A stretch of 48,578 bases of DNA. Origin: an uncultured Bacteroidia bacterium (lineage in GTDB: Bacteria; Bacteroidota; Bacteroidia; J057; CALAJH01). The stretch spans positions 1-48,578 of the forward strand of contig CALAJH010000055.1 of the NCBI GenBank assembly GCA_937922655.1, given 5' to 3'. Positions 1 to 48,578 of this stretch are shown one piece after another. The stretch's first letter is position 1. The number at the start of each line of letters is the position of its first letter. The notes under the pieces are model-generated. The model was given only the letters and a program-made list of their open reading frames with translations, was not told the DNA's origin and made no database searches. Made by a program: the position numbers and the translations under genes.

Positions 1-139
<139 letters not shown>

Positions 140-288
140 AATTATTGTTCGCGCTTTCGCGCGGCCGTTCTTACCCTTCCCTACTTTTGTCGTCGCCCCG
201 TATTTTCAAAGAACCCCTTTCGGGATATACAAACCGGCTCGCGCCGGAATTTTTCGATTTGCCCTCGGCTCGTGCCGAATTGCGGGTG

Positions 289-318
289 CAAATTTACGGC
301 GGTTTTCTCATTGCACAA
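289..318 (-). promoter_or_regulatory. Bacteroidota-type promoter for the 16S rRNA gene
   Basis: On the minus strand TTG (318-316) is followed after 19 bases by TAAATTTG (296-289). This matches the Bacteroidota -33/-7 pattern TTTG-N19..21-TAnnTTTG. The predicted start is near 282-285, giving a 16S leader of about 140 bases. The match is by eye; nothing else upstream of the rRNA fits as well. Confidence 0.5.
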
Positions 319-410
319 TACCTTGCGAAAAAAATATCGGTTTATTTATCCACATCCCAAATATCCGACCCAAAATTCGATGTGCGGAATATTTCCGATT
401 TTTGCCCCGC

Positions 411-1682
411 ATGAAAGACGTTTACAACTACCTCACGGGCTTGGGCAAAAACTGGGACGCCGGCCCGTACACTTTCGGCTTGGACAATTTTCGAGCGTTG
501 GCCGCCGCCATCGGCAATCCTCATCAAAACCTCAAATGCATCCACGTCGCGGGCACCAACGGCAAGGGCTCGGTCGCATGGATGTTGGCCCACGCTTTGC
601 AAACGGCGGGTTACCGCACGGGTCTTTACACCTCGCCTCATCTGCTGCACTTCACCGAACGCATACGCATCGACGGCGTCCCCCTTCCCGAATCCGATTG
701 GGCCGCCGTCGCCGAACGCTATCGTCGCGAATTTGAAGTCCGTCGTCCGACGTTCTTCGAGGCCGCCACCGCCATCGCCTTGACGCTTTTCCAAGAAAAG
801 AAAACGGACGTAGCGGTATTGGAAACGGGACTCGGCGGACGACTCGACGCCACCAACCTCGTCTCCCCAATCGTCTCGGTCGTCACCAACGTCGGCCACG
901 ACCACCAAGAACTTCTCGGAACGCGCCTCGAACAGATTGCGACGGAAAAAGCGGGAATCATTAAAGCCGGCATACCGGCGGTCGTCGGAGAAAAAAAAAC
1001 CGAAATTCAAAAAGTCTTTGCGGACTTCGCCCGCAACGTCGACGCGCCGTTAAACTTTTGCGACATTGACGTTGTGCCTACCCAAATCGAGCCGGGAAAC
1101 ATGCGTTTCAAGGTTATGAAGGAGGGCAAAGTGTTGGCCGAATCCCAAACCGAACTTTGGGGAAAACATCAATGCGACAACATCGCCGTCGCCTGGAAAA
1201 CCCTTGAAATTCTTAACGCCCGCATGCCCGCTTGCGGACTTTGCAAACCCGTCGCCCCGGTCGCAAACGCCCCCGGGCTTCGCGGCCGTTTGGAAATCGT
1301 CGCTCGTTCACCGCTCGTGATTGTGGACGGCGCCCACAACCCCGAAGGCGTGGAAGCTTTGTTTGCCTCCCTGAAAGCGGCGGGAGTCGAAAAAATTTTT
1401 GTCGTTTGGGGCGCTTTGGCCGACAAAGACCACGCCGCCATCGCTCGGCGCTTTCCCGCCGACGCGCGTTTCTTTTTCACCGCCCCCGATTCACCTCGTG
1501 CCGCGCCACCCGAAACATGGGAGCCGCTCGTCAAAAGCTTGCACGCCGACTTTTATCCCGCCTTTACCGCCGCCTTTGCCGCCGCAAAAAACGAGGCGGA
1601 AAATACAGGCGGAGCCGTCGTCGTCGCCGGAAGCCTGTATCTTGTCGCCGAAGCGTTGCGAACGTTTGAATCCAAGAAATAA
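411..1682 (+). CDS. folC: Folylpolyglutamate synthase / dihydrofolate synthase
   Basis: 423 aa Mur-ligase-family enzyme that adds glutamate to dihydropteroate/tetrahydrofolate in the cytoplasm using ATP. The P-loop AGTNGKGS lies at residues 47-54 and is followed by YTSPHL, a folate-binding signature. ETGLGGRLDATN, VTNVGHDH and, in the C-terminal ligase domain, IVDGAHNPEG are all intact, and the length is normal for the family. The frame is open from a TTG at 402, but the ATG at 411 gives MKDVYNYL, the usual FolC N-terminus, and is preferred. The gene is divergent from the rRNA operon and stands alone. The gap after it contains a hairpin at 1709-1749 that may end its transcript. Confidence 0.95.
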   Translation: MKDVYNYLTGLGKNWDAGPYTFGLDNFRALAAAIGNPHQNLKCIHVAGTNGKGSVAWMLAHALQTAGYRTGLYTSPHLLHFTERIRIDGVPLPESDWAAVAERYRREFEVRRPTFFEAATAIALTLFQEKKTDVAVLETGLGGRLDATNLVSPIVSVVTNVGHDHQELLGTRLEQIATEKAGIIKAGIPAVVGEKKTEIQKVFADFARNVDAPLNFCDIDVVPTQIEPGNMRFKVMKEGKVLAESQTELWGKHQCDNIAVAWKTLEILNARMPACGLCKPVAPVANAPGLRGRLEIVARSPLVIVDGAHNPEGVEALFASLKAAGVEKIFVVWGALADKDHAAIARRFPADARFFFTAPDSPRAAPPETWEPLVKSLHADFYPAFTAAFAAAKNEAENTGGAVVVAGSLYLVAEALRTFESKK

Positions 1683-1708
1683 CAATAGGGAATGCCGAAA
1701 ATACAAAT

Positions 1709-1749
1709 GCCAAAGCCTTTGCCGTACGCGAGCAAATTACGGCTTTGGC
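1709..1749 (-). repeat. Hairpin, element A (conserved loop)
   Basis: GCCAAAGCC (1709-1717) pairs perfectly with GGCTTTGGC (1741-1749). A second stem, TTTGC (1718-1722) with GCAAA (1732-1736), closes a loop CGTACGCGA. Read on minus it is followed by ATTTGTATTTT, a modest T-rich tail. The same fold with a different stem but a near-identical loop recurs at 2027-2068. Orientation is assigned from the T-rich tails of both copies and is an inference. Confidence 0.6.
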
Positions 1750-1763
1750 GCCAAGTTAAATGG

Positions 1764-1796
1764 TTTGCTTGACAACCACGGAGGTTTACAAGCAAA
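1764..1796 (-). repeat. Two-tier stem, element A
   Basis: TTTGCTTG (1764-1771) pairs with CAAGCAAA (1789-1796) and encloses a smaller hairpin AACC (1774-1777)/GGTT (1783-1786). The matching structure in element B is at 2175-2214. In both, the TAA ending a short minus-strand reading frame falls inside the structure. Confidence 0.5.
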
Positions 1797-1884
1797 GCGT
1801 ACTTTGTCCTCTATTCGGTTGGAGCAGTCTACCAATTGTTAGGTCGCCGGCCTCTCGCATTAAAAATCGAAGCCAACAACCCAT
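1786..1884 (-). CDS. Possible 32-codon small ORF in element A
   Basis: An ATG at 1884 opens a 32-codon minus-strand frame that ends TAA at 1786-1788, just inside the two-tier stem. The C-terminal part reads IGRLLQPNRGQSTLCL. No ribosome-binding site is clear and I do not recognise the peptide. It is listed because element B has a similar-sized frame (2206-2307) ending at the same structural position, with a weakly alike tail (RLQSELL). It may be chance. Confidence 0.2.
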   Translation of the reverse strand: MGCWLRFLMREAGDLTIGRLLQPNRGQSTLCL

Positions 1885-2026
1885 CTATAGGAGGTCAATC
1901 GCCAATTCGATTGACACGCGATTTTAAAAATTTAAAAAATAAAATCCAAAACAGCCGCAAAATTCTCAAAAAATTATCTCCGCCTTCTTCAAAAAGCAAC
2001 CGAAAACAAAAATTAAAAAAAGAAAT

Positions 2027-2068
2027 GCCAAGTCCGTAACCGCACGCGAATTACTTTAAGGACTTGGC
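2027..2068 (-). terminator. Hairpin, element B, with T-run on minus strand
   Basis: GCCAAGTCC (2027-2035) pairs perfectly with GGACTTGGC (2060-2068). An inner GTAA/TTAC stem (2036-2039/2051-2054) holds a loop containing CCGCACGCGA. On the minus strand the stem is followed by ATTTCTTTTTTTAATTTTTG, so it looks like an intrinsic terminator for a leftward transcript beginning somewhere in 2215-2450. Compared with 1709-1749, two stem pairs differ by compensatory changes (A-T to G-C and G-C to T-A). Confidence 0.55.
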
Positions 2069-2174
2069 GTCAGCTCACGCCGGCGAAAAACCGGCAAATT
2101 CGCTCTTAACGAATACGTGCTTTGGAAAAAACATACGTTTTTCCGCGTCTAAACGCAACAACGTTGGTTGGTCT

Positions 2175-2214
2175 TTGCTTTAAGCTTGCCCTGAGGGCTC
2201 GTGACTTAAAGCAA
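2175..2214 (-). repeat. Two-tier stem, element B
   Basis: TTGCTTTAAG (2175-2184) pairs perfectly with CTTAAAGCAA (2205-2214). It encloses GCCC (2188-2191)/GGGC (2195-2198). Further small hairpins lie between this and 2068: GCCGG/CCGGC at 2079-2095, ATTCG/CGAAT at 2098-2114 and GGAAAAA/TTTTTCC at 2124-2144. Such dense pairing suggests a folded RNA or a mobile-element end. Confidence 0.55.
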
Positions 2215-2307
2215 TTCGGATTGAAGCCGCTTCCAATAAACGGCAGGCATTAAACAAGGCGCAAAGCAATAAAGTTCTTTCAAGCGGGAGTAAAGCGACA
2301 AATTCAT
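2206..2307 (-). CDS. Possible 33-codon small ORF in element B
   Basis: An ATG at 2307 opens a 33-codon minus-strand frame ending TAA at 2206-2208, inside the two-tier stem, as in element A. It contains CLMPAVYWKRLQSELL near its end. I do not recognise it, there is no clear ribosome-binding site, and the length is well within what occurs by chance. The parallel with element A is the only reason to list it. Confidence 0.2.
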   Translation of the reverse strand: MNLSLYSRLKELYCFAPCLMPAVYWKRLQSELL

Positions 2308-2453
2308 TTCGGCGGCCAAATTACTTGTTAAAAAAATGCGACCGCGTCAATTTTGTCCACAAAGTGTATCCGGACGTTCGAAAATTCGTAATATTGGGCG
2401 TTGAAAGGATAAATGAAATAGCATCCATTCCGAAAGCACAAGAGTTATAAAAT

Positions 2454-3371
2454 ATGGAAAATTTAATACCGGCGTTGATACTTTTGGGGGGCGGATTCGC
2501 GTTGCTGCGCTCCTTTGTTTTTGTGGTTAAACAACAAACGGTGGCGTTGGTGGAACGCTTGGGCAAGTTCGAGCGGGCGGCCACCCCCGGTTTGAACTTC
2601 AAAATTCCGTTGCTGGATTCAATCCCCGCGCGGGTCAATATGCGTGTGCAACAACTGGACGTGGCCGTCGAAACCAAAACCGAAGACGACGTTTTCGTCC
2701 ACATTCAGGTCTCGGTTCAGTATATGGTCGACCCCGCCAAAGTCTACGAGGCCTACTACAAACTCAACAACGTCAAAGAACAAATCACCTCTTATGTTTT
2801 CGACGTGGTGCGTGCGCGGGTGCCGCTCTTAAAACTTGACGACGTTTTTTCGCACAAAGACGAAATCGCCGACGCCGTCAAAGAAGAGTTGCAAACGACG
2901 ATGAACGAGTTCGGTTACAAAATCATCAAGGCGTTGGTTACGGACATCGGACCCGACGAAAAAGTCAAAAACGCCATGAACGAAATCAACGCGGCGACCC
3001 GTATGCGCATGGCGGCGGCGGAAAAGGGCGAAGCCGACCGCATCCTCAAAGTCAAAGCCGCCGAAGCCGAAGCGCAAAGCAAAGAACTGCAAGGCCGAGG
3101 CATTGCCAATCAACGCAAAGCCATCATCGAGGGACTGAAAGAATCGGTCGAAGAGTTTCAAAGCTCCATTCAAGGCTCGACGGCACAAGACGTGATGATG
3201 CTCGTGCTCATGACCCAATATTTCGATACCTTAAAAGAAGTGGCGGAAAATTCGCGCACCAACACCATCATGATACCCAGCTCCCCGGGCGGACTGGAAA
3301 ACCTAACCGAACAAATTCGCAATGCCATTCTTTCGGCCTCCGAGATTTCCAAAATTTCGGGAGGCAATTAA
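2454..3371 (+). CDS. SPFH/band-7 (stomatin-like, HIR-type) membrane protein
   Basis: 305 aa. An N-terminal hydrophobic segment (about 3-25) anchors the protein. It is followed by an SPFH domain (about 26-200) with the typical entry TVALVERLGKFERAATPGLN and the later run RVQQLDVAVETKTEDD. An Ala/Glu-rich helical stretch (AEKGEADRILKVKAAEAEAQ, about 183-202) is the oligomerising coiled region. Length and order match the stomatin/prohibitin group, closest in feel to plant hypersensitive-induced-response (HIR) proteins. Such proteins form ring assemblies that organise membrane microdomains. It heads a plus-strand run: the MCE gene starts 12 bases after its stop, so the two are probably one transcript. 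The precise cellular role is not deducible. Confidence 0.88.
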   Translation: MENLIPALILLGGGFALLRSFVFVVKQQTVALVERLGKFERAATPGLNFKIPLLDSIPARVNMRVQQLDVAVETKTEDDVFVHIQVSVQYMVDPAKVYEAYYKLNNVKEQITSYVFDVVRARVPLLKLDDVFSHKDEIADAVKEELQTTMNEFGYKIIKALVTDIGPDEKVKNAMNEINAATRMRMAAAEKGEADRILKVKAAEAEAQSKELQGRGIANQRKAIIEGLKESVEEFQSSIQGSTAQDVMMLVLMTQYFDTLKEVAENSRTNTIMIPSSPGGLENLTEQIRNAILSASEISKISGGN

Positions 3372-3383
3372 AAATCGTCGTTC

Positions 3384-4346
3384 ATGGCCAAACCCGTCAT
3401 TCCCAAAGAATTAAAAGTTGGCGCGTTCGGCGTGGCGGCGTTGGTGCTTTTGATTGTCGGAATCAACTACCTCGAAGGCACGAACGTTCTCAGTCGCCCC
3501 GTCGTCTATCATGCGAAATACCCGCATGTCGACGGTCTGACGCCGGGCTGCTTCGTACGCCTCAACGGCTTTAACGTCGGAAAAGTCGAGGCCATGAAAC
3601 TGCGCCCCGAAAGCGGAATTTTCGACGTGGCCATGGAAATCCACGAAAAAATCGACGTCCCCGAAGACAGCCGCGCCACCATTGGTTCGTACGATATGTT
3701 CGGTACCAAGTGCGTAATTCTACATTTGGGGAAAGCCAAAAAAATTCTTTCCCCCGGCGACACCCTGCGCGACAGCCTCGCTTTGGGGATATTCGACAAG
3801 CTCGACGGCATGCTCACGCCACTGGGCGCAAAACTTCAAGCCGTTCTCGACGATATCGCCGTCATTACCCAAGAAATGCGCGAAACCACCCAAGATTCCA
3901 ACAACCGCGTCAATCGCATCGTTAAAAACGTCGAATCGGTTACATCCAACGTCAACGTCTTAACGGGAGACTTTCGCACTACCGCCGCAAAAATCAACGT
4001 CCTAACGGACAGCCTACGTTTGTTGGCGGGCGAATACAAAAACAACCCAAACCTGCACAAAATTTTAGCGAACACCGCAAAAATTACCGACACGCTTGCC
4101 GTCGCCACCGGCGACCTCAAAAGCATCATGCAAAGCGCCAAGCAAGCGGCGGAAAACATCAACGCCATCAGCTCGCGCATCCAAAACGAAGAAGGCGCCT
4201 TGGGTAAAATGGCCCTCGACCCCCAAATCGTCAAGAACTTGGCCGACGCCTCCAAAGACCTCGATATTTTACTCGTAGACTTAAAGACCAACCCGCAACG
4301 CTACGTTCATTTCAGCCTTTTTGGCAGAGGAAAGAAGTTAAAATAA
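3384..4346 (+). CDS. MCE/MlaD-family lipid transport protein
   Basis: 320 aa. One N-terminal transmembrane helix (about 11-29, GVAALVLLIVGINYL) is followed by an MCE domain (about 38-115) with the hallmark VDGLTPGCFVRLNGFNVGKV. A long helical region then extends to the C-terminus (repeated Asn/Thr/Ser-rich helices, 140-300). This is the layout of periplasmic MlaD-type substrate-binding subunits of phospholipid ABC importers. The MlaE permease and MlaF ATPase are not adjacent and do not occur in the window, so partners must be elsewhere or absent. It is probably co-transcribed with the SPFH gene (12-base gap) and the small exported protein after it (15-base gap). Confidence 0.87.
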   Translation: MAKPVIPKELKVGAFGVAALVLLIVGINYLEGTNVLSRPVVYHAKYPHVDGLTPGCFVRLNGFNVGKVEAMKLRPESGIFDVAMEIHEKIDVPEDSRATIGSYDMFGTKCVILHLGKAKKILSPGDTLRDSLALGIFDKLDGMLTPLGAKLQAVLDDIAVITQEMRETTQDSNNRVNRIVKNVESVTSNVNVLTGDFRTTAAKINVLTDSLRLLAGEYKNNPNLHKILANTAKITDTLAVATGDLKSIMQSAKQAAENINAISSRIQNEEGALGKMALDPQIVKNLADASKDLDILLVDLKTNPQRYVHFSLFGRGKKLK

Positions 4347-4361
4347 TTCCCCACAAACATC

Positions 4362-4730
4362 ATGAAAATTTTGATTTTCGGCGCCCTTTTGGCAGTTTTT
4401 GCGGTAAACGGCGCCGGCGCTCAAACCACCTACGAATACATGCAAATTTCGGCGGTGGAATCGGTCGTGCCGATGGGCTTGGGACGTTCGCGTCTCATCA
4501 CTACCGACAAGGACGGACAAACCATCGAAAAGGAATTGCAAAACTTCTTTTCCGCCGTCGGCATCAACTTCGGCAACATCCGCAACAACGACCGCGTCAT
4601 CGCCGACCGTCTCAACGAATACACCAAAGACGGCTGGGAACTTTACTCGGTTAACAGCGGCGTTTACGGCGTGGAAAAAAGCACCGGTATTTTTATCACT
4701 CGCTACATTCTACGCAGACCCGCAAAATAG
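4362..4730 (+). CDS. Small exported protein (DUF4177-like)
   Basis: 122 aa with a clear signal peptide (MKILIFGALLAVFAVNGAGA, cleavage near residue 20). The mature part of about 100 residues contains IADRLNEYTKDGWELYSVNS, resembling the 'LNelakeGWElvsv' core of DUF4177-type small domains. No cysteine lipobox is present, so it is more likely periplasmic than a lipoprotein. It closes the SPFH-MCE run and is followed by a terminator-like hairpin. Function is unknown; the context suggests an envelope role. Confidence 0.75.
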   Translation: MKILIFGALLAVFAVNGAGAQTTYEYMQISAVESVVPMGLGRSRLITTDKDGQTIEKELQNFFSAVGINFGNIRNNDRVIADRLNEYTKDGWELYSVNSGVYGVEKSTGIFITRYILRRPAK

Positions 4731-4743
4731 TCCATGGCGATTC

Positions 4744-4778
4744 ATCCCGTCGTAAGGAGATATGGCCGACAACGGGAT
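4744..4778 (+). terminator. Terminator-like hairpin after the SPFH-MCE run
   Basis: ATCCCGTCGT (4744-4753) pairs with ACAACGGGAT (4769-4778) with one mismatch, followed by TTTCTTTC. It lies 14 bases after the stop of the small exported protein. Confidence 0.5.
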
Positions 4779-4857
4779 TTTCTTTCAAGCCCATGAATTT
4801 TTTTTATAAAAAATTGGTTTTAATTATATTGTATCAAATTTATAAATAAATAAAACG

Positions 4858-6033
4858 ATGGAAATATTAATGAATACCGGCAGGTCTTACGACCACGACG
4901 ATTACCTTGCATTCAAAAAAAGCGTCCTCGAAGCGGGCGTGTTAAGAAAAGAGGTTCGGCTTAGGGACATTCAGCCCGTGGACGGCCGAAGCATCGTCGT
5001 CGAAGGCAAGACGGTTGCGATAAGCGAACGCGCGTACAGAGATTTGGTCAAACGCGTGGTCGGCTCCAAAAAAATGACGAGCCGCTACAACAACCTTGCG
5101 CACCCCGAACGGCAAACCCAATTCCTGAAAATGCTCATCAACACCGTCGTACCGGCCGGAGAAACCGTCGTCTTGGGCGTCAATCCGGAAACCAAGTCCG
5201 TCGTCTCGATACTGAACGGTTCACGACCGCTCTTTAGCAACAAGCTGTTTTTCGACGTCTTTGAACGCAGCATGAACGACGTGCCGGGCCTTGAAATCCG
5301 CAGAATGGAATATTCCGTTCGTCAAGGAGTAAGCATCACGACGGTCAACAAGTATTGGGAGTTCGGCTACCAACGGGAAAAATTCAAATCGGGCATAGCG
5401 TTTCTCAACGACCCCGCGGGTGGAATTTTCGTCAGCCCGTTCAACGAGCGGCTGATTTGCATCAACGGAATGGTCGTACATACGGCGTTGTCGTCGATAT
5501 CACTGGTGGAAAACACGGCGCCGGCCTTACGCGAATTCCTCAACACCCTGCCCAAACTCGATTCCATGCGGCAATACGAAACCCAACTTGCCGAGCGCAT
5601 AAAAATCTTGGAGAAAACGCCCGTCTCCGTGGCCGAACTTGCCCACGCCCACCGTACCGTCAAAGGTTATGTGGACAACATCGGCCTCGACAAAGAAACC
5701 TGCCGCCAACGACTCAATTCCCTTCTGCCGCTCAACCTCGTGCTTTCCGACTACAAAGCAATGGGCTGCGACCTCAACAAAATGGACGCTTCGTGCAAAC
5801 GCGAAGCGCGTACGCCGATTTCCGCTTGGGATTTAATCAACCGCATCACGTGGCTCTCCTCCAACGGCAACGGCTACCTGCCGCTTACCGCCGGCGACTC
5901 CGCCCGCCTGCAAGCCTTCGCCGGCATCTTGGCCCTCGAACACTCTTTCGACCACCAACGCAAAGTCCCCGCCCTTTACGACAACATCAAATTCGAGGCC
6001 TTGCCCGTCGAAGCCGAACCCGTGTTTTTCTAG
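4858..6033 (+). CDS. DUF932-like protein of unknown function
   Basis: 391 aa, soluble, no signal peptide or membrane segment. The middle part has features reminiscent of the phage/plasmid DUF932 family: a stretch around residues 175-205 reading KFKSGIAFLNDPAGGIFVSP then RLICINGMVVHTA, like the family's 'N-S-E-x-G ... R-L-x-C-x-N-G-M' core. The C-terminal third (230-391) is helical. The similarity is by eye and weak. The gene stands alone behind a very AT-rich 5' stretch (4795-4857). It overlaps the convergent protease gene by four bases. If DUF932 is right, the relatives are mostly in mobile elements, so acquisition by transfer is possible; codon use looks like the neighbours'. Confidence 0.55.
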   Translation: MEILMNTGRSYDHDDYLAFKKSVLEAGVLRKEVRLRDIQPVDGRSIVVEGKTVAISERAYRDLVKRVVGSKKMTSRYNNLAHPERQTQFLKMLINTVVPAGETVVLGVNPETKSVVSILNGSRPLFSNKLFFDVFERSMNDVPGLEIRRMEYSVRQGVSITTVNKYWEFGYQREKFKSGIAFLNDPAGGIFVSPFNERLICINGMVVHTALSSISLVENTAPALREFLNTLPKLDSMRQYETQLAERIKILEKTPVSVAELAHAHRTVKGYVDNIGLDKETCRQRLNSLLPLNLVLSDYKAMGCDLNKMDASCKREARTPISAWDLINRITWLSSNGNGYLPLTAGDSARLQAFAGILALEHSFDHQRKVPALYDNIKFEALPVEAEPVFF

Positions 6034-7589
6034 CGATAATTCAGCACGACTTTTTTTCGCCATACTCCCGAGGGCGCGGTAATTTTGGCAACGACGATTC
6101 CGGTTAAAAAATCGGGAAAATCATATTTTATCCCGGGATACAAATCATGTTCACGCGCCAGAAGTTTACCCGATAGGTCGAAAAATTCGATGTTGAAACG
6201 CCCCGACATTGGGGATTCAAACCAACAAAACGATTTTGGGTACAGTACAAATTCGGGCTTCAAAATCGGCGAGCGAACGGTTTGGGTGTCTTGCCGTGGA
6301 TGAAGAATACGATAGGCCAAAGCGCCGTCGGGAATGCCGAAGCCATAGAGGGTATCGGGTTGATAAAAACGGTCGGAACTTTGGACGATGGCCTCGAAAA
6401 TTTCACGGTTCGTGGCGTCGGGTTTGGATTGCATGAGGGCGGCGGCCAACGCCGATATAACCGGAGCAGCGAAAGACGTCCCTCCCGTACGGAATATGGA
6501 GCCCGCCCCCGTGGAAACCGCCGCACCCGCCCCCATAGCCATCACTTCGGGCTTAATGCGCCCGTCCGCCGTCGGACCGTAAGACGATGTGGACGAACGT
6601 TGTCGATTTTTCCGCACCGAGCCGACGCACAACACCCTTTTTCCATCGCAAGGAACGATGACGTTGTTCCAAGCGTTGCCCGCTTCGTTACCCGACGATT
6701 GAACGACCAATATTCCCGCCTCGTCCGCCGCGTCCGCCGCCAAAGTTATCGCCGCCGTTTGTCCGTCCAAATCGGCAACGGTGTAAGAGCCTTGGTCGTC
6801 GAACGTTGTATAGCCAACCGAACTTTGAATAATATCCGTACCCATGCTTTCGACCCATTCGGCCGCCGCCACCCATTGGTACTCTTCGTTTTTAACTTCC
6901 CGACTCACATCCTCCGTTTTGACGAGAATTAAATCCGCCTCCGTCGCGCCGCCGACCAAAGTATCGGGAATAAAAGCGGAAATCACCGAAAGCACCCGCG
7001 TGCCGTGGTCGTCGCCGTCGAAGGGGTTGTCGTCAAAATCGACAAAATCCTTTTGATAAACGGGCTGACCTTTGGAATTCACATACGTAAAGGCGGGAAT
7101 ATTACGATATCCCTCAAAACCGGAATCAAAAACGGCGATGCGCACGTTTCTGCCACGAAATCCCGCCCCCCAAAGGGTATCCAAGCGAATGAGGTTGAGT
7201 TGGTCGAACGCCTGCCCCAAATACGTGCCAAGCCATTCGTCTTCGGTCGCCAAAGCGCGATACGACCTTGCGGGGACGATTTTTTCCACGCCTTCCGCCC
7301 AACGGGGTTCGACAACGTAAGCCGCATTCAACCACCGCGAGACATATTTAACCTCTCCACCGACGGACTGCAGATAAGGTTCGTAAACGGGCGCGTCCCG
7401 ATAATCGAAAGCTATCTTTTTCCTGAAACGACGTTCAAGGGCGTCCTCGTGCCAAAAACCCATGTCGACCGCTTGCACCAATCGTTCGCGCCAATCCGGC
7501 CCTTTGTCTTTGAAATACACCCACGCCTGACCATAAGCGTAATGGCTTCCCAAGACCGCAAAAGCGACGATTATCCCCAAATTTTTCAT
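6030..7589 (-). CDS. Secreted subtilisin-like serine protease (S8) with T9SS C-terminal domain
   Basis: 519 aa from the ATG at 7589, which directly begins a signal peptide (MKNLGIIVAFAVLGSHYAYG). The open frame extends nine codons further upstream. The catalytic triad is complete: Asp155 in IAVFDSGFEG, His195 in DDHGTRVLSV and Ser372 in GGTSFAAPV, with oxyanion Asn301 in SSGNEAG. A region of about 100 residues before the Asp may act as a propeptide. The last 75 residues (FVLYPKSF ... FNIEFFDLSGKLL ... KKVVLNYR) look like a type A sorting domain of the type IX secretion system, so the protein should be exported across the outer membrane and anchored or released. A possible -7 box TACGTTTG is at 7669-7676 on minus. 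Confidence 0.92.
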   Translation of the reverse strand: MKNLGIIVAFAVLGSHYAYGQAWVYFKDKGPDWRERLVQAVDMGFWHEDALERRFRKKIAFDYRDAPVYEPYLQSVGGEVKYVSRWLNAAYVVEPRWAEGVEKIVPARSYRALATEDEWLGTYLGQAFDQLNLIRLDTLWGAGFRGRNVRIAVFDSGFEGYRNIPAFTYVNSKGQPVYQKDFVDFDDNPFDGDDHGTRVLSVISAFIPDTLVGGATEADLILVKTEDVSREVKNEEYQWVAAAEWVESMGTDIIQSSVGYTTFDDQGSYTVADLDGQTAAITLAADAADEAGILVVQSSGNEAGNAWNNVIVPCDGKRVLCVGSVRKNRQRSSTSSYGPTADGRIKPEVMAMGAGAAVSTGAGSIFRTGGTSFAAPVISALAAALMQSKPDATNREIFEAIVQSSDRFYQPDTLYGFGIPDGALAYRILHPRQDTQTVRSPILKPEFVLYPKSFCWFESPMSGRFNIEFFDLSGKLLAREHDLYPGIKYDFPDFLTGIVVAKITAPSGVWRKKVVLNYR

Positions 7590-7725
7590 TTTCCTTTTCT
7601 TAAATTGCGTAGGCATTGAGACCCGAAGACCGGACGAGCTCGACGGCCACTTGAACGAACGTCCATTGCAAACGTAAAATTCTTAAAAAAGTCAGTCTAT
7701 CCGACTTTCGATTTATTCAACGTCG

Positions 7726-8898
7726 TCAGCGATAAAGGCCGTTCCTTTGGGCAAGGGCACGCTCGACGACAAAGCGGTTCGTTTCGATGCGTATGTTATG
7801 GTAAATTCGCATTTCGTTGACGCGGTCGAACCACGCGTTTCCTTTAAGCAAATAAACGCCGGCGTTAAAGAGGCGGTCCAAAATGCGGAAGGGGTTGTAG
7901 CGCTTGGCCACAGGATGAAACATATAAAGTCGTTGATAAACGTCGTCCCAAGCCTTGACGCAAACGCGATTGATTTTTTCCATGTAATCCGGGGCTTGAA
8001 TTTCGCGGCAAAGGGCATCGAACACCGCCGATTCGTCCGTCAAATGTACACCCGATTCGTCGAATCGAAAAAATACGTGTTCAAAAACCGGCACGTCGTT
8101 CCATTGCAACGCAACCCCCAAAGAGACGTACCAGCGCGGGTCGGGACGGGGTTTGGCGGTCGGAAAATAAAAGTTTCCTAGTGAATAGTAAATCGGCTTT
8201 TCCCGCCAAATTTCACGGGCTTGAAGGACGTGGGGGTGCGAGGCGACGACGGCGTCGGCGCCGGCGTCTATCAAGCCGCGATAGGCGCGGCGCCATTCGG
8301 GAAGCGGCAGGGTTTCCATTTCAAAACCCGCATGCGGCAAAACGACGGTCAAACAACCCTCCGACTTGCAACGGGCGATGGTTTCGTAAATTTGTGGATG
8401 GAAAATCCATGCGTATCCGGGCGCGTCGTCTTCGATTAAACAACCGAATTGGGCTTCGCCCGCCCCTATAAGCGCCAATTTTTTGCCGTTTTTTTCCAAA
8501 ATCAACGGACGATAGGCATCGGCGCGGGTCATGCCGGCACCAAAGGTTTGGATGTTTTTGGCGTGCAATGCGTCGAGAGTGTTTTTCAATCCTTCGGCGC
8601 CGAAATCCATGACGTGGTTGTTGGCCAAAGACGCGACGTTGAATGGAGCCGTCATCCTTTCCCAACCTTCCGATTGGGCTATCGCCGGTCCGATTTTCGG
8701 CAAAGGTTTTGCGCCTCCCGAAACCGGCGCCTCGAAATTCACGACGCGGAAATCAAAAGCCGTAATCCAATCTGCAACCTCTTTTGTATACGGGTTCGAC
8801 GGCGGTACAACGCCCGCCGCCATATCCCCGACAAACAATATTTTCACGTCTAAATAGGATAAACCGATGCCGTTGCGTAATGTAGCGGCATCGGTCAA
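7726..8898 (-). CDS. CapA/PgsA-family metallophosphatase-like protein
   Basis: 390 aa with the calcineurin-like CapA fold signatures: GDMAAG (Gly24-Asp25), NFEAP (54-58), LANNHVMDFG (Asn93, Asn94, His95), His189 in LPHAG, and SHPHV (His221, His223). Together these supply the metal-binding site. CapA/PgsA relatives take part in poly-gamma-glutamate or capsule synthesis, but many are uncharacterised phosphoesterases. No signal peptide or membrane helix is seen, unlike classical PgsA, which argues against a capsule anchor role. The start lies 19 bases after the stop of the giant PKD protein upstream, so the two are probably co-transcribed. The ATG at 8898 is used; a GTG at about codon 18 is an alternative. 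Confidence 0.85.
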   Translation of the reverse strand: MTDAATLRNGIGLSYLDVKILFVGDMAAGVVPPSNPYTKEVADWITAFDFRVVNFEAPVSGGAKPLPKIGPAIAQSEGWERMTAPFNVASLANNHVMDFGAEGLKNTLDALHAKNIQTFGAGMTRADAYRPLILEKNGKKLALIGAGEAQFGCLIEDDAPGYAWIFHPQIYETIARCKSEGCLTVVLPHAGFEMETLPLPEWRRAYRGLIDAGADAVVASHPHVLQAREIWREKPIYYSLGNFYFPTAKPRPDPRWYVSLGVALQWNDVPVFEHVFFRFDESGVHLTDESAVFDALCREIQAPDYMEKINRVCVKAWDDVYQRLYMFHPVAKRYNPFRILDRLFNAGVYLLKGNAWFDRVNEMRIYHNIRIETNRFVVERALAQRNGLYR

Positions 8899-8917
8899 AG
8901 TAAATTTTTTGACCGGC

Positions 8918-11900
8918 TTATCTCACCAATGTAATTTCACCGGTCAGCAACATATCATCGAGTTTGAAAACGTAATAATACACGCCTTCGGCGCAATGGT
9001 TGCCGTTACGGTCTTTTCCGTTCCAACCGATTTTGTAATCGGTGATTTCGTTGGAAACCTGCATACCCCAACGGTCGAATATGATGAGCGAATACTTTTT
9101 CGGCCCGTTGTACACGATGCGAAAAACGTCGTTGGCGCCGTCGTCGTTGGGAGTGAAAATATTGGGAATGTGGATTTGCAAACCAATAATGTATACCGGG
9201 CCTTTCTCCACCACGCTGGTACAACCTTGCGCGTCGTAAGCGATAAGCCGAATGGGGTTCAGAGTGTCGTCGTAGACGTATTCGCGTTCGAACTCTCGCT
9301 CGTTAATGACGATTTCCCCGTATTGTTTGGCCTCGATTTCCCAGACGATGCTGTCCGCAAAAGCGGACTTGTCCGTGAATTTCACTCGCGTATCGCCGGG
9401 ATAGTACAAGCGCAAGGGGAACGGAAGATTCGGGTCGTCGTTAAGGATGAAATCCGCCACGGGGCGGCTGACGGAAACGTAATCGTAGCGGATGGTGCTG
9501 TCCACACAACCGTTTTGGTCGCGCACGACAAGTTTTATCGTGTAGGTACCGCGATTTTGATAGACGTGAACGGGTTCGGGGTCGGTGGAGGTGTTGCCGT
9601 CGCCGAAGTCCCAAAAATAAGTTGCGGAACCGGAATTTTGCGTGCGGTTTTCAAAAACGGTCGGCTCGCCCAAACAGCTGTGGCGCGGTACGTCGAACCT
9701 TGCTATCGGCGTAACGAGCGGAGTATAGGTCATGGTCGTTTCCGCCCAACAGTTGTTGGCGTTCTTTGCCCTCAGCCGTATGGATATGGTTCTGCCGGAC
9801 ATTTCGGGCGGAATTTCGTACCGAAACTGACGAGTGTAACCTTCGACCGTACCGTCGGCGTCGATGTCCCATTCGTAGTCCACGGCGTATCGGGATAGGT
9901 TTTTAAATTCAAGCGTCGTCGGCAGACAGCGCGGGGTTTGGTCGAAGGAAAAGTTGGGAATCGCTTCGCGAAATATGGTTAGCGTGTCGTAAAACGCGGC
10001 GGCACGCGGACAAATTTCGGCATTGTAAGCCAAAGCCTGAATAGCGAAGGAGCAGAAAGAGTCTTGACAGTACGGGTTGGGCGGGTTGTTGTCCCATCGT
10101 TGGGATTTGGCCAACTCCGGATAACGAAAATCGTAATACCACGACTGATATTCGTTGTAGTCGGGAAAAAGACCACACTCTGCTTGAACGGCCGGAGGAG
10201 CGTATTCCTGCATACCCGTGAAACTTTCCGACAACTCTATGATTGTATCTCCGAAGTTTACACGTACGGTATTGAAAAGATAACTTCGATTCTCGAAGTA
10301 AGCACGGAAGTTGGTGCAACTACGTTTGGGACAAAAATTGAGTTCCGCACGAGGGCCGCGCAAACATACGGTATCGCGCATGGTTTTGCGGCAACCGTTG
10401 ACGTCGACAATTTCCACCACCACGGGCTGACAACCAAAATTTGAAAATTCATGTTGTAAGATATAAAGAGGAACGGGCGTGGGCAAAACAAAGGTAGTGT
10501 CGTAATCGGTAAAAATAAAACGATACCTGACGGCCTCGGGGGCTATAACAGTGAAATTGATAATGGCGTCACAAGCCTGTTCGTCGTCCGGTACAATCAA
10601 CGTACCTATGGCCTCGGTTACCTGAACGTCCAAGAAGGTGTCGTGGGTACAAAGATAATTGGCGTAAGGAGGAGTAAAGCCGACGGTAAAACGCACCCTG
10701 TACGTACCCGCTTCGGGAAAATTGAAACACATTTCGTTGGGCGTGCCGAAGATGTTATGCGGCGGAATGGGTGGCGAGACGTCCCATGCAAAAGCATTGG
10801 CCGTCGGGTCGGGGTCGTTGATTTGGCTCGAACCTTTTATACAATACGGCACCCCTTTGCAAGGAAGTTTGTCGGGCGGAGTCATCACGGCCCGTATGCC
10901 CGAATAAAAATCCCCTAAATCCAACGTAGTTTTACAACCCGCGGTATTCGTTAATTCAACGGAAATTTTATATACTCCTTTTTGAGAAAACTTCGCTCCC
11001 CAACGATGTTGATTGCCCGTGGAGCCGTAAGATTCAAATGTTATGCTTCCGTCATTGGGCTGGTAGCTCCATACAAAGTTGCTTATTTGGGCCGGTACGG
11101 AGGTAACGGTGATGGTGATGGTGTCGGTCCAAGTGGGGTCCAAGCATCCGCGTCGAAACATTGGCACACCGGTAGCCTTTAAGCCGTTGACGGTAATGGC
11201 CCTGTCGATAAAGGTGTCCCGAGGACAAAAACCCATGTCCAAGTTGGCGACCCTTTGCCGGATGTAATACGTACCGGGAGTTTGCGAAGAAAAACACGGA
11301 TTTTCGTCGGCGGAGAAGCGGGTGCCGGGACCTTGGGGAGGATTCGGCATAAAAATGTCCACGCCTTGTTGATAATAATAATATTCGTAAAGAAAAGGAA
11401 TGCCGGCGGGAGCGTTGTCGGGACAAAGCGAAACCTTGTTTTGAATATTGGCGCATTCGCCCGTACAGACGACGGTGTTGTCGATAACGAAATTGGGGCA
11501 GGGCTGTGCCTCGACAACATAGGCGTTGAACTGTCGGGTAATGCAGCATCCGCCGCAACAAACCCGGATGTGGATGTCGTAGTAGTCGGGGTAGCTGTTA
11601 AAGGTAAAGTTAAATTGCGTTTGGCCGGGTTCCAACTGTACCACGCCCGCCGTATCGTTGGGCGGATTGGCGTAAGGATAATCGTTGGGGGGCATGCGCT
11701 GTAAAATTATCGCCGTGTAAGTACAACCGGGTTGCACTTGGGTCAGCGTGAAGGTCGAAGTGTGCGGAGAGGTACACAAAGCACGGTCGATAATGGGAGC
11801 GGACATATCCACCGCGGGAGTAATTCCGCTGGCGCTCAGCCAATTGGAATACGTCGTACATTGTCCGACGATGTGCAGCAAGCGGAAGCTTAGTTGTCCG

Positions 11901-13003
11901 TTTCGGCATCGGTAATAAGCCGTATCCGAAGGAGGATTGTGAGTAATGCCGGGGCCGATAGGGTTGCCGCCGTCATCCTGTCCCTCCCACACCCATTGCC
12001 CGACGGCGGGCAGCGGATTCGGCTGAACGATGCGTATGGGAAAGACATCTCCCGAACAGCACGTGGCCGGCGGCGGCGTAACCCACGCAATTTGCGGTTG
12101 GAGAGGCTGACTGAGAGTGACGGTGATGTTGCGCGTGTTTTCGTAAGTGCACCCGGTGGCGGTCGTTATGCGCAAAGTAACGGAATACGTACCCGGCCCC
12201 GGAAAGGTGGAAGATATCGTCCCTCCCTGTCCACCGCCCGGCGAGCCGCCTTCAATCGTCCATGCATAATTGGTTATCGTTTGTTGGCCGCAATTTTCCG
12301 ACGCGGTAAAATTGACGGTCATCGGCTCGCCCAGGCAAAAGTCCAACCCCGTATTGGCAAACGACGCCGGACATGGCGGAAATACGTTCACTATGCAGTC
12401 GAACACGCGTTCGATGACGCAACCCGCCGTGTTGGGCGGCGTGTACCGAACCGTCAAATTCTTACAACCCAGCGTATTGGGGATAACATTGACGCACCCA
12501 CCTCCCACGACCGGGTTTTGATTGGAAACCACCCAAGTACAGCATTCGGGACACGCTTGACAAGCGGGAATACAAAAAGTATAAGGCTCGTTCGTAGTCG
12601 TACAAATGCCCGGAAACGACGAAGGTTCAAGCGTCAGCTCCTCAGGAAATACGGGAACCATGCGGGTAATAGTACAAACCTCGCCGGAGGGCAAAAAAAT
12701 TCGCAGCGTAACGTTGTACATCCCATAATCCAATGTCTGAAAATATGAACATCCCCAATAAGATATCGTTTGGCCGGAAGGCGGGATAATCGTCCACTGA
12801 ACGTTCGAACACCAATCGGAATTGGGAATGCCGGTGGAAGTGAAGGTTATCAAAATCGACGGCGGACATAAGCCGTCGTTGGATACGGTGAAGTCAAAAC
12901 CGCCGCACTGCGCCGCCGCCTTCGTTCCCCAAAGGGCCGGAAAGAGCATCAACACGAACAGCCTAGCCATCCTCGCCATAACCGTAGTTTTAAAGGTCTT
13001 CAT
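8918..13003 (-). CDS. Giant PKD-repeat surface protein with T9SS type B (gliding-motility C-terminal) domain
   Basis: 1361 aa. The signal peptide (about 1-32, ending KAAAQ) is followed by many Ig-like/PKD-type beta domains rich in Cys, Pro and Asn. One clear PKD domain near residues 1130-1205 has YFWDFGDGNTSTDPEPVHVY. The last 90 residues (IPNIFTPNDDGANDVFRI ... FDRWGMQVS ... GWNGKDRNG ... GVYYYVFKL) are the gliding-motility-associated type B sorting domain. That domain sends cargo through the type IX system for surface attachment via PorP/SprF-type partners. Such proteins are adhesins or motility-surface components; the ligand is unknown. It is the first gene of a likely two-gene transcript with the CapA-like gene. 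Confidence 0.9.
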   Translation of the reverse strand: MKTFKTTVMARMARLFVLMLFPALWGTKAAAQCGGFDFTVSNDGLCPPSILITFTSTGIPNSDWCSNVQWTIIPPSGQTISYWGCSYFQTLDYGMYNVTLRIFLPSGEVCTITRMVPVFPEELTLEPSSFPGICTTTNEPYTFCIPACQACPECCTWVVSNQNPVVGGGCVNVIPNTLGCKNLTVRYTPPNTAGCVIERVFDCIVNVFPPCPASFANTGLDFCLGEPMTVNFTASENCGQQTITNYAWTIEGGSPGGGQGGTISSTFPGPGTYSVTLRITTATGCTYENTRNITVTLSQPLQPQIAWVTPPPATCCSGDVFPIRIVQPNPLPAVGQWVWEGQDDGGNPIGPGITHNPPSDTAYYRCRNGQLSFRLLHIVGQCTTYSNWLSASGITPAVDMSAPIIDRALCTSPHTSTFTLTQVQPGCTYTAIILQRMPPNDYPYANPPNDTAGVVQLEPGQTQFNFTFNSYPDYYDIHIRVCCGGCCITRQFNAYVVEAQPCPNFVIDNTVVCTGECANIQNKVSLCPDNAPAGIPFLYEYYYYQQGVDIFMPNPPQGPGTRFSADENPCFSSQTPGTYYIRQRVANLDMGFCPRDTFIDRAITVNGLKATGVPMFRRGCLDPTWTDTITITVTSVPAQISNFVWSYQPNDGSITFESYGSTGNQHRWGAKFSQKGVYKISVELTNTAGCKTTLDLGDFYSGIRAVMTPPDKLPCKGVPYCIKGSSQINDPDPTANAFAWDVSPPIPPHNIFGTPNEMCFNFPEAGTYRVRFTVGFTPPYANYLCTHDTFLDVQVTEAIGTLIVPDDEQACDAIINFTVIAPEAVRYRFIFTDYDTTFVLPTPVPLYILQHEFSNFGCQPVVVEIVDVNGCRKTMRDTVCLRGPRAELNFCPKRSCTNFRAYFENRSYLFNTVRVNFGDTIIELSESFTGMQEYAPPAVQAECGLFPDYNEYQSWYYDFRYPELAKSQRWDNNPPNPYCQDSFCSFAIQALAYNAEICPRAAAFYDTLTIFREAIPNFSFDQTPRCLPTTLEFKNLSRYAVDYEWDIDADGTVEGYTRQFRYEIPPEMSGRTISIRLRAKNANNCWAETTMTYTPLVTPIARFDVPRHSCLGEPTVFENRTQNSGSATYFWDFGDGNTSTDPEPVHVYQNRGTYTIKLVVRDQNGCVDSTIRYDYVSVSRPVADFILNDDPNLPFPLRLYYPGDTRVKFTDKSAFADSIVWEIEAKQYGEIVINEREFEREYVYDDTLNPIRLIAYDAQGCTSVVEKGPVYIIGLQIHIPNIFTPNDDGANDVFRIVYNGPKKYSLIIFDRWGMQVSNEITDYKIGWNGKDRNGNHCAEGVYYYVFKLDDMLLTGEITLVR

Positions 13004-13265
13004 CCTCGTCTATTTTCGCATTCCCTTGGATGGGAACGTCAAAAAATTGTTGGGTAAATTCTTTTCTTAAAGCGTTTGCACGATAACGTCCAAAACGGGA
13101 CAGGTTTTGACACGCACGTGAGCGCAAAATTAAATGCAATATAGCAAAAGAATGCAAGTAGATTATCAACGGGGTAAACGAACGGTAAAAAATCAACTCC
13201 GAACGGAAAAAATTCATCGCGTCCGCAAAGCGCCCGTGGCTCTTGTATGCATTCCACCTTGTTTA

Positions 13266-14810
13266 TTATTTTTCCGAGGTTCCCGAAACGTTTTTGGGTG
13301 TATCTTTTTCCGTTGCGTCAAAACCGCGAATGGCCACGGTTACGTCGGTTTTGAAGCGGCCTTGGGTTTTTTCGGCGTTGGGAGCGTGCATGTTGATAAA
13401 CATGGTGTCGAAATTAGGCGTAAAACATGGACCGGTGGGTTCGGCGCCGGCGGGAGCAATCAAAAATCGTTTAAGGTCGTCGACTTTGGGATTTTTGACT
13501 TTCAAGTCCAAAGCGTAAACTTCATTGACGGCGTAGTCCTTGACGTGCTCGGGAACGCGCCCATCGCTCAGACCGTTCAAATCTTCGCATATATATAGGA
13601 CGTTGCGCTTGAAATCGACGACAAGATTGTCGGGATTGGCCAGATGGTTGTTGGATTTTTCGCCTTTTCCACCGACCAAAAACGGGGTGATGGTTTCGGT
13701 TTTGGGGTCGTATTTGAGCAGGCGTCCGTATTTGTCGGAATAATTTATGCCGTCGGAACTCAGCGTTTTCAAATGCGGCGCGATTTTGCCGCCCAAGGCG
13801 AACGCGCCCGACAAATCCACTTTATCCATTCCCGTTTCCGCAAGAATGAGATATCCTTCGGGGGTGGATTCGATATCTTCGAGACGAATGAAAACGGAGG
13901 CGCCTTTTTTGAGGGCGATTTCCCGGATGTTGTTTAACGAGTCGCGTTCGGAGGGCAGGGCAATCCATTCGCCTTTGCCGCCGTCGCCGGTAAACTTAAA
14001 GGCATAAAGCGTTCCTTCGGCCAAAACCCCGGCTTTTTTCGCCACAAACTTAAAAAACAACCCCGGCGCATAGTCGTCGCACATATAAACGGTTTTGGAG
14101 TCGGGCATGCAGACCACGCCCTCGTGCGAGAAACGCCCCATCGAAAAATGTTTGCCCGTGATTTTACGCGTGTGGGGATTGACCTCCACCACCCAACCGT
14201 AGTTCAAATAACGCGGGTAGTTTTTGTAGTCGGACGTATCGCGAATGCCTTTGCCTCCGTTGTAAATTTCGGCGTTGGATTTGGGTTCGAACTCTTCGGA
14301 AGTCAAAACCGTACCCCAAGGGGTAAGGGTTCCAAGACAATTTTTCCACGTTCCACCCACCGACGAAAAATCCACCGTAAAGCCGCGCCCGGCCTTGCGC
14401 CAAAGCGTGTCCCGGCGAATGACGCGCAGTACCGTCGCCCCTCCGCCGTCGCCGAGCATGTCGCTGCTGTCCGCCGTTTCGTGGTTCACCCACAGCAAAC
14501 CCACTTCATGCGGGTCGGTGGGAGCGTTGGGATACACTTTGGGGTCGGGGACGGGAATGTTGCGGGGATTTTGACGCATGGGCGTGTAGACGCTCATGTC
14601 GAATTTACCACGGGACTTGCCCATTTTGGCGTTCGGAGCCACGACCGATTCCCCTTGGTTAAACAAAAAATCGTATCGCAGGCCCGGCGCCAAAACCATT
14701 TCCTTCGGTGCAAAGTTTGTGTCGCAGACGGCGAACGGTACTTTGCCCGTCTGAGCCGACGCGTTGCCAACCCACGCCGACCATGCCGCTAAGACTATCC
14801 AATTTTTCAT
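13266..14810 (-). CDS. PhoX-like (DUF839) secreted phosphatase
   Basis: 514 aa with a signal peptide (about 1-20, ending NASAQ). The body has PhoX-family features: LLWVNHE, a central SHEG in MGRFSHEGVV, VYMCDDYAPG and, towards the end, YICEDLNG. PhoX enzymes are periplasmic or surface calcium/iron-dependent beta-propeller alkaline phosphatases that release phosphate from organic esters. No T9SS C-terminal domain is present, so a periplasmic location is likely. Upstream on minus a TAAATTTG (14825-14818) lies seven bases before the ATG, a possible -7 box giving an almost leaderless transcript; no good -33 box is seen. Confidence 0.85.
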   Translation of the reverse strand: MKNWIVLAAWSAWVGNASAQTGKVPFAVCDTNFAPKEMVLAPGLRYDFLFNQGESVVAPNAKMGKSRGKFDMSVYTPMRQNPRNIPVPDPKVYPNAPTDPHEVGLLWVNHETADSSDMLGDGGGATVLRVIRRDTLWRKAGRGFTVDFSSVGGTWKNCLGTLTPWGTVLTSEEFEPKSNAEIYNGGKGIRDTSDYKNYPRYLNYGWVVEVNPHTRKITGKHFSMGRFSHEGVVCMPDSKTVYMCDDYAPGLFFKFVAKKAGVLAEGTLYAFKFTGDGGKGEWIALPSERDSLNNIREIALKKGASVFIRLEDIESTPEGYLILAETGMDKVDLSGAFALGGKIAPHLKTLSSDGINYSDKYGRLLKYDPKTETITPFLVGGKGEKSNNHLANPDNLVVDFKRNVLYICEDLNGLSDGRVPEHVKDYAVNEVYALDLKVKNPKVDDLKRFLIAPAGAEPTGPCFTPNFDTMFINMHAPNAEKTQGRFKTDVTVAIRGFDATEKDTPKNVSGTSEK

Positions 14811-14986
14811 CGTATTGCAAATTTACGCCAAATTTTTCGTCCGGCGCCCGCCTTTGCCGCGAAATGTGCATAGCTTGCGTTAAATGTAGATAAATCTTCG
14901 ATAAATTTCAAACCAACAATTCCTCGTGCCGACAAGATTCATTGGAACGAGAAGAGGGTGGCTTTACTCCCAAGACCCAATAAAAA

Positions 14987-15010
14987 ACGGCACGCGCGAG
15001 GGCGTGCCGT
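14987..15010 (-). terminator. Intrinsic terminator of the SprB-repeat gene
   Basis: On the minus strand ACGGCACGC and GCGTGCCGT form a perfect nine-pair stem with a six-base loop, followed at once by TTTTTATT. It lies about 50 bases after the stop codon at 15060, in the right direction. Confidence 0.88.
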
Positions 15011-15059
15011 TCGTTTTTCTACATAAAAAATGTTTTTTTGTTTTTGAGAAGAACGAGGC

Positions 15060-17957
15060 CTACTCCAACACGAGCCGGAAAGTTGCAACGTCGGCGCCCG
15101 AGCGCACCCGCACCATGTAAAGGCCGCGCGAAAGCGAATCGGTGGATACAACGACTTCTTGCAAAGCGCCGCCGGAACGCGCGACAACCGTTTTGCCCGT
15201 CAAATCCAAAATTTCGAGCGTTGCCGAAATCGGCGTTTCAAAACGAAGCGTAAAGCCTTCGCGTGCCGGATTGGGGTAAAGCGTCACGCCCGGCAAAGCG
15301 CCGAAATTTCGGCGGTCGGTCGTTTGCCGGATTTCCAAACGGTCGGAATGCACCACAAGGGTAAACGAGGCCGTCGGCAAATCGGCGCTCAGCGTAACGG
15401 TGGGAGCCGCCGAATTGTTTACGCCCATTTTGTCCGCAAATATTCGATAAACGCCCATGGCCAACGTCTTGAAGGCAAAACGCCCCATTGCGTCGGTAAC
15501 GATGCGGCGCACGGGCTTGCCCGCATGCATGAGTATCAGCGGCAGGCCGGAGACCGCTTGTTCTTCGGCCGTTTTGCCCGAACCGTCGCCGACGGCGACG
15601 CCGTCGATTTCCCCCTCGCCCTCGTTTTCCGTCAATGCAATCATTTCAACGACGGCAAAATGCTGGGTGCAACCCACCGCCTCGATGGCTTGTGCATCCT
15701 GAATCACGCAAGACGAAGGATAGTAAGTGGGAATGTAGCCTTCGGCTTGCGCTTCCACCAAAACATAGTAGACCGAACCGTTGCCCAAAGGCGTTTGGAA
15801 AGAATAATATCCCGACGCATTGGTCGTTTGGGTATCCACCACCACAATTTCCCCGGTTTGCGGATAGTAGGCAAGAAGCTTGACCAACGCCGAAGCGTGC
15901 GTACTGTCGGAAAAAACCACCAAGCCGTTTATCGCCACGCTTCCGCCTTGACAACCCACCACAAACTCTGCCGACGCACTGCAACCCGAGGCGTCTTGTA
16001 CCGTTACCCAATAATAACCCGGCGCCAATCCGCCGACGTTTTGCGTCGTCGCGCCGTTCGACCACAAGAAGCTATACGGCGGCGTACCGCCCAAATTCGT
16101 CAGCGTGATTTGACCGTCTTGGCAGGTTTCGCAACCGGCGTTGACAACCGTACCCGAAACCTCGAAACCCGCAACCGTAACGTTGTGCGTGCCTTCCCAA
16201 CGTTCGCCCGTCGCGGTATTGACGGACACGAATTTAAACGTCGTCGTTTGATGGACGACCACCGTCAATTCCGTCCCGTAACCGAGGGTGTCGCCCGATT
16301 CGTTGAGCCAAAAATGGACTTGCACGGCGGGTTCGGGAGCGTGGCCCACCAAGGTAACCGTTTGACCGCAGCCCGCCGATGCGGGGCCGGTGATTTCGGC
16401 CTCGAATACGGCCGCGGTATCCTGAAAAAGCGAAAACCATGTCGTTCCCGTACAACCTTCGGCGTCGGTAACCCAAATTTGATAACTGCCGCTACCCAGT
16501 CCTTCGAGCGTAAAATTGGTCGTGGTAAAGGACAGACTCTCGCCGTTGAATTCTACGGTAAGGGGGGGAACGGCGTCGTGAACGACGAAAAAGGCCGTTC
16601 CGTCGGTACACTCTTCGCACGATGGCGGATTGCTTTGCGTCAAAACGATTTCGGGGCCTTCGACGCTCACCCAAACGTATCCGTAATACATCTGACCGTT
16701 GAAGCCTTGCGCAACGACGCGAAGCGATTGGGAATACGTCGCCAAAAACTCGATTTCCGTACCGAAACCCACGACGTTGCCGTTTTCGTCGAACCAGAAG
16801 ATGCTTTCGGCGTTGACGCCGGGCGGAGGATAAGCGTGAATGACGACGGGTTCGGTTTCGCCGCATTCGATAAACACGTGTTCGTCGGTGGGCAACCAGC
16901 CCGTAGGGTCCACGGGCATGGGACCGACGGTAAACGTTCCCCAACCCGAACATCCCGTCGCGTCGATGACCTGAACGTCGTAATGTCCGGGGGCAAGCCC
17001 CGAAATTTCGGCCGTCGTTTGACCGCCGGGGTGCCAATAATAAGCAAACGGAGGCGTTCCCGAAGCGGAAACGCTAATGGCGCCGTCCGTGCATTCGAAA
17101 CAGCTTGCGTCCGTAACCGTTCCCGTTACCTCCAAAGCCGGCGTTTGTACGAAAACGCTTTGGTAATTGGTTTCACCCGTCGACGGGTCGGTTACCTCGA
17201 CACGAACCATCCCTCCCCCGCTCAACGTAATACTCGACTGATTGACGTATTGGGTTTCTTCCCATGTATTCGGGTTGTAAACCCACCAAACGTTGTTGTA
17301 GTTTCCGGGGGGATTGACGTTTAAGGTCAAGGTAATGGAATCCCCGCAATCGATTTCCACAAATTCGGGTCCCAAATCCACTTGAAACGAGGGAACGTAT
17401 CCAATCCACGCCCACGCCTCGGTCGAACAGCCCCCGCCGTCGATAATCGTAACGATATACTGTCCGGGAGTAAGACCTGTAAACACGGGATTGGACGTGG
17501 TCGTGCCGTTGAATGCAAAGGTGAAAGGCGGCCGGTCGCCGTTCACTTCAAGGGTAAACGAGCCATTGGGGCAGGTGTAACACGAAGCGTCGGTGGAATT
17601 GACCCAAGCCTCGATGTCAAAGACGGAAACAGAGGTTTGTACGATTTGCGTTATGCTGTCGCCGGTAACGGGGTCGTAATAAACGGCGTAAAGGGCGATG
17701 GTCGCGTCGTAGTAGGCTTGATAACTCAACGTTGGTCCGTAGCCAAGTACAAACCATCCCCCGTTGGGGCCGTCGTACAATTCGCACCATTGATATTGAA
17801 CGTCGCCGGCGGAGGTACCGCCTTGGGCGGTAAATTCAATCATCGTTCCGGCGCAAACCTCGGGGTCGGCGGGAGTGATATACACTTGGGCCCGCGCCTC
17901 GCAAGCCAAAAACAGCGTCGTTAAAGCCGCCAAAATTCGATACATTTTTTTTCGCAT
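15060..17957 (-). CDS. SprB-repeat surface protein with T9SS type A domain
   Basis: 965 aa. The start is taken at the ATG at 17957 because it begins a signal peptide (MRKKMYRILAALTTLFLACEARAQ); the frame is open to 18068. The mature protein alternates an Ig-like module and a SprB repeat four times. Each SprB repeat opens with a CxxC (CYTC, CFEC, CEEC, CETC), carries a PPF/PPL/PPY turn, and closes with GxY-x-V-x-D-x-x-GC. Two carboxypeptidase-regulatory-like beta domains follow (about 690-890). A type A type IX sorting domain ends it (VTLYPNPAREGFTLRF ... ILDLTGKTV ... SRGLYMVRV). SprB is the mobile gliding adhesin of Flavobacterium, and repeats of this type occur in many surface adhesins. It is monocistronic, with a strong terminator downstream. 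Confidence 0.92.
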   Translation of the reverse strand: MRKKMYRILAALTTLFLACEARAQVYITPADPEVCAGTMIEFTAQGGTSAGDVQYQWCELYDGPNGGWFVLGYGPTLSYQAYYDATIALYAVYYDPVTGDSITQIVQTSVSVFDIEAWVNSTDASCYTCPNGSFTLEVNGDRPPFTFAFNGTTTSNPVFTGLTPGQYIVTIIDGGGCSTEAWAWIGYVPSFQVDLGPEFVEIDCGDSITLTLNVNPPGNYNNVWWVYNPNTWEETQYVNQSSITLSGGGMVRVEVTDPSTGETNYQSVFVQTPALEVTGTVTDASCFECTDGAISVSASGTPPFAYYWHPGGQTTAEISGLAPGHYDVQVIDATGCSGWGTFTVGPMPVDPTGWLPTDEHVFIECGETEPVVIHAYPPPGVNAESIFWFDENGNVVGFGTEIEFLATYSQSLRVVAQGFNGQMYYGYVWVSVEGPEIVLTQSNPPSCEECTDGTAFFVVHDAVPPLTVEFNGESLSFTTTNFTLEGLGSGSYQIWVTDAEGCTGTTWFSLFQDTAAVFEAEITGPASAGCGQTVTLVGHAPEPAVQVHFWLNESGDTLGYGTELTVVVHQTTTFKFVSVNTATGERWEGTHNVTVAGFEVSGTVVNAGCETCQDGQITLTNLGGTPPYSFLWSNGATTQNVGGLAPGYYWVTVQDASGCSASAEFVVGCQGGSVAINGLVVFSDSTHASALVKLLAYYPQTGEIVVVDTQTTNASGYYSFQTPLGNGSVYYVLVEAQAEGYIPTYYPSSCVIQDAQAIEAVGCTQHFAVVEMIALTENEGEGEIDGVAVGDGSGKTAEEQAVSGLPLILMHAGKPVRRIVTDAMGRFAFKTLAMGVYRIFADKMGVNNSAAPTVTLSADLPTASFTLVVHSDRLEIRQTTDRRNFGALPGVTLYPNPAREGFTLRFETPISATLEILDLTGKTVVARSGGALQEVVVSTDSLSRGLYMVRVRSGADVATFRLVLE

Positions 17958-18339
17958 AATGATTTGGTTTAAAATTAATGATAGCCGACACAAAATTCGG
18001 ACGGCCGCGGACGAATAACAACCCCAATTTTTGTTTTTCTTACTTTTCCGGCGTTTCTTACCCGTCAATATCCCGTTCCCAACAGTTGTTTTGCCGTTCC
18101 GAACGGTTTAGCATTCCCCCAAACGCTTGGCGAACAATTTGGTTTTATCTTTTTTTTTCAAAGATAAACGACAATTTCCAAGCGTTTTTCCATTGGATGG
18201 AAAATTTAAGTTTTTTCTTACGTTTTCAACCCGTTTTGATTGCGCTCAAAAATTTTTAGCCCGAACAAAAATTGAGCGTGTATTACACGACGAATGAACT
18301 TTTACGCGCGAAAATACGCGTTTCTTGTTTATCCGTTGC
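17958..18339. other. 382-base gap between SprB-repeat gene and Nudix gene
   Basis: No gene seen. The left part is the AT-rich upstream region of the SprB-repeat gene. A small stem CGTGT/ACACG (18277-18289) followed on minus by CTCAATTTTTG lies 50 bases past the Nudix stop and could be a weak terminator for the Nudix/permease transcript. No convincing TAnnTTTG promoter box was found. Confidence 0.35.
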
Positions 18340-18987
18340 TTAAAACAAGCGCCTGCTTTGGTATTCTTTGTACAAATAATAATTGAGGAGCGAAGAGGTC
18401 GAATGGAGCAGGGGCAGGGCTTCGGCTTCGGTCAAAACGACGGTGTGAATGAACTCGCTTTCGTCGGCGGCGCCGGTTTGGCGGTTGCGAAAACCGTCGA
18501 TAACGTTACGGTCGGTTTTTACTTCGCAAAAGAAAAAATAACCGCCCTCGTCCAAGAGTCCGGGCGAGGAGTACAAAAGCCCGTCGTTGAGCCGAACGAC
18601 GTCGCCGGGGCCGATTTCCAAGCCCGTTTCCTCCTTGACCTCCTTGACGGCAACGGCTATGGGGTCGGTGTCCTCGTCGCACATTCCCGCAGGATGTTCG
18701 TAAAACCAACCGCCCGTGGCGACCCTCCGCTGTTTGACAAGCAACATAAAGCGCTCGCCCGATGCGGAATCGACGAACCACGTGAGCACGGAAACAAAAT
18801 GGCCGCGCAAAACGGCTATCGGCAACAAGGCGACGCCGTCGGCATCCACGGCGTCGATGCGAAGCATGGAAAAAAGCACGTTGCCGCGCGGACTGCGAAT
18901 GGTTTGCAATTCTTCGACCGAACGCACCGTAAGGCCCTCGCTTTCAAGACGTTTGAGCCAATGTTGATATTTTATCGAATCTTTCAT
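18340..18987 (-). CDS. Nudix hydrolase (ADP-sugar pyrophosphatase-like)
   Basis: 215 aa. The Nudix box is at about residues 100-122, GMCDEDTDPIAVAVKEVKEE then TGL. The catalytic metal-binding EVKEE core is present, but the early Glu (G-x5-E) is Thr and the usual Arg before the Glu is Lys. The preceding YEHPAG and the overall length match NUDT14/NUDT5-like ADP-ribose or UDP-sugar pyrophosphatases, which cleave nucleotide sugars in the cytoplasm. The start lies 15 bases after the stop of the APC permease, so the two are likely one transcript; no functional link is obvious. Confidence 0.85.
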   Translation of the reverse strand: MKDSIKYQHWLKRLESEGLTVRSVEELQTIRSPRGNVLFSMLRIDAVDADGVALLPIAVLRGHFVSVLTWFVDSASGERFMLLVKQRRVATGGWFYEHPAGMCDEDTDPIAVAVKEVKEETGLEIGPGDVVRLNDGLLYSSPGLLDEGGYFFFCEVKTDRNVIDGFRNRQTGAADESEFIHTVVLTEAEALPLLHSTSSLLNYYLYKEYQSRRLF

Positions 18988-19002
18988 CTTTTTTAGCGGT
19001 AA

Positions 19003-20415
19003 TTATCGTCTTTTCGCGGTAATCAAGTATACTCCGGCGCCAAGCATAAGCGTGGCCAAGCCGCCGAGAGCCGCCGTCGGGTTGTTGAATATCGTGTTTG
19101 CTATCATCCAAAGGCAAAGTAAAACAAAAAGCGCCGGGGTTACGGGATACCCCCAAGTACGGTATTTGAAGCCTCCCGAAGCCAGGCTCGTCGGATTCTT
19201 TCTTTCCCGATAACGCAACACGTACACGCCCAAGACGCTAAACATCGAAAACAACGAAAGCGTAAAACCCATGTAAATGAGGATGGTCAGCGGCGATTCG
19301 GTGAAAACCATCAAAAGGGCGATGAACATTTGGGTCAGCAGGGCCGTCCACGGGCCGCCCTTGCCTTTTCTGCGCGCCAAAAACCGAAAAAACGCATGGT
19401 CCTCGCCCATCGACTCGGCAATGCGCGGACCAAGCATGACCATCGCTCCGGCGCTCGATACCAACGCCAAACCAATGAACAACGAAACGATTTTTCCGCC
19501 CGTTTCCCCGAATATCGCGTTGGCCGACAAAGCCCCGACTTCCACCCTGCCCGACATCGCCCCGATTTCCACCGTCGTTACGAAAACGTAGTTCAAAAGC
19601 ATGTAAAGCGCGCCGACGACCAACGTCCCCACAACCAAAGACGTCGGTACGTTGCGGGTGGGATTTTTGATTTCGCCGGCCATGTATACCGAGGCGTTCC
19701 AGCCCAAGTAACCGTAATAGACGCTCACCAACGCAACGGCAAACGCCGGCGACAATATCATCGACCAATCCGACGATTGCGGCGCCAAACTTACGCCCGT
19801 ATACGCCGAATCGGGAGCGAAAAACAAACCCGCGACGATAAACAATACAATCAGCCCGACTTTAAGCAAGGTGAAAAAGTTTTGCACCCCCGCGCCGTAA
19901 TGAATTTTCAAGGCGTGAACCAAAGTTAAAAACACCACCAAGACCGCGGCGGAAAGCATCGGCGGGGCGGATGGAACCACCTGCTTAAAATATTCGCCGA
20001 AAAACAAAGCGTTCAACGCGATCGGAGCGGCAAAACCAACGACTATCGAAACAAAACCGGAAATAAATCCCGCCCACGGACTGTAAATTTGCGTTAAAAA
20101 ATGGTATTCGCCCCCGGAACGGGGCAAACGCGCCGCGAGTTCGCCGTAGGCCAACGCGCCGCACAACGCCATCAATCCTCCCGCCGCCCAACACGCCAAA
20201 ATCGCAAAGGCCGAAGGGATTTTGTCCGCCAGTTCGCCCGTGGTTCCAAAAACCCCCGAACCCACCATGTTGGCCACGACGACGAGTATCGCCGTCGGCA
20301 AACCGACCTTGGGCAACGCGACCGAGGCCGAAATATTTTCCGAACGAGTTTTTTTTCGCTCCGAAGTTACGGAACCAGAAACGGAAACGGGCATGGCTTT
20401 GACGGCCGATTTCAT
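19003..20415 (-). CDS. APC-family amino-acid permease
   Basis: 470 aa with about 12 hydrophobic helices. The first helix after an N-terminal tail of about 35 residues carries the family signature NMVGSGVFGTTG, where the unwound helix binds the amino-acid backbone. The second contains GGLMALCGALAYGELAARLP, also typical. It fits the amino acid-polyamine-organocation superfamily of inner-membrane transporters. Substrate cannot be read from the sequence. It has its own promoter (20435-20463) and is followed 15 bases on by the Nudix gene. Confidence 0.9.
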   Translation of the reverse strand: MKSAVKAMPVSVSGSVTSERKKTRSENISASVALPKVGLPTAILVVVANMVGSGVFGTTGELADKIPSAFAILACWAAGGLMALCGALAYGELAARLPRSGGEYHFLTQIYSPWAGFISGFVSIVVGFAAPIALNALFFGEYFKQVVPSAPPMLSAAVLVVFLTLVHALKIHYGAGVQNFFTLLKVGLIVLFIVAGLFFAPDSAYTGVSLAPQSSDWSMILSPAFAVALVSVYYGYLGWNASVYMAGEIKNPTRNVPTSLVVGTLVVGALYMLLNYVFVTTVEIGAMSGRVEVGALSANAIFGETGGKIVSLFIGLALVSSAGAMVMLGPRIAESMGEDHAFFRFLARRKGKGGPWTALLTQMFIALLMVFTESPLTILIYMGFTLSLFSMFSVLGVYVLRYRERKNPTSLASGGFKYRTWGYPVTPALFVLLCLWMIANTIFNNPTAALGGLATLMLGAGVYLITAKRR

Positions 20416-20434
20416 AATCTTTATTTATTTGCGG

Positions 20435-20463
20435 CAAAAATACGGCTTTTCGTTGCGGCGCAA
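20435..20463 (-). promoter_or_regulatory. Promoter of the APC permease gene
   Basis: On the minus strand TTG (20463-20461) is followed after 18 bases by TATTTTTG (20442-20435), a good Bacteroidota -33/-7 pair. The -7 box lies 19 bases before the ATG at 20415. Confidence 0.5.
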
Positions 20464-20773
20464 GCCCTCAATCCCTCCATTTTTTAACCGGCGCCGGGAT
20501 ATTTTCACTCACAAGCGTGGAAACCATGCGCACGATTACCAAAATATTTGCCACAAATACATCCACTTGCACCCCCCTCCCCCACGGCCCGACCAACCGT
20601 CAAAAACTTGCGATGTTTCGACCCGCCTTCAATTACAAACCCAATCGACGCGCGATTGACTTGCACCGCTTAAACCGTTAAACGACAGATTTTGAATGTT
20701 TATCGTCAAAATTTGCTACTCTTCGATTTTTTAATCGATGGTATCGTCGAGTTTACGAACTTTGTAGCGTCTA

Positions 20774-20807
20774 TTTAAGTAGTGCTACTTAAAGAAAACG
20801 TACTTAA
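20774..20807 (+). promoter_or_regulatory. Operator-like inverted repeat with an extra half-site
   Basis: TTTAAGTAG (20774-20782) and CTACTTAAA (20785-20793) form a perfect nine-base inverted repeat with a two-base centre, too tight for an RNA hairpin loop and typical of a dimeric regulator site. A further TACTTAA (20801-20807) repeats the right half-site in direct orientation, 15 bases on. It lies about 120 bases before the start of the giant T9SS gene. The bound regulator is unknown. Confidence 0.4.
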
Positions 20808-20911
20808 CCGCAAGTTGTGGCACTTGATTTGTGGTTAATTATCTCGCAGAAATAAAAAATTTAAATAAATAAATACAAATTGTGCAATTTTTTATTAAAA
20901 AATTAGGTATT

Positions 20912-23900
20912 ATGCCCATGAACAAGTTTTACGCTTTAATTTTGGCCCTAAGTTTGACGGCGCTGCGCGTCGTGGGCCAAAATATTTCCGGAGTGATTAA
21001 CGACTACCGGGAAGTAAGCGCCGTAGGAGTGAACAGCGTTGTAGTCACTCCGGACGCCACCCCCTTTTCTTGTGGAGACCGCGTGATTGTCATCCAAATG
21101 CAAGGCGCGACGGTCGACCTCAGCACCGGCACCACCTTTGGCGACATTACCAATTACAATTCGGCGGGCAAATACGAATTTGCCGTCGTAAGCAGCGTTA
21201 CGGGTTCCCAAATCAACTTTACGGCCAACCTTCTCAACGGCTACAACCCCTCGGGCGCCGTGCAAGTGGTGCGCGTACCCGTTTATGAAAACCCCACCGT
21301 CGTTACGGGCAACAAAGTCTCCAGCGTACGTTTGACGAGCTGCGGATGCCGTTACACCACGGCGCCAACGGTTACGTTTACGGGCGGCGGGGGTTCCGGC
21401 GCGGCGGCTACGGCCAGAATCAACAGCCGGGGTCAAGTTATCGCCATAGACGTTACCAACCCGGGCACGGGCTATACTTCCGCACCGACGGTAAACATAG
21501 CCGCACCCAGTCCCGCTCCCACCGACTTTTCCCCCACATATTGCCGCGCGCGGGCGGTGGCGGTGGTACGCGAACTAACGGCCAAGCAATGGGACGGCAA
21601 AATCGGAGGCGTGTTGGCGCTCGAAACCCCCGGCACCCTCACACTCAACGAAAACATCGACGTAACGGGCATGGGTTTCCGCGGCGGCACACCCGGCAAT
21701 ACGACTTCAAGTACCACGGCTTCAAGATACGCGGCATGGGGCCCCATCATACTAAATGGGGAAAAGGCCGAAGCTATTGCCCTTAATCCCGACGCCTATG
21801 CCCGGGGCTTTGGAAAGTTTGCGAATGGCGGCGGCGGCGCCCGTCAAAGGGAAGGCGGCGGCGCCGGCGGCGGCAACGGCGGCGCCGGCGGCAACGGCGG
21901 CTGGCAAAATAACGCCTTCGGCACCGGCAACACTCCCGCCGAAGGCGGAGTGGCCCTTGTTTACTCCAACGTTGAAAACCGCATCTTCTTGGGCGGCGGC
22001 GGTGGCGGCGGCGCCGCAGAAAACGGTACACTAACCAGCCATGTCAGCGTCCCCGGCGGATACGGAGGCGGGATTGTCATTATCCGCGCGAACGCCATCG
22101 TCACCTCGGGATCCAAATCCATCGTTTCCAACGGCACATTTAACCATATTGGATTTTTAACGGGGCCAATGATTGAACAACCGTCGGGTACAGGCGACCC
22201 TTACTTCGGCGATGGGGGTTCGGGCGGCGGCGCGGGGGGAACGTTGGTACTGCAAGTTCCAAGCGCCGGTTTTCCGGCCTCCCTGACTTTGTCGGCAAAC
22301 GGCGCTCGCGGCGGCAACACCACGCGCAATAACGTCGCAAATCGATACGGCCCCGGCGGCGGCGGCGGCGGCGGCGCGATATGGACGCCCGGCGGTACGG
22401 GAAGCGCAACGGCGACCGTTGCCGGCGGAACCGGCGGCTACAACCTTAATAATACTTCGTGGAACCAGCACGGCGCCGGCAACGGTGCAAACGGCGTTAC
22501 GCCCACCGGCCTCTCGATGCCCGGCCCCGGATTGAGTTGCAGCCACGTTGCCAATGCCGGTCCCGACCAACCCTCGGTACCCAGTCTTTCCACCACTCTG
22601 GCCGCCACCCCCCCCGTTTGCGGCGAAAGCGGTTCATGGTCGCTCGTCTCAGGACCGGGAACCGTTACGTTTACGCCCGTTACCGCCTATAACGCCACCG
22701 CCACCGTCTCTACCTCCGGAACGTACACTTTCCGATGGAAGCTCGTCAAAGACGGATGCCCCGTCACCGACGACGTCGACGTCACCTACTCCGCCTCGTG
22801 TTCCGCTTCGCCGGCCAACGCGGGAACGGACAAATATTACTGTTCGGGTTCGGTGGCAATGACGGGGAATACGCCGCCGCCGGGAGAGTCGGGCGCATGG
22901 AGCATGGTTTCCGGCCCCGGAACGGCCACCTTTGTCAATCCCGCCAGCCCCACAACCAACGTCAGCTTTACGCCCAACGGCAACTACGTCTTGCGATGGA
23001 CGATTTCCAAACCCGGATGCTCAAGCACGCAGGACGACGTAAACATCAACCATATTGGCCCTCCGACAATCTTGGCGCCGACAAGCATCGTCTGCGACGG
23101 CTTTACCGCCAACTGGACGGCCGTCCCCGGCGCCACCAACTATCGCATCGACGTCGCTCTTGACGCGGCATTTACCATTCCCGTATACACCAACCTCAAC
23201 GCCGGCGGCGGAACATCCTTCGCCGTAACGGGATTGGTTGGAGGCACAAAATATTACTATCGTATGCGGGTGGGCGCTCCATGCACATCGACCAATTCCT
23301 CTGTTGCCGACGTTACGACGACCATGCCCACTACGGTGTATTGGATAGGGGGAGCGAGCAACAACTGGTTTACAAATTTAAACTGGTCGTGCAAAGTGGT
23401 GCCGACGCCTACGATAAACGCGGTGATAAACAACGCCACCCCCCCGTCGTTCTGGCCGACTATCAGCGGCGGCACGGCGGACTGTAAAGATTTGACCATC
23501 ACCTCATCCGTAGCCTCAACGGCTACTCGATTACTCGTTACGGGTACATCGACGGTCTTGAACGTTCACGGCAATATGTTGGTCAATGCCAACACCACCC
23601 TTCCCGGTTTCACGATGGTGGTCGAAAACGGCGCCAAGCTCTACAACAATATTCACCCAACGTCTTCGGCACGATTCGGTCCCGAGGTGGCCTTTCCTAG
23701 CACGTATTACAACAAAAAACAATTGCGGGTAACGAACCCGAGTTCGGAAGCGCAATTCCGTCAGTTGAACATTACGGCGGGAGTTCCGTGTTCGCCTGTG
23801 GCGGCTTACCCGTATGTTTCCGTGGCCTCTTTCAAGCCGTGGGGCAACGCCTGCGCCCATCCGGGCGTATACATTGACAGCGGTGGGGCTATGGACGTGG

Positions 23901-26056
23901 CGGGAAATTTAACCATCGGATGGGCGGGTTCGGCGTTTGAAGGCATTTTGTGGTTGGACAACGCCGACGCGAACATATCCGGCAACGTCAATATCCACAA
24001 CCAATTCACGGGGGCGGCTTCGCGCGGCATCGGCCTGAACAACGGCGCAACATTGAGCGTCGTCGGCCTATTGTCCACACTTACCGACGGCGCATCGTTA
24101 ATACTGGAAAACTCTTCCTATGCATGGATTGGCGCGATGTATACGAACACTACCATGGGCTTGCCGTGCGGCGCCTCGGTGGTGAACAGTACCCTCTACG
24201 TTGACGGCGACGCCCACCTGCGTCAAAACGGCGGAATAGGGGTCTTGGCGACCGATGCGTCCGATCTGGTTGTCGCCGGCGACTTGATTATCGATACCCC
24301 CTTCCCCGTCGCGGCAATGACGGAAAACCTCATCGCCAAAAGCGATGGTATGTTTCCGGCGGCCATATGGGTGGACGGTATTTTTAAAATGGCCGACGGA
24401 AGGCGGGCGCTCCTATGGGAAAACTCGACGATGACCGTTAGCGGCTTCGACATGAGCGGGAGGTCGATCCAAATCCATACCAACGCCTCCTGCACGCTCC
24501 GCACGACCGCGTCGTTGTACAGCGGCGGTCATCTGGACCTCGGCGGAACATCGCCCGTCGATACCTGCTCGCGCATCGTCATGGACGGAAATTTTTATTC
24601 CGAACCGACGCTCATCGCCACGGGCAACCTCAATTTATTGCCCAATTCTCATCTGGACGCGTCCAACCCCACTGTTCGTCCGGTAATTCAATTGACGGGC
24701 AATTGGAACAGGTCGTTAAACAACGTGGTTACGGGACCCAACAAGCGCGGCTTTGCACGCGGCAAGAGCATGGTGTCGTTCATCGGCGGCGCGGCACAAT
24801 CGATTAATACGCCGGCGGCCGACCCCATCGAACGCTTCCACGGCTTGGAAATCAACTGCTACAACGGCGTTACCCTCAACGCTACGGCCAAAGCCGAGGT
24901 GTACGACCTGCTTCTTTTGACGGACGGCATATTCAATACGGGGGCGGCGGGCAACTACGTCTGGGTGCGCAAAAACACCCCCGGCTCCGTCAATCGGGTA
25001 CTCGGCCACGTCAACGGCTGGTTGTACCGCGACGTAACGGCCGACCCGAGCTATTTTGAATTTCCCGTCGGTAAAGGCGGCGCCGCGCCGGCTTCGACGC
25101 ATTTCCGCCGCATGAGCATGAAGTTCAATACGGTCTCGGGCTTTGACCGCGTAGACGTAAAATTCAACAACACGCCTTCGACCAACGCCGGAACCTGCCC
25201 CAACATCGACGGATTGGACATCGACGGAACGCTCACGGGAGCCGGCGGTTATTGGACCGTTAATCCGAATTCGGGTAGTTATACCACGAATTACGACATG
25301 CGCCTGTATCTTAACGGCATGGGAACGTTCAGCGACAACCAATTCCTTGTCGTCTCTCGCAACAACGGCGAAACGAATTGCAACGACTGGAAAGGCGGCG
25401 GAACCATCAACCCCAACGACGGCTTGGGTCGGACGGTCGCGGACGGCTTCGCGCTGCGCATGAACTTGCCCTTCTTTTCCGAAAAGGCGTTGGGCGTCGG
25501 CTCTATCCCCCCGCTCGCCGTAGAACTTCTCGATTTCAACGCCGAACCCCAAAACGACCGCGTGCTTTTGACGTGGAATACGCTCAAGGAAACCAACAAC
25601 GCCTACTTTGCCATCGAAAGAAGCGCGGGAGGCCCCGAATTTTCGGAAATTGGAAGGGTGAAAGGAGCGGGAACGACCTCCGAACCTCAAAGCTATCGCA
25701 CTTTCGACCTCGCCCCCCTGCCCGGAACGTCCTATTACCGCCTCAAACAAACGGACTTCGACGGCAAATTCGCCTATTCCCAAACGGTTTCGGTTACCTT
25801 CGAGCAGACGGGCGACCAAGTGTTGTTGTATCCCAACCCCACCACCGAAGGCATGAACACACGCATACGCTTTACCTCGTCGCGCGAGCGCCAATGCACT
25901 TTCCAACTTTTCGACCTAACCGGACGCAAAGTTTGGGAAGAAACCCGAGACGATCGCAACGGAGACATAGAAATTCCAACGAACGCATTGACCGCCGGCG
26001 TTTACCTATTCAAGACCAATCTTTCGCCCGCGACCCAAAAGCTCGTTGTGAACTAA
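20912..26056 (+). CDS. Giant glycine-rich/FN3 surface protein with T9SS type A domain
   Basis: 1714 aa from the ATG at 20912; an ATG at 20918 is equally possible and a GTG at 20882 opens the frame. The signal peptide (NKFYALILALSLTALRVVGQ) follows. About residues 300-510 are an extreme Gly-rich domain with runs such as GGGAGGGNGGAGGNGG. Two Cys-containing 'AN-AG-(T/P)D' Ig-like repeats come next, then a fibronectin-III-like domain (FTANWTAVPGATNYRI ... GGTKYYYRMRVG, about 730-805). A long beta-solenoid-like region follows. The end has VELLDFNAEPQNDRVLLTWN, the module that usually precedes a type A sorting domain, and then the sorting domain itself (VLLYPNPTTEG ... FQLFDLTGRKVWEE). A surface or secreted type IX cargo of unknown ligand. 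Confidence 0.9.
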   Translation: MPMNKFYALILALSLTALRVVGQNISGVINDYREVSAVGVNSVVVTPDATPFSCGDRVIVIQMQGATVDLSTGTTFGDITNYNSAGKYEFAVVSSVTGSQINFTANLLNGYNPSGAVQVVRVPVYENPTVVTGNKVSSVRLTSCGCRYTTAPTVTFTGGGGSGAAATARINSRGQVIAIDVTNPGTGYTSAPTVNIAAPSPAPTDFSPTYCRARAVAVVRELTAKQWDGKIGGVLALETPGTLTLNENIDVTGMGFRGGTPGNTTSSTTASRYAAWGPIILNGEKAEAIALNPDAYARGFGKFANGGGGARQREGGGAGGGNGGAGGNGGWQNNAFGTGNTPAEGGVALVYSNVENRIFLGGGGGGGAAENGTLTSHVSVPGGYGGGIVIIRANAIVTSGSKSIVSNGTFNHIGFLTGPMIEQPSGTGDPYFGDGGSGGGAGGTLVLQVPSAGFPASLTLSANGARGGNTTRNNVANRYGPGGGGGGGAIWTPGGTGSATATVAGGTGGYNLNNTSWNQHGAGNGANGVTPTGLSMPGPGLSCSHVANAGPDQPSVPSLSTTLAATPPVCGESGSWSLVSGPGTVTFTPVTAYNATATVSTSGTYTFRWKLVKDGCPVTDDVDVTYSASCSASPANAGTDKYYCSGSVAMTGNTPPPGESGAWSMVSGPGTATFVNPASPTTNVSFTPNGNYVLRWTISKPGCSSTQDDVNINHIGPPTILAPTSIVCDGFTANWTAVPGATNYRIDVALDAAFTIPVYTNLNAGGGTSFAVTGLVGGTKYYYRMRVGAPCTSTNSSVADVTTTMPTTVYWIGGASNNWFTNLNWSCKVVPTPTINAVINNATPPSFWPTISGGTADCKDLTITSSVASTATRLLVTGTSTVLNVHGNMLVNANTTLPGFTMVVENGAKLYNNIHPTSSARFGPEVAFPSTYYNKKQLRVTNPSSEAQFRQLNITAGVPCSPVAAYPYVSVASFKPWGNACAHPGVYIDSGGAMDVAGNLTIGWAGSAFEGILWLDNADANISGNVNIHNQFTGAASRGIGLNNGATLSVVGLLSTLTDGASLILENSSYAWIGAMYTNTTMGLPCGASVVNSTLYVDGDAHLRQNGGIGVLATDASDLVVAGDLIIDTPFPVAAMTENLIAKSDGMFPAAIWVDGIFKMADGRRALLWENSTMTVSGFDMSGRSIQIHTNASCTLRTTASLYSGGHLDLGGTSPVDTCSRIVMDGNFYSEPTLIATGNLNLLPNSHLDASNPTVRPVIQLTGNWNRSLNNVVTGPNKRGFARGKSMVSFIGGAAQSINTPAADPIERFHGLEINCYNGVTLNATAKAEVYDLLLLTDGIFNTGAAGNYVWVRKNTPGSVNRVLGHVNGWLYRDVTADPSYFEFPVGKGGAAPASTHFRRMSMKFNTVSGFDRVDVKFNNTPSTNAGTCPNIDGLDIDGTLTGAGGYWTVNPNSGSYTTNYDMRLYLNGMGTFSDNQFLVVSRNNGETNCNDWKGGGTINPNDGLGRTVADGFALRMNLPFFSEKALGVGSIPPLAVELLDFNAEPQNDRVLLTWNTLKETNNAYFAIERSAGGPEFSEIGRVKGAGTTSEPQSYRTFDLAPLPGTSYYRLKQTDFDGKFAYSQTVSVTFEQTGDQVLLYPNPTTEGMNTRIRFTSSRERQCTFQLFDLTGRKVWEETRDDRNGDIEIPTNALTAGVYLFKTNLSPATQKLVVN

Positions 26057-26072
26057 ACTTCGTCAAAAACCA

Positions 26073-26107
26073 AATTTGCGGGCCGGATGGAATTCGGCCC
26101 GCAAATT
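26073..26107 (+). terminator. Intrinsic terminator of the giant T9SS gene
   Basis: AATTTGCGGGCCG (26073-26085) pairs perfectly with CGGCCCGCAAATT (26095-26107), a 13-pair stem with a nine-base loop, 17 bases after the stop codon, followed by ATTTAAT. Confidence 0.85.
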
Positions 26108-26317
26108 ATTTAATCCAAGCGTAACGCCGCCCTATGTTTACCAAGGTCTTGATTGCCCAAAGCTCATAGCCAAAATCACGGCCTTTTTTCATCGACGTCG
26201 AAGGCAAACGCGTCAGCCTAAAAACAAACGATGGAAAACGGGACGTTTTATAGGGAACGGACACGCATGGGTTCGGCGTTGTTTTGTTAAATTTGCGTCA
26301 TAAATCAAACGACAAAC

Positions 26318-26899
26318 ATGAGGCTATTAACATTGTTGGCTCTGGCGATTTTTTTATCGGGAACGTGGAGCATGGCCCAAGACTCGCCTCGGAAGCGAGG
26401 CAAAAAAAGAAAAAAAACGGAAGTTGTCATACCCGTTTTACCCGAAAATCCTCCGCTTGAAGAGATTAAAGCGCCCGAAAACCCCGTCCCTCCCCACACA
26501 AACGAAACGGAGGCGGCCGCGCCTGCCATGGAAACCGAAGGAAAAGTGGAAGGCGCCTCGGTGATGTTTGAAAAAGAACGACACGCCTTCGGAAAGGTCA
26601 AACAAGGCGACATGGTCAAATATTCGTTTAAATTTACGAACAACGGAACGACGGATTTGAAAATTTTCGACGTAAAAGCCTCGTGCGGATGCACCGTTCC
26701 CTCGTGGCCGAAAAACCCGCTAAAACCCGGCGAATCGGGTACGATAGACGTCAAGTTCAACACGGCGGGTAAAATGGGCAAACAAAAAAAGTCGGTAACG
26801 GTGTATTCGAACATCGGCGAGGCGCCGAACAATTTCAAGGTTTTATACTTGGAGGGGGAGGTAACCAGCCCCACCCTGCCGACGATAGAAATTCGATAA
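26318..26899 (+). CDS. Exported DUF1573-domain protein
   Basis: 193 aa with a signal peptide (MRLLTLLALAIFLSGTWSMA). A Lys/Arg patch (RKRGKKRKK) and a Pro/Glu-rich linker follow, then a DUF1573 domain (about 95-190). That domain is recognised by HAFGKVKQGDMVKYSFKFTN, ASCGCTVPSWPKNPLKPGES and the closing VTVYSNI. DUF1573 is an Ig-like (ASH/MSP-related) periplasmic domain common in Bacteroidota; its role is unknown. A TAAATTTG box (26288-26295) lies 22 bases upstream. The stop is one base from the mtnB start, so they share a transcript. Confidence 0.9.
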   Translation: MRLLTLLALAIFLSGTWSMAQDSPRKRGKKRKKTEVVIPVLPENPPLEEIKAPENPVPPHTNETEAAAPAMETEGKVEGASVMFEKERHAFGKVKQGDMVKYSFKFTNNGTTDLKIFDVKASCGCTVPSWPKNPLKPGESGTIDVKFNTAGKMGKQKKSVTVYSNIGEAPNNFKVLYLEGEVTSPTLPTIEIR

Positions 26900-26900
26900 C

Positions 26901-27509
26901 GTGGAAACGATAGAGGCGGCAATGGCCGAAACGATACGCGGCTTGTACATGCGCGGATGGGCGCCCGCCACCGGCGGCAATTACTCCCACCGAAAAGCGG
27001 ACGGAACGATTCGCATCTCCCGTTCGGGAATAAACAAGGCGCGTTTTCTACCCTCGGATTTTATGACCGTAAACGCCTACGGCGTACCGATGGAAGCGGG
27101 CTCTCCCCAACCCAGCGCCGAAACCCTGCTTCATTGCGTGGTTTACCGCCTCTTCGACGCGGGCGTCGTTCTCCACGTCCACACCGTAGCCAATACGGTC
27201 TTGTCCCGTCATTTTACGGAAAAGATAACGTTTTCGGGCTTTGAACTGCAAAAAGTCTTTGCGGGACAAACGACGCACGAGGCGCAAATCGTTTTGCCCG
27301 TCTTTGCCAACAGCCAAGACATGCCGGCGTTGGCCAAAACCATCGAAGCCTATTACCGCTCGCACGAGTGTTCTTCGCCGGGTTTTTTGCTGTCGGGCCA
27401 CGGACTTTACGCATGGGGCAAAACGCTCGAAGAAACCGAACGGCACCTTGAAGCCTTCGAGTTTTTATTGGCGTGCAAATTGGAAATGCAAAAAGCGGGC
27501 ATCGACTGA
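26901..27509 (+). CDS. mtnB: Methylthioribulose-1-phosphate dehydratase
   Basis: 202 aa class II aldolase/adducin-family zinc enzyme. It dehydrates methylthioribulose-1-phosphate in the methionine salvage pathway. Signatures are RGWAPATGGNYSHR near the N-terminus, SAETLLHCVVYR (catalytic Glu), VLHVHTVANTVLS with the HxH zinc pair, and the distal zinc His in LLSGHGLYAWG. The GTG at 26901 puts RGWAPATGGN at the usual distance from the start; an internal ATG at 26922 would shorten the first helix. No other mtn genes are in the window. It lies one base after the DUF1573 gene and three bases before the MacB-like gene. Confidence 0.9.
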   Translation: METIEAAMAETIRGLYMRGWAPATGGNYSHRKADGTIRISRSGINKARFLPSDFMTVNAYGVPMEAGSPQPSAETLLHCVVYRLFDAGVVLHVHTVANTVLSRHFTEKITFSGFELQKVFAGQTTHEAQIVLPVFANSQDMPALAKTIEAYYRSHECSSPGFLLSGHGLYAWGKTLEETERHLEAFEFLLACKLEMQKAGID

Positions 27510-27512
27510 TTT

Positions 27513-28778
27513 ATGCGCCGTTTGTTTCTAAAATTTCCCTTCTTTTCGTTCGACGCATGGGAGGAGGTGTTCAAAAACCTTTGGAACTACCGCATGCGTG
27601 CGGGCCTGACGGCCTTCGGCGTTTTTTGGGGCGTGATGATGCTCGCCATTCTTCAGGGCGTAGGCAAAGGATTGGAAACCGGCACCATGCGGCTTTTCGG
27701 CGGTTTGGCCGTCAACAGCGTGTGGATGTGGGGCGGAAAAACGTCAATGGCCTACGGCGGAATGCAACCCGGCCGGCGCATCGTGCCCACCTTCGACGAC
27801 CTGCTGGCCGTTAAAGAATTCGTTCCCGAAGTGCGCCACGTCTCCCCGCAAACGGGTATGCGCTCCGAATACAACGTTCATTACCTCGACCGCAACGGTA
27901 ATTTCGTCATCCATGGTATGCTCCCGGAATTTACCCACATACAGGCCGTCAACGTGGTCAAAGGGCGGTTTCTCAACCCCATCGACGTCAATGAAAGACG
28001 AAAAGTATGCGTCATTGGACTTCAGACCGCGGAAATACTTTTTCACAAAGAGAATCCGATAGGCAAATATCTGAAAATCAACGGCATTCCTTTTTTGGTG
28101 GTGGGATTGATGAAGGCGCGGAAAATCGGCGTGGCCTCGGAACAAGAAAACCAACGCATCTATTTGCCCTATACCACGATGGACGCGACGTTCAATTTGG
28201 GCAATAAAGTTTATTTTTTCGGCGCCGCCGCGCACAAGGGCGTTTCGGGAACGAAACTTTCGGAAAAACTTCGTCGCTTCATGGCCAAACGGCATCATTT
28301 TCATCCCGACGACCCCCAAGCCGTCGGCATAGAAAACACCGAAACCGATTACAACAACCTTAACGGACTCTTTGCCGCCTTGAGAATTTTTACGTTCGTC
28401 GTAGGCACGGGAACGCTCTTGGCGGGCATGGTGGGGGTAAGCAACGTCATGCTGATAAGCGTCAAAGAACGAACGCGCGAAATCGGGGTAAAAAAAGCCT
28501 TGGGGGCGCGAAACGGCTACATTATCTCTTTGATACTGATGGAAGCGCTGTGCATCACGTTTATTGCCGGCTATCTGGGATTGGCGGCGGGGTTTGCGGC
28601 GGTCGAAGGGATTTCGGCCCTCAATTTAGAGTCGGACTATTTCGCCGACGCACGCGTAGACTTGTGGACGACTGCGGCGGCGGTCGGGGCATTGACTCTT
28701 TCGGGCGTGACCGCGGGTTATTTGCCCGCCCGCCACGCCGCCGCCATCGACCCTATTCAAGCGTTGAGGTACGAATAA
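27513..28778 (+). CDS. MacB-like ABC transporter permease (FtsX/MacB family)
   Basis: 421 aa. The layout is typical MacB/LolC: an N-terminal transmembrane helix (MRAGLTAFGVFWGVMMLAIL, about 29-48), a periplasmic MacB core domain (about 55-270), and three C-terminal helices. These include GMVGVSNVMLISVKERTREI and GVKKALGAR, the family's ATPase-coupling motif. It ends LPARHAAAIDPIQALRYE, as most do. Such permeases mechanically drive efflux or lipoprotein release. No ATPase or membrane-fusion gene is adjacent. The start is three bases after mtnB, so it ends the DUF1573-mtnB transcript. Confidence 0.9.
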   Translation: MRRLFLKFPFFSFDAWEEVFKNLWNYRMRAGLTAFGVFWGVMMLAILQGVGKGLETGTMRLFGGLAVNSVWMWGGKTSMAYGGMQPGRRIVPTFDDLLAVKEFVPEVRHVSPQTGMRSEYNVHYLDRNGNFVIHGMLPEFTHIQAVNVVKGRFLNPIDVNERRKVCVIGLQTAEILFHKENPIGKYLKINGIPFLVVGLMKARKIGVASEQENQRIYLPYTTMDATFNLGNKVYFFGAAAHKGVSGTKLSEKLRRFMAKRHHFHPDDPQAVGIENTETDYNNLNGLFAALRIFTFVVGTGTLLAGMVGVSNVMLISVKERTREIGVKKALGARNGYIISLILMEALCITFIAGYLGLAAGFAAVEGISALNLESDYFADARVDLWTTAAAVGALTLSGVTAGYLPARHAAAIDPIQALRYE

Positions 28779-28826
28779 AACGCGACGTTGCCAACAAAAA
28801 GCTTCGTGGGTTTTGAAGTTTCGGCG

Positions 28827-28834
28827 TAATTTTG
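28827..28834 (+). promoter_or_regulatory. -7 box four bases before the ABC-3 permease start
   Basis: TAATTTTG fits the Bacteroidota -7 consensus, ends four bases before the GTG at 28839 and has a weak TTCG (28803-28806) 20 bases upstream. If used, the mRNA would start at or next to the start codon. Confidence 0.4.
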
Positions 28835-28838
28835 TGCC

Positions 28839-29681
28839 GTGAACGCCGACGATTTATGGATTGTTGCCATTGGCGGACTGACGGCGGCCACCTGCGCGTG
28901 GGTGGGAACCTTTTTAATGCTTCGGCGCATGACCCCGATGGGCGACGCCGTGGCACACAGTGTTTTGCCCGGGGTGGTTGGCGCCTTTTTGTTGGCGGAC
29001 GGCAGAAGCGGTCCCGCCATTTACCTTGGGGCGCTAACGGCGGGCTTGACCGCCGCCGCAATCATTGAGTTTTTACGTACGCGCGGCGGCATGAAACCCG
29101 ACGCCGCCATCGGCGTGGTTTTCACCGGCTTCTTTGCCGTCGGCGTGATGCTTTTGACCTCGTTCGCCGACGCCGTCGACCTCGACGTCGAATGCGTGCT
29201 CTTCGGCGAAATTGCCTATGCGCCCTTGGACGTATGGGCGCCGGGGGGCAAAGTATGGGGTCCGAAAGCTTTTTGGCAGGCCGCGGCAACGCTGACGTTG
29301 GTCGTCGGAGCCTTGACGACGATGTTCAAAGAATTGAAGCTCGTCTCTTTCGACGCCGATTTTGCGCAAAGCGTGGGTATGTCGCCCGACGTTTGGCGCT
29401 ACATATTAACGGCGTTGACGTCCGTTACGGTGGTAACGGCGCTGGAATCGGTGGGCGTGGTACTGGTCGCTTCGTTCTTGACGGCGTTGCCGGCGGCGGC
29501 CTATCTGCTAACCGGCAGGTTAAACGTACTTTTGGCCCTTGCCACGCTTTTCGGGATTTTGGCGGCGACCACGGGGTATTTTGCCGCAAGGGTTTTGAAC
29601 TGTTCGATAGCCGGCGCGATGGCGTCGGCCGCAGGAATCGTTTTTTTGTTGGCGTGGGCCGTTTGCCGTCGACGAAGATAA
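28839..29681 (+). CDS. Zinc/manganese-type ABC transporter permease (ABC-3 family)
   Basis: 280 aa with about eight hydrophobic helices. Family features include GTFLMLRRMTPMGDAVAHSV and LPGVV, LDVECVLFGEI, and the coupling segment ESVGVVLVASFLTALPAAAA-like (VGVVLVASFLTALPAAAYLL). It matches the ZnuB/MntB inner-membrane subunits that import Zn, Mn or Fe. The partner ATPase and solute-binding protein are not next to it, so it is an orphan permease here. The GTG at 28839 is chosen because it is the only start before the first helix and sits directly after a -7 box. It is 60 bases past the MacB-like gene. Confidence 0.88.
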   Translation: MNADDLWIVAIGGLTAATCAWVGTFLMLRRMTPMGDAVAHSVLPGVVGAFLLADGRSGPAIYLGALTAGLTAAAIIEFLRTRGGMKPDAAIGVVFTGFFAVGVMLLTSFADAVDLDVECVLFGEIAYAPLDVWAPGGKVWGPKAFWQAAATLTLVVGALTTMFKELKLVSFDADFAQSVGMSPDVWRYILTALTSVTVVTALESVGVVLVASFLTALPAAAYLLTGRLNVLLALATLFGILAATTGYFAARVLNCSIAGAMASAAGIVFLLAWAVCRRRR

Positions 29682-29703
29682 TCCCGCACAAACCAACGTG
29701 CGG

Positions 29704-31074
29704 TCACTCCCCCCGGTTGAGGCCGTAACGCTCGATTTTACCGTGCAAATGGCTGCGTTGGATGTCTATTTCCTCGGCCGTTTTGCTGATGTTCCAGCCG
29801 TTTTTACGCAACTTAAACTCGATAAACTCTTTTTCCGCGTAATTTTTGAAGTCTTGGAGCGTAGTGAAACGCTCAAAAAGAGCGTCCATATTTGCAAGAG
29901 CGGAATTGGACGAACGCTCTTCGCCAACGTTGGCGCTTACGTCTTCTTTGGTAATTTCCTTGCCGGAAAAAATCACCAGCCGTTCGACGACGTTGCGCAG
30001 TTCGCGGATGTTGCCCGTCCACGGCAAGGCGGCAAGAGCGGCGGCGGCGGCGGGAGTGAGCGTTTTTTCGGCCACGCCGTATTCCGCGCAGATTTCCGAA
30101 AGAAAGTGCCGGGCAAGCAAGGGGACGTCGTCGCGGCGCTCGGCAAGCGAAGGTACGCGAATAATCACCACGCTTAAACGGTGGTAAAGGTCTTCGCGAA
30201 AATTTCCTTTTTGGATTTCTTCCGGCAAGTTTTTGTTGGTTGCGGCCACAACCCGAACGTTGACGGCAATGTCCTTGTCTCCGCCAACGCGCGTGATTTT
30301 GTTTTCTTGGAGCGCACGCAGGACTTTGGCCTGAGCCGAAGGACTCATGTCGCCGATTTCGTCCAAAAAGAGGGTGCCGCCGTCGGCTTGTTCAAATTTT
30401 CCGATGCGCTGTTTGACGGCCGAAGTAAAAGCGCCTTTTTCGTGGCCAAAGAGTTCGCTTTCGATAAGTTCCGAGGGGATGGCGGCGCAATTGACTTCAA
30501 CGATGGGGCCGTTGGCACGGGCGCTTTTTTCGTGAATCCATCGGGCGACCAACTCTTTTCCCGCACCGTTGGGCCCCGTAATAAGAACGCGGGCCTCGGT
30601 CGGGGCCACTTTGTCTATCGTTTCGCGGATTTTTTTCATCGCCGGAGATTCGCCGACCATTTCCCTGACGCGGGCGACTTTTCGTTTGAGTACGCGGGTT
30701 TCGCGAACGAGGTTGGATTTGTCGAGGGCGTTGCGAATCGAAACGAGCAGACGATTAAGGTCGGGGGGTTTTTCGATAAAATCGTAAGCGCCTTTACGGG
30801 TTGCTTCCACGGCCGTTTCTATCGTTCCGTGACCGGAAATCATGATGAACTGGGTTTCCAGACGCATTTCCGCCGCTTTGGAAAGGACTTCGAGACCGTC
30901 GGCCTTGGGCATTTTGACGTCGCAAAGGGCCACGTCGTACTTTTTTTTGCCCAGCATTTCCAAGCCGGCCATGCCGTCGGGCGCCTCGTCGACCTCAAAG
31001 CCCTCGAACTCCAAAATTTCCCGAAGCGTCAGGCGAATGTTTTTTTCGTCGTCGATAATCAGTACCGAGGCCAT
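29704..31074 (-). CDS. NtrC-family sigma-54-type response regulator
   Basis: 456 aa. A receiver domain (1-120) has phospho-acceptor Asp52 in VALCDVKMP. An AAA+ domain (about 140-370) has Walker A as GPNGAGKE (167-174, instead of GESGTGKE), Walker B LFLDEIGD (235-242) and arginine-finger region [12 protein letters not shown]. The sigma-54 contact loop is GAFTSA (214-219) rather than GAFTGA. A Fis-type helix-turn-helix ([20 protein letters not shown], about 429-448) closes it. It should activate transcription on phosphorylation by an unknown kinase; none is adjacent. The ATG lies one base past the frr stop, so it is translated from the frr transcript. Confidence 0.92.
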
Positions 31075-31075
31075 C

Positions 31076-31633
31076 TTAGAGTTTCATGATGTCCGCTTCT
31101 TTGGCGGCGAAAATTTTTTCCACCTCGGCAATGTATTTGTCGGTGGACTTTTGCACTTCGTTTTCGGCGGCTTTGATTTCGTCTTCGGAAACGCCCGATT
31201 TGGAAAGTTTTTTAAGTTGTTCGTTGTGTTCGCGGCGAAGGTTGCGAATGGCAACCCGGGCTTCCTCGGCGATTTCTTTGGCCTGTTTGACCAATTGCTT
31301 GCGACGCTCTTCGGTGAGCATCGGAAGCACGACGCGAATGACGATGCCGTCGTTTTGCGGATTGACCCCCAAGTTCGCCTCCATGATGGCTTTTTCTATG
31401 GGAGCGATATGCTTTTTCTCGAAAGGTTGAATGGTGAGCGTGCGTGCATCGACCACGGAAATCGTCGCCGCTTGACCGATGGGCGTGGGCGTGCCGTAAT
31501 AATCTATTTTTACGTTGTCGAAAATGACGGGCGAGGCTTTTCCCGCACGTACCTTGGTCAATTCGTGTTCAAAATGTTCGACCGATTTTTTCATGGCCGC
31601 GTCGGCGGCTTTCACCAATGTTTTTGTTTCCAT
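31076..31633 (-). CDS. frr: Ribosome recycling factor
   Basis: 185 aa, full length. The protein splits post-termination ribosomes together with EF-G. Conserved blocks are LTKVRAGKASPVIFDNVKID, YYGTPTPIGQAATISVVDAR, IQPFEKKHI, IEKAIMEANLGVNPQNDG and, at the end of the first helix-return, RRKQLVKQAKEIAEEARVAI. The usual upstream partner pyrH is absent from this window. It is followed after one base by the sigma-54-type regulator, an unusual companion. Confidence 0.96.
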   Translation of the reverse strand: METKTLVKAADAAMKKSVEHFEHELTKVRAGKASPVIFDNVKIDYYGTPTPIGQAATISVVDARTLTIQPFEKKHIAPIEKAIMEANLGVNPQNDGIVIRVVLPMLTEERRKQLVKQAKEIAEEARVAIRNLRREHNEQLKKLSKSGVSEDEIKAAENEVQKSTDKYIAEVEKIFAAKEADIMKL

Positions 31634-31843
31634 TCGTTGCGTGGGTTTGAACGTTTTCGGTTAAGCAAAAAGCGTGCGAAAACGCAAACGCAAATATCGA
31701 AAATTATTTCGTCTATAATCAAAAAGTGCAAAGCCGAGCCGGACAAGGGCGGGAACCCGTCCCGTCGCACTTCGTCCCCCCGTTTCCACGCTTGGTCTTG
31801 CACAAGAAAACGACCGATTAACATCCGCGACCCAAAAAATGCG

Positions 31844-31851
31844 TAAATTTG
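31844..31851 (+). promoter_or_regulatory. -7 box four bases before purH start
   Basis: TAAATTTG is followed by four bases and then the purH ATG (31856). No clear TTTG -33 box was found about 20 bases upstream. The spacing implies a leaderless or near-leaderless mRNA. Confidence 0.4.
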
Positions 31852-31855
31852 CGTT

Positions 31856-33430
31856 ATGGAAACACCCATAAAATCCGCCCTCGTTTCTTGCTACGACAAA
31901 ACGGGCCTCGAAGAGCCGATTGAATGTCTCAACGAATTGGGGGTACGGCTTTACGCCACGGGCGGGACGGCGGATTTTATTCGCAGCATGGACTGCATGG
32001 TCGAGGAAATTGGGGATTTGACGGGGTTTCCCGCCATTCTCGGCGGTCGGGTAAAAACTTTACACCCGAGCATTTTCGGCGGAATATTGGCCGTACGCAC
32101 CTCGCCCGAGCATCAAAGCGAACTCGAAAAACACGGCATCGACACCTTCGATTTGGTCATCGTCGACGTTTATCCCTTTGCCGAAGCCGTCGATAGGATA
32201 CACGAAATCGGCGAGGAGGCGTTAATCGAACTCATCGACATCGGCGGGGTTTCGTTGTTGCGAGCGGCGGCGAAGAATTATCGCCACGTGGCCGCCGTCC
32301 CCGGGGCTGCCTTTTATCAACCGCTGGTCAAACTGCTTAAAACGCAAAACGGAGGGCTGACGCTCAATCAACGCCGTTTTTTGGCCAAAAAAACGTTCAA
32401 CGTCGTCAGCGCCTACGATTCGTTGATATACCGGTACTTTGCGGAATCCCCCGGCCTCAACGACGCGCCCGACAACCTCGTTCTCAAAGAGGCCGTTCTG
32501 CCGCATTGGACCCTGCCCGGTTCACCCGTTGAAGGTCGCGCTTTGCGTTACGGCGAAAACCCCCACCAATTCGCTTGGTTTACGGGCAACCTCGACGCCC
32601 TGTTTTCCAAACTTTCCGGCAAAGCCTTTTCCTATAACAATCTGCTCGACCTCGACGCCGGCATTCGCCTGCTCAACGAGTTCGACGAAACAACGTTTCT
32701 TGTCGTCAAACACGGCAACGTTTGCGGTGCGGCCTCCGATACTTCGGTCGAAGCGGCGTGGGACAAAGCCTTGGCCGGCGACCCCGTTTCCGCCTTTGGC
32801 GGCGTACTGCTGACCAACGGCGAAATCCACTCCGCCACCGCAAAGAAAATCAACGACCAATTTTTTGAGGTTCTATTCGCCGCCAACTTCTCCGAAGAGG
32901 CTTTGCAAATTCTCTCGGCCAAACCCAATCGGATTTTACTCAAAAGCAAAAACGGCGCGTTGGAAAACGCCAAAGTCCGCACCGTCCTCAACGGCATGTT
33001 GGTTCAAGACGAGGATATGTTTATTTCCCAAACCGACCACCTCAAGACCGTTACCACCCGCGTCCCCAACGATCGTGAAATCGACGACCTGATTTTTGCC
33101 GAAAAAATCGCGAAACATTTAAAATCCAACGCCATTGCCGTAGCCAAAAACAAACAATTGATAGGCGCGGGTGCGGGACAGACTTCGCGCGTCGAAGCGG
33201 TAAGACACGCGCTCGAACGCGCCCAACGCCACGGATTTTCCCTTACGGGAGCCGTACTTGCTTCCGACGCCTTTTTCCCCTTCCCCGACAGCATTCAAAT
33301 GGCCCACGAAGTGGGCGTCGAAGTTTTCATTCAGCCCGGCGGCTCGATTCGAGACAACGAAAGCATCGATTATTGCGAAAAAAACGAATTGTGCATGGTC
33401 TTTACGGGCGTTCGGCATTTCCGGCATTAA
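31856..33430 (+). CDS. purH: Bifunctional AICAR formyltransferase / IMP cyclohydrolase
   Basis: 524 aa, the normal size. It catalyses the last two steps of IMP synthesis. The N-terminal cyclohydrolase domain (about 1-195) shows SCYDKTGLE, LYATGGTADFI, GRVKTLHPSIFGGIL and VVDVYPF. The C-terminal transformylase domain has RYGENPHQ, the catalytic KHGNVCGAA, DPVSAFGGV, GAGAGQTSRVEAV and LASDAFFPFPDSI, and ends IQPGGSIRDNE ... CMVFTGVRHFRH. All motifs are intact. It is monocistronic with a -7 box immediately upstream. Confidence 0.97.
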   Translation: METPIKSALVSCYDKTGLEEPIECLNELGVRLYATGGTADFIRSMDCMVEEIGDLTGFPAILGGRVKTLHPSIFGGILAVRTSPEHQSELEKHGIDTFDLVIVDVYPFAEAVDRIHEIGEEALIELIDIGGVSLLRAAAKNYRHVAAVPGAAFYQPLVKLLKTQNGGLTLNQRRFLAKKTFNVVSAYDSLIYRYFAESPGLNDAPDNLVLKEAVLPHWTLPGSPVEGRALRYGENPHQFAWFTGNLDALFSKLSGKAFSYNNLLDLDAGIRLLNEFDETTFLVVKHGNVCGAASDTSVEAAWDKALAGDPVSAFGGVLLTNGEIHSATAKKINDQFFEVLFAANFSEEALQILSAKPNRILLKSKNGALENAKVRTVLNGMLVQDEDMFISQTDHLKTVTTRVPNDREIDDLIFAEKIAKHLKSNAIAVAKNKQLIGAGAGQTSRVEAVRHALERAQRHGFSLTGAVLASDAFFPFPDSIQMAHEVGVEVFIQPGGSIRDNESIDYCEKNELCMVFTGVRHFRH

Positions 33431-33565
33431 TCGACCCGATTGATTTACGGTTCAAATTAGTTTCTTTATTGACGGAGAACGGACGTTTGCGCCGCTTGGC
33501 CTACCCTCCCGATTAAACGTTGGTCCACAAAACAAAACGAAGAAGCGTGCCGAATCCCGGGCGGG

Positions 33566-34300
33566 CTACGATTCCGACGTTGGGATTTCTGCCGGGCGGC
33601 GCGGGCCGATTTCGGTATAACGTTTGGGATAATCGGGCGGCACGCGCATATCGACCGACTCGCCCGAGGGCACAATGACGCAAAGTCCTTTTTTCAACGC
33701 ATAATTGACCAACGACGGTTCGGCGACCATCGCGGCTATCGCGCCGTAAAGGCGGGTGTCGGCAAACGCACGCGACGGATATTTTTTCATCGTTTCCAAA
33801 CGTTGCAGATGCTCGTCGATGTCGTCCTTTCTCAATCGGTTTTTCACTTCGACGGCAACGGAAACCGTATCGTTGACCAATAGCAAATCCACTTCCGCTA
33901 CAATTTGCCGACGCTCGTCGGTAACTTTGACGTGATGCATCACTTCGCGCAAATCCCAGTTGAATTGCGAAAAAAGCTTCAAAACGGCAGGCGCGACCTG
34001 TTCCTCGGCAAACAAGCCCAAAACGTCGGTAATTTCGGCGATTTTTTTATTCGTTGCGGCCAAGGCCTTGTCCCAATTTTTTTCCCATTCCTTGCGCTCT
34101 CGTTCGCGTTCCTTGCGCTCTTTTTCCATTTGAGCCTCGCGTTCCTTACGCTCTTTTTCCATTTGAGCCTCGCGTTGAAGACGTTCGGCTTCCAAACGCC
34201 TGACCAACGCTTGGTTTTCCTTTTGGTTTTGGCGAAACAGCTCCCACGTTTCCGCAATCAACGCCATCACCTTTTCATAACTTACCGTTTCCTTTTCCAT
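33566..34300 (-). CDS. Coiled-coil protein with PD-(D/E)XK-like domain (DUF3782-like)
   Basis: 244 aa. Residues about 25-85 are a highly charged coiled coil with the repeated unit AQMEKERKERE. The C-terminal half (about 95-225) contains AEVDLLLVNDTVSVAVEVKN, an E-x-D ... E-V-K pattern typical of the PD-(D/E)XK nuclease fold. The order coiled coil then nuclease-like fold is that of the DUF3782 family, common in cyanobacteria and some Bacteroidota, function unknown. No methylase or other restriction partner is adjacent. A -7 box TATATTTG (34312-34305 on minus) stands four bases before the ATG. Confidence 0.75.
   Translation of the reverse strand: MEKETVSYEKVMALIAETWELFRQNQKENQALVRRLEAERLQREAQMEKERKEREAQMEKERKERERERKEWEKNWDKALAATNKKIAEITDVLGLFAEEQVAPAVLKLFSQFNWDLREVMHHVKVTDERRQIVAEVDLLLVNDTVSVAVEVKNRLRKDDIDEHLQRLETMKKYPSRAFADTRLYGAIAAMVAEPSLVNYALKKGLCVIVPSGESVDMRVPPDYPKRYTEIGPRRPAEIPTSES
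34111..34176 (-). repeat. 33-base tandem repeat inside the coiled-coil gene
   Basis: Two copies of a 33-base unit (34111-34143 and 34144-34176) differ at one base (G34115/A34148). They encode 11 residues each, AQMEKERKERE in register. A shortened, diverged third unit lies at about 34090-34110. Recent slippage or unequal crossing-over is likely, and the copy number may vary between strains. Confidence 0.85.
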
Positions 34301-34304
34301 AGTG

Positions 34305-34312
34305 CAAATATA
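34305..34312 (-). promoter_or_regulatory. -7 box four bases before the coiled-coil gene start
   Basis: On minus, TATATTTG (34312-34305) precedes the ATG at 34300 by four bases. A TTTTG lies about 22 bases further upstream (34339-34335), slightly long spacing for a -33 box. Confidence 0.4.
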
Positions 34313-34429
34313 AACAAAAACGTATATTTCGCCTCAAAACCCAACCTTATTTCCGTCGTTTTCATATCGAATGAATAACCCCCGAATGCGTCGACCAAAG
34401 GTATAAGCATGAGCCGGAATGGCAACGAA

Positions 34430-35212
34430 TCAAAGTCCGTCACGCGAGAAGCGACGACGGCGTTCTTCGCATGGGAAGTTTGACTCCGCCGCCATTCGCG
34501 CAAATTCCTCGACGCTCAAATTTTCGGCACGCAACCCTCGCCATTCCATGGGTACGATTTGCGACAAGCCCGCCGATTTCATGGCGTTGAACAGGGTTTT
34601 ACGCCGTTGATTGAACGCCGCTTTAACCACCGTTTTCAACGCTTCGAATCCGTCGCCGGAAACGGCGTTCCGAATCAATCGAACGACGGCGCTATCGACC
34701 TTCGGCGGCGGAACGAACGCGCCCGGTTTAACGGCAAACAAATATTCAACATCGTAATAACGGCCCAACAATACGCTCAACACGCCATATTCTTTACTGC
34801 CCGGCGCCGCCGCAATGCGTCGCGCCACCTCTTTTTGCACCATAAACACCGCTTCGCGAACCTTATTTCGATTTTCCAACAACTTAAAAAATATCGGAGA
34901 AGAAATATTGTATGGCAAATTGCCGCACCAATACTGCGCCGAAACCGTCGTTTTCAATACGTCGGCGTGAACGATTTGGATTTGCGGAAAATCCCGGGAC
35001 AACAAAGGCACGAGCTCCGCGTCGGTTTCGACGACAACCAACGAACGCGTTTTAGCGATTAAAAAACGGGTGAGCGCTCCGCGTCCGGGGCCGATTTCCA
35101 GAAGCGTTTCCTCGGTGGAGGGCCGAACGGCGTCGGCAATTCGGGCCAATACTCTTTCGTCATGCAAAAAATGTTGGCCCAAAAATTTTTTGGGTTTGGG
35201 AAAGGTTCGCAC
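34430..35212 (-). CDS. rsmA: 16S rRNA dimethyladenosine transferase (KsgA)
   Basis: 260 aa. It dimethylates A1518 and A1519 in the 3' helix of 16S rRNA during 30S maturation. The N-terminus KKFLGQHFLHDERVL is characteristic. SAM-binding LLEIGPGRGALTRFL follows, then catalytic NLPYNISSPIFF (motif IV), and VPPPKVDSAVVRL in the C-terminal lobe. A GTG at 35212 is used because it gives the conserved N-terminus and the ninth base upstream ends the preceding gene. It follows the beta-propeller/dockerin gene on the same strand after a nine-base gap, so they may share a transcript. Confidence 0.96.
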   Translation of the reverse strand: MRTFPKPKKFLGQHFLHDERVLARIADAVRPSTEETLLEIGPGRGALTRFLIAKTRSLVVVETDAELVPLLSRDFPQIQIVHADVLKTTVSAQYWCGNLPYNISSPIFFKLLENRNKVREAVFMVQKEVARRIAAAPGSKEYGVLSVLLGRYYDVEYLFAVKPGAFVPPPKVDSAVVRLIRNAVSGDGFEALKTVVKAAFNQRRKTLFNAMKSAGLSQIVPMEWRGLRAENLSVEEFARMAAESNFPCEERRRRFSRDGL

Positions 35213-35221
35213 GCCCGAGGG

Positions 35222-37309
35222 TTATCGGGTTCGTCCGCGATTGACGACCGTCGCCGCAACGTCGAAGAGATTGACCGCGCCGTCGCCGTTGGCGTCCAAA
35301 AACATTCCGTTGATGTTGGCGCCTCGAAAATTACGATTGCCCGACCACGGGGAAGGAGCCAAATAAGCGCCCCAAACGACGCCTTGTACCGTACGAGAGG
35401 GCCCCGTCAGGCCGTAAGCCGACGAAATCAAAAACAAATCGGCCAAATCGACGCGGCCGTCGCAGTTGCCGTCGCCCGGATAAACGAGGGCCGTCGAATT
35501 GCCGACCGTTGCCGAAAACGTGCGCGTACACCCGTTGGCGTCGCGTACCGTCACGTTGTACGTCCCCGAATTGAGCTGGGAAAAAATGTATCCGTTTTGG
35601 TAGCTTCCGCTTCCCAACCGATATTGAAACGGACCTTGTCCCGAAGTAACGTTCACGGCAATGATACCCGTGTTTCCTCCGGAGGCGGAAGTGGTTACGA
35701 GCGTGGCCTGAATTTGCGGGCGAACGGTAACGCGGATGGTGTCTTGGGCATAACATCCCGCGCCGTCGGTAACGGTGTAAGTATAGAGCGTGGTTTGCGA
35801 CGGGGAGGCATTGACGGTCTGGGAGGTGGTGGAACTCAAACCCGTCGAAGGTTGCCACAACGAGGTGTAATTGCCGTCGCCGCCCAAAACCACCGCCACC
35901 AACAAAGCCGAACTTCCCGGACATATCGTTGGCGGGTCGAAGGCAAAGGAAACGCTCACGTCGCAATTCAACGGACTGTTGCACACCCGTGCGACAAAGA
36001 CGTCGTTGAGGCCCGAGGAATTGAGAACGACGTTTTGAAACGTAATTTGAGATTGGAAAGCGCCGGTGGCATAGACTTGTCCGGCGGCGGAATAACAGAC
36101 GGATTCGCCGCGAGCGGAACCCGCGCCGTCGCCGGTAAAAACTTTTTCGCACACGCCGTCGAGACCGTAACGGGCAACAAAAACGTTGCGCGTACCCGGG
36201 GCGGAAACGTCGTAAACGCCGAAATCGGCGACGTCGCGAAAGCCGCCCGTTATCCAAACACGCGCCTGACCGTCGGTGGCAATGCCGTAGGCGTTGTCCA
36301 CCAACGGGCCGCCGCCGCGTTGCGCCCACTCGACCTGTCCATTGGGACCGTACTTGACCAAAAAAACGTCCTCCGAACCAACGAGTTCAAAACCGCCGAA
36401 AAGCGCGGGTTCGCCGAACGAACCGGTAACGTAAGCGTTGGAAAAATTGTCGGTCGCGACGGCTTCGGCGTAATCAAAATCGGCGCCGCCGGCCCGCTCG
36501 ACCCACTCAAACGAGCCGGTATTCGAATATCGGGCCAAAAAAACATCGGAAGCGCCAACGGAAAACACGGAATCGGAATCGAAGCCGGCACGTCCCAAGA
36601 ACCAGCCCGTCAAATAAACGCCGCCGTCGGGAGCGACGGCCACCCCCATGGCCCTGTCGACGTCCATACCGCCCACCCGCTTGACCCAAGAAAGCGTGCC
36701 GTTGTTTTGGGCGTAGCGGGCCAAAAAGCCGTCGGATTGACCGGCGGCGGCCAAACCTTGAACGTCGTTGAACATACACACGCCGTTGAAATATCCCGAA
36801 ACATATACGCCTGAAGCGTCCACGGCCACGCCCGTACCCCAATCTAAGGCGATGCCGCCCATTTTTTTGGCCCACAAGGCCGTGCCGTTGGCGTTGTATT
36901 TGGCGACAAAGGCGTCGGGCACAGAACCCGAACTCGAAGCCTGCAAGACAATGCCGCCAAAATTGGCTGCGCCTTGAAATTGGCCCGTGAAATAGACGTT
37001 GCCCGAGGCGTCGACGGCGACGGCCGTTCCCGCACCCGTTCCCATCGTTCGTACCCACTGAACAACACCGTTGGAATTGTATTTGGCCAAAAAAATACCG
37101 CCGTTGAAAACGGCCTGACCGCTAAAATCGGCGTTGCCCGTAAAAGAACCGGTAACGTAGACGTTGCCGGCGGCGTCGGCGGCAACGGCCTCGCCGACGT
37201 CCGTCCCCGTACCGCCGCCTTGCTGTGCCCATTGCCAATCGCACGGTTGGGCGGCGCCCCATCCGCCCGTCAGCATTAGAAACGCCGTTAGCGCAACCAT
37301 CGTTTTCAT
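35222..37309 (-). CDS. Secreted beta-propeller protein with SprB-like repeat and dockerin-like C-terminal module
   Basis: 695 aa from the ATG at 37309, which begins a signal peptide (MKTMVALTAFLMLTGGWGAA); the frame is open far upstream. Residues about 25-440 are eight or so SBBP-type propeller repeats of the form DASGNVYFTGQF ... DAFVAKYNANG. One PKD/Ig-like region and one SprB-like repeat (SGQGPFQYRLGSGSY ... YNVTVRDANGCTR) follow. The end is not a T9SS sorting domain but a dockerin-like pair of calcium loops, GDGNCDGRVDLADL and LDANGDGAVNLFDV, separated by about 40 residues and closing NRGRTR. It is probably outer-surface or periplasmic; the module's partner is unknown. A relic with the same module lies at 41.6-42.2 kb. 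Confidence 0.85.
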   Translation of the reverse strand: MKTMVALTAFLMLTGGWGAAQPCDWQWAQQGGGTGTDVGEAVAADAAGNVYVTGSFTGNADFSGQAVFNGGIFLAKYNSNGVVQWVRTMGTGAGTAVAVDASGNVYFTGQFQGAANFGGIVLQASSSGSVPDAFVAKYNANGTALWAKKMGGIALDWGTGVAVDASGVYVSGYFNGVCMFNDVQGLAAAGQSDGFLARYAQNNGTLSWVKRVGGMDVDRAMGVAVAPDGGVYLTGWFLGRAGFDSDSVFSVGASDVFLARYSNTGSFEWVERAGGADFDYAEAVATDNFSNAYVTGSFGEPALFGGFELVGSEDVFLVKYGPNGQVEWAQRGGGPLVDNAYGIATDGQARVWITGGFRDVADFGVYDVSAPGTRNVFVARYGLDGVCEKVFTGDGAGSARGESVCYSAAGQVYATGAFQSQITFQNVVLNSSGLNDVFVARVCNSPLNCDVSVSFAFDPPTICPGSSALLVAVVLGGDGNYTSLWQPSTGLSSTTSQTVNASPSQTTLYTYTVTDGAGCYAQDTIRVTVRPQIQATLVTTSASGGNTGIIAVNVTSGQGPFQYRLGSGSYQNGYIFSQLNSGTYNVTVRDANGCTRTFSATVGNSTALVYPGDGNCDGRVDLADLFLISSAYGLTGPSRTVQGVVWGAYLAPSPWSGNRNFRGANINGMFLDANGDGAVNLFDVAATVVNRGRTR

Positions 37310-37641
37310 GTCCAAATGGAACCAATCGGATGCAAATTTAGCAATTATTTCCCTATAAAACGAGAATTTCACCCAAAGTTGCTTAGCCCAAGAGAAATAT
37401 AACGACGTTTGAACCCTTGTCCGAGAACAACGAACCCGATAGACAAGCAAGGAATGGTATGACGGCGAAACGATTTGTCCACATCGGAAAAAAAATTGAA
37501 AAAACTTAATCTTAGAATTAGACGTTAAATGGTTAAATTTGACCGAAATTTTTCCAAGTAATTTGAGATTAAAAAAATTAAGGCGTTTGCGAGGCGGGTG
37601 ACGGACGCCGCGCAAATGAGATAAGAACAACGAAAAACGCT
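37310..37641. other. 332-base divergent gap (beta-propeller gene / HNH gene)
   Basis: No gene is supported; the in-frame upstream extension of the propeller gene is Arg/Phe-rich and not a signal peptide. On minus a TAAATTTG (37340-37333) sits about 24 bases before the propeller ATG and is the likely -7 box, though no -33 box is clear. No promoter was located for the HNH gene. Confidence 0.45.
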
Positions 37642-38139
37642 ATGAAAGAGCGCGTATTGGTTTTGAACGCCGATTATCAAGCCATCGGTGTAGTCCATGC
37701 GGAGCGAGCCTTTATTCTCGTCTATTTGCGCAAAGCCGAAATCGTAGACGATTTTCCGGACTTGTGCCTTCGCTCGGCAACAAAAACGTTCAAGTATCCG
37801 GCGGTCATACGGTTGTTTCGCTACGTGAACACACCATACCGAAAAGTGGCTTTAACCCGAGCCAACATCTTTCGACGCGACGACAACAAATGCGTCTACT
37901 GCGGCTCGCCCCATCAGCTAACCATTGACCACGTCGTGCCGCGTTCGGCGGGAGGAAGCGACAGCTGGGAAAACCTCGTTACCGCCTGTCGTTCGTGCAA
38001 CACCAAAAAGGGCAACCGTACCCCCGAAGAAAGTGGAATGACTATGCTCCGCAAACCTTGCAGGCCCTCGTACATTATGTTTTTGACCGCCAACTCCGGT
38101 TCTTCACCCAAACAATGGCATCCGTACCTTATGAGATAA
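37642..38139 (+). CDS. HNH endonuclease
   Basis: 165 aa. The HNH motif lies at about residues 84-130. It has a CxxC zinc pair in CVYCGS, the first His in LTIDHVVPRSAGG, Asn in WENLVTAC, and a second CxxC in CRSCNTKKGNRTPEE. The N-terminus (RVLVLNADYQAIGVVHAERA) is typical of the stand-alone bacterial HNH family found widely in Bacteroidota and Actinobacteria, whose role is unproven. No restriction, intron or phage genes are adjacent, so a homing or defence role is not indicated by context. Confidence 0.88.
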   Translation: MKERVLVLNADYQAIGVVHAERAFILVYLRKAEIVDDFPDLCLRSATKTFKYPAVIRLFRYVNTPYRKVALTRANIFRRDDNKCVYCGSPHQLTIDHVVPRSAGGSDSWENLVTACRSCNTKKGNRTPEESGMTMLRKPCRPSYIMFLTANSGSSPKQWHPYLMR

Positions 38140-38163
38140 CCTCGGCCCCAAACGCATAAACAA

Positions 38164-39075
38164 CTACACGGACAGCCGGGAACGAAAAAAGTCGGTAATC
38201 GTTTTCCAAAACTCTTCGCCCCCGAGCTTGTGGATGTTGTTGTGTCCGGCGTTTTTGACGACGAGCATTTGTACGTCGGGAGAACGTCGGGCGGCCCTCA
38301 TAACGGCTTCGGTTTCGGAAACCGGCACCTCGTCGTCGTTTTCGCCGGCAACGAAAAGCAGGGGAATTTCAATTTGCGCCGCCGCCGCCACAAGATCGAC
38401 TTTATCGGCGTCGACGCCCGAAACGGCTTTAAGCCTCGCTTTGACCCCCGAAAGCAAAAACATAGGCAAAAGCCTCGAAACCCGCCTCATATGAGAAACA
38501 ATAATGGCCGTCAATTTGGTGTACGGACTTTGAGCAACGAACGCTCGAACACGCGGTTCGCGGGCCACGGAACGCAATCCGATAATGCTCCCCAAAGATA
38601 TTCCCCACAAACCGAAGGTTTCGACCCCCTTTTTTTCTTGGATGCAATCCAACATGGCGGAAAGGTCTCGGGACTCGACGTCGCCGAAAGTACAACCCTT
38701 GCCTTCGGATTCGCCGTGCGCACGCAAGTCGGGCAAAAAGACGTGAAAGCCCCTGTCGCGCAATTCCTTGGCGGGGCCGATAAACAAAGCCCGGCTCATA
38801 TGCATGCCGTGCAATAAGACAACGGTCGGACAAGCGGATTGGGGACCTTCGAGCCACCAACCCACGAGCCGCGTGCCGTCGAAAGACGGTATTTCCCAAC
38901 GTTCGTAGGTTAAACCCAAAGATTCCGGGGTTTTGGGGCTTTTTCCGGCGGCCGTCAGGCCGTCAATCGTTATGCGTTTGACGTGGGTGAGCCGCCGCGT
39001 CCCCACGACGACCAAACGATAATAAACGTACGCGCAAACGCCGGCCACGACCAAGGCCGCCAAAGCCCAATTCAT
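38164..39075 (-). CDS. Membrane-anchored alpha/beta hydrolase
   Basis: 303 aa. An N-terminal helix (about 3-21, ALAALVVAGVCAYVYYRL) anchors it. The hydrolase core has the oxyanion HG in VVLLHGMHMSRA, the nucleophile Ser in GISLGS, the acid Asp in VAGENDDEVPVSE and the catalytic His in KNAGHNN. Length and N-terminal anchor resemble the BAAT/FrsA-like or YqkD-type serine hydrolases; substrate unknown. Its ATG overlaps the stop of the upstream PLP enzyme by four bases (39072-39075), so translation is coupled. Confidence 0.88.
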   Translation of the reverse strand: MNWALAALVVAGVCAYVYYRLVVVGTRRLTHVKRITIDGLTAAGKSPKTPESLGLTYERWEIPSFDGTRLVGWWLEGPQSACPTVVLLHGMHMSRALFIGPAKELRDRGFHVFLPDLRAHGESEGKGCTFGDVESRDLSAMLDCIQEKKGVETFGLWGISLGSIIGLRSVAREPRVRAFVAQSPYTKLTAIIVSHMRRVSRLLPMFLLSGVKARLKAVSGVDADKVDLVAAAAQIEIPLLFVAGENDDEVPVSETEAVMRAARRSPDVQMLVVKNAGHNNIHKLGGEEFWKTITDFFRSRLSV

Positions 39076-40217
39076 CCTTCGAGGGCCTGTTTGAGGTCGT
39101 CGATGAGGTCGTCGGGGTCTTCGATGCCGACGGAAAGACGAACAAGCGAATCGCGCAAGCCGTTTTTAAGTCGTTCTTCGCGCGGGATGGAGGCGTGGGT
39201 CATGGTGGCGGGATGCCCGACGAGCGATTCGACGCCCCCCAAACTTTCGGCCAAAGTAAAGAGTTGGAGGCGTTTCATGACGGCAAAGGCGTTGTCGACG
39301 CTGTCCTCGCGGGTGTAAAAAGAAACCATGCCGCCGAAGTCGCGCATTTGAATTTCGGCGACGTGATGACCGGGGTTGTCGGCCAAACCGGGATAGTACA
39401 CGTCGGCGACGGCGGGATGTTCGCGCAGAAAATAAGCGATTTGACGGGCGCCCGCACAATGCTGTTTCATTCTCACGGCCAAGGTGCGTATGCCGCGTAA
39501 AACCAAAAAACAGTCCATCGGCCCCGGCACGGCGCCGCAGGCGTTTTGCAAAAATTTCAAGGGCTCGTAAATATCGGGCCGACTCGTCGCCACCGCACCC
39601 ATGACGGTATCCGAATGCCCGCCCAAATACTTGGTACACGAATGCACAACGACGTCCGCCCCCAATTTCAAGGGTTTTTGCAGGTACGGGGTGGCAAAAG
39701 TATTGTCCACCACCGTGACGATGTTTCGTGCCTTGGCGATTTTGGCAACGGCTTCGATATCGACGACGTTGAGCAAGGGGTTGGTCGGCGTTTCTATCCA
39801 TACCATTTTGGTTTTGTCGGTCAAGGCGGACCGAAACTCGTCCAAACCTTCGGACATCGAAACAAACGTGAACTTTATGCCGAAGTGAGCGAAAACCTTG
39901 GTGAACAGTCGATAGGTTCCGCCGTAAAGGTCGTTGCAGGAAACGAGCTCGTCGCCCGGACGCAGGAGTTTGAGCAGAGCGTCGGTGGCGGCCAAACCCG
40001 AAGCAAAACACAAAGCATGGTCGGCGTTTTCGAGAGCGGCGAGGGCCGTTTCGAGGGCGGTGCGCGTCGGATTGCCCGTTCGCGCATATTCGTAACCCTT
40101 GTGTTTGCCCGGCTCCTCTTGAGCGTAAGTCGAGGTTTGATAAATGGGCGTGGCGACGGCGCCGGTGGAGGGGTCGGGTTCCATGCCGGCGTGGACGGTC
40201 AAGGTGGCGAAATTCAT
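39072..40217 (-). CDS. Cystathionine gamma-synthase/lyase-family PLP enzyme
   Basis: 381 aa Cys/Met-metabolism PLP-dependent enzyme. The PLP Lys196 lies in SCTKYLGGHSD. YEYARTGNPTR, with the Tyr and Arg contacting the neighbouring subunit's cofactor, is at 43-53. ETPTNPLL, VVDNTFATPYLQ (Asp171) and the C-terminal SLGGVESLVGHPATMTHA are all present. It makes or breaks cystathionine in the methionine/cysteine trans-sulphuration route. Synthase and lyase cannot be told apart by eye, so no symbol is given. It has a textbook promoter that ends four bases before its ATG and a translationally coupled hydrolase downstream. Confidence 0.93.
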   Translation of the reverse strand: MNFATLTVHAGMEPDPSTGAVATPIYQTSTYAQEEPGKHKGYEYARTGNPTRTALETALAALENADHALCFASGLAATDALLKLLRPGDELVSCNDLYGGTYRLFTKVFAHFGIKFTFVSMSEGLDEFRSALTDKTKMVWIETPTNPLLNVVDIEAVAKIAKARNIVTVVDNTFATPYLQKPLKLGADVVVHSCTKYLGGHSDTVMGAVATSRPDIYEPLKFLQNACGAVPGPMDCFLVLRGIRTLAVRMKQHCAGARQIAYFLREHPAVADVYYPGLADNPGHHVAEIQMRDFGGMVSFYTREDSVDNAFAVMKRLQLFTLAESLGGVESLVGHPATMTHASIPREERLKNGLRDSLVRLSVGIEDPDDLIDDLKQALEG

Positions 40218-40606
40218 GTCGCAAAATTAGTCCGAAAATCGGCGGGCGGCAAATCAATTCCGACTTTCAAAGTTAAAACCCGCTTATGATGGGAACTTTT
40301 ACGGCTCGCTGTAACTTATAGGCAAGACCATGATTTGCGACTCAAAATACGCGTCCCGTTTGCAATCGGACGAAATTTTTTGCGTCAAACCTTATTCAAC
40401 GACAAAATATTTTAAAATTTTCAAGACTTTTTGCAACCTTTGTCAATCCAATGCGTATAAACCCCGGTTCGGAAATAAAAAGGCTTTAATCGATTTAAGA
40501 AAATTATTTTTTGAAGATACAATAAAGGGGTGGAACTCCACGTTATCCTTAAGGTTGAATTTTTAATTTTGAAATATAGCGTAACAACAGGTACAAACCC
40601 GAAAAT
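40218..40606. other. 389-base divergent gap (PLP enzyme / rpoD)
   Basis: Apart from the PLP-enzyme promoter, no gene is supported. The open frame at 40330-40566 is AT-rich, has no family features and no ribosome-binding site. A TAATTTTG at 40564-40571, 35 bases before the rpoD ATG, is the best -7 candidate for rpoD but lacks a good -33 partner. Confidence 0.45.
40222..40253 (-). promoter_or_regulatory. Promoter of the PLP enzyme gene, abutting its start codon
   Basis: On minus TTTG (40253-40250) is followed after 20 bases by TAATTTTG (40229-40222), both boxes perfect. Only four bases separate the -7 box from the ATG at 40217, so transcription should begin at or within a base or two of the start codon. 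Confidence 0.65.
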
Positions 40607-41473
40607 ATGAGACAGCTCAAAATCAACAAGCAGATTACCAACCGGGAATCGCAGTCGTTGGACAAATATCTGCAAGAGATTGGGAAGGTGGAGCTTTTAA
40701 CGCCCGACGAGGAGGTGGAGTTGGCCCGCCGAATACGCGAAAGCGACCAAGCGGCCTTGGAAAAATTAACCAAAGCAAATCTTCGCTTCGTAGTTTCGGT
40801 GGCCAAACAGTACCAAAATCAAGGTCTTTCGCTAGGCGACCTTATCAACGAAGGCAACTTGGGTTTGATAAAGGCGGCCAAACGCTTCGACGAAACACGG
40901 GGCTTTAAGTTTATCTCTTACGCCGTTTGGTGGATTCGCCAAAGCATTCTCCAAGCGCTGGCCGAACAATCGCGCATTGTACGCCTTCCGCTCAACCGCG
41001 TCGGCGCCCTCAACAAAATCGGCAAAGCCTTTTCGCGTCTGGAACAAGAATACGAGCGCGAACCCGCACCCCACGAAATCGCGGAAATTATTGAAGGCAT
41101 GACGGCCTCGGAGGTTTCGGATACGCTCAAAATTGCGGGACGGCATATTTCCATGGACGCTCCCTTCGTGCAAGGCGAAGAAAACCGCTTGCTCGACGTA
41201 CTCGAAAACGACGAAGAACCCAAACCCGATCAAGGCCTCATCAACGAAAGCCTTTCGCAGGAAGTCGAACGCGCCCTCAGAACCCTCACCCAACGCGAAG
41301 CCGAAGTGGTTAGGTTGTATTTCGGAATCGGCGTCGAACATTCGCTGACGCTTGAAGAAATCGGCGAAAAGTTCGACCTCACCCGCGAACGCGTGCGCCA
41401 AATCAAGGAAAAAGCCATTCGCCGTCTTCGCCATACCAACCGTTCCAAACAACTTAAAGCTTACTTGGGATAG
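40607..41473 (+). CDS. rpoD: Primary sigma factor RpoD/SigA (Bacteroidota type)
   Basis: 288 aa, the short form usual in Bacteroidota, lacking the long region 1.1 of proteobacterial sigma-70. Region 1.2 ([20 protein letters not shown]), region 2 ([20 protein letters not shown] then [18 protein letters not shown], and [13 protein letters not shown] for -10 recognition) and region 3 are present. Region 4 with its helix-turn-helix ([20 protein letters not shown]) closes it. It directs RNA polymerase to the TAnnTTTG promoters noted throughout the window. It is monocistronic; a hairpin 53 bases past the stop may be its terminator. Confidence 0.96.
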
Positions 41474-41525
41474 GGACAAGAACCGTGCCAAAAAGCAGCA
41501 ACCTGCGTTAGTATTTTAATTTCCC

Positions 41526-41571
41526 CCCCTCTGCAACGACTTCGTTACACAACGAAAAAATTGCGGAGGGG
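41526..41571 (+). terminator. Hairpin after rpoD
   Basis: CCCCTCTGCAA (41526-41536) pairs with TTGCGGAGGGG (41561-41571) through 11 pairs including one G-T. It contains an inner TTCGTT/AACGAA stem (41541-41556). The T-run after it is poor (TTCGTTTATC), so termination is plausible rather than clear. Confidence 0.45.
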
Positions 41572-41602
41572 TTCGTTTATCCCCCACAATCATTGCCAAT
41601 AT

Positions 41603-42157
41603 TTGCCAAGCAGGAATCATTGCCACGGCGCATTGATTTGGGACGTTAAAGGCCCAAATCCGCCTCCGGAAAACGGCCCGGGGAACATCGCGGCCCCCAA
41701 CGAATACAACCGGAAGAGAAACTTGTTTTTAACCGGGGACGGCATCCGATTTTACGGTGGGTAAACATGATTGGGTACAACCGTTCGGCCGACGGAGGAC
41801 AATGGGCGGACTACGTCCCTACCAAGCATGCCGGCGCCTGCGGTTTACCCAAACACCGACGGCCGTTACATACTCGTTTACGTAAGTCCGCCGCGCGTGT
41901 GACCCGGCGACGCCAACAACAACGGTCGATGCAAGGCAAACGACTTTTATTTCACCGCGGCGGCCTACGGACCATCGGGCCCTACGCGTCCCGAACCGGG
42001 AACGTTGCGGCAAGCGCATCACGCGGGAATGCATGGGCCGAACGCGGGCAATTTTCAAAATCGAAACGTCAACTACCAAATATTGCGACGAAGGAACCGT
42101 CAATTTGTTGGACTTGGCCGTTACACCAACCCATCGGGGAAGGACAAGGTAAAACGT
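41603..42157 (+). pseudogene. Decayed 3' part of a secreted dockerin-like-module protein
   Basis: One frame (through 41903) reads, with stops, a coherent protein end. It runs GALIWDVKGPNPPPENGPGN and later NRKRNLFLTGDGIRFYGG, then stops; further on comes VYPNTDGRYILVYVSPPRV, a TGA, and PGDANNNGRCKANDFYFTAA then AYGPSGPTRP. GNFQNRNVNYQ follows, after which a frameshift near 42080 is needed to continue as CDEGTVNLLDLAVTPTHRGK. The pieces align in order with the end of the intact gene at 35222: PGDxNxxGR, AYGxxGPxR, NFxxxNxN, GxVNLxDxA and NRG. At least three stops and one frameshift show it is dead. The 5' part has been lost or is unrecognisable; no start is present. Flanks are rpoD and dnaB. 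Confidence 0.75.
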
Positions 42158-42283
42158 CCGCCTACCGTTCAAAATTTGAAACCCGCGCGGAACGGCTTAT
42201 GGAATTGTTTTTCCACAAATTGTCCCGTTTACCGAAGTGATAAAAAGGCCTGCGGGGTCCCCCGGGGACGGCGTTGGCGTGTG

Positions 42284-42291
42284 TATATTTG
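42284..42291 (+). promoter_or_regulatory. -7 box upstream of dnaB
   Basis: TATATTTG fits TAnnTTTG and lies 18 bases before the dnaB ATG at 42310. No acceptable -33 box is seen at the expected distance, which is GC-rich. Confidence 0.3.
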
Positions 42292-42309
42292 CCAATAAAA
42301 TCGAAGACG

Positions 42310-43857
42310 ATGGAAAAAACAACGGCATGGGGCGAAAACCGACGACTGGAAAGACGAGGGCTGCGGCTCGAAACGCCGACGGGCCGTGTGCAACCCCACG
42401 CCGCCGACGTGGAAGCGGCCGTTCTCGGCGCCCTTATGCTCGAAAAGGACGCGCTCTCGAAAGTCGTGGACTCCATTCGACCGGAGATATTCTACCGTAG
42501 CGCCCACCGCGACATCTTCGAGGCCATCCAACAACTGTTTCAAAATTCGGAACCGATAGACTTGCTTACCGTTACGCACAAACTGCGTTCGATGGGCAAA
42601 CTCGAAGCCGTTGGGGGACCGTTTTATTTGGCCGAACTCACGCACCGCGTCGCGGGCGCGGGCAACATCGAATATCACTGCCACATCCTCATTCAAAAAT
42701 ACATCCAACGCGAAATCATCCGCATCTCCGGGGAAATCAACGCCAAAGCCTTCGAAGAAACAAACGACCCCTTCGACCTGCTCGACCATGCCGAACGAGA
42801 ACTCTACCAACTTTCGGGCAACAACCTACGACGCGAATCGCTGTCGTTGGAGCATTTGTCGTTCAAAACGATACAAATGCTCGAGGAGCTGCGCAACAAG
42901 GGCGGGGGAATAACGGGGGTACGCTCGGGCTTCAAAAAACTCGACGAAATGACGGCGGGATGGCAGCGTTCCGACCTCATTATCGTCGCGGCCCGGCCGT
43001 CGATGGGCAAAACGGCCTTTACCCTCTCTCTGGCCCGCAACGCCGCCGTCATCGATAAAAAGCCCGTCGCCCTCTTTTCCCTGGAAATGGCCGCGACCCA
43101 ACTCGTGCAAAGGCTTTTATGTTCGGAAGCCGAACTCGACGCCCAGCGCGTACGCATCGGACAACTCGACGACCAAGAATGGAACCGGCTCAACGAACGC
43201 ATCGGCGAACTTTCCAAAGCCCCCATTTTCATCGACGACACCCCGTCGCTCACCGTCTACGACCTTCGCGCCAAATGCCGCCGCCTCAAAGCCGAAAAAA
43301 ACATCGAACTGGTTATCATCGATTATTTACAACTCATGTCGGCGGGCGGCGCCGTCCGAGGCAACAACCGCGAACAAGAAATCGCCTTCATTTCCCGTTC
43401 GCTCAAACAGTTGGCCAAAGAACTCGAATGCCCGATTATCGCGCTTTCGCAGTTGAGCCGGGCGGTCGAAACCCGGGGCGGCGACAAACGTCCGATGCTT
43501 TCGGACTTGCGCGAATCGGGTTCGATAGAACAGGACGCGGACGTGGTCATGTTTTTGTACCGTCCGGAATACTACGGATTGACGACCGACGAGGACGGCG
43601 AATCGACCGCGGGCGTGTGTGAGGTAATTATCGGCAAACAACGCAACGGTCCGGTGGACAAGGTCAAACTGCATTTTATCAATAAGTTTGGCAAATTCAC
43701 CGACCCCGACTCGGGTACGGGCCTCGGTTCGGGGCCGAGTTTTTCGCCGGGGTCGTTTTCGGCGCCGCCAAGCCCCCCTCCCGCCTCTTCCTCCGGGCCT
43801 TCGATTACTTTTGGCTCGCGCATGAACGACGACGATATGTTTTCGCCGCCGTTCTAA
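42310..43857 (+). CDS. dnaB: Replicative DNA helicase DnaB
   Basis: 515 aa hexameric 5'-3' replication-fork helicase. The N-terminal domain (about 20-150) has VEAAVLGALMLEKDALSKVV and the primase-interacting helices. The RecA-like domain has Walker A RPSMGKTAFTLSLA, the SLEMAATQLVQRLLCSEA block, Walker B ELVIIDYLQLMS, and the C-terminal SQLSRAVETRGGDKRPMLSD and LRESGSIEQDADVVMFLYRP. No intein interrupts it. A Pro/Ser/Gly-rich tail (about 465-505) precedes a short acidic end, as in other Bacteroidota. The ATG at 42310 is used; the frame is open from a TTG at 42274. It overlaps the convergent scpA by four bases. Confidence 0.96.
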   Translation: MEKTTAWGENRRLERRGLRLETPTGRVQPHAADVEAAVLGALMLEKDALSKVVDSIRPEIFYRSAHRDIFEAIQQLFQNSEPIDLLTVTHKLRSMGKLEAVGGPFYLAELTHRVAGAGNIEYHCHILIQKYIQREIIRISGEINAKAFEETNDPFDLLDHAERELYQLSGNNLRRESLSLEHLSFKTIQMLEELRNKGGGITGVRSGFKKLDEMTAGWQRSDLIIVAARPSMGKTAFTLSLARNAAVIDKKPVALFSLEMAATQLVQRLLCSEAELDAQRVRIGQLDDQEWNRLNERIGELSKAPIFIDDTPSLTVYDLRAKCRRLKAEKNIELVIIDYLQLMSAGGAVRGNNREQEIAFISRSLKQLAKELECPIIALSQLSRAVETRGGDKRPMLSDLRESGSIEQDADVVMFLYRPEYYGLTTDEDGESTAGVCEVIIGKQRNGPVDKVKLHFINKFGKFTDPDSGTGLGSGPSFSPGSFSAPPSPPPASSSGPSITFGSRMNDDDMFSPPF

Positions 43858-44645
43858 GCAATTTGCACCCATTGCGACGATTCCTTGACCTCGGCTTCGC
43901 GTTTTTCAAACCAAAAACGGTTGAAACCGTCGGCAACAATGACGCGTATTTTTTTCTGTTGCAACATTTCCAAAAAACACAAAAAACTAAAAACCAAATA
44001 AAGGGCCTCGGGACATTGGCGCGCGTATTCGACAAAATCAATTTTGTCGCCGGTGGCAATCAAACTTTCGATATGTTGCCAAATCTGTTCGACGGTATAA
44101 GGAAAAGCACGAATAACGTGCCTCGGGGGTGCGCTCCTGCCCTGCAAACGCTCGAGAGCGGCGGCATAAATACGCATGAGATGGTAAAGCGTAACGCCTT
44201 CAAGGGCGGTGCCGGGGTCGGGACCGGCCGCGTTCAGTAATTCGGCGGCCTCCTCGCGATTGTATCCCCGGGGCAAACACATTTTGCAGGCCTCGGCCAA
44301 GGCGTTCAAATACTCCGCCGCCTCCTTAAACGCCTTGTATTCGACCAAACGGTCGGCCAATTCTTTGCGCGGGTCTTCGGCTTTCTCCTCTTCGTCCACG
44401 GGATGGGTGGGCAAAAGCATCGCCGCTTTGATTTTCATGAGCTTGGATGCAACGACCAAGAACTCCGAGGCCACCTCGATTTTTCCCTCGCGCATCCGCC
44501 GAAGATAATCCATAAAATCCTCGGTGATTTTGGCGATGGGAATGTCGTAGACGTCGATTTCGTCGCGTTCGATGAAAAAAAGCAAAAGGTCGAACGGGCC
44601 TTCAAAGACGGGCAGCCGGACTCGGTAAGGGGCTTCTTGAAACAT
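43854..44645 (-). CDS. scpA: Segregation and condensation protein ScpA
   Basis: 263 aa kleisin that bridges SMC heads in the chromosome-condensing SMC-ScpAB complex. The start has the hallmark PVFEGPFDLLLFFIERDEID followed by VYDIPIAKITEDFMDYL. EFLVVASKLMKIKAAMLLP, the Smc-neck-binding helix, comes next, and a C-terminal winged-helix follows. ScpB is not adjacent. On minus a TAAATTTG (44661-44654) lies eight bases before the ATG, suggesting a very short 5' leader. It overlaps the dnaB stop by four bases on the opposite strand. Confidence 0.94.
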   Translation of the reverse strand: MFQEAPYRVRLPVFEGPFDLLLFFIERDEIDVYDIPIAKITEDFMDYLRRMREGKIEVASEFLVVASKLMKIKAAMLLPTHPVDEEEKAEDPRKELADRLVEYKAFKEAAEYLNALAEACKMCLPRGYNREEAAELLNAAGPDPGTALEGVTLYHLMRIYAAALERLQGRSAPPRHVIRAFPYTVEQIWQHIESLIATGDKIDFVEYARQCPEALYLVFSFLCFLEMLQQKKIRVIVADGFNRFWFEKREAEVKESSQWVQIA

Positions 44646-44710
44646 GGCGGGCGCAAATTTAAGCGCGATTTACCACCTTTCGGCCATGAGTTTTACCGTC
44701 TTTTTCCCCG

Positions 44711-45022
44711 TCAATGCGTACAACAGTTGGAAATACATTCCAAAGCCAAAAGCAGGTTACGCTCTTTGAGACGGTAAAGAACGGATTTGCCCTCCCTTCG
44801 ACATTCAATAATTCCTTTGTTGCGAAGCAACGTCAAATGGTGGGAAAGAAGCGACTGCTCGATATGCAGTTGGGTTTGAAGAGCGCCGACGGAAAGCTCG
44901 TCGTTTTTGGAAAGCAGCTCCACCACAACAAGTCTAACGGGATGAGCCACGCTTTTAAGGACATCCACCGCGTTTTTTATGCGTTCGGGGTCGAGGGTAA
45001 TCGAAATTGTCGGGGTATTCAT
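44711..45022 (-). CDS. ArsR/SmtB-family transcriptional regulator
   Basis: 103 aa winged-helix repressor. KSVAHPVRLVVVELLSKNDE starts the core. The recognition helix is in IEQSLLSHHLTLLRNKGIIE, and the wing RREGKSVLYRL follows. The classical metal-binding ELCVCDL of ArsR is absent (here DELSVGALQ), but the C-terminal end is ALECISNCCTH, with three Cys and one His that could bind metal or sense thiol oxidation. The frame is open to 45058, but the ATG at 45022 (MNTPTISI) is the natural start. No transporter or efflux gene is adjacent, so the target may be elsewhere. Confidence 0.88.
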   Translation of the reverse strand: MNTPTISITLDPERIKNAVDVLKSVAHPVRLVVVELLSKNDELSVGALQTQLHIEQSLLSHHLTLLRNKGIIECRREGKSVLYRLKERNLLLALECISNCCTH

Positions 45023-45223
45023 TGTAATAATAAATCTTAAAACAAAATACGTAAACAAAAAGTTTCTTATTTCATGAGTAAAACCCGAAAGTTATAAAGG
45101 GGATTACACGTTCAATCGTTGTCCGTTTTGGATTATTGGGCACAAAGGACGCAAGCATATTAAACGACAATAATAATAAAACGCGGCAATTGAAGCCTGT
45201 GGATAATTATTTCCGAGCGTTTT

Positions 45224-45256
45224 TTTGGAATCATTAGGGTTATGTTCGTAAATTTG
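45224..45256 (+). promoter_or_regulatory. Promoter of tRNA-Val
   Basis: TTTG (45224-45227), 21 bases, then TAAATTTG (45249-45256), 11 bases before the mature tRNA 5' end. Both boxes fit the Bacteroidota consensus. Confidence 0.65.
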
Positions 45257-45267
45257 CACCCGCGAAC

Positions 45268-45342
45268 GGGTAATTAGCTCAGTTGGTTTAGAGCACTATC
45301 TTGACAGGGTAGGGGTCACAGGTTCGAATCCTGTATTACCCA
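45268..45342 (+). tRNA. tRNA-Val (anticodon GAC)
   Basis: A full cloverleaf is present. Acceptor GGGTAAT pairs with ATTACCC; the D-arm is GCTC-AGTTGGTTTA-GAGC. The anticodon stem CTATC/GGTAG has loop TTGACAG, giving anticodon GAC. The T-arm is ACAGG-TTCGAAT-CCTGT and the discriminator base is A. CCA is not encoded. Confidence 0.95.
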
Positions 45343-45347
45343 CAAAA

Positions 45348-45372
45348 AACGGCCGTCCCAAAGGCGGTCGTT
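45348..45372 (+). terminator. Terminator of tRNA-Val
   Basis: AACGGCCG (45348-45355) pairs with CGGTCGTT (45365-45372) with one G-T pair, the TTTTATTTTT tail following at once. It lies six bases past the tRNA. Confidence 0.8.
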
Positions 45373-45511
45373 TTTATTTTTCAACCCTTGTCGCACCCGT
45401 GGTCGGTTTTTTACGGCAGGCCGTGCCGGCCAAGGTAAAACATAAAATGCGAACGCGTCATTGCAAAGCTCGTATTGCGCAATTTGATTAATTGCGAGGC
45501 AAGGATGAATG

Positions 45512-45541
45512 TTTGTCGGGCCTATATTTTTGTTATCTTTG
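45512..45541 (+). promoter_or_regulatory. Promoter of the alpha/beta hydrolase gene
   Basis: TTTG (45512-45515), 18 bases, then TATCTTTG (45534-45541). It gives a leader of about 50-55 bases before the ATG at 45600. Confidence 0.55.
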
Positions 45542-45599
45542 CCCTCCGCAACGGCAATTAATTAACGCGGAACTCAAAAACGAAATTTATCCCCGATTC

Positions 45600-46523
45600 A
45601 TGGCCCGAAGCAAGACCATTACATCGTTTTCGACGAAAAAAAGCGGTTTGTTGGTTCAGTATGAAACCAAAACCGAGTCCGCGGACGAACTTCCCTTTTT
45701 CCGAACCTTCCAAGACGAGCGAACCGACGAAGCGCCGATTTTAATGGTTCACGGCTACATGGTCAACGGGATGATGTACGACTGGTTGCTCGATACGCCG
45801 CTGACCGAATATCGGTGGATTGTTCCGGACTTACGAGGCTTCGGACGAAGCAATCATCTTCCGCGCCCGTATACCATTGCGCAATTCGCCGCCGACCTTG
45901 TACGCATTTTGGACTTCCTTGAAGTGGAAAAAGTACATCTACTCGGTTACAGCATGGGCGGCCTCGTCAGCCAACAGTTTGCCCTCAATTATTCCGAAAG
46001 GGTGGAAACACTGACACTGGCCTGCACTTTTTCATTTAAGGCTCAAACGCCGTTGGAACGATTGCAAGGCACGCTGATACGGCCCGCCATTCAACGTATC
46101 GGCGTTCGAGGCATTCCTTTGCTTTTGAACGAGTATTTGGCGCAAATCGTCGGAAGAATCGACCCCAAAACCCTCGACCTCGTCAAAAAAATGCTCTATA
46201 TGAACAAGGAGGAGGTGGTTTTGGAGGCGGCAACGGAGATATTCAAATTCGACAGTCGTGAAAAATTGAAAGAAATCAACGTTCCGACATTGGTTGTTGG
46301 GGCAATGGACGACATTCTTGCCCCCGTATATCATACGCACATGCTTGCGGGCGGCATTCCGGGAGCGAAAATCAAAGTTTTTGAAAACGCGGGCCACGGA
46401 TTAATCAACACCCATACGGCCGAATTCGCGCAAGTGTTGCACCGGTTTTTGCGCAATTACGAAAAAAAACGCGACGCGCTTGGAGAAACGTCTTCCTCCG
46501 AACCCGACGCTATTCCGGCGTAA
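45600..46523 (+). CDS. Alpha/beta hydrolase
   Basis: 307 aa, cytoplasmic (no signal peptide). The fold signatures are ILMVHGYMVNG (oxyanion), VPDLRGFGRSN, the nucleophile Ser in LLGYSMGGLVSQQFA, the acid Asp in VVGAMDDILAP and the catalytic His in ENAGHGLINTH. It resembles haloperoxidase/epoxide-hydrolase-like or esterase members; the substrate is unknown. The ATG at 45600 is chosen over the open frame from 45492 because the latter would overlap the promoter and has no similarity. The end overlaps the convergent M14-like gene by 14 bases. Confidence 0.9.
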   Translation: MARSKTITSFSTKKSGLLVQYETKTESADELPFFRTFQDERTDEAPILMVHGYMVNGMMYDWLLDTPLTEYRWIVPDLRGFGRSNHLPRPYTIAQFAADLVRILDFLEVEKVHLLGYSMGGLVSQQFALNYSERVETLTLACTFSFKAQTPLERLQGTLIRPAIQRIGVRGIPLLLNEYLAQIVGRIDPKTLDLVKKMLYMNKEEVVLEAATEIFKFDSREKLKEINVPTLVVGAMDDILAPVYHTHMLAGGIPGAKIKVFENAGHGLINTHTAEFAQVLHRFLRNYEKKRDALGETSSSEPDAIPA

Positions 46524-48159
46524 AATTTCGGGAAAAATACCCGACATGAGGAGCCCCGACCTTTATAGACGCCGCCCCTTTTGACGAGACGATCCATGTC
46601 AATTTCCGACTTTCACCGACGTCGAGGCTTCCAAAAGTTCCGCGTCGCGTTCCCGCGGAAAAGTTCAGTTCTTTTCCTTCCCAACGAAACGACGGCAACT
46701 TAACGTACTGAAAATTTGACGCGATTTCCGTCATCAACGGCAACTTTCCCGCATTGCGAACGACGAGGGAATATTCGGTCGTTCCGGGCGAAAGAGTCTT
46801 TCGGTTTTCTTCGACGGATTCAAGTTTGGGAAGGGAACCGAGTACGGCCAAAGCAAAGTTTTCTTGTTTTTTGGCGACGGTGTCCAATGCCGAATACGGC
46901 GGATTATATAAGTAAACGGGCAAAACGCCCCCCGTTTCCACGGTTTTGTTGGGGAAATCCGGGTGAGATACGGTCTTATAAGCGGTGTAATAGTCCGAAT
47001 AGCCCAACGATTCCGCCCATTTTATAAGTCTGAACAAAAAATCTTCTTTTTCCAAATTCTTGTCAAAAACGAATTTCCACGGATTGACGGCGAACGTCCA
47101 GCGTCCGTAATGAAAGTAGGCCCAGCGTGCGAGGTCGCCGGCGGCGGGTAGGGTATCGTATTCCGTGCCTTTTGCCGGTTTGACGATTTGGTTGTAGGTT
47201 TCGGAAAAGGTTTTGTAAACCGCCGCGTCTTTGGTAGGCGGCGCTTTGATGATTTCCCCGGCTTTGGGTTTTTCCGCGCCTTTCCACGGTTCGGCCATGT
47301 TGTCGTCGGGTCCGTAAACGATTACGGCGGCCACGTTGTAGCGGGCAAATAAAAAATCGGCTACCGCAACGGCCTCGGGGCTGTGCATCGGAGAAAGGCC
47401 CGCATCGGGTTTAAACCATGGATATGCATAGGTAAAATGCCGATTGAGGTTCACGCCTCCAGGGCCGTCCTCGTTGAAGAGACCGTCTTTATCGTCGTCT
47501 TTGCCTTCGGGGTAAACGGTGAAACGTCTTGCATCGGAGGCGTGCAGGTTGGGTTTGAAGGGTACAAGGATACGCGGGTCGGCGGGGTGTTCGACAAACG
47601 TACCGTCGCCCGTCGCGATGCGCATAAACGTCAGCAAGTTGTCGCCGTCGAGGTCGTCGAGGCCGTCCTCATCGATGCGTCCGTCTTTGTCGTCGTCGAT
47701 AACTTGGGCGTTGCGTGCGGTGAGCAGAGAGGGTTTTTGAAAGTATGCGTCTACGGCATCGGGGTTGATGCAGGGCAATACATAAACGGTGTATTGGGCG
47801 AGCAGTTGTTTAACGGAATCCTCGGCGGCTTTGGCAAGGCGCTCGGCCAAACGCATGGCGATTTCGATGGTGTAAAGCCGCCGTCCATCGGCGCCGGCAA
47901 CAACGGCCAACGCGGGGCGCTCGTCTTTACTCGAACCTTCGGCAATCGTTACGGCCCAAAGCTCGCGCCCGCCCGCCGACTTCCCTATCGTAGCCACGGA
48001 CGCACGGGGATAGACACGAAGTGCATTCATACGTTCGGCCACCCGACGCGGAGAAACGCTTTCGTATCGCGCCGCCCCCCCGGACTGTTGCGCATGTATC
48101 GTTACGCTCCCCCAAAACGCAAACATCGCTGCGGCAAGTATTCCCGTCCGTGTTTTCAT
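46510..48159 (-). CDS. Secreted M14-like carboxypeptidase homologue, zinc ligands apparently lost
   Basis: 549 aa with a signal peptide (KTRTGILAAAMFAFWGSVTI, ending HAQ). It matches the M14 family branch with DDD-type calcium loops: IDDDKDGRIDEDGLDDLDGD and, later, GKDDDKDGLFNEDGPGGVNL then NRHF. The canonical first zinc site, normally H-x-x-E after VxGxHG, reads VVAGADGRRLYTIEIA, with no His-x-x-Glu. The distal zinc His, usually in an H-x-H or D-x-H turn, reads VIVYGPDDNM. It may bind substrate without cleaving, or use other ligands. A C-terminal beta domain (about 445-549) follows the catalytic fold. The ATG at 48159 is preferred to an upstream TTG. Confidence 0.8.
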   Translation of the reverse strand: MKTRTGILAAAMFAFWGSVTIHAQQSGGAARYESVSPRRVAERMNALRVYPRASVATIGKSAGGRELWAVTIAEGSSKDERPALAVVAGADGRRLYTIEIAMRLAERLAKAAEDSVKQLLAQYTVYVLPCINPDAVDAYFQKPSLLTARNAQVIDDDKDGRIDEDGLDDLDGDNLLTFMRIATGDGTFVEHPADPRILVPFKPNLHASDARRFTVYPEGKDDDKDGLFNEDGPGGVNLNRHFTYAYPWFKPDAGLSPMHSPEAVAVADFLFARYNVAAVIVYGPDDNMAEPWKGAEKPKAGEIIKAPPTKDAAVYKTFSETYNQIVKPAKGTEYDTLPAAGDLARWAYFHYGRWTFAVNPWKFVFDKNLEKEDFLFRLIKWAESLGYSDYYTAYKTVSHPDFPNKTVETGGVLPVYLYNPPYSALDTVAKKQENFALAVLGSLPKLESVEENRKTLSPGTTEYSLVVRNAGKLPLMTEIASNFQYVKLPSFRWEGKELNFSAGTRRGTFGSLDVGESRKLTWIVSSKGAASIKVGAPHVGYFSRNFTPE

Positions 48160-48193
48160 GCACAAAATGAAAAAGCCCCTGCCGGGGCCGAGG

Positions 48194-48281
48194 CAGAGAG
48201 AGGGGGATTCGAACCCCCGATACTGTTTTGCAGTATACTCGCTCTCCAGGCGAGCCCGTTAGACCACTCCGGCATCTCTCT
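48194..48281 (-). tRNA. tRNA-Ser (anticodon GGA)
   Basis: On minus the acceptor AGAGAGA pairs with TCTCTCT. The anticodon stem CTCGC/GCGAG has loop CTGGAGA, giving anticodon GGA. A long variable arm TATACTG-CAAAA-CAGTAT marks a class II tRNA, and the T-arm is GGGGG-TTCGAAT-CCCCC with discriminator G. CCA is not encoded. 88 bases. Confidence 0.95.
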
Positions 48282-48291
48282 ATTTGCGGTG

Positions 48292-48322
48292 CAAAATTAC
48301 GATAATTTTATCCCAATACAAA
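48292..48322 (-). promoter_or_regulatory. Promoter of tRNA-Ser
   Basis: On minus TTTG (48322-48319), 19 bases, then TAATTTTG (48299-48292), ten bases before the tRNA 5' end. Both boxes match the consensus. Confidence 0.65.
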
Positions 48323-48430
48323 ATTCTTGTACCGATATTTTAGCATGTATTTGTTAATGACTGCGTCGCTTATCGTCCGACCCGCAACACGGCGACAAAC
48401 AACGAACCGTGTAATGAGTCGAATTTGTCG

Positions 48431-48578
48431 TTACTTCGCCACGACCAGGACGGCGAATTTTTCGCCCGACGCGGTTTTCCAGACGAGACGGTACGTCCCC
48501 GAAACGGCCAAGCCCGTGCAAACCTCCACCACGCCCCCCTTCGGCTCAAAACGCTTGCGAAAAACCAACCTTCCCGTC
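48431..48578 (-). CDS. C-terminal end of a T9SS type A cargo protein (partial)
   Basis: The last 48 codons of a gene that enters from the right edge; stop TAA at 48431-48433. The readable end includes GRLVFRKRFEPKGG, then GLAVSGTYRLVWKTASGEKF and AVLVVAK. This is the second half of a type A sorting domain: the 'LTGRLV' strand, 'L-x-x-G-x-Y-x-L' and a closing Val-rich strand with Lys. It should be exported through the type IX system; nothing can be said of the rest. The gene ends about 130 bases before tRNA-Ser on the same strand. Confidence 0.8.
   Translation of the reverse strand, partial: TGRLVFRKRFEPKGGVVEVCTGLAVSGTYRLVWKTASGEKFAVLVVAK

Follow-up and report, generated by a model that had tools for sequence, protein, structure and literature searches.

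The gap between folC and the SPFH gene

The window, i.e. the whole stretch of 48,578 nucleotides that was analysed, is contig C55, one of 84 that make up a 3.58-Mb genome. It has Bacteroidota-like traits, namely a 1361-aa protein with a C-terminal CHU_C type IX secretion domain. Of 16 genes checked, 8 have upstream a box matching TANNTTTG at all six fixed positions, so that the genome matches the promoter type of the phylum. At its left edge the window includes the 5' end of a minus-strand 16S rRNA gene. A plus-strand gene, which we read as folC from its Mur-ligase domains, stops at 1682 and is followed on the right by a gap of 771 nt. To the right of the gap are an SPFH/band-7 gene (plus strand, 2454-3371) and an MlaD-type gene (3384-4346).

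The two hairpins that are the subject of this work sit in the gap. Hairpin A1 (1709-1749) and hairpin A2 (2027-2068) were found by folding and alignment at the positions where an earlier, sequence-only reading had put them. Read on the minus strand, A1 consists of a 9-bp basal stem, a 4-nt 5' bulge and a 5-bp inner stem, with a bulged U, two C-G pairs and the loop CGUA at the top. The architecture of A2 is the same, but its loop is CGUG and its bulge has 5 nt. The register holds in the minus-strand alignment, and the 16 pairs (9 basal, 5 inner, 2 apical) all form in both hairpins; five of them are changed on both sides, one goes from C-G to a U-G wobble and none is broken. The outer pairs GCCAA/TTGGC and the common loop (CCGYACGCGA on the plus strand) are present as the earlier reading had described them. 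The compensatory changes that it saw in the outer stem affect 2 of the 9 pairs, and the inner stems, which it described as different, covary when put in register on the minus strand.

When the partners are shifted by 1-3 columns the pairing between A1 and A2 falls to 25-47%. Column shuffles matched the observed pairing in 20 of 500 cases, which is close to the most that a comparison of two sequences can give. The pairing pattern is compatible with selection on structure, which with n=2 does not amount to formal proof. The earlier claim of selection on an RNA fold is supported for hairpin A by the compensatory changes and also by the fifth inner pair of A2, a U-G on the minus strand that turns into a C-A mismatch when the plus strand is read. 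Plus-strand coding of hairpin A was considered and rejected, i.e. A1 opens a 21-codon frame and A2 stops after four codons.

The two hairpins are real and related beyond chance. None of 2000 dinucleotide shuffles reached the local alignment score of the gap halves, and 9 of 2000 did so when the A-rich flank was left out. It is conspicuous that the stems have changed in matched pairs and that the loop is almost kept: the apical sequence of 10 nt, CCGYACGCGA on the plus and UCGCGURCGG on the minus strand, is nearly identical, and the sole loop change from A1 to A2 is A to G (minus strand).

The similarity stops about 8 nt on either side of the hairpin, and what lies beyond is at the level of shuffled sequence (233 of 500 shuffles were as good, 184, 159 and 674 of 1000 and 524 of 1000 in further comparisons). 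A reading of the gap as two copies of one whole element, which the first description implied, thus finds no support, since only about 58 nt are in common. That description also included a second recurrent structure at 1764-1796 and 2175-2214. Both are genuine hairpins, here called B1 (1764-1796, minus strand; 8-bp stem, internal loop, 4-bp stem, loop UCCGU) and B2 (2173-2214, minus strand). Each is stable and both contain TTTGCTT/AAGCAA. Their recurrence was not confirmed, as their likeness is no better than that of shuffles; B1 is separated from its own A hairpin by about 14 nt and B2 by about 105 nt. The homology of the B structures together with a common upstream block, collinear by eye, was rejected for failing the shuffle tests.

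Strand, termination and upstream folds

On the minus strand each hairpin is immediately followed by a U-tract, which is not the case on the plus strand. A1 (-20.0 kcal/mol) runs into AUUUGUAUUU, with the U-tract AUUUGUAUUUU at 1698-1708, and A2 (-17.1 kcal/mol) into AUUUCUUUUUUU, with the U-tract AUUUCUUUUUUUAAUU at 2011-2026. The T-run that had been pointed out after the second copy is thus present after the first one as well (2026-2011 and 1708-1698, respectively). A stable stem-loop with a U-rich tract within a few nucleotides characterises intrinsic terminators; both hairpins have these features and, on the minus strand, A1 and A2 look like intrinsic terminators. Because it does not tolerate the bulges, a strict terminator scan of 1600-2520 came back empty. 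A looser scan also called many hairpins inside genes and is therefore not specific. The window has other intergenic hairpins with U-tracts, e.g. after both tRNA genes. At 14988-15009 a perfect 7-bp hairpin (GGCACGC/GCGTGCC) lies between genes with T-tracts on both strands, and is apparently an ordinary bidirectional terminator.

Upstream of A1 on the minus strand the sequence is strongly folded. The interval 1756-1920 gave z -4.33 and the interval 1690-1910 gave z -3.81, and in neither case was any of 200 shuffles as good. Over 1697-1922 the folding energy is -81.2 kcal/mol on the minus strand vs -68.4 on the plus strand. The minus-strand window 1831-1950 ranked second by z (-4.04) among 404 background windows, itself included, that were drawn from the whole 48.6 kb in a coarse-step scan. 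The segment 1691-1810 has a z of about -4.2 on both strands. The strongest single background fold is at 8791-8910 (z -4.5 on the plus and -3.2 on the minus strand) and spans the junction of genes ending at 8898 and 8918.

We propose that the folded region belongs to a small RNA gene, RNA1 (1697-1922, minus strand, about 226 nt, with predicted boundaries), that would be transcribed from about 1922 to about 1697. From 5' to 3' its fold would comprise a junction, hairpin B1 and, as its intrinsic terminator, A1. The junction is enclosed by the closing stem P1 (1919-1916 with 1800-1797, minus strand) and contains hairpin H1 (1894-1915, minus strand, a perfect 8-bp stem with a 6-nt loop) and hairpin H2 (1840-1883, minus strand), in which 1883-1869 pair with 1854-1840. 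Five of these 15 pairs are G-U on the minus strand, so that the stem would exist only in a leftward RNA; H2 is not formed in the plus-strand folds. Leftward transcripts, which the earlier reading suggested, are supported for hairpin A by the minus-strand U-tracts and by the strand asymmetry of this upstream fold.

A candidate -7 box, TAAATTTT, is located at 1927-1934 on the minus strand; it is of the TANNTTTG type with 5 of the 6 fixed bases, and TTTG (4/4) sits 23 nt upstream of it. The consensus was taken from PMC6847099 and PMC7366714 and the numbering, in which the first base of the -7 box is -12, follows PMC6847099. The predicted start near 1922 would lie about three nucleotides ahead of the point where pairing in the fold begins. 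On the minus strand of the window, 771 nt contain on average about 1.7 boxes with 5 of 6 bases; the A/T-rich gap has seven. The frame from the first AUG of the proposed RNA1 has 32 codons, a length that is not telling for coding. The anti-Shine-Dalgarno-like motif CCUCC occurs twice in RNA1 (minus strand), at 1890-1894 between H1 and H2 and at 1780-1784 in B1; Bacteroidota are described in PMC6847099 as being without Shine-Dalgarno sequences.

The second proposed gene, RNA2 (2009-2311, minus strand, about 300 nt, with an uncertain 5' end), would start near 2311 and end near 2010 in A2. The promoter-box search gave a weak -7 box, TAATTTGG, at 2323-2316 on the minus strand. RNA2 does not fold unusually well (z -1.41, equalled by 8 of 100 shuffles). 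In 2211-2490 the scan segments are at the level of shuffled sequence, save one at z -1.39 on the plus strand. The U-tract of its terminator is better than that of RNA1. RNA1 is the stronger candidate of the two, because the body of RNA2 folds like shuffled sequence and its promoter box is poor. A 33-codon frame (MNLSLYSRLKELYCFAPCLMPAVYWKRLQSELL; 2206-2307, minus strand) begins at the first AUG, 5 nt into the proposed RNA2. It is short enough to have arisen by chance, but it may encode a small protein.

The same data can be read without any functional small RNA. The hairpins would then be nothing more than duplicated terminators, which would keep leftward read-through, such as that of antisense transcripts begun close to the SPFH promoter, from running into the convergent folC. 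The confinement of the similarity to the terminator speaks for this, as do the unremarkable structure of the upstream part of RNA2 and the weak promoter boxes. A bare terminator leaves unexplained, however, why the minus-strand fold of 1756-1920 is strand-specific and far above chance, and a plain terminator needs no conserved loop. We consider this explanation rather unlikely, if worth keeping in mind.

Transcription in the other direction was also weighed. A1 and A2 lie upstream of the SPFH gene (2454) in the same orientation and are stable on both strands, so they might be tandem structured elements, e.g. tandem aptamers, in the 5' leader of an SPFH/MlaD operon. But 385 nt separate the end of A2 from the SPFH start, no U-tract follows the hairpins on the plus strand, and neither H2 nor the fifth inner pair of A2 forms on the plus strand. 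Nor is there an Rfam match, and the neighbours of SPFH differ in the four closest relatives that were examined, with no like hairpin in the SPFH loci scanned for the loop-in-stem motif. A plus-strand leader seems to us quite improbable. Conserved synteny with SPFH was dropped on account of those differing neighbours. A riboswitch or T-box leader was likewise rejected, as folC, the first gene that a leftward transcript would meet, is encoded on the opposite strand, and no Rfam aptamer was found on either strand.

Searches for relatives of the hairpins

Homologues elsewhere, on which the sequence-only reading had made its claim depend, were not found in relatives, in the order, class and phylum samples, in GTDB, or in viral, plasmid and phage sequences. 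The nearest relatives searched are of the same order, with none of the same genus or family among them. Genome counts include the genome of the window, the sets overlap, and stricter filters were applied above 40 genomes. A DNA search of the own genome and 59 relatives gave short matches only, many of them in A/T-rich stretches.

Three covariance models were used, R1 for the outer stem of hairpin A, R2 for the fold of 1756-1920 alone (one sequence) and R3 for both stems of hairpin A on the minus strand. R1 gave 15 rows in relatives, of which 13 were not A1 or A2, and 12 of these 13 were inside open frames 100 or more codons long. Across the order (22 genomes) it found no homologue. In the class sample (395 genomes) it gave five extra rows, four in open frames of that length and the fifth (L153) resembling an ordinary terminator; these five matches at E up to 0.02 compare with about 8 expected by chance in the 395 genomes. 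With R2, nothing convincing came up among 59 relatives, where the top score was 17.5 bits (E 0.13). R3 scored the two copies in the own genome at 83.2 and 81.0 bits, and the next match, inside a long open frame, at 22.9 bits. In 100 relatives it gave two matches beyond the two copies, both in long open frames, and in the phylum sample (395 genomes) no homologue.

A pattern scan of GTDB, which may leave out records very near the genome of the window, returned 45 loci in many phyla. The best of these reached 17.5 bits with R3 vs 81-83 for A1 and A2, and they are therefore chance matches. A limited literature search found no report of this element.

Hairpin A has only two copies in the 3.58-Mb genome, which bears on the possibility of a single-stranded DNA or mobile-element structure, i.e. 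attC-like, REP-like or transposon-end hairpins. Two copies with a kept loop and a changed stem could be taken to suggest such a structure, but the restriction to two copies speaks against it, and no homologue of hairpin A was seen in plasmids, phages or viral contigs. The loop motif CCGYACGCGA has 43 exact sites in the genome vs 27 for its reversed control, and the stem architecture of hairpin A is absent at the 30 genomic loci of the motif that were examined. We hold this origin to be highly improbable. REP, IS200-type and attC hairpins were rejected as specific candidates, as dispersed copies are absent from this genome and a scan of eight neighbouring proteins gave no recombinase.

With E as high as 5, neither strand matched any Rfam family, in agreement with the original statement that the element could not be matched to 6S, RNase P, tmRNA, SRP or a known riboswitch. 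A divergent housekeeping RNA missed by Rfam, above all 6S RNA, has one point on its side: the 6S model (RF00013) is empty in this genome and also in a Bacteroides control genome, so that a divergent 6S RNA could hide anywhere. Against it stand the silence of Rfam here and the fold itself, which has no long rod closed by the 5' and 3' ends, and the RNase P RNA lies elsewhere (C39:52897-53242). This is the least probable of the explanations considered. 6S RNA itself was rejected for want of a rod with a central bubble closed by both ends, and for the silence of RF00013.

Two candidate small RNAs and known systems

The reading that we moderately favour is that the gap between folC and SPFH holds two tandem small-RNA genes, both leftward on the minus strand, each ending in a copy of one intrinsic terminator hairpin. 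The common terminator would have arisen by duplication, after which the stems drifted by compensatory change and the apical loop was kept. The analysis itself shows that A1 and A2 are related, how they pair, the U-tracts and the strand bias of the RNA1 fold; transcription, the transcript ends, the duplication and any regulatory role, whether by base pairing or by protein binding, are what we infer. The pair is probably one of lineage-specific small RNAs and not a new kind of system, because the searches of other genomes brought up no relative.

The kept loop (UCGCGURCGG, minus strand) could conceivably be a docking site for a protein or a loop-loop contact, so that the sibling RNAs, whose sequences are otherwise unrelated, would share a partner through their terminators; we think this unlikely. 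After the A to G change six consecutive loop-loop pairs between RNA1 and RNA2 are still possible on the minus strand, and the run is broken on the plus strand. Complementarity for kissing loops is not above chance for loops rich in G+C (2117 of 5000 shuffles were as good), and it is thus the conservation of the loop that argues for a function.

If the genes are transcribed, they would be a tandem sRNA pair in a Bacteroidota lineage that has no family-level relative among the genomes searched, with a terminator loop kept while the stems covary, a hint that terminator loops can carry function. If they are not, the locus is a duplicated terminator. Neither reading overturns known biology.

Intergenic sRNAs with a Rho-independent terminator are described as common in Bacteroides thetaiotaomicron (PMC7366714), and the proposed RNAs are like them in being intergenic and ending in such a terminator. 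The criteria given there for intergenic sRNAs are an own start site, read coverage and a 3' Rho-independent terminator, of which the last is found in both RNA1 and RNA2. A usual further requirement is the absence of a protein-coding frame, and from the first AUG of RNA1 and RNA2 there are only the short frames of 32 and 33 codons, which say little either way. Unlike the B. thetaiotaomicron sRNAs, the two are predicted from sequence, and the Rfam search gave no sequence relation. In the same source 27 of 49 high-confidence sRNAs are strain-specific, so that a pair restricted to one lineage would not be unusual.

Paralogy is also known from the phylum, where FopS is a paralogous sRNA family of Bacteroides whose members likewise have a terminator hairpin (PMC11697453). 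As described there, FopS members have a common single-stranded 5' seed stretch followed by the terminator, whereas RNA1 and RNA2 have only the terminator in common and RNA1 is heavily folded. No Rfam family was matched at E up to 5, which bears on FopS only if the release includes a model for it. The tandem siblings OmrA and OmrB, with a common 3' end and differing middles (PMC4211561), are comparable to the proposed pair, whose genes would also lie side by side and be alike at the 3' end but not in the middle. In RNA1 and RNA2, by contrast, the relation is over the terminator only, with no common 5' part detected, and A1 and A2 are more diverged than OmrA/OmrB, by compensatory change. With intrinsic terminators in general, A1 and A2 share an intergenic location and a stable stem running directly into a U-tract; what sets them apart from plain terminators is the presence of two bulges and of a nearly identical apical sequence of 10 nt.
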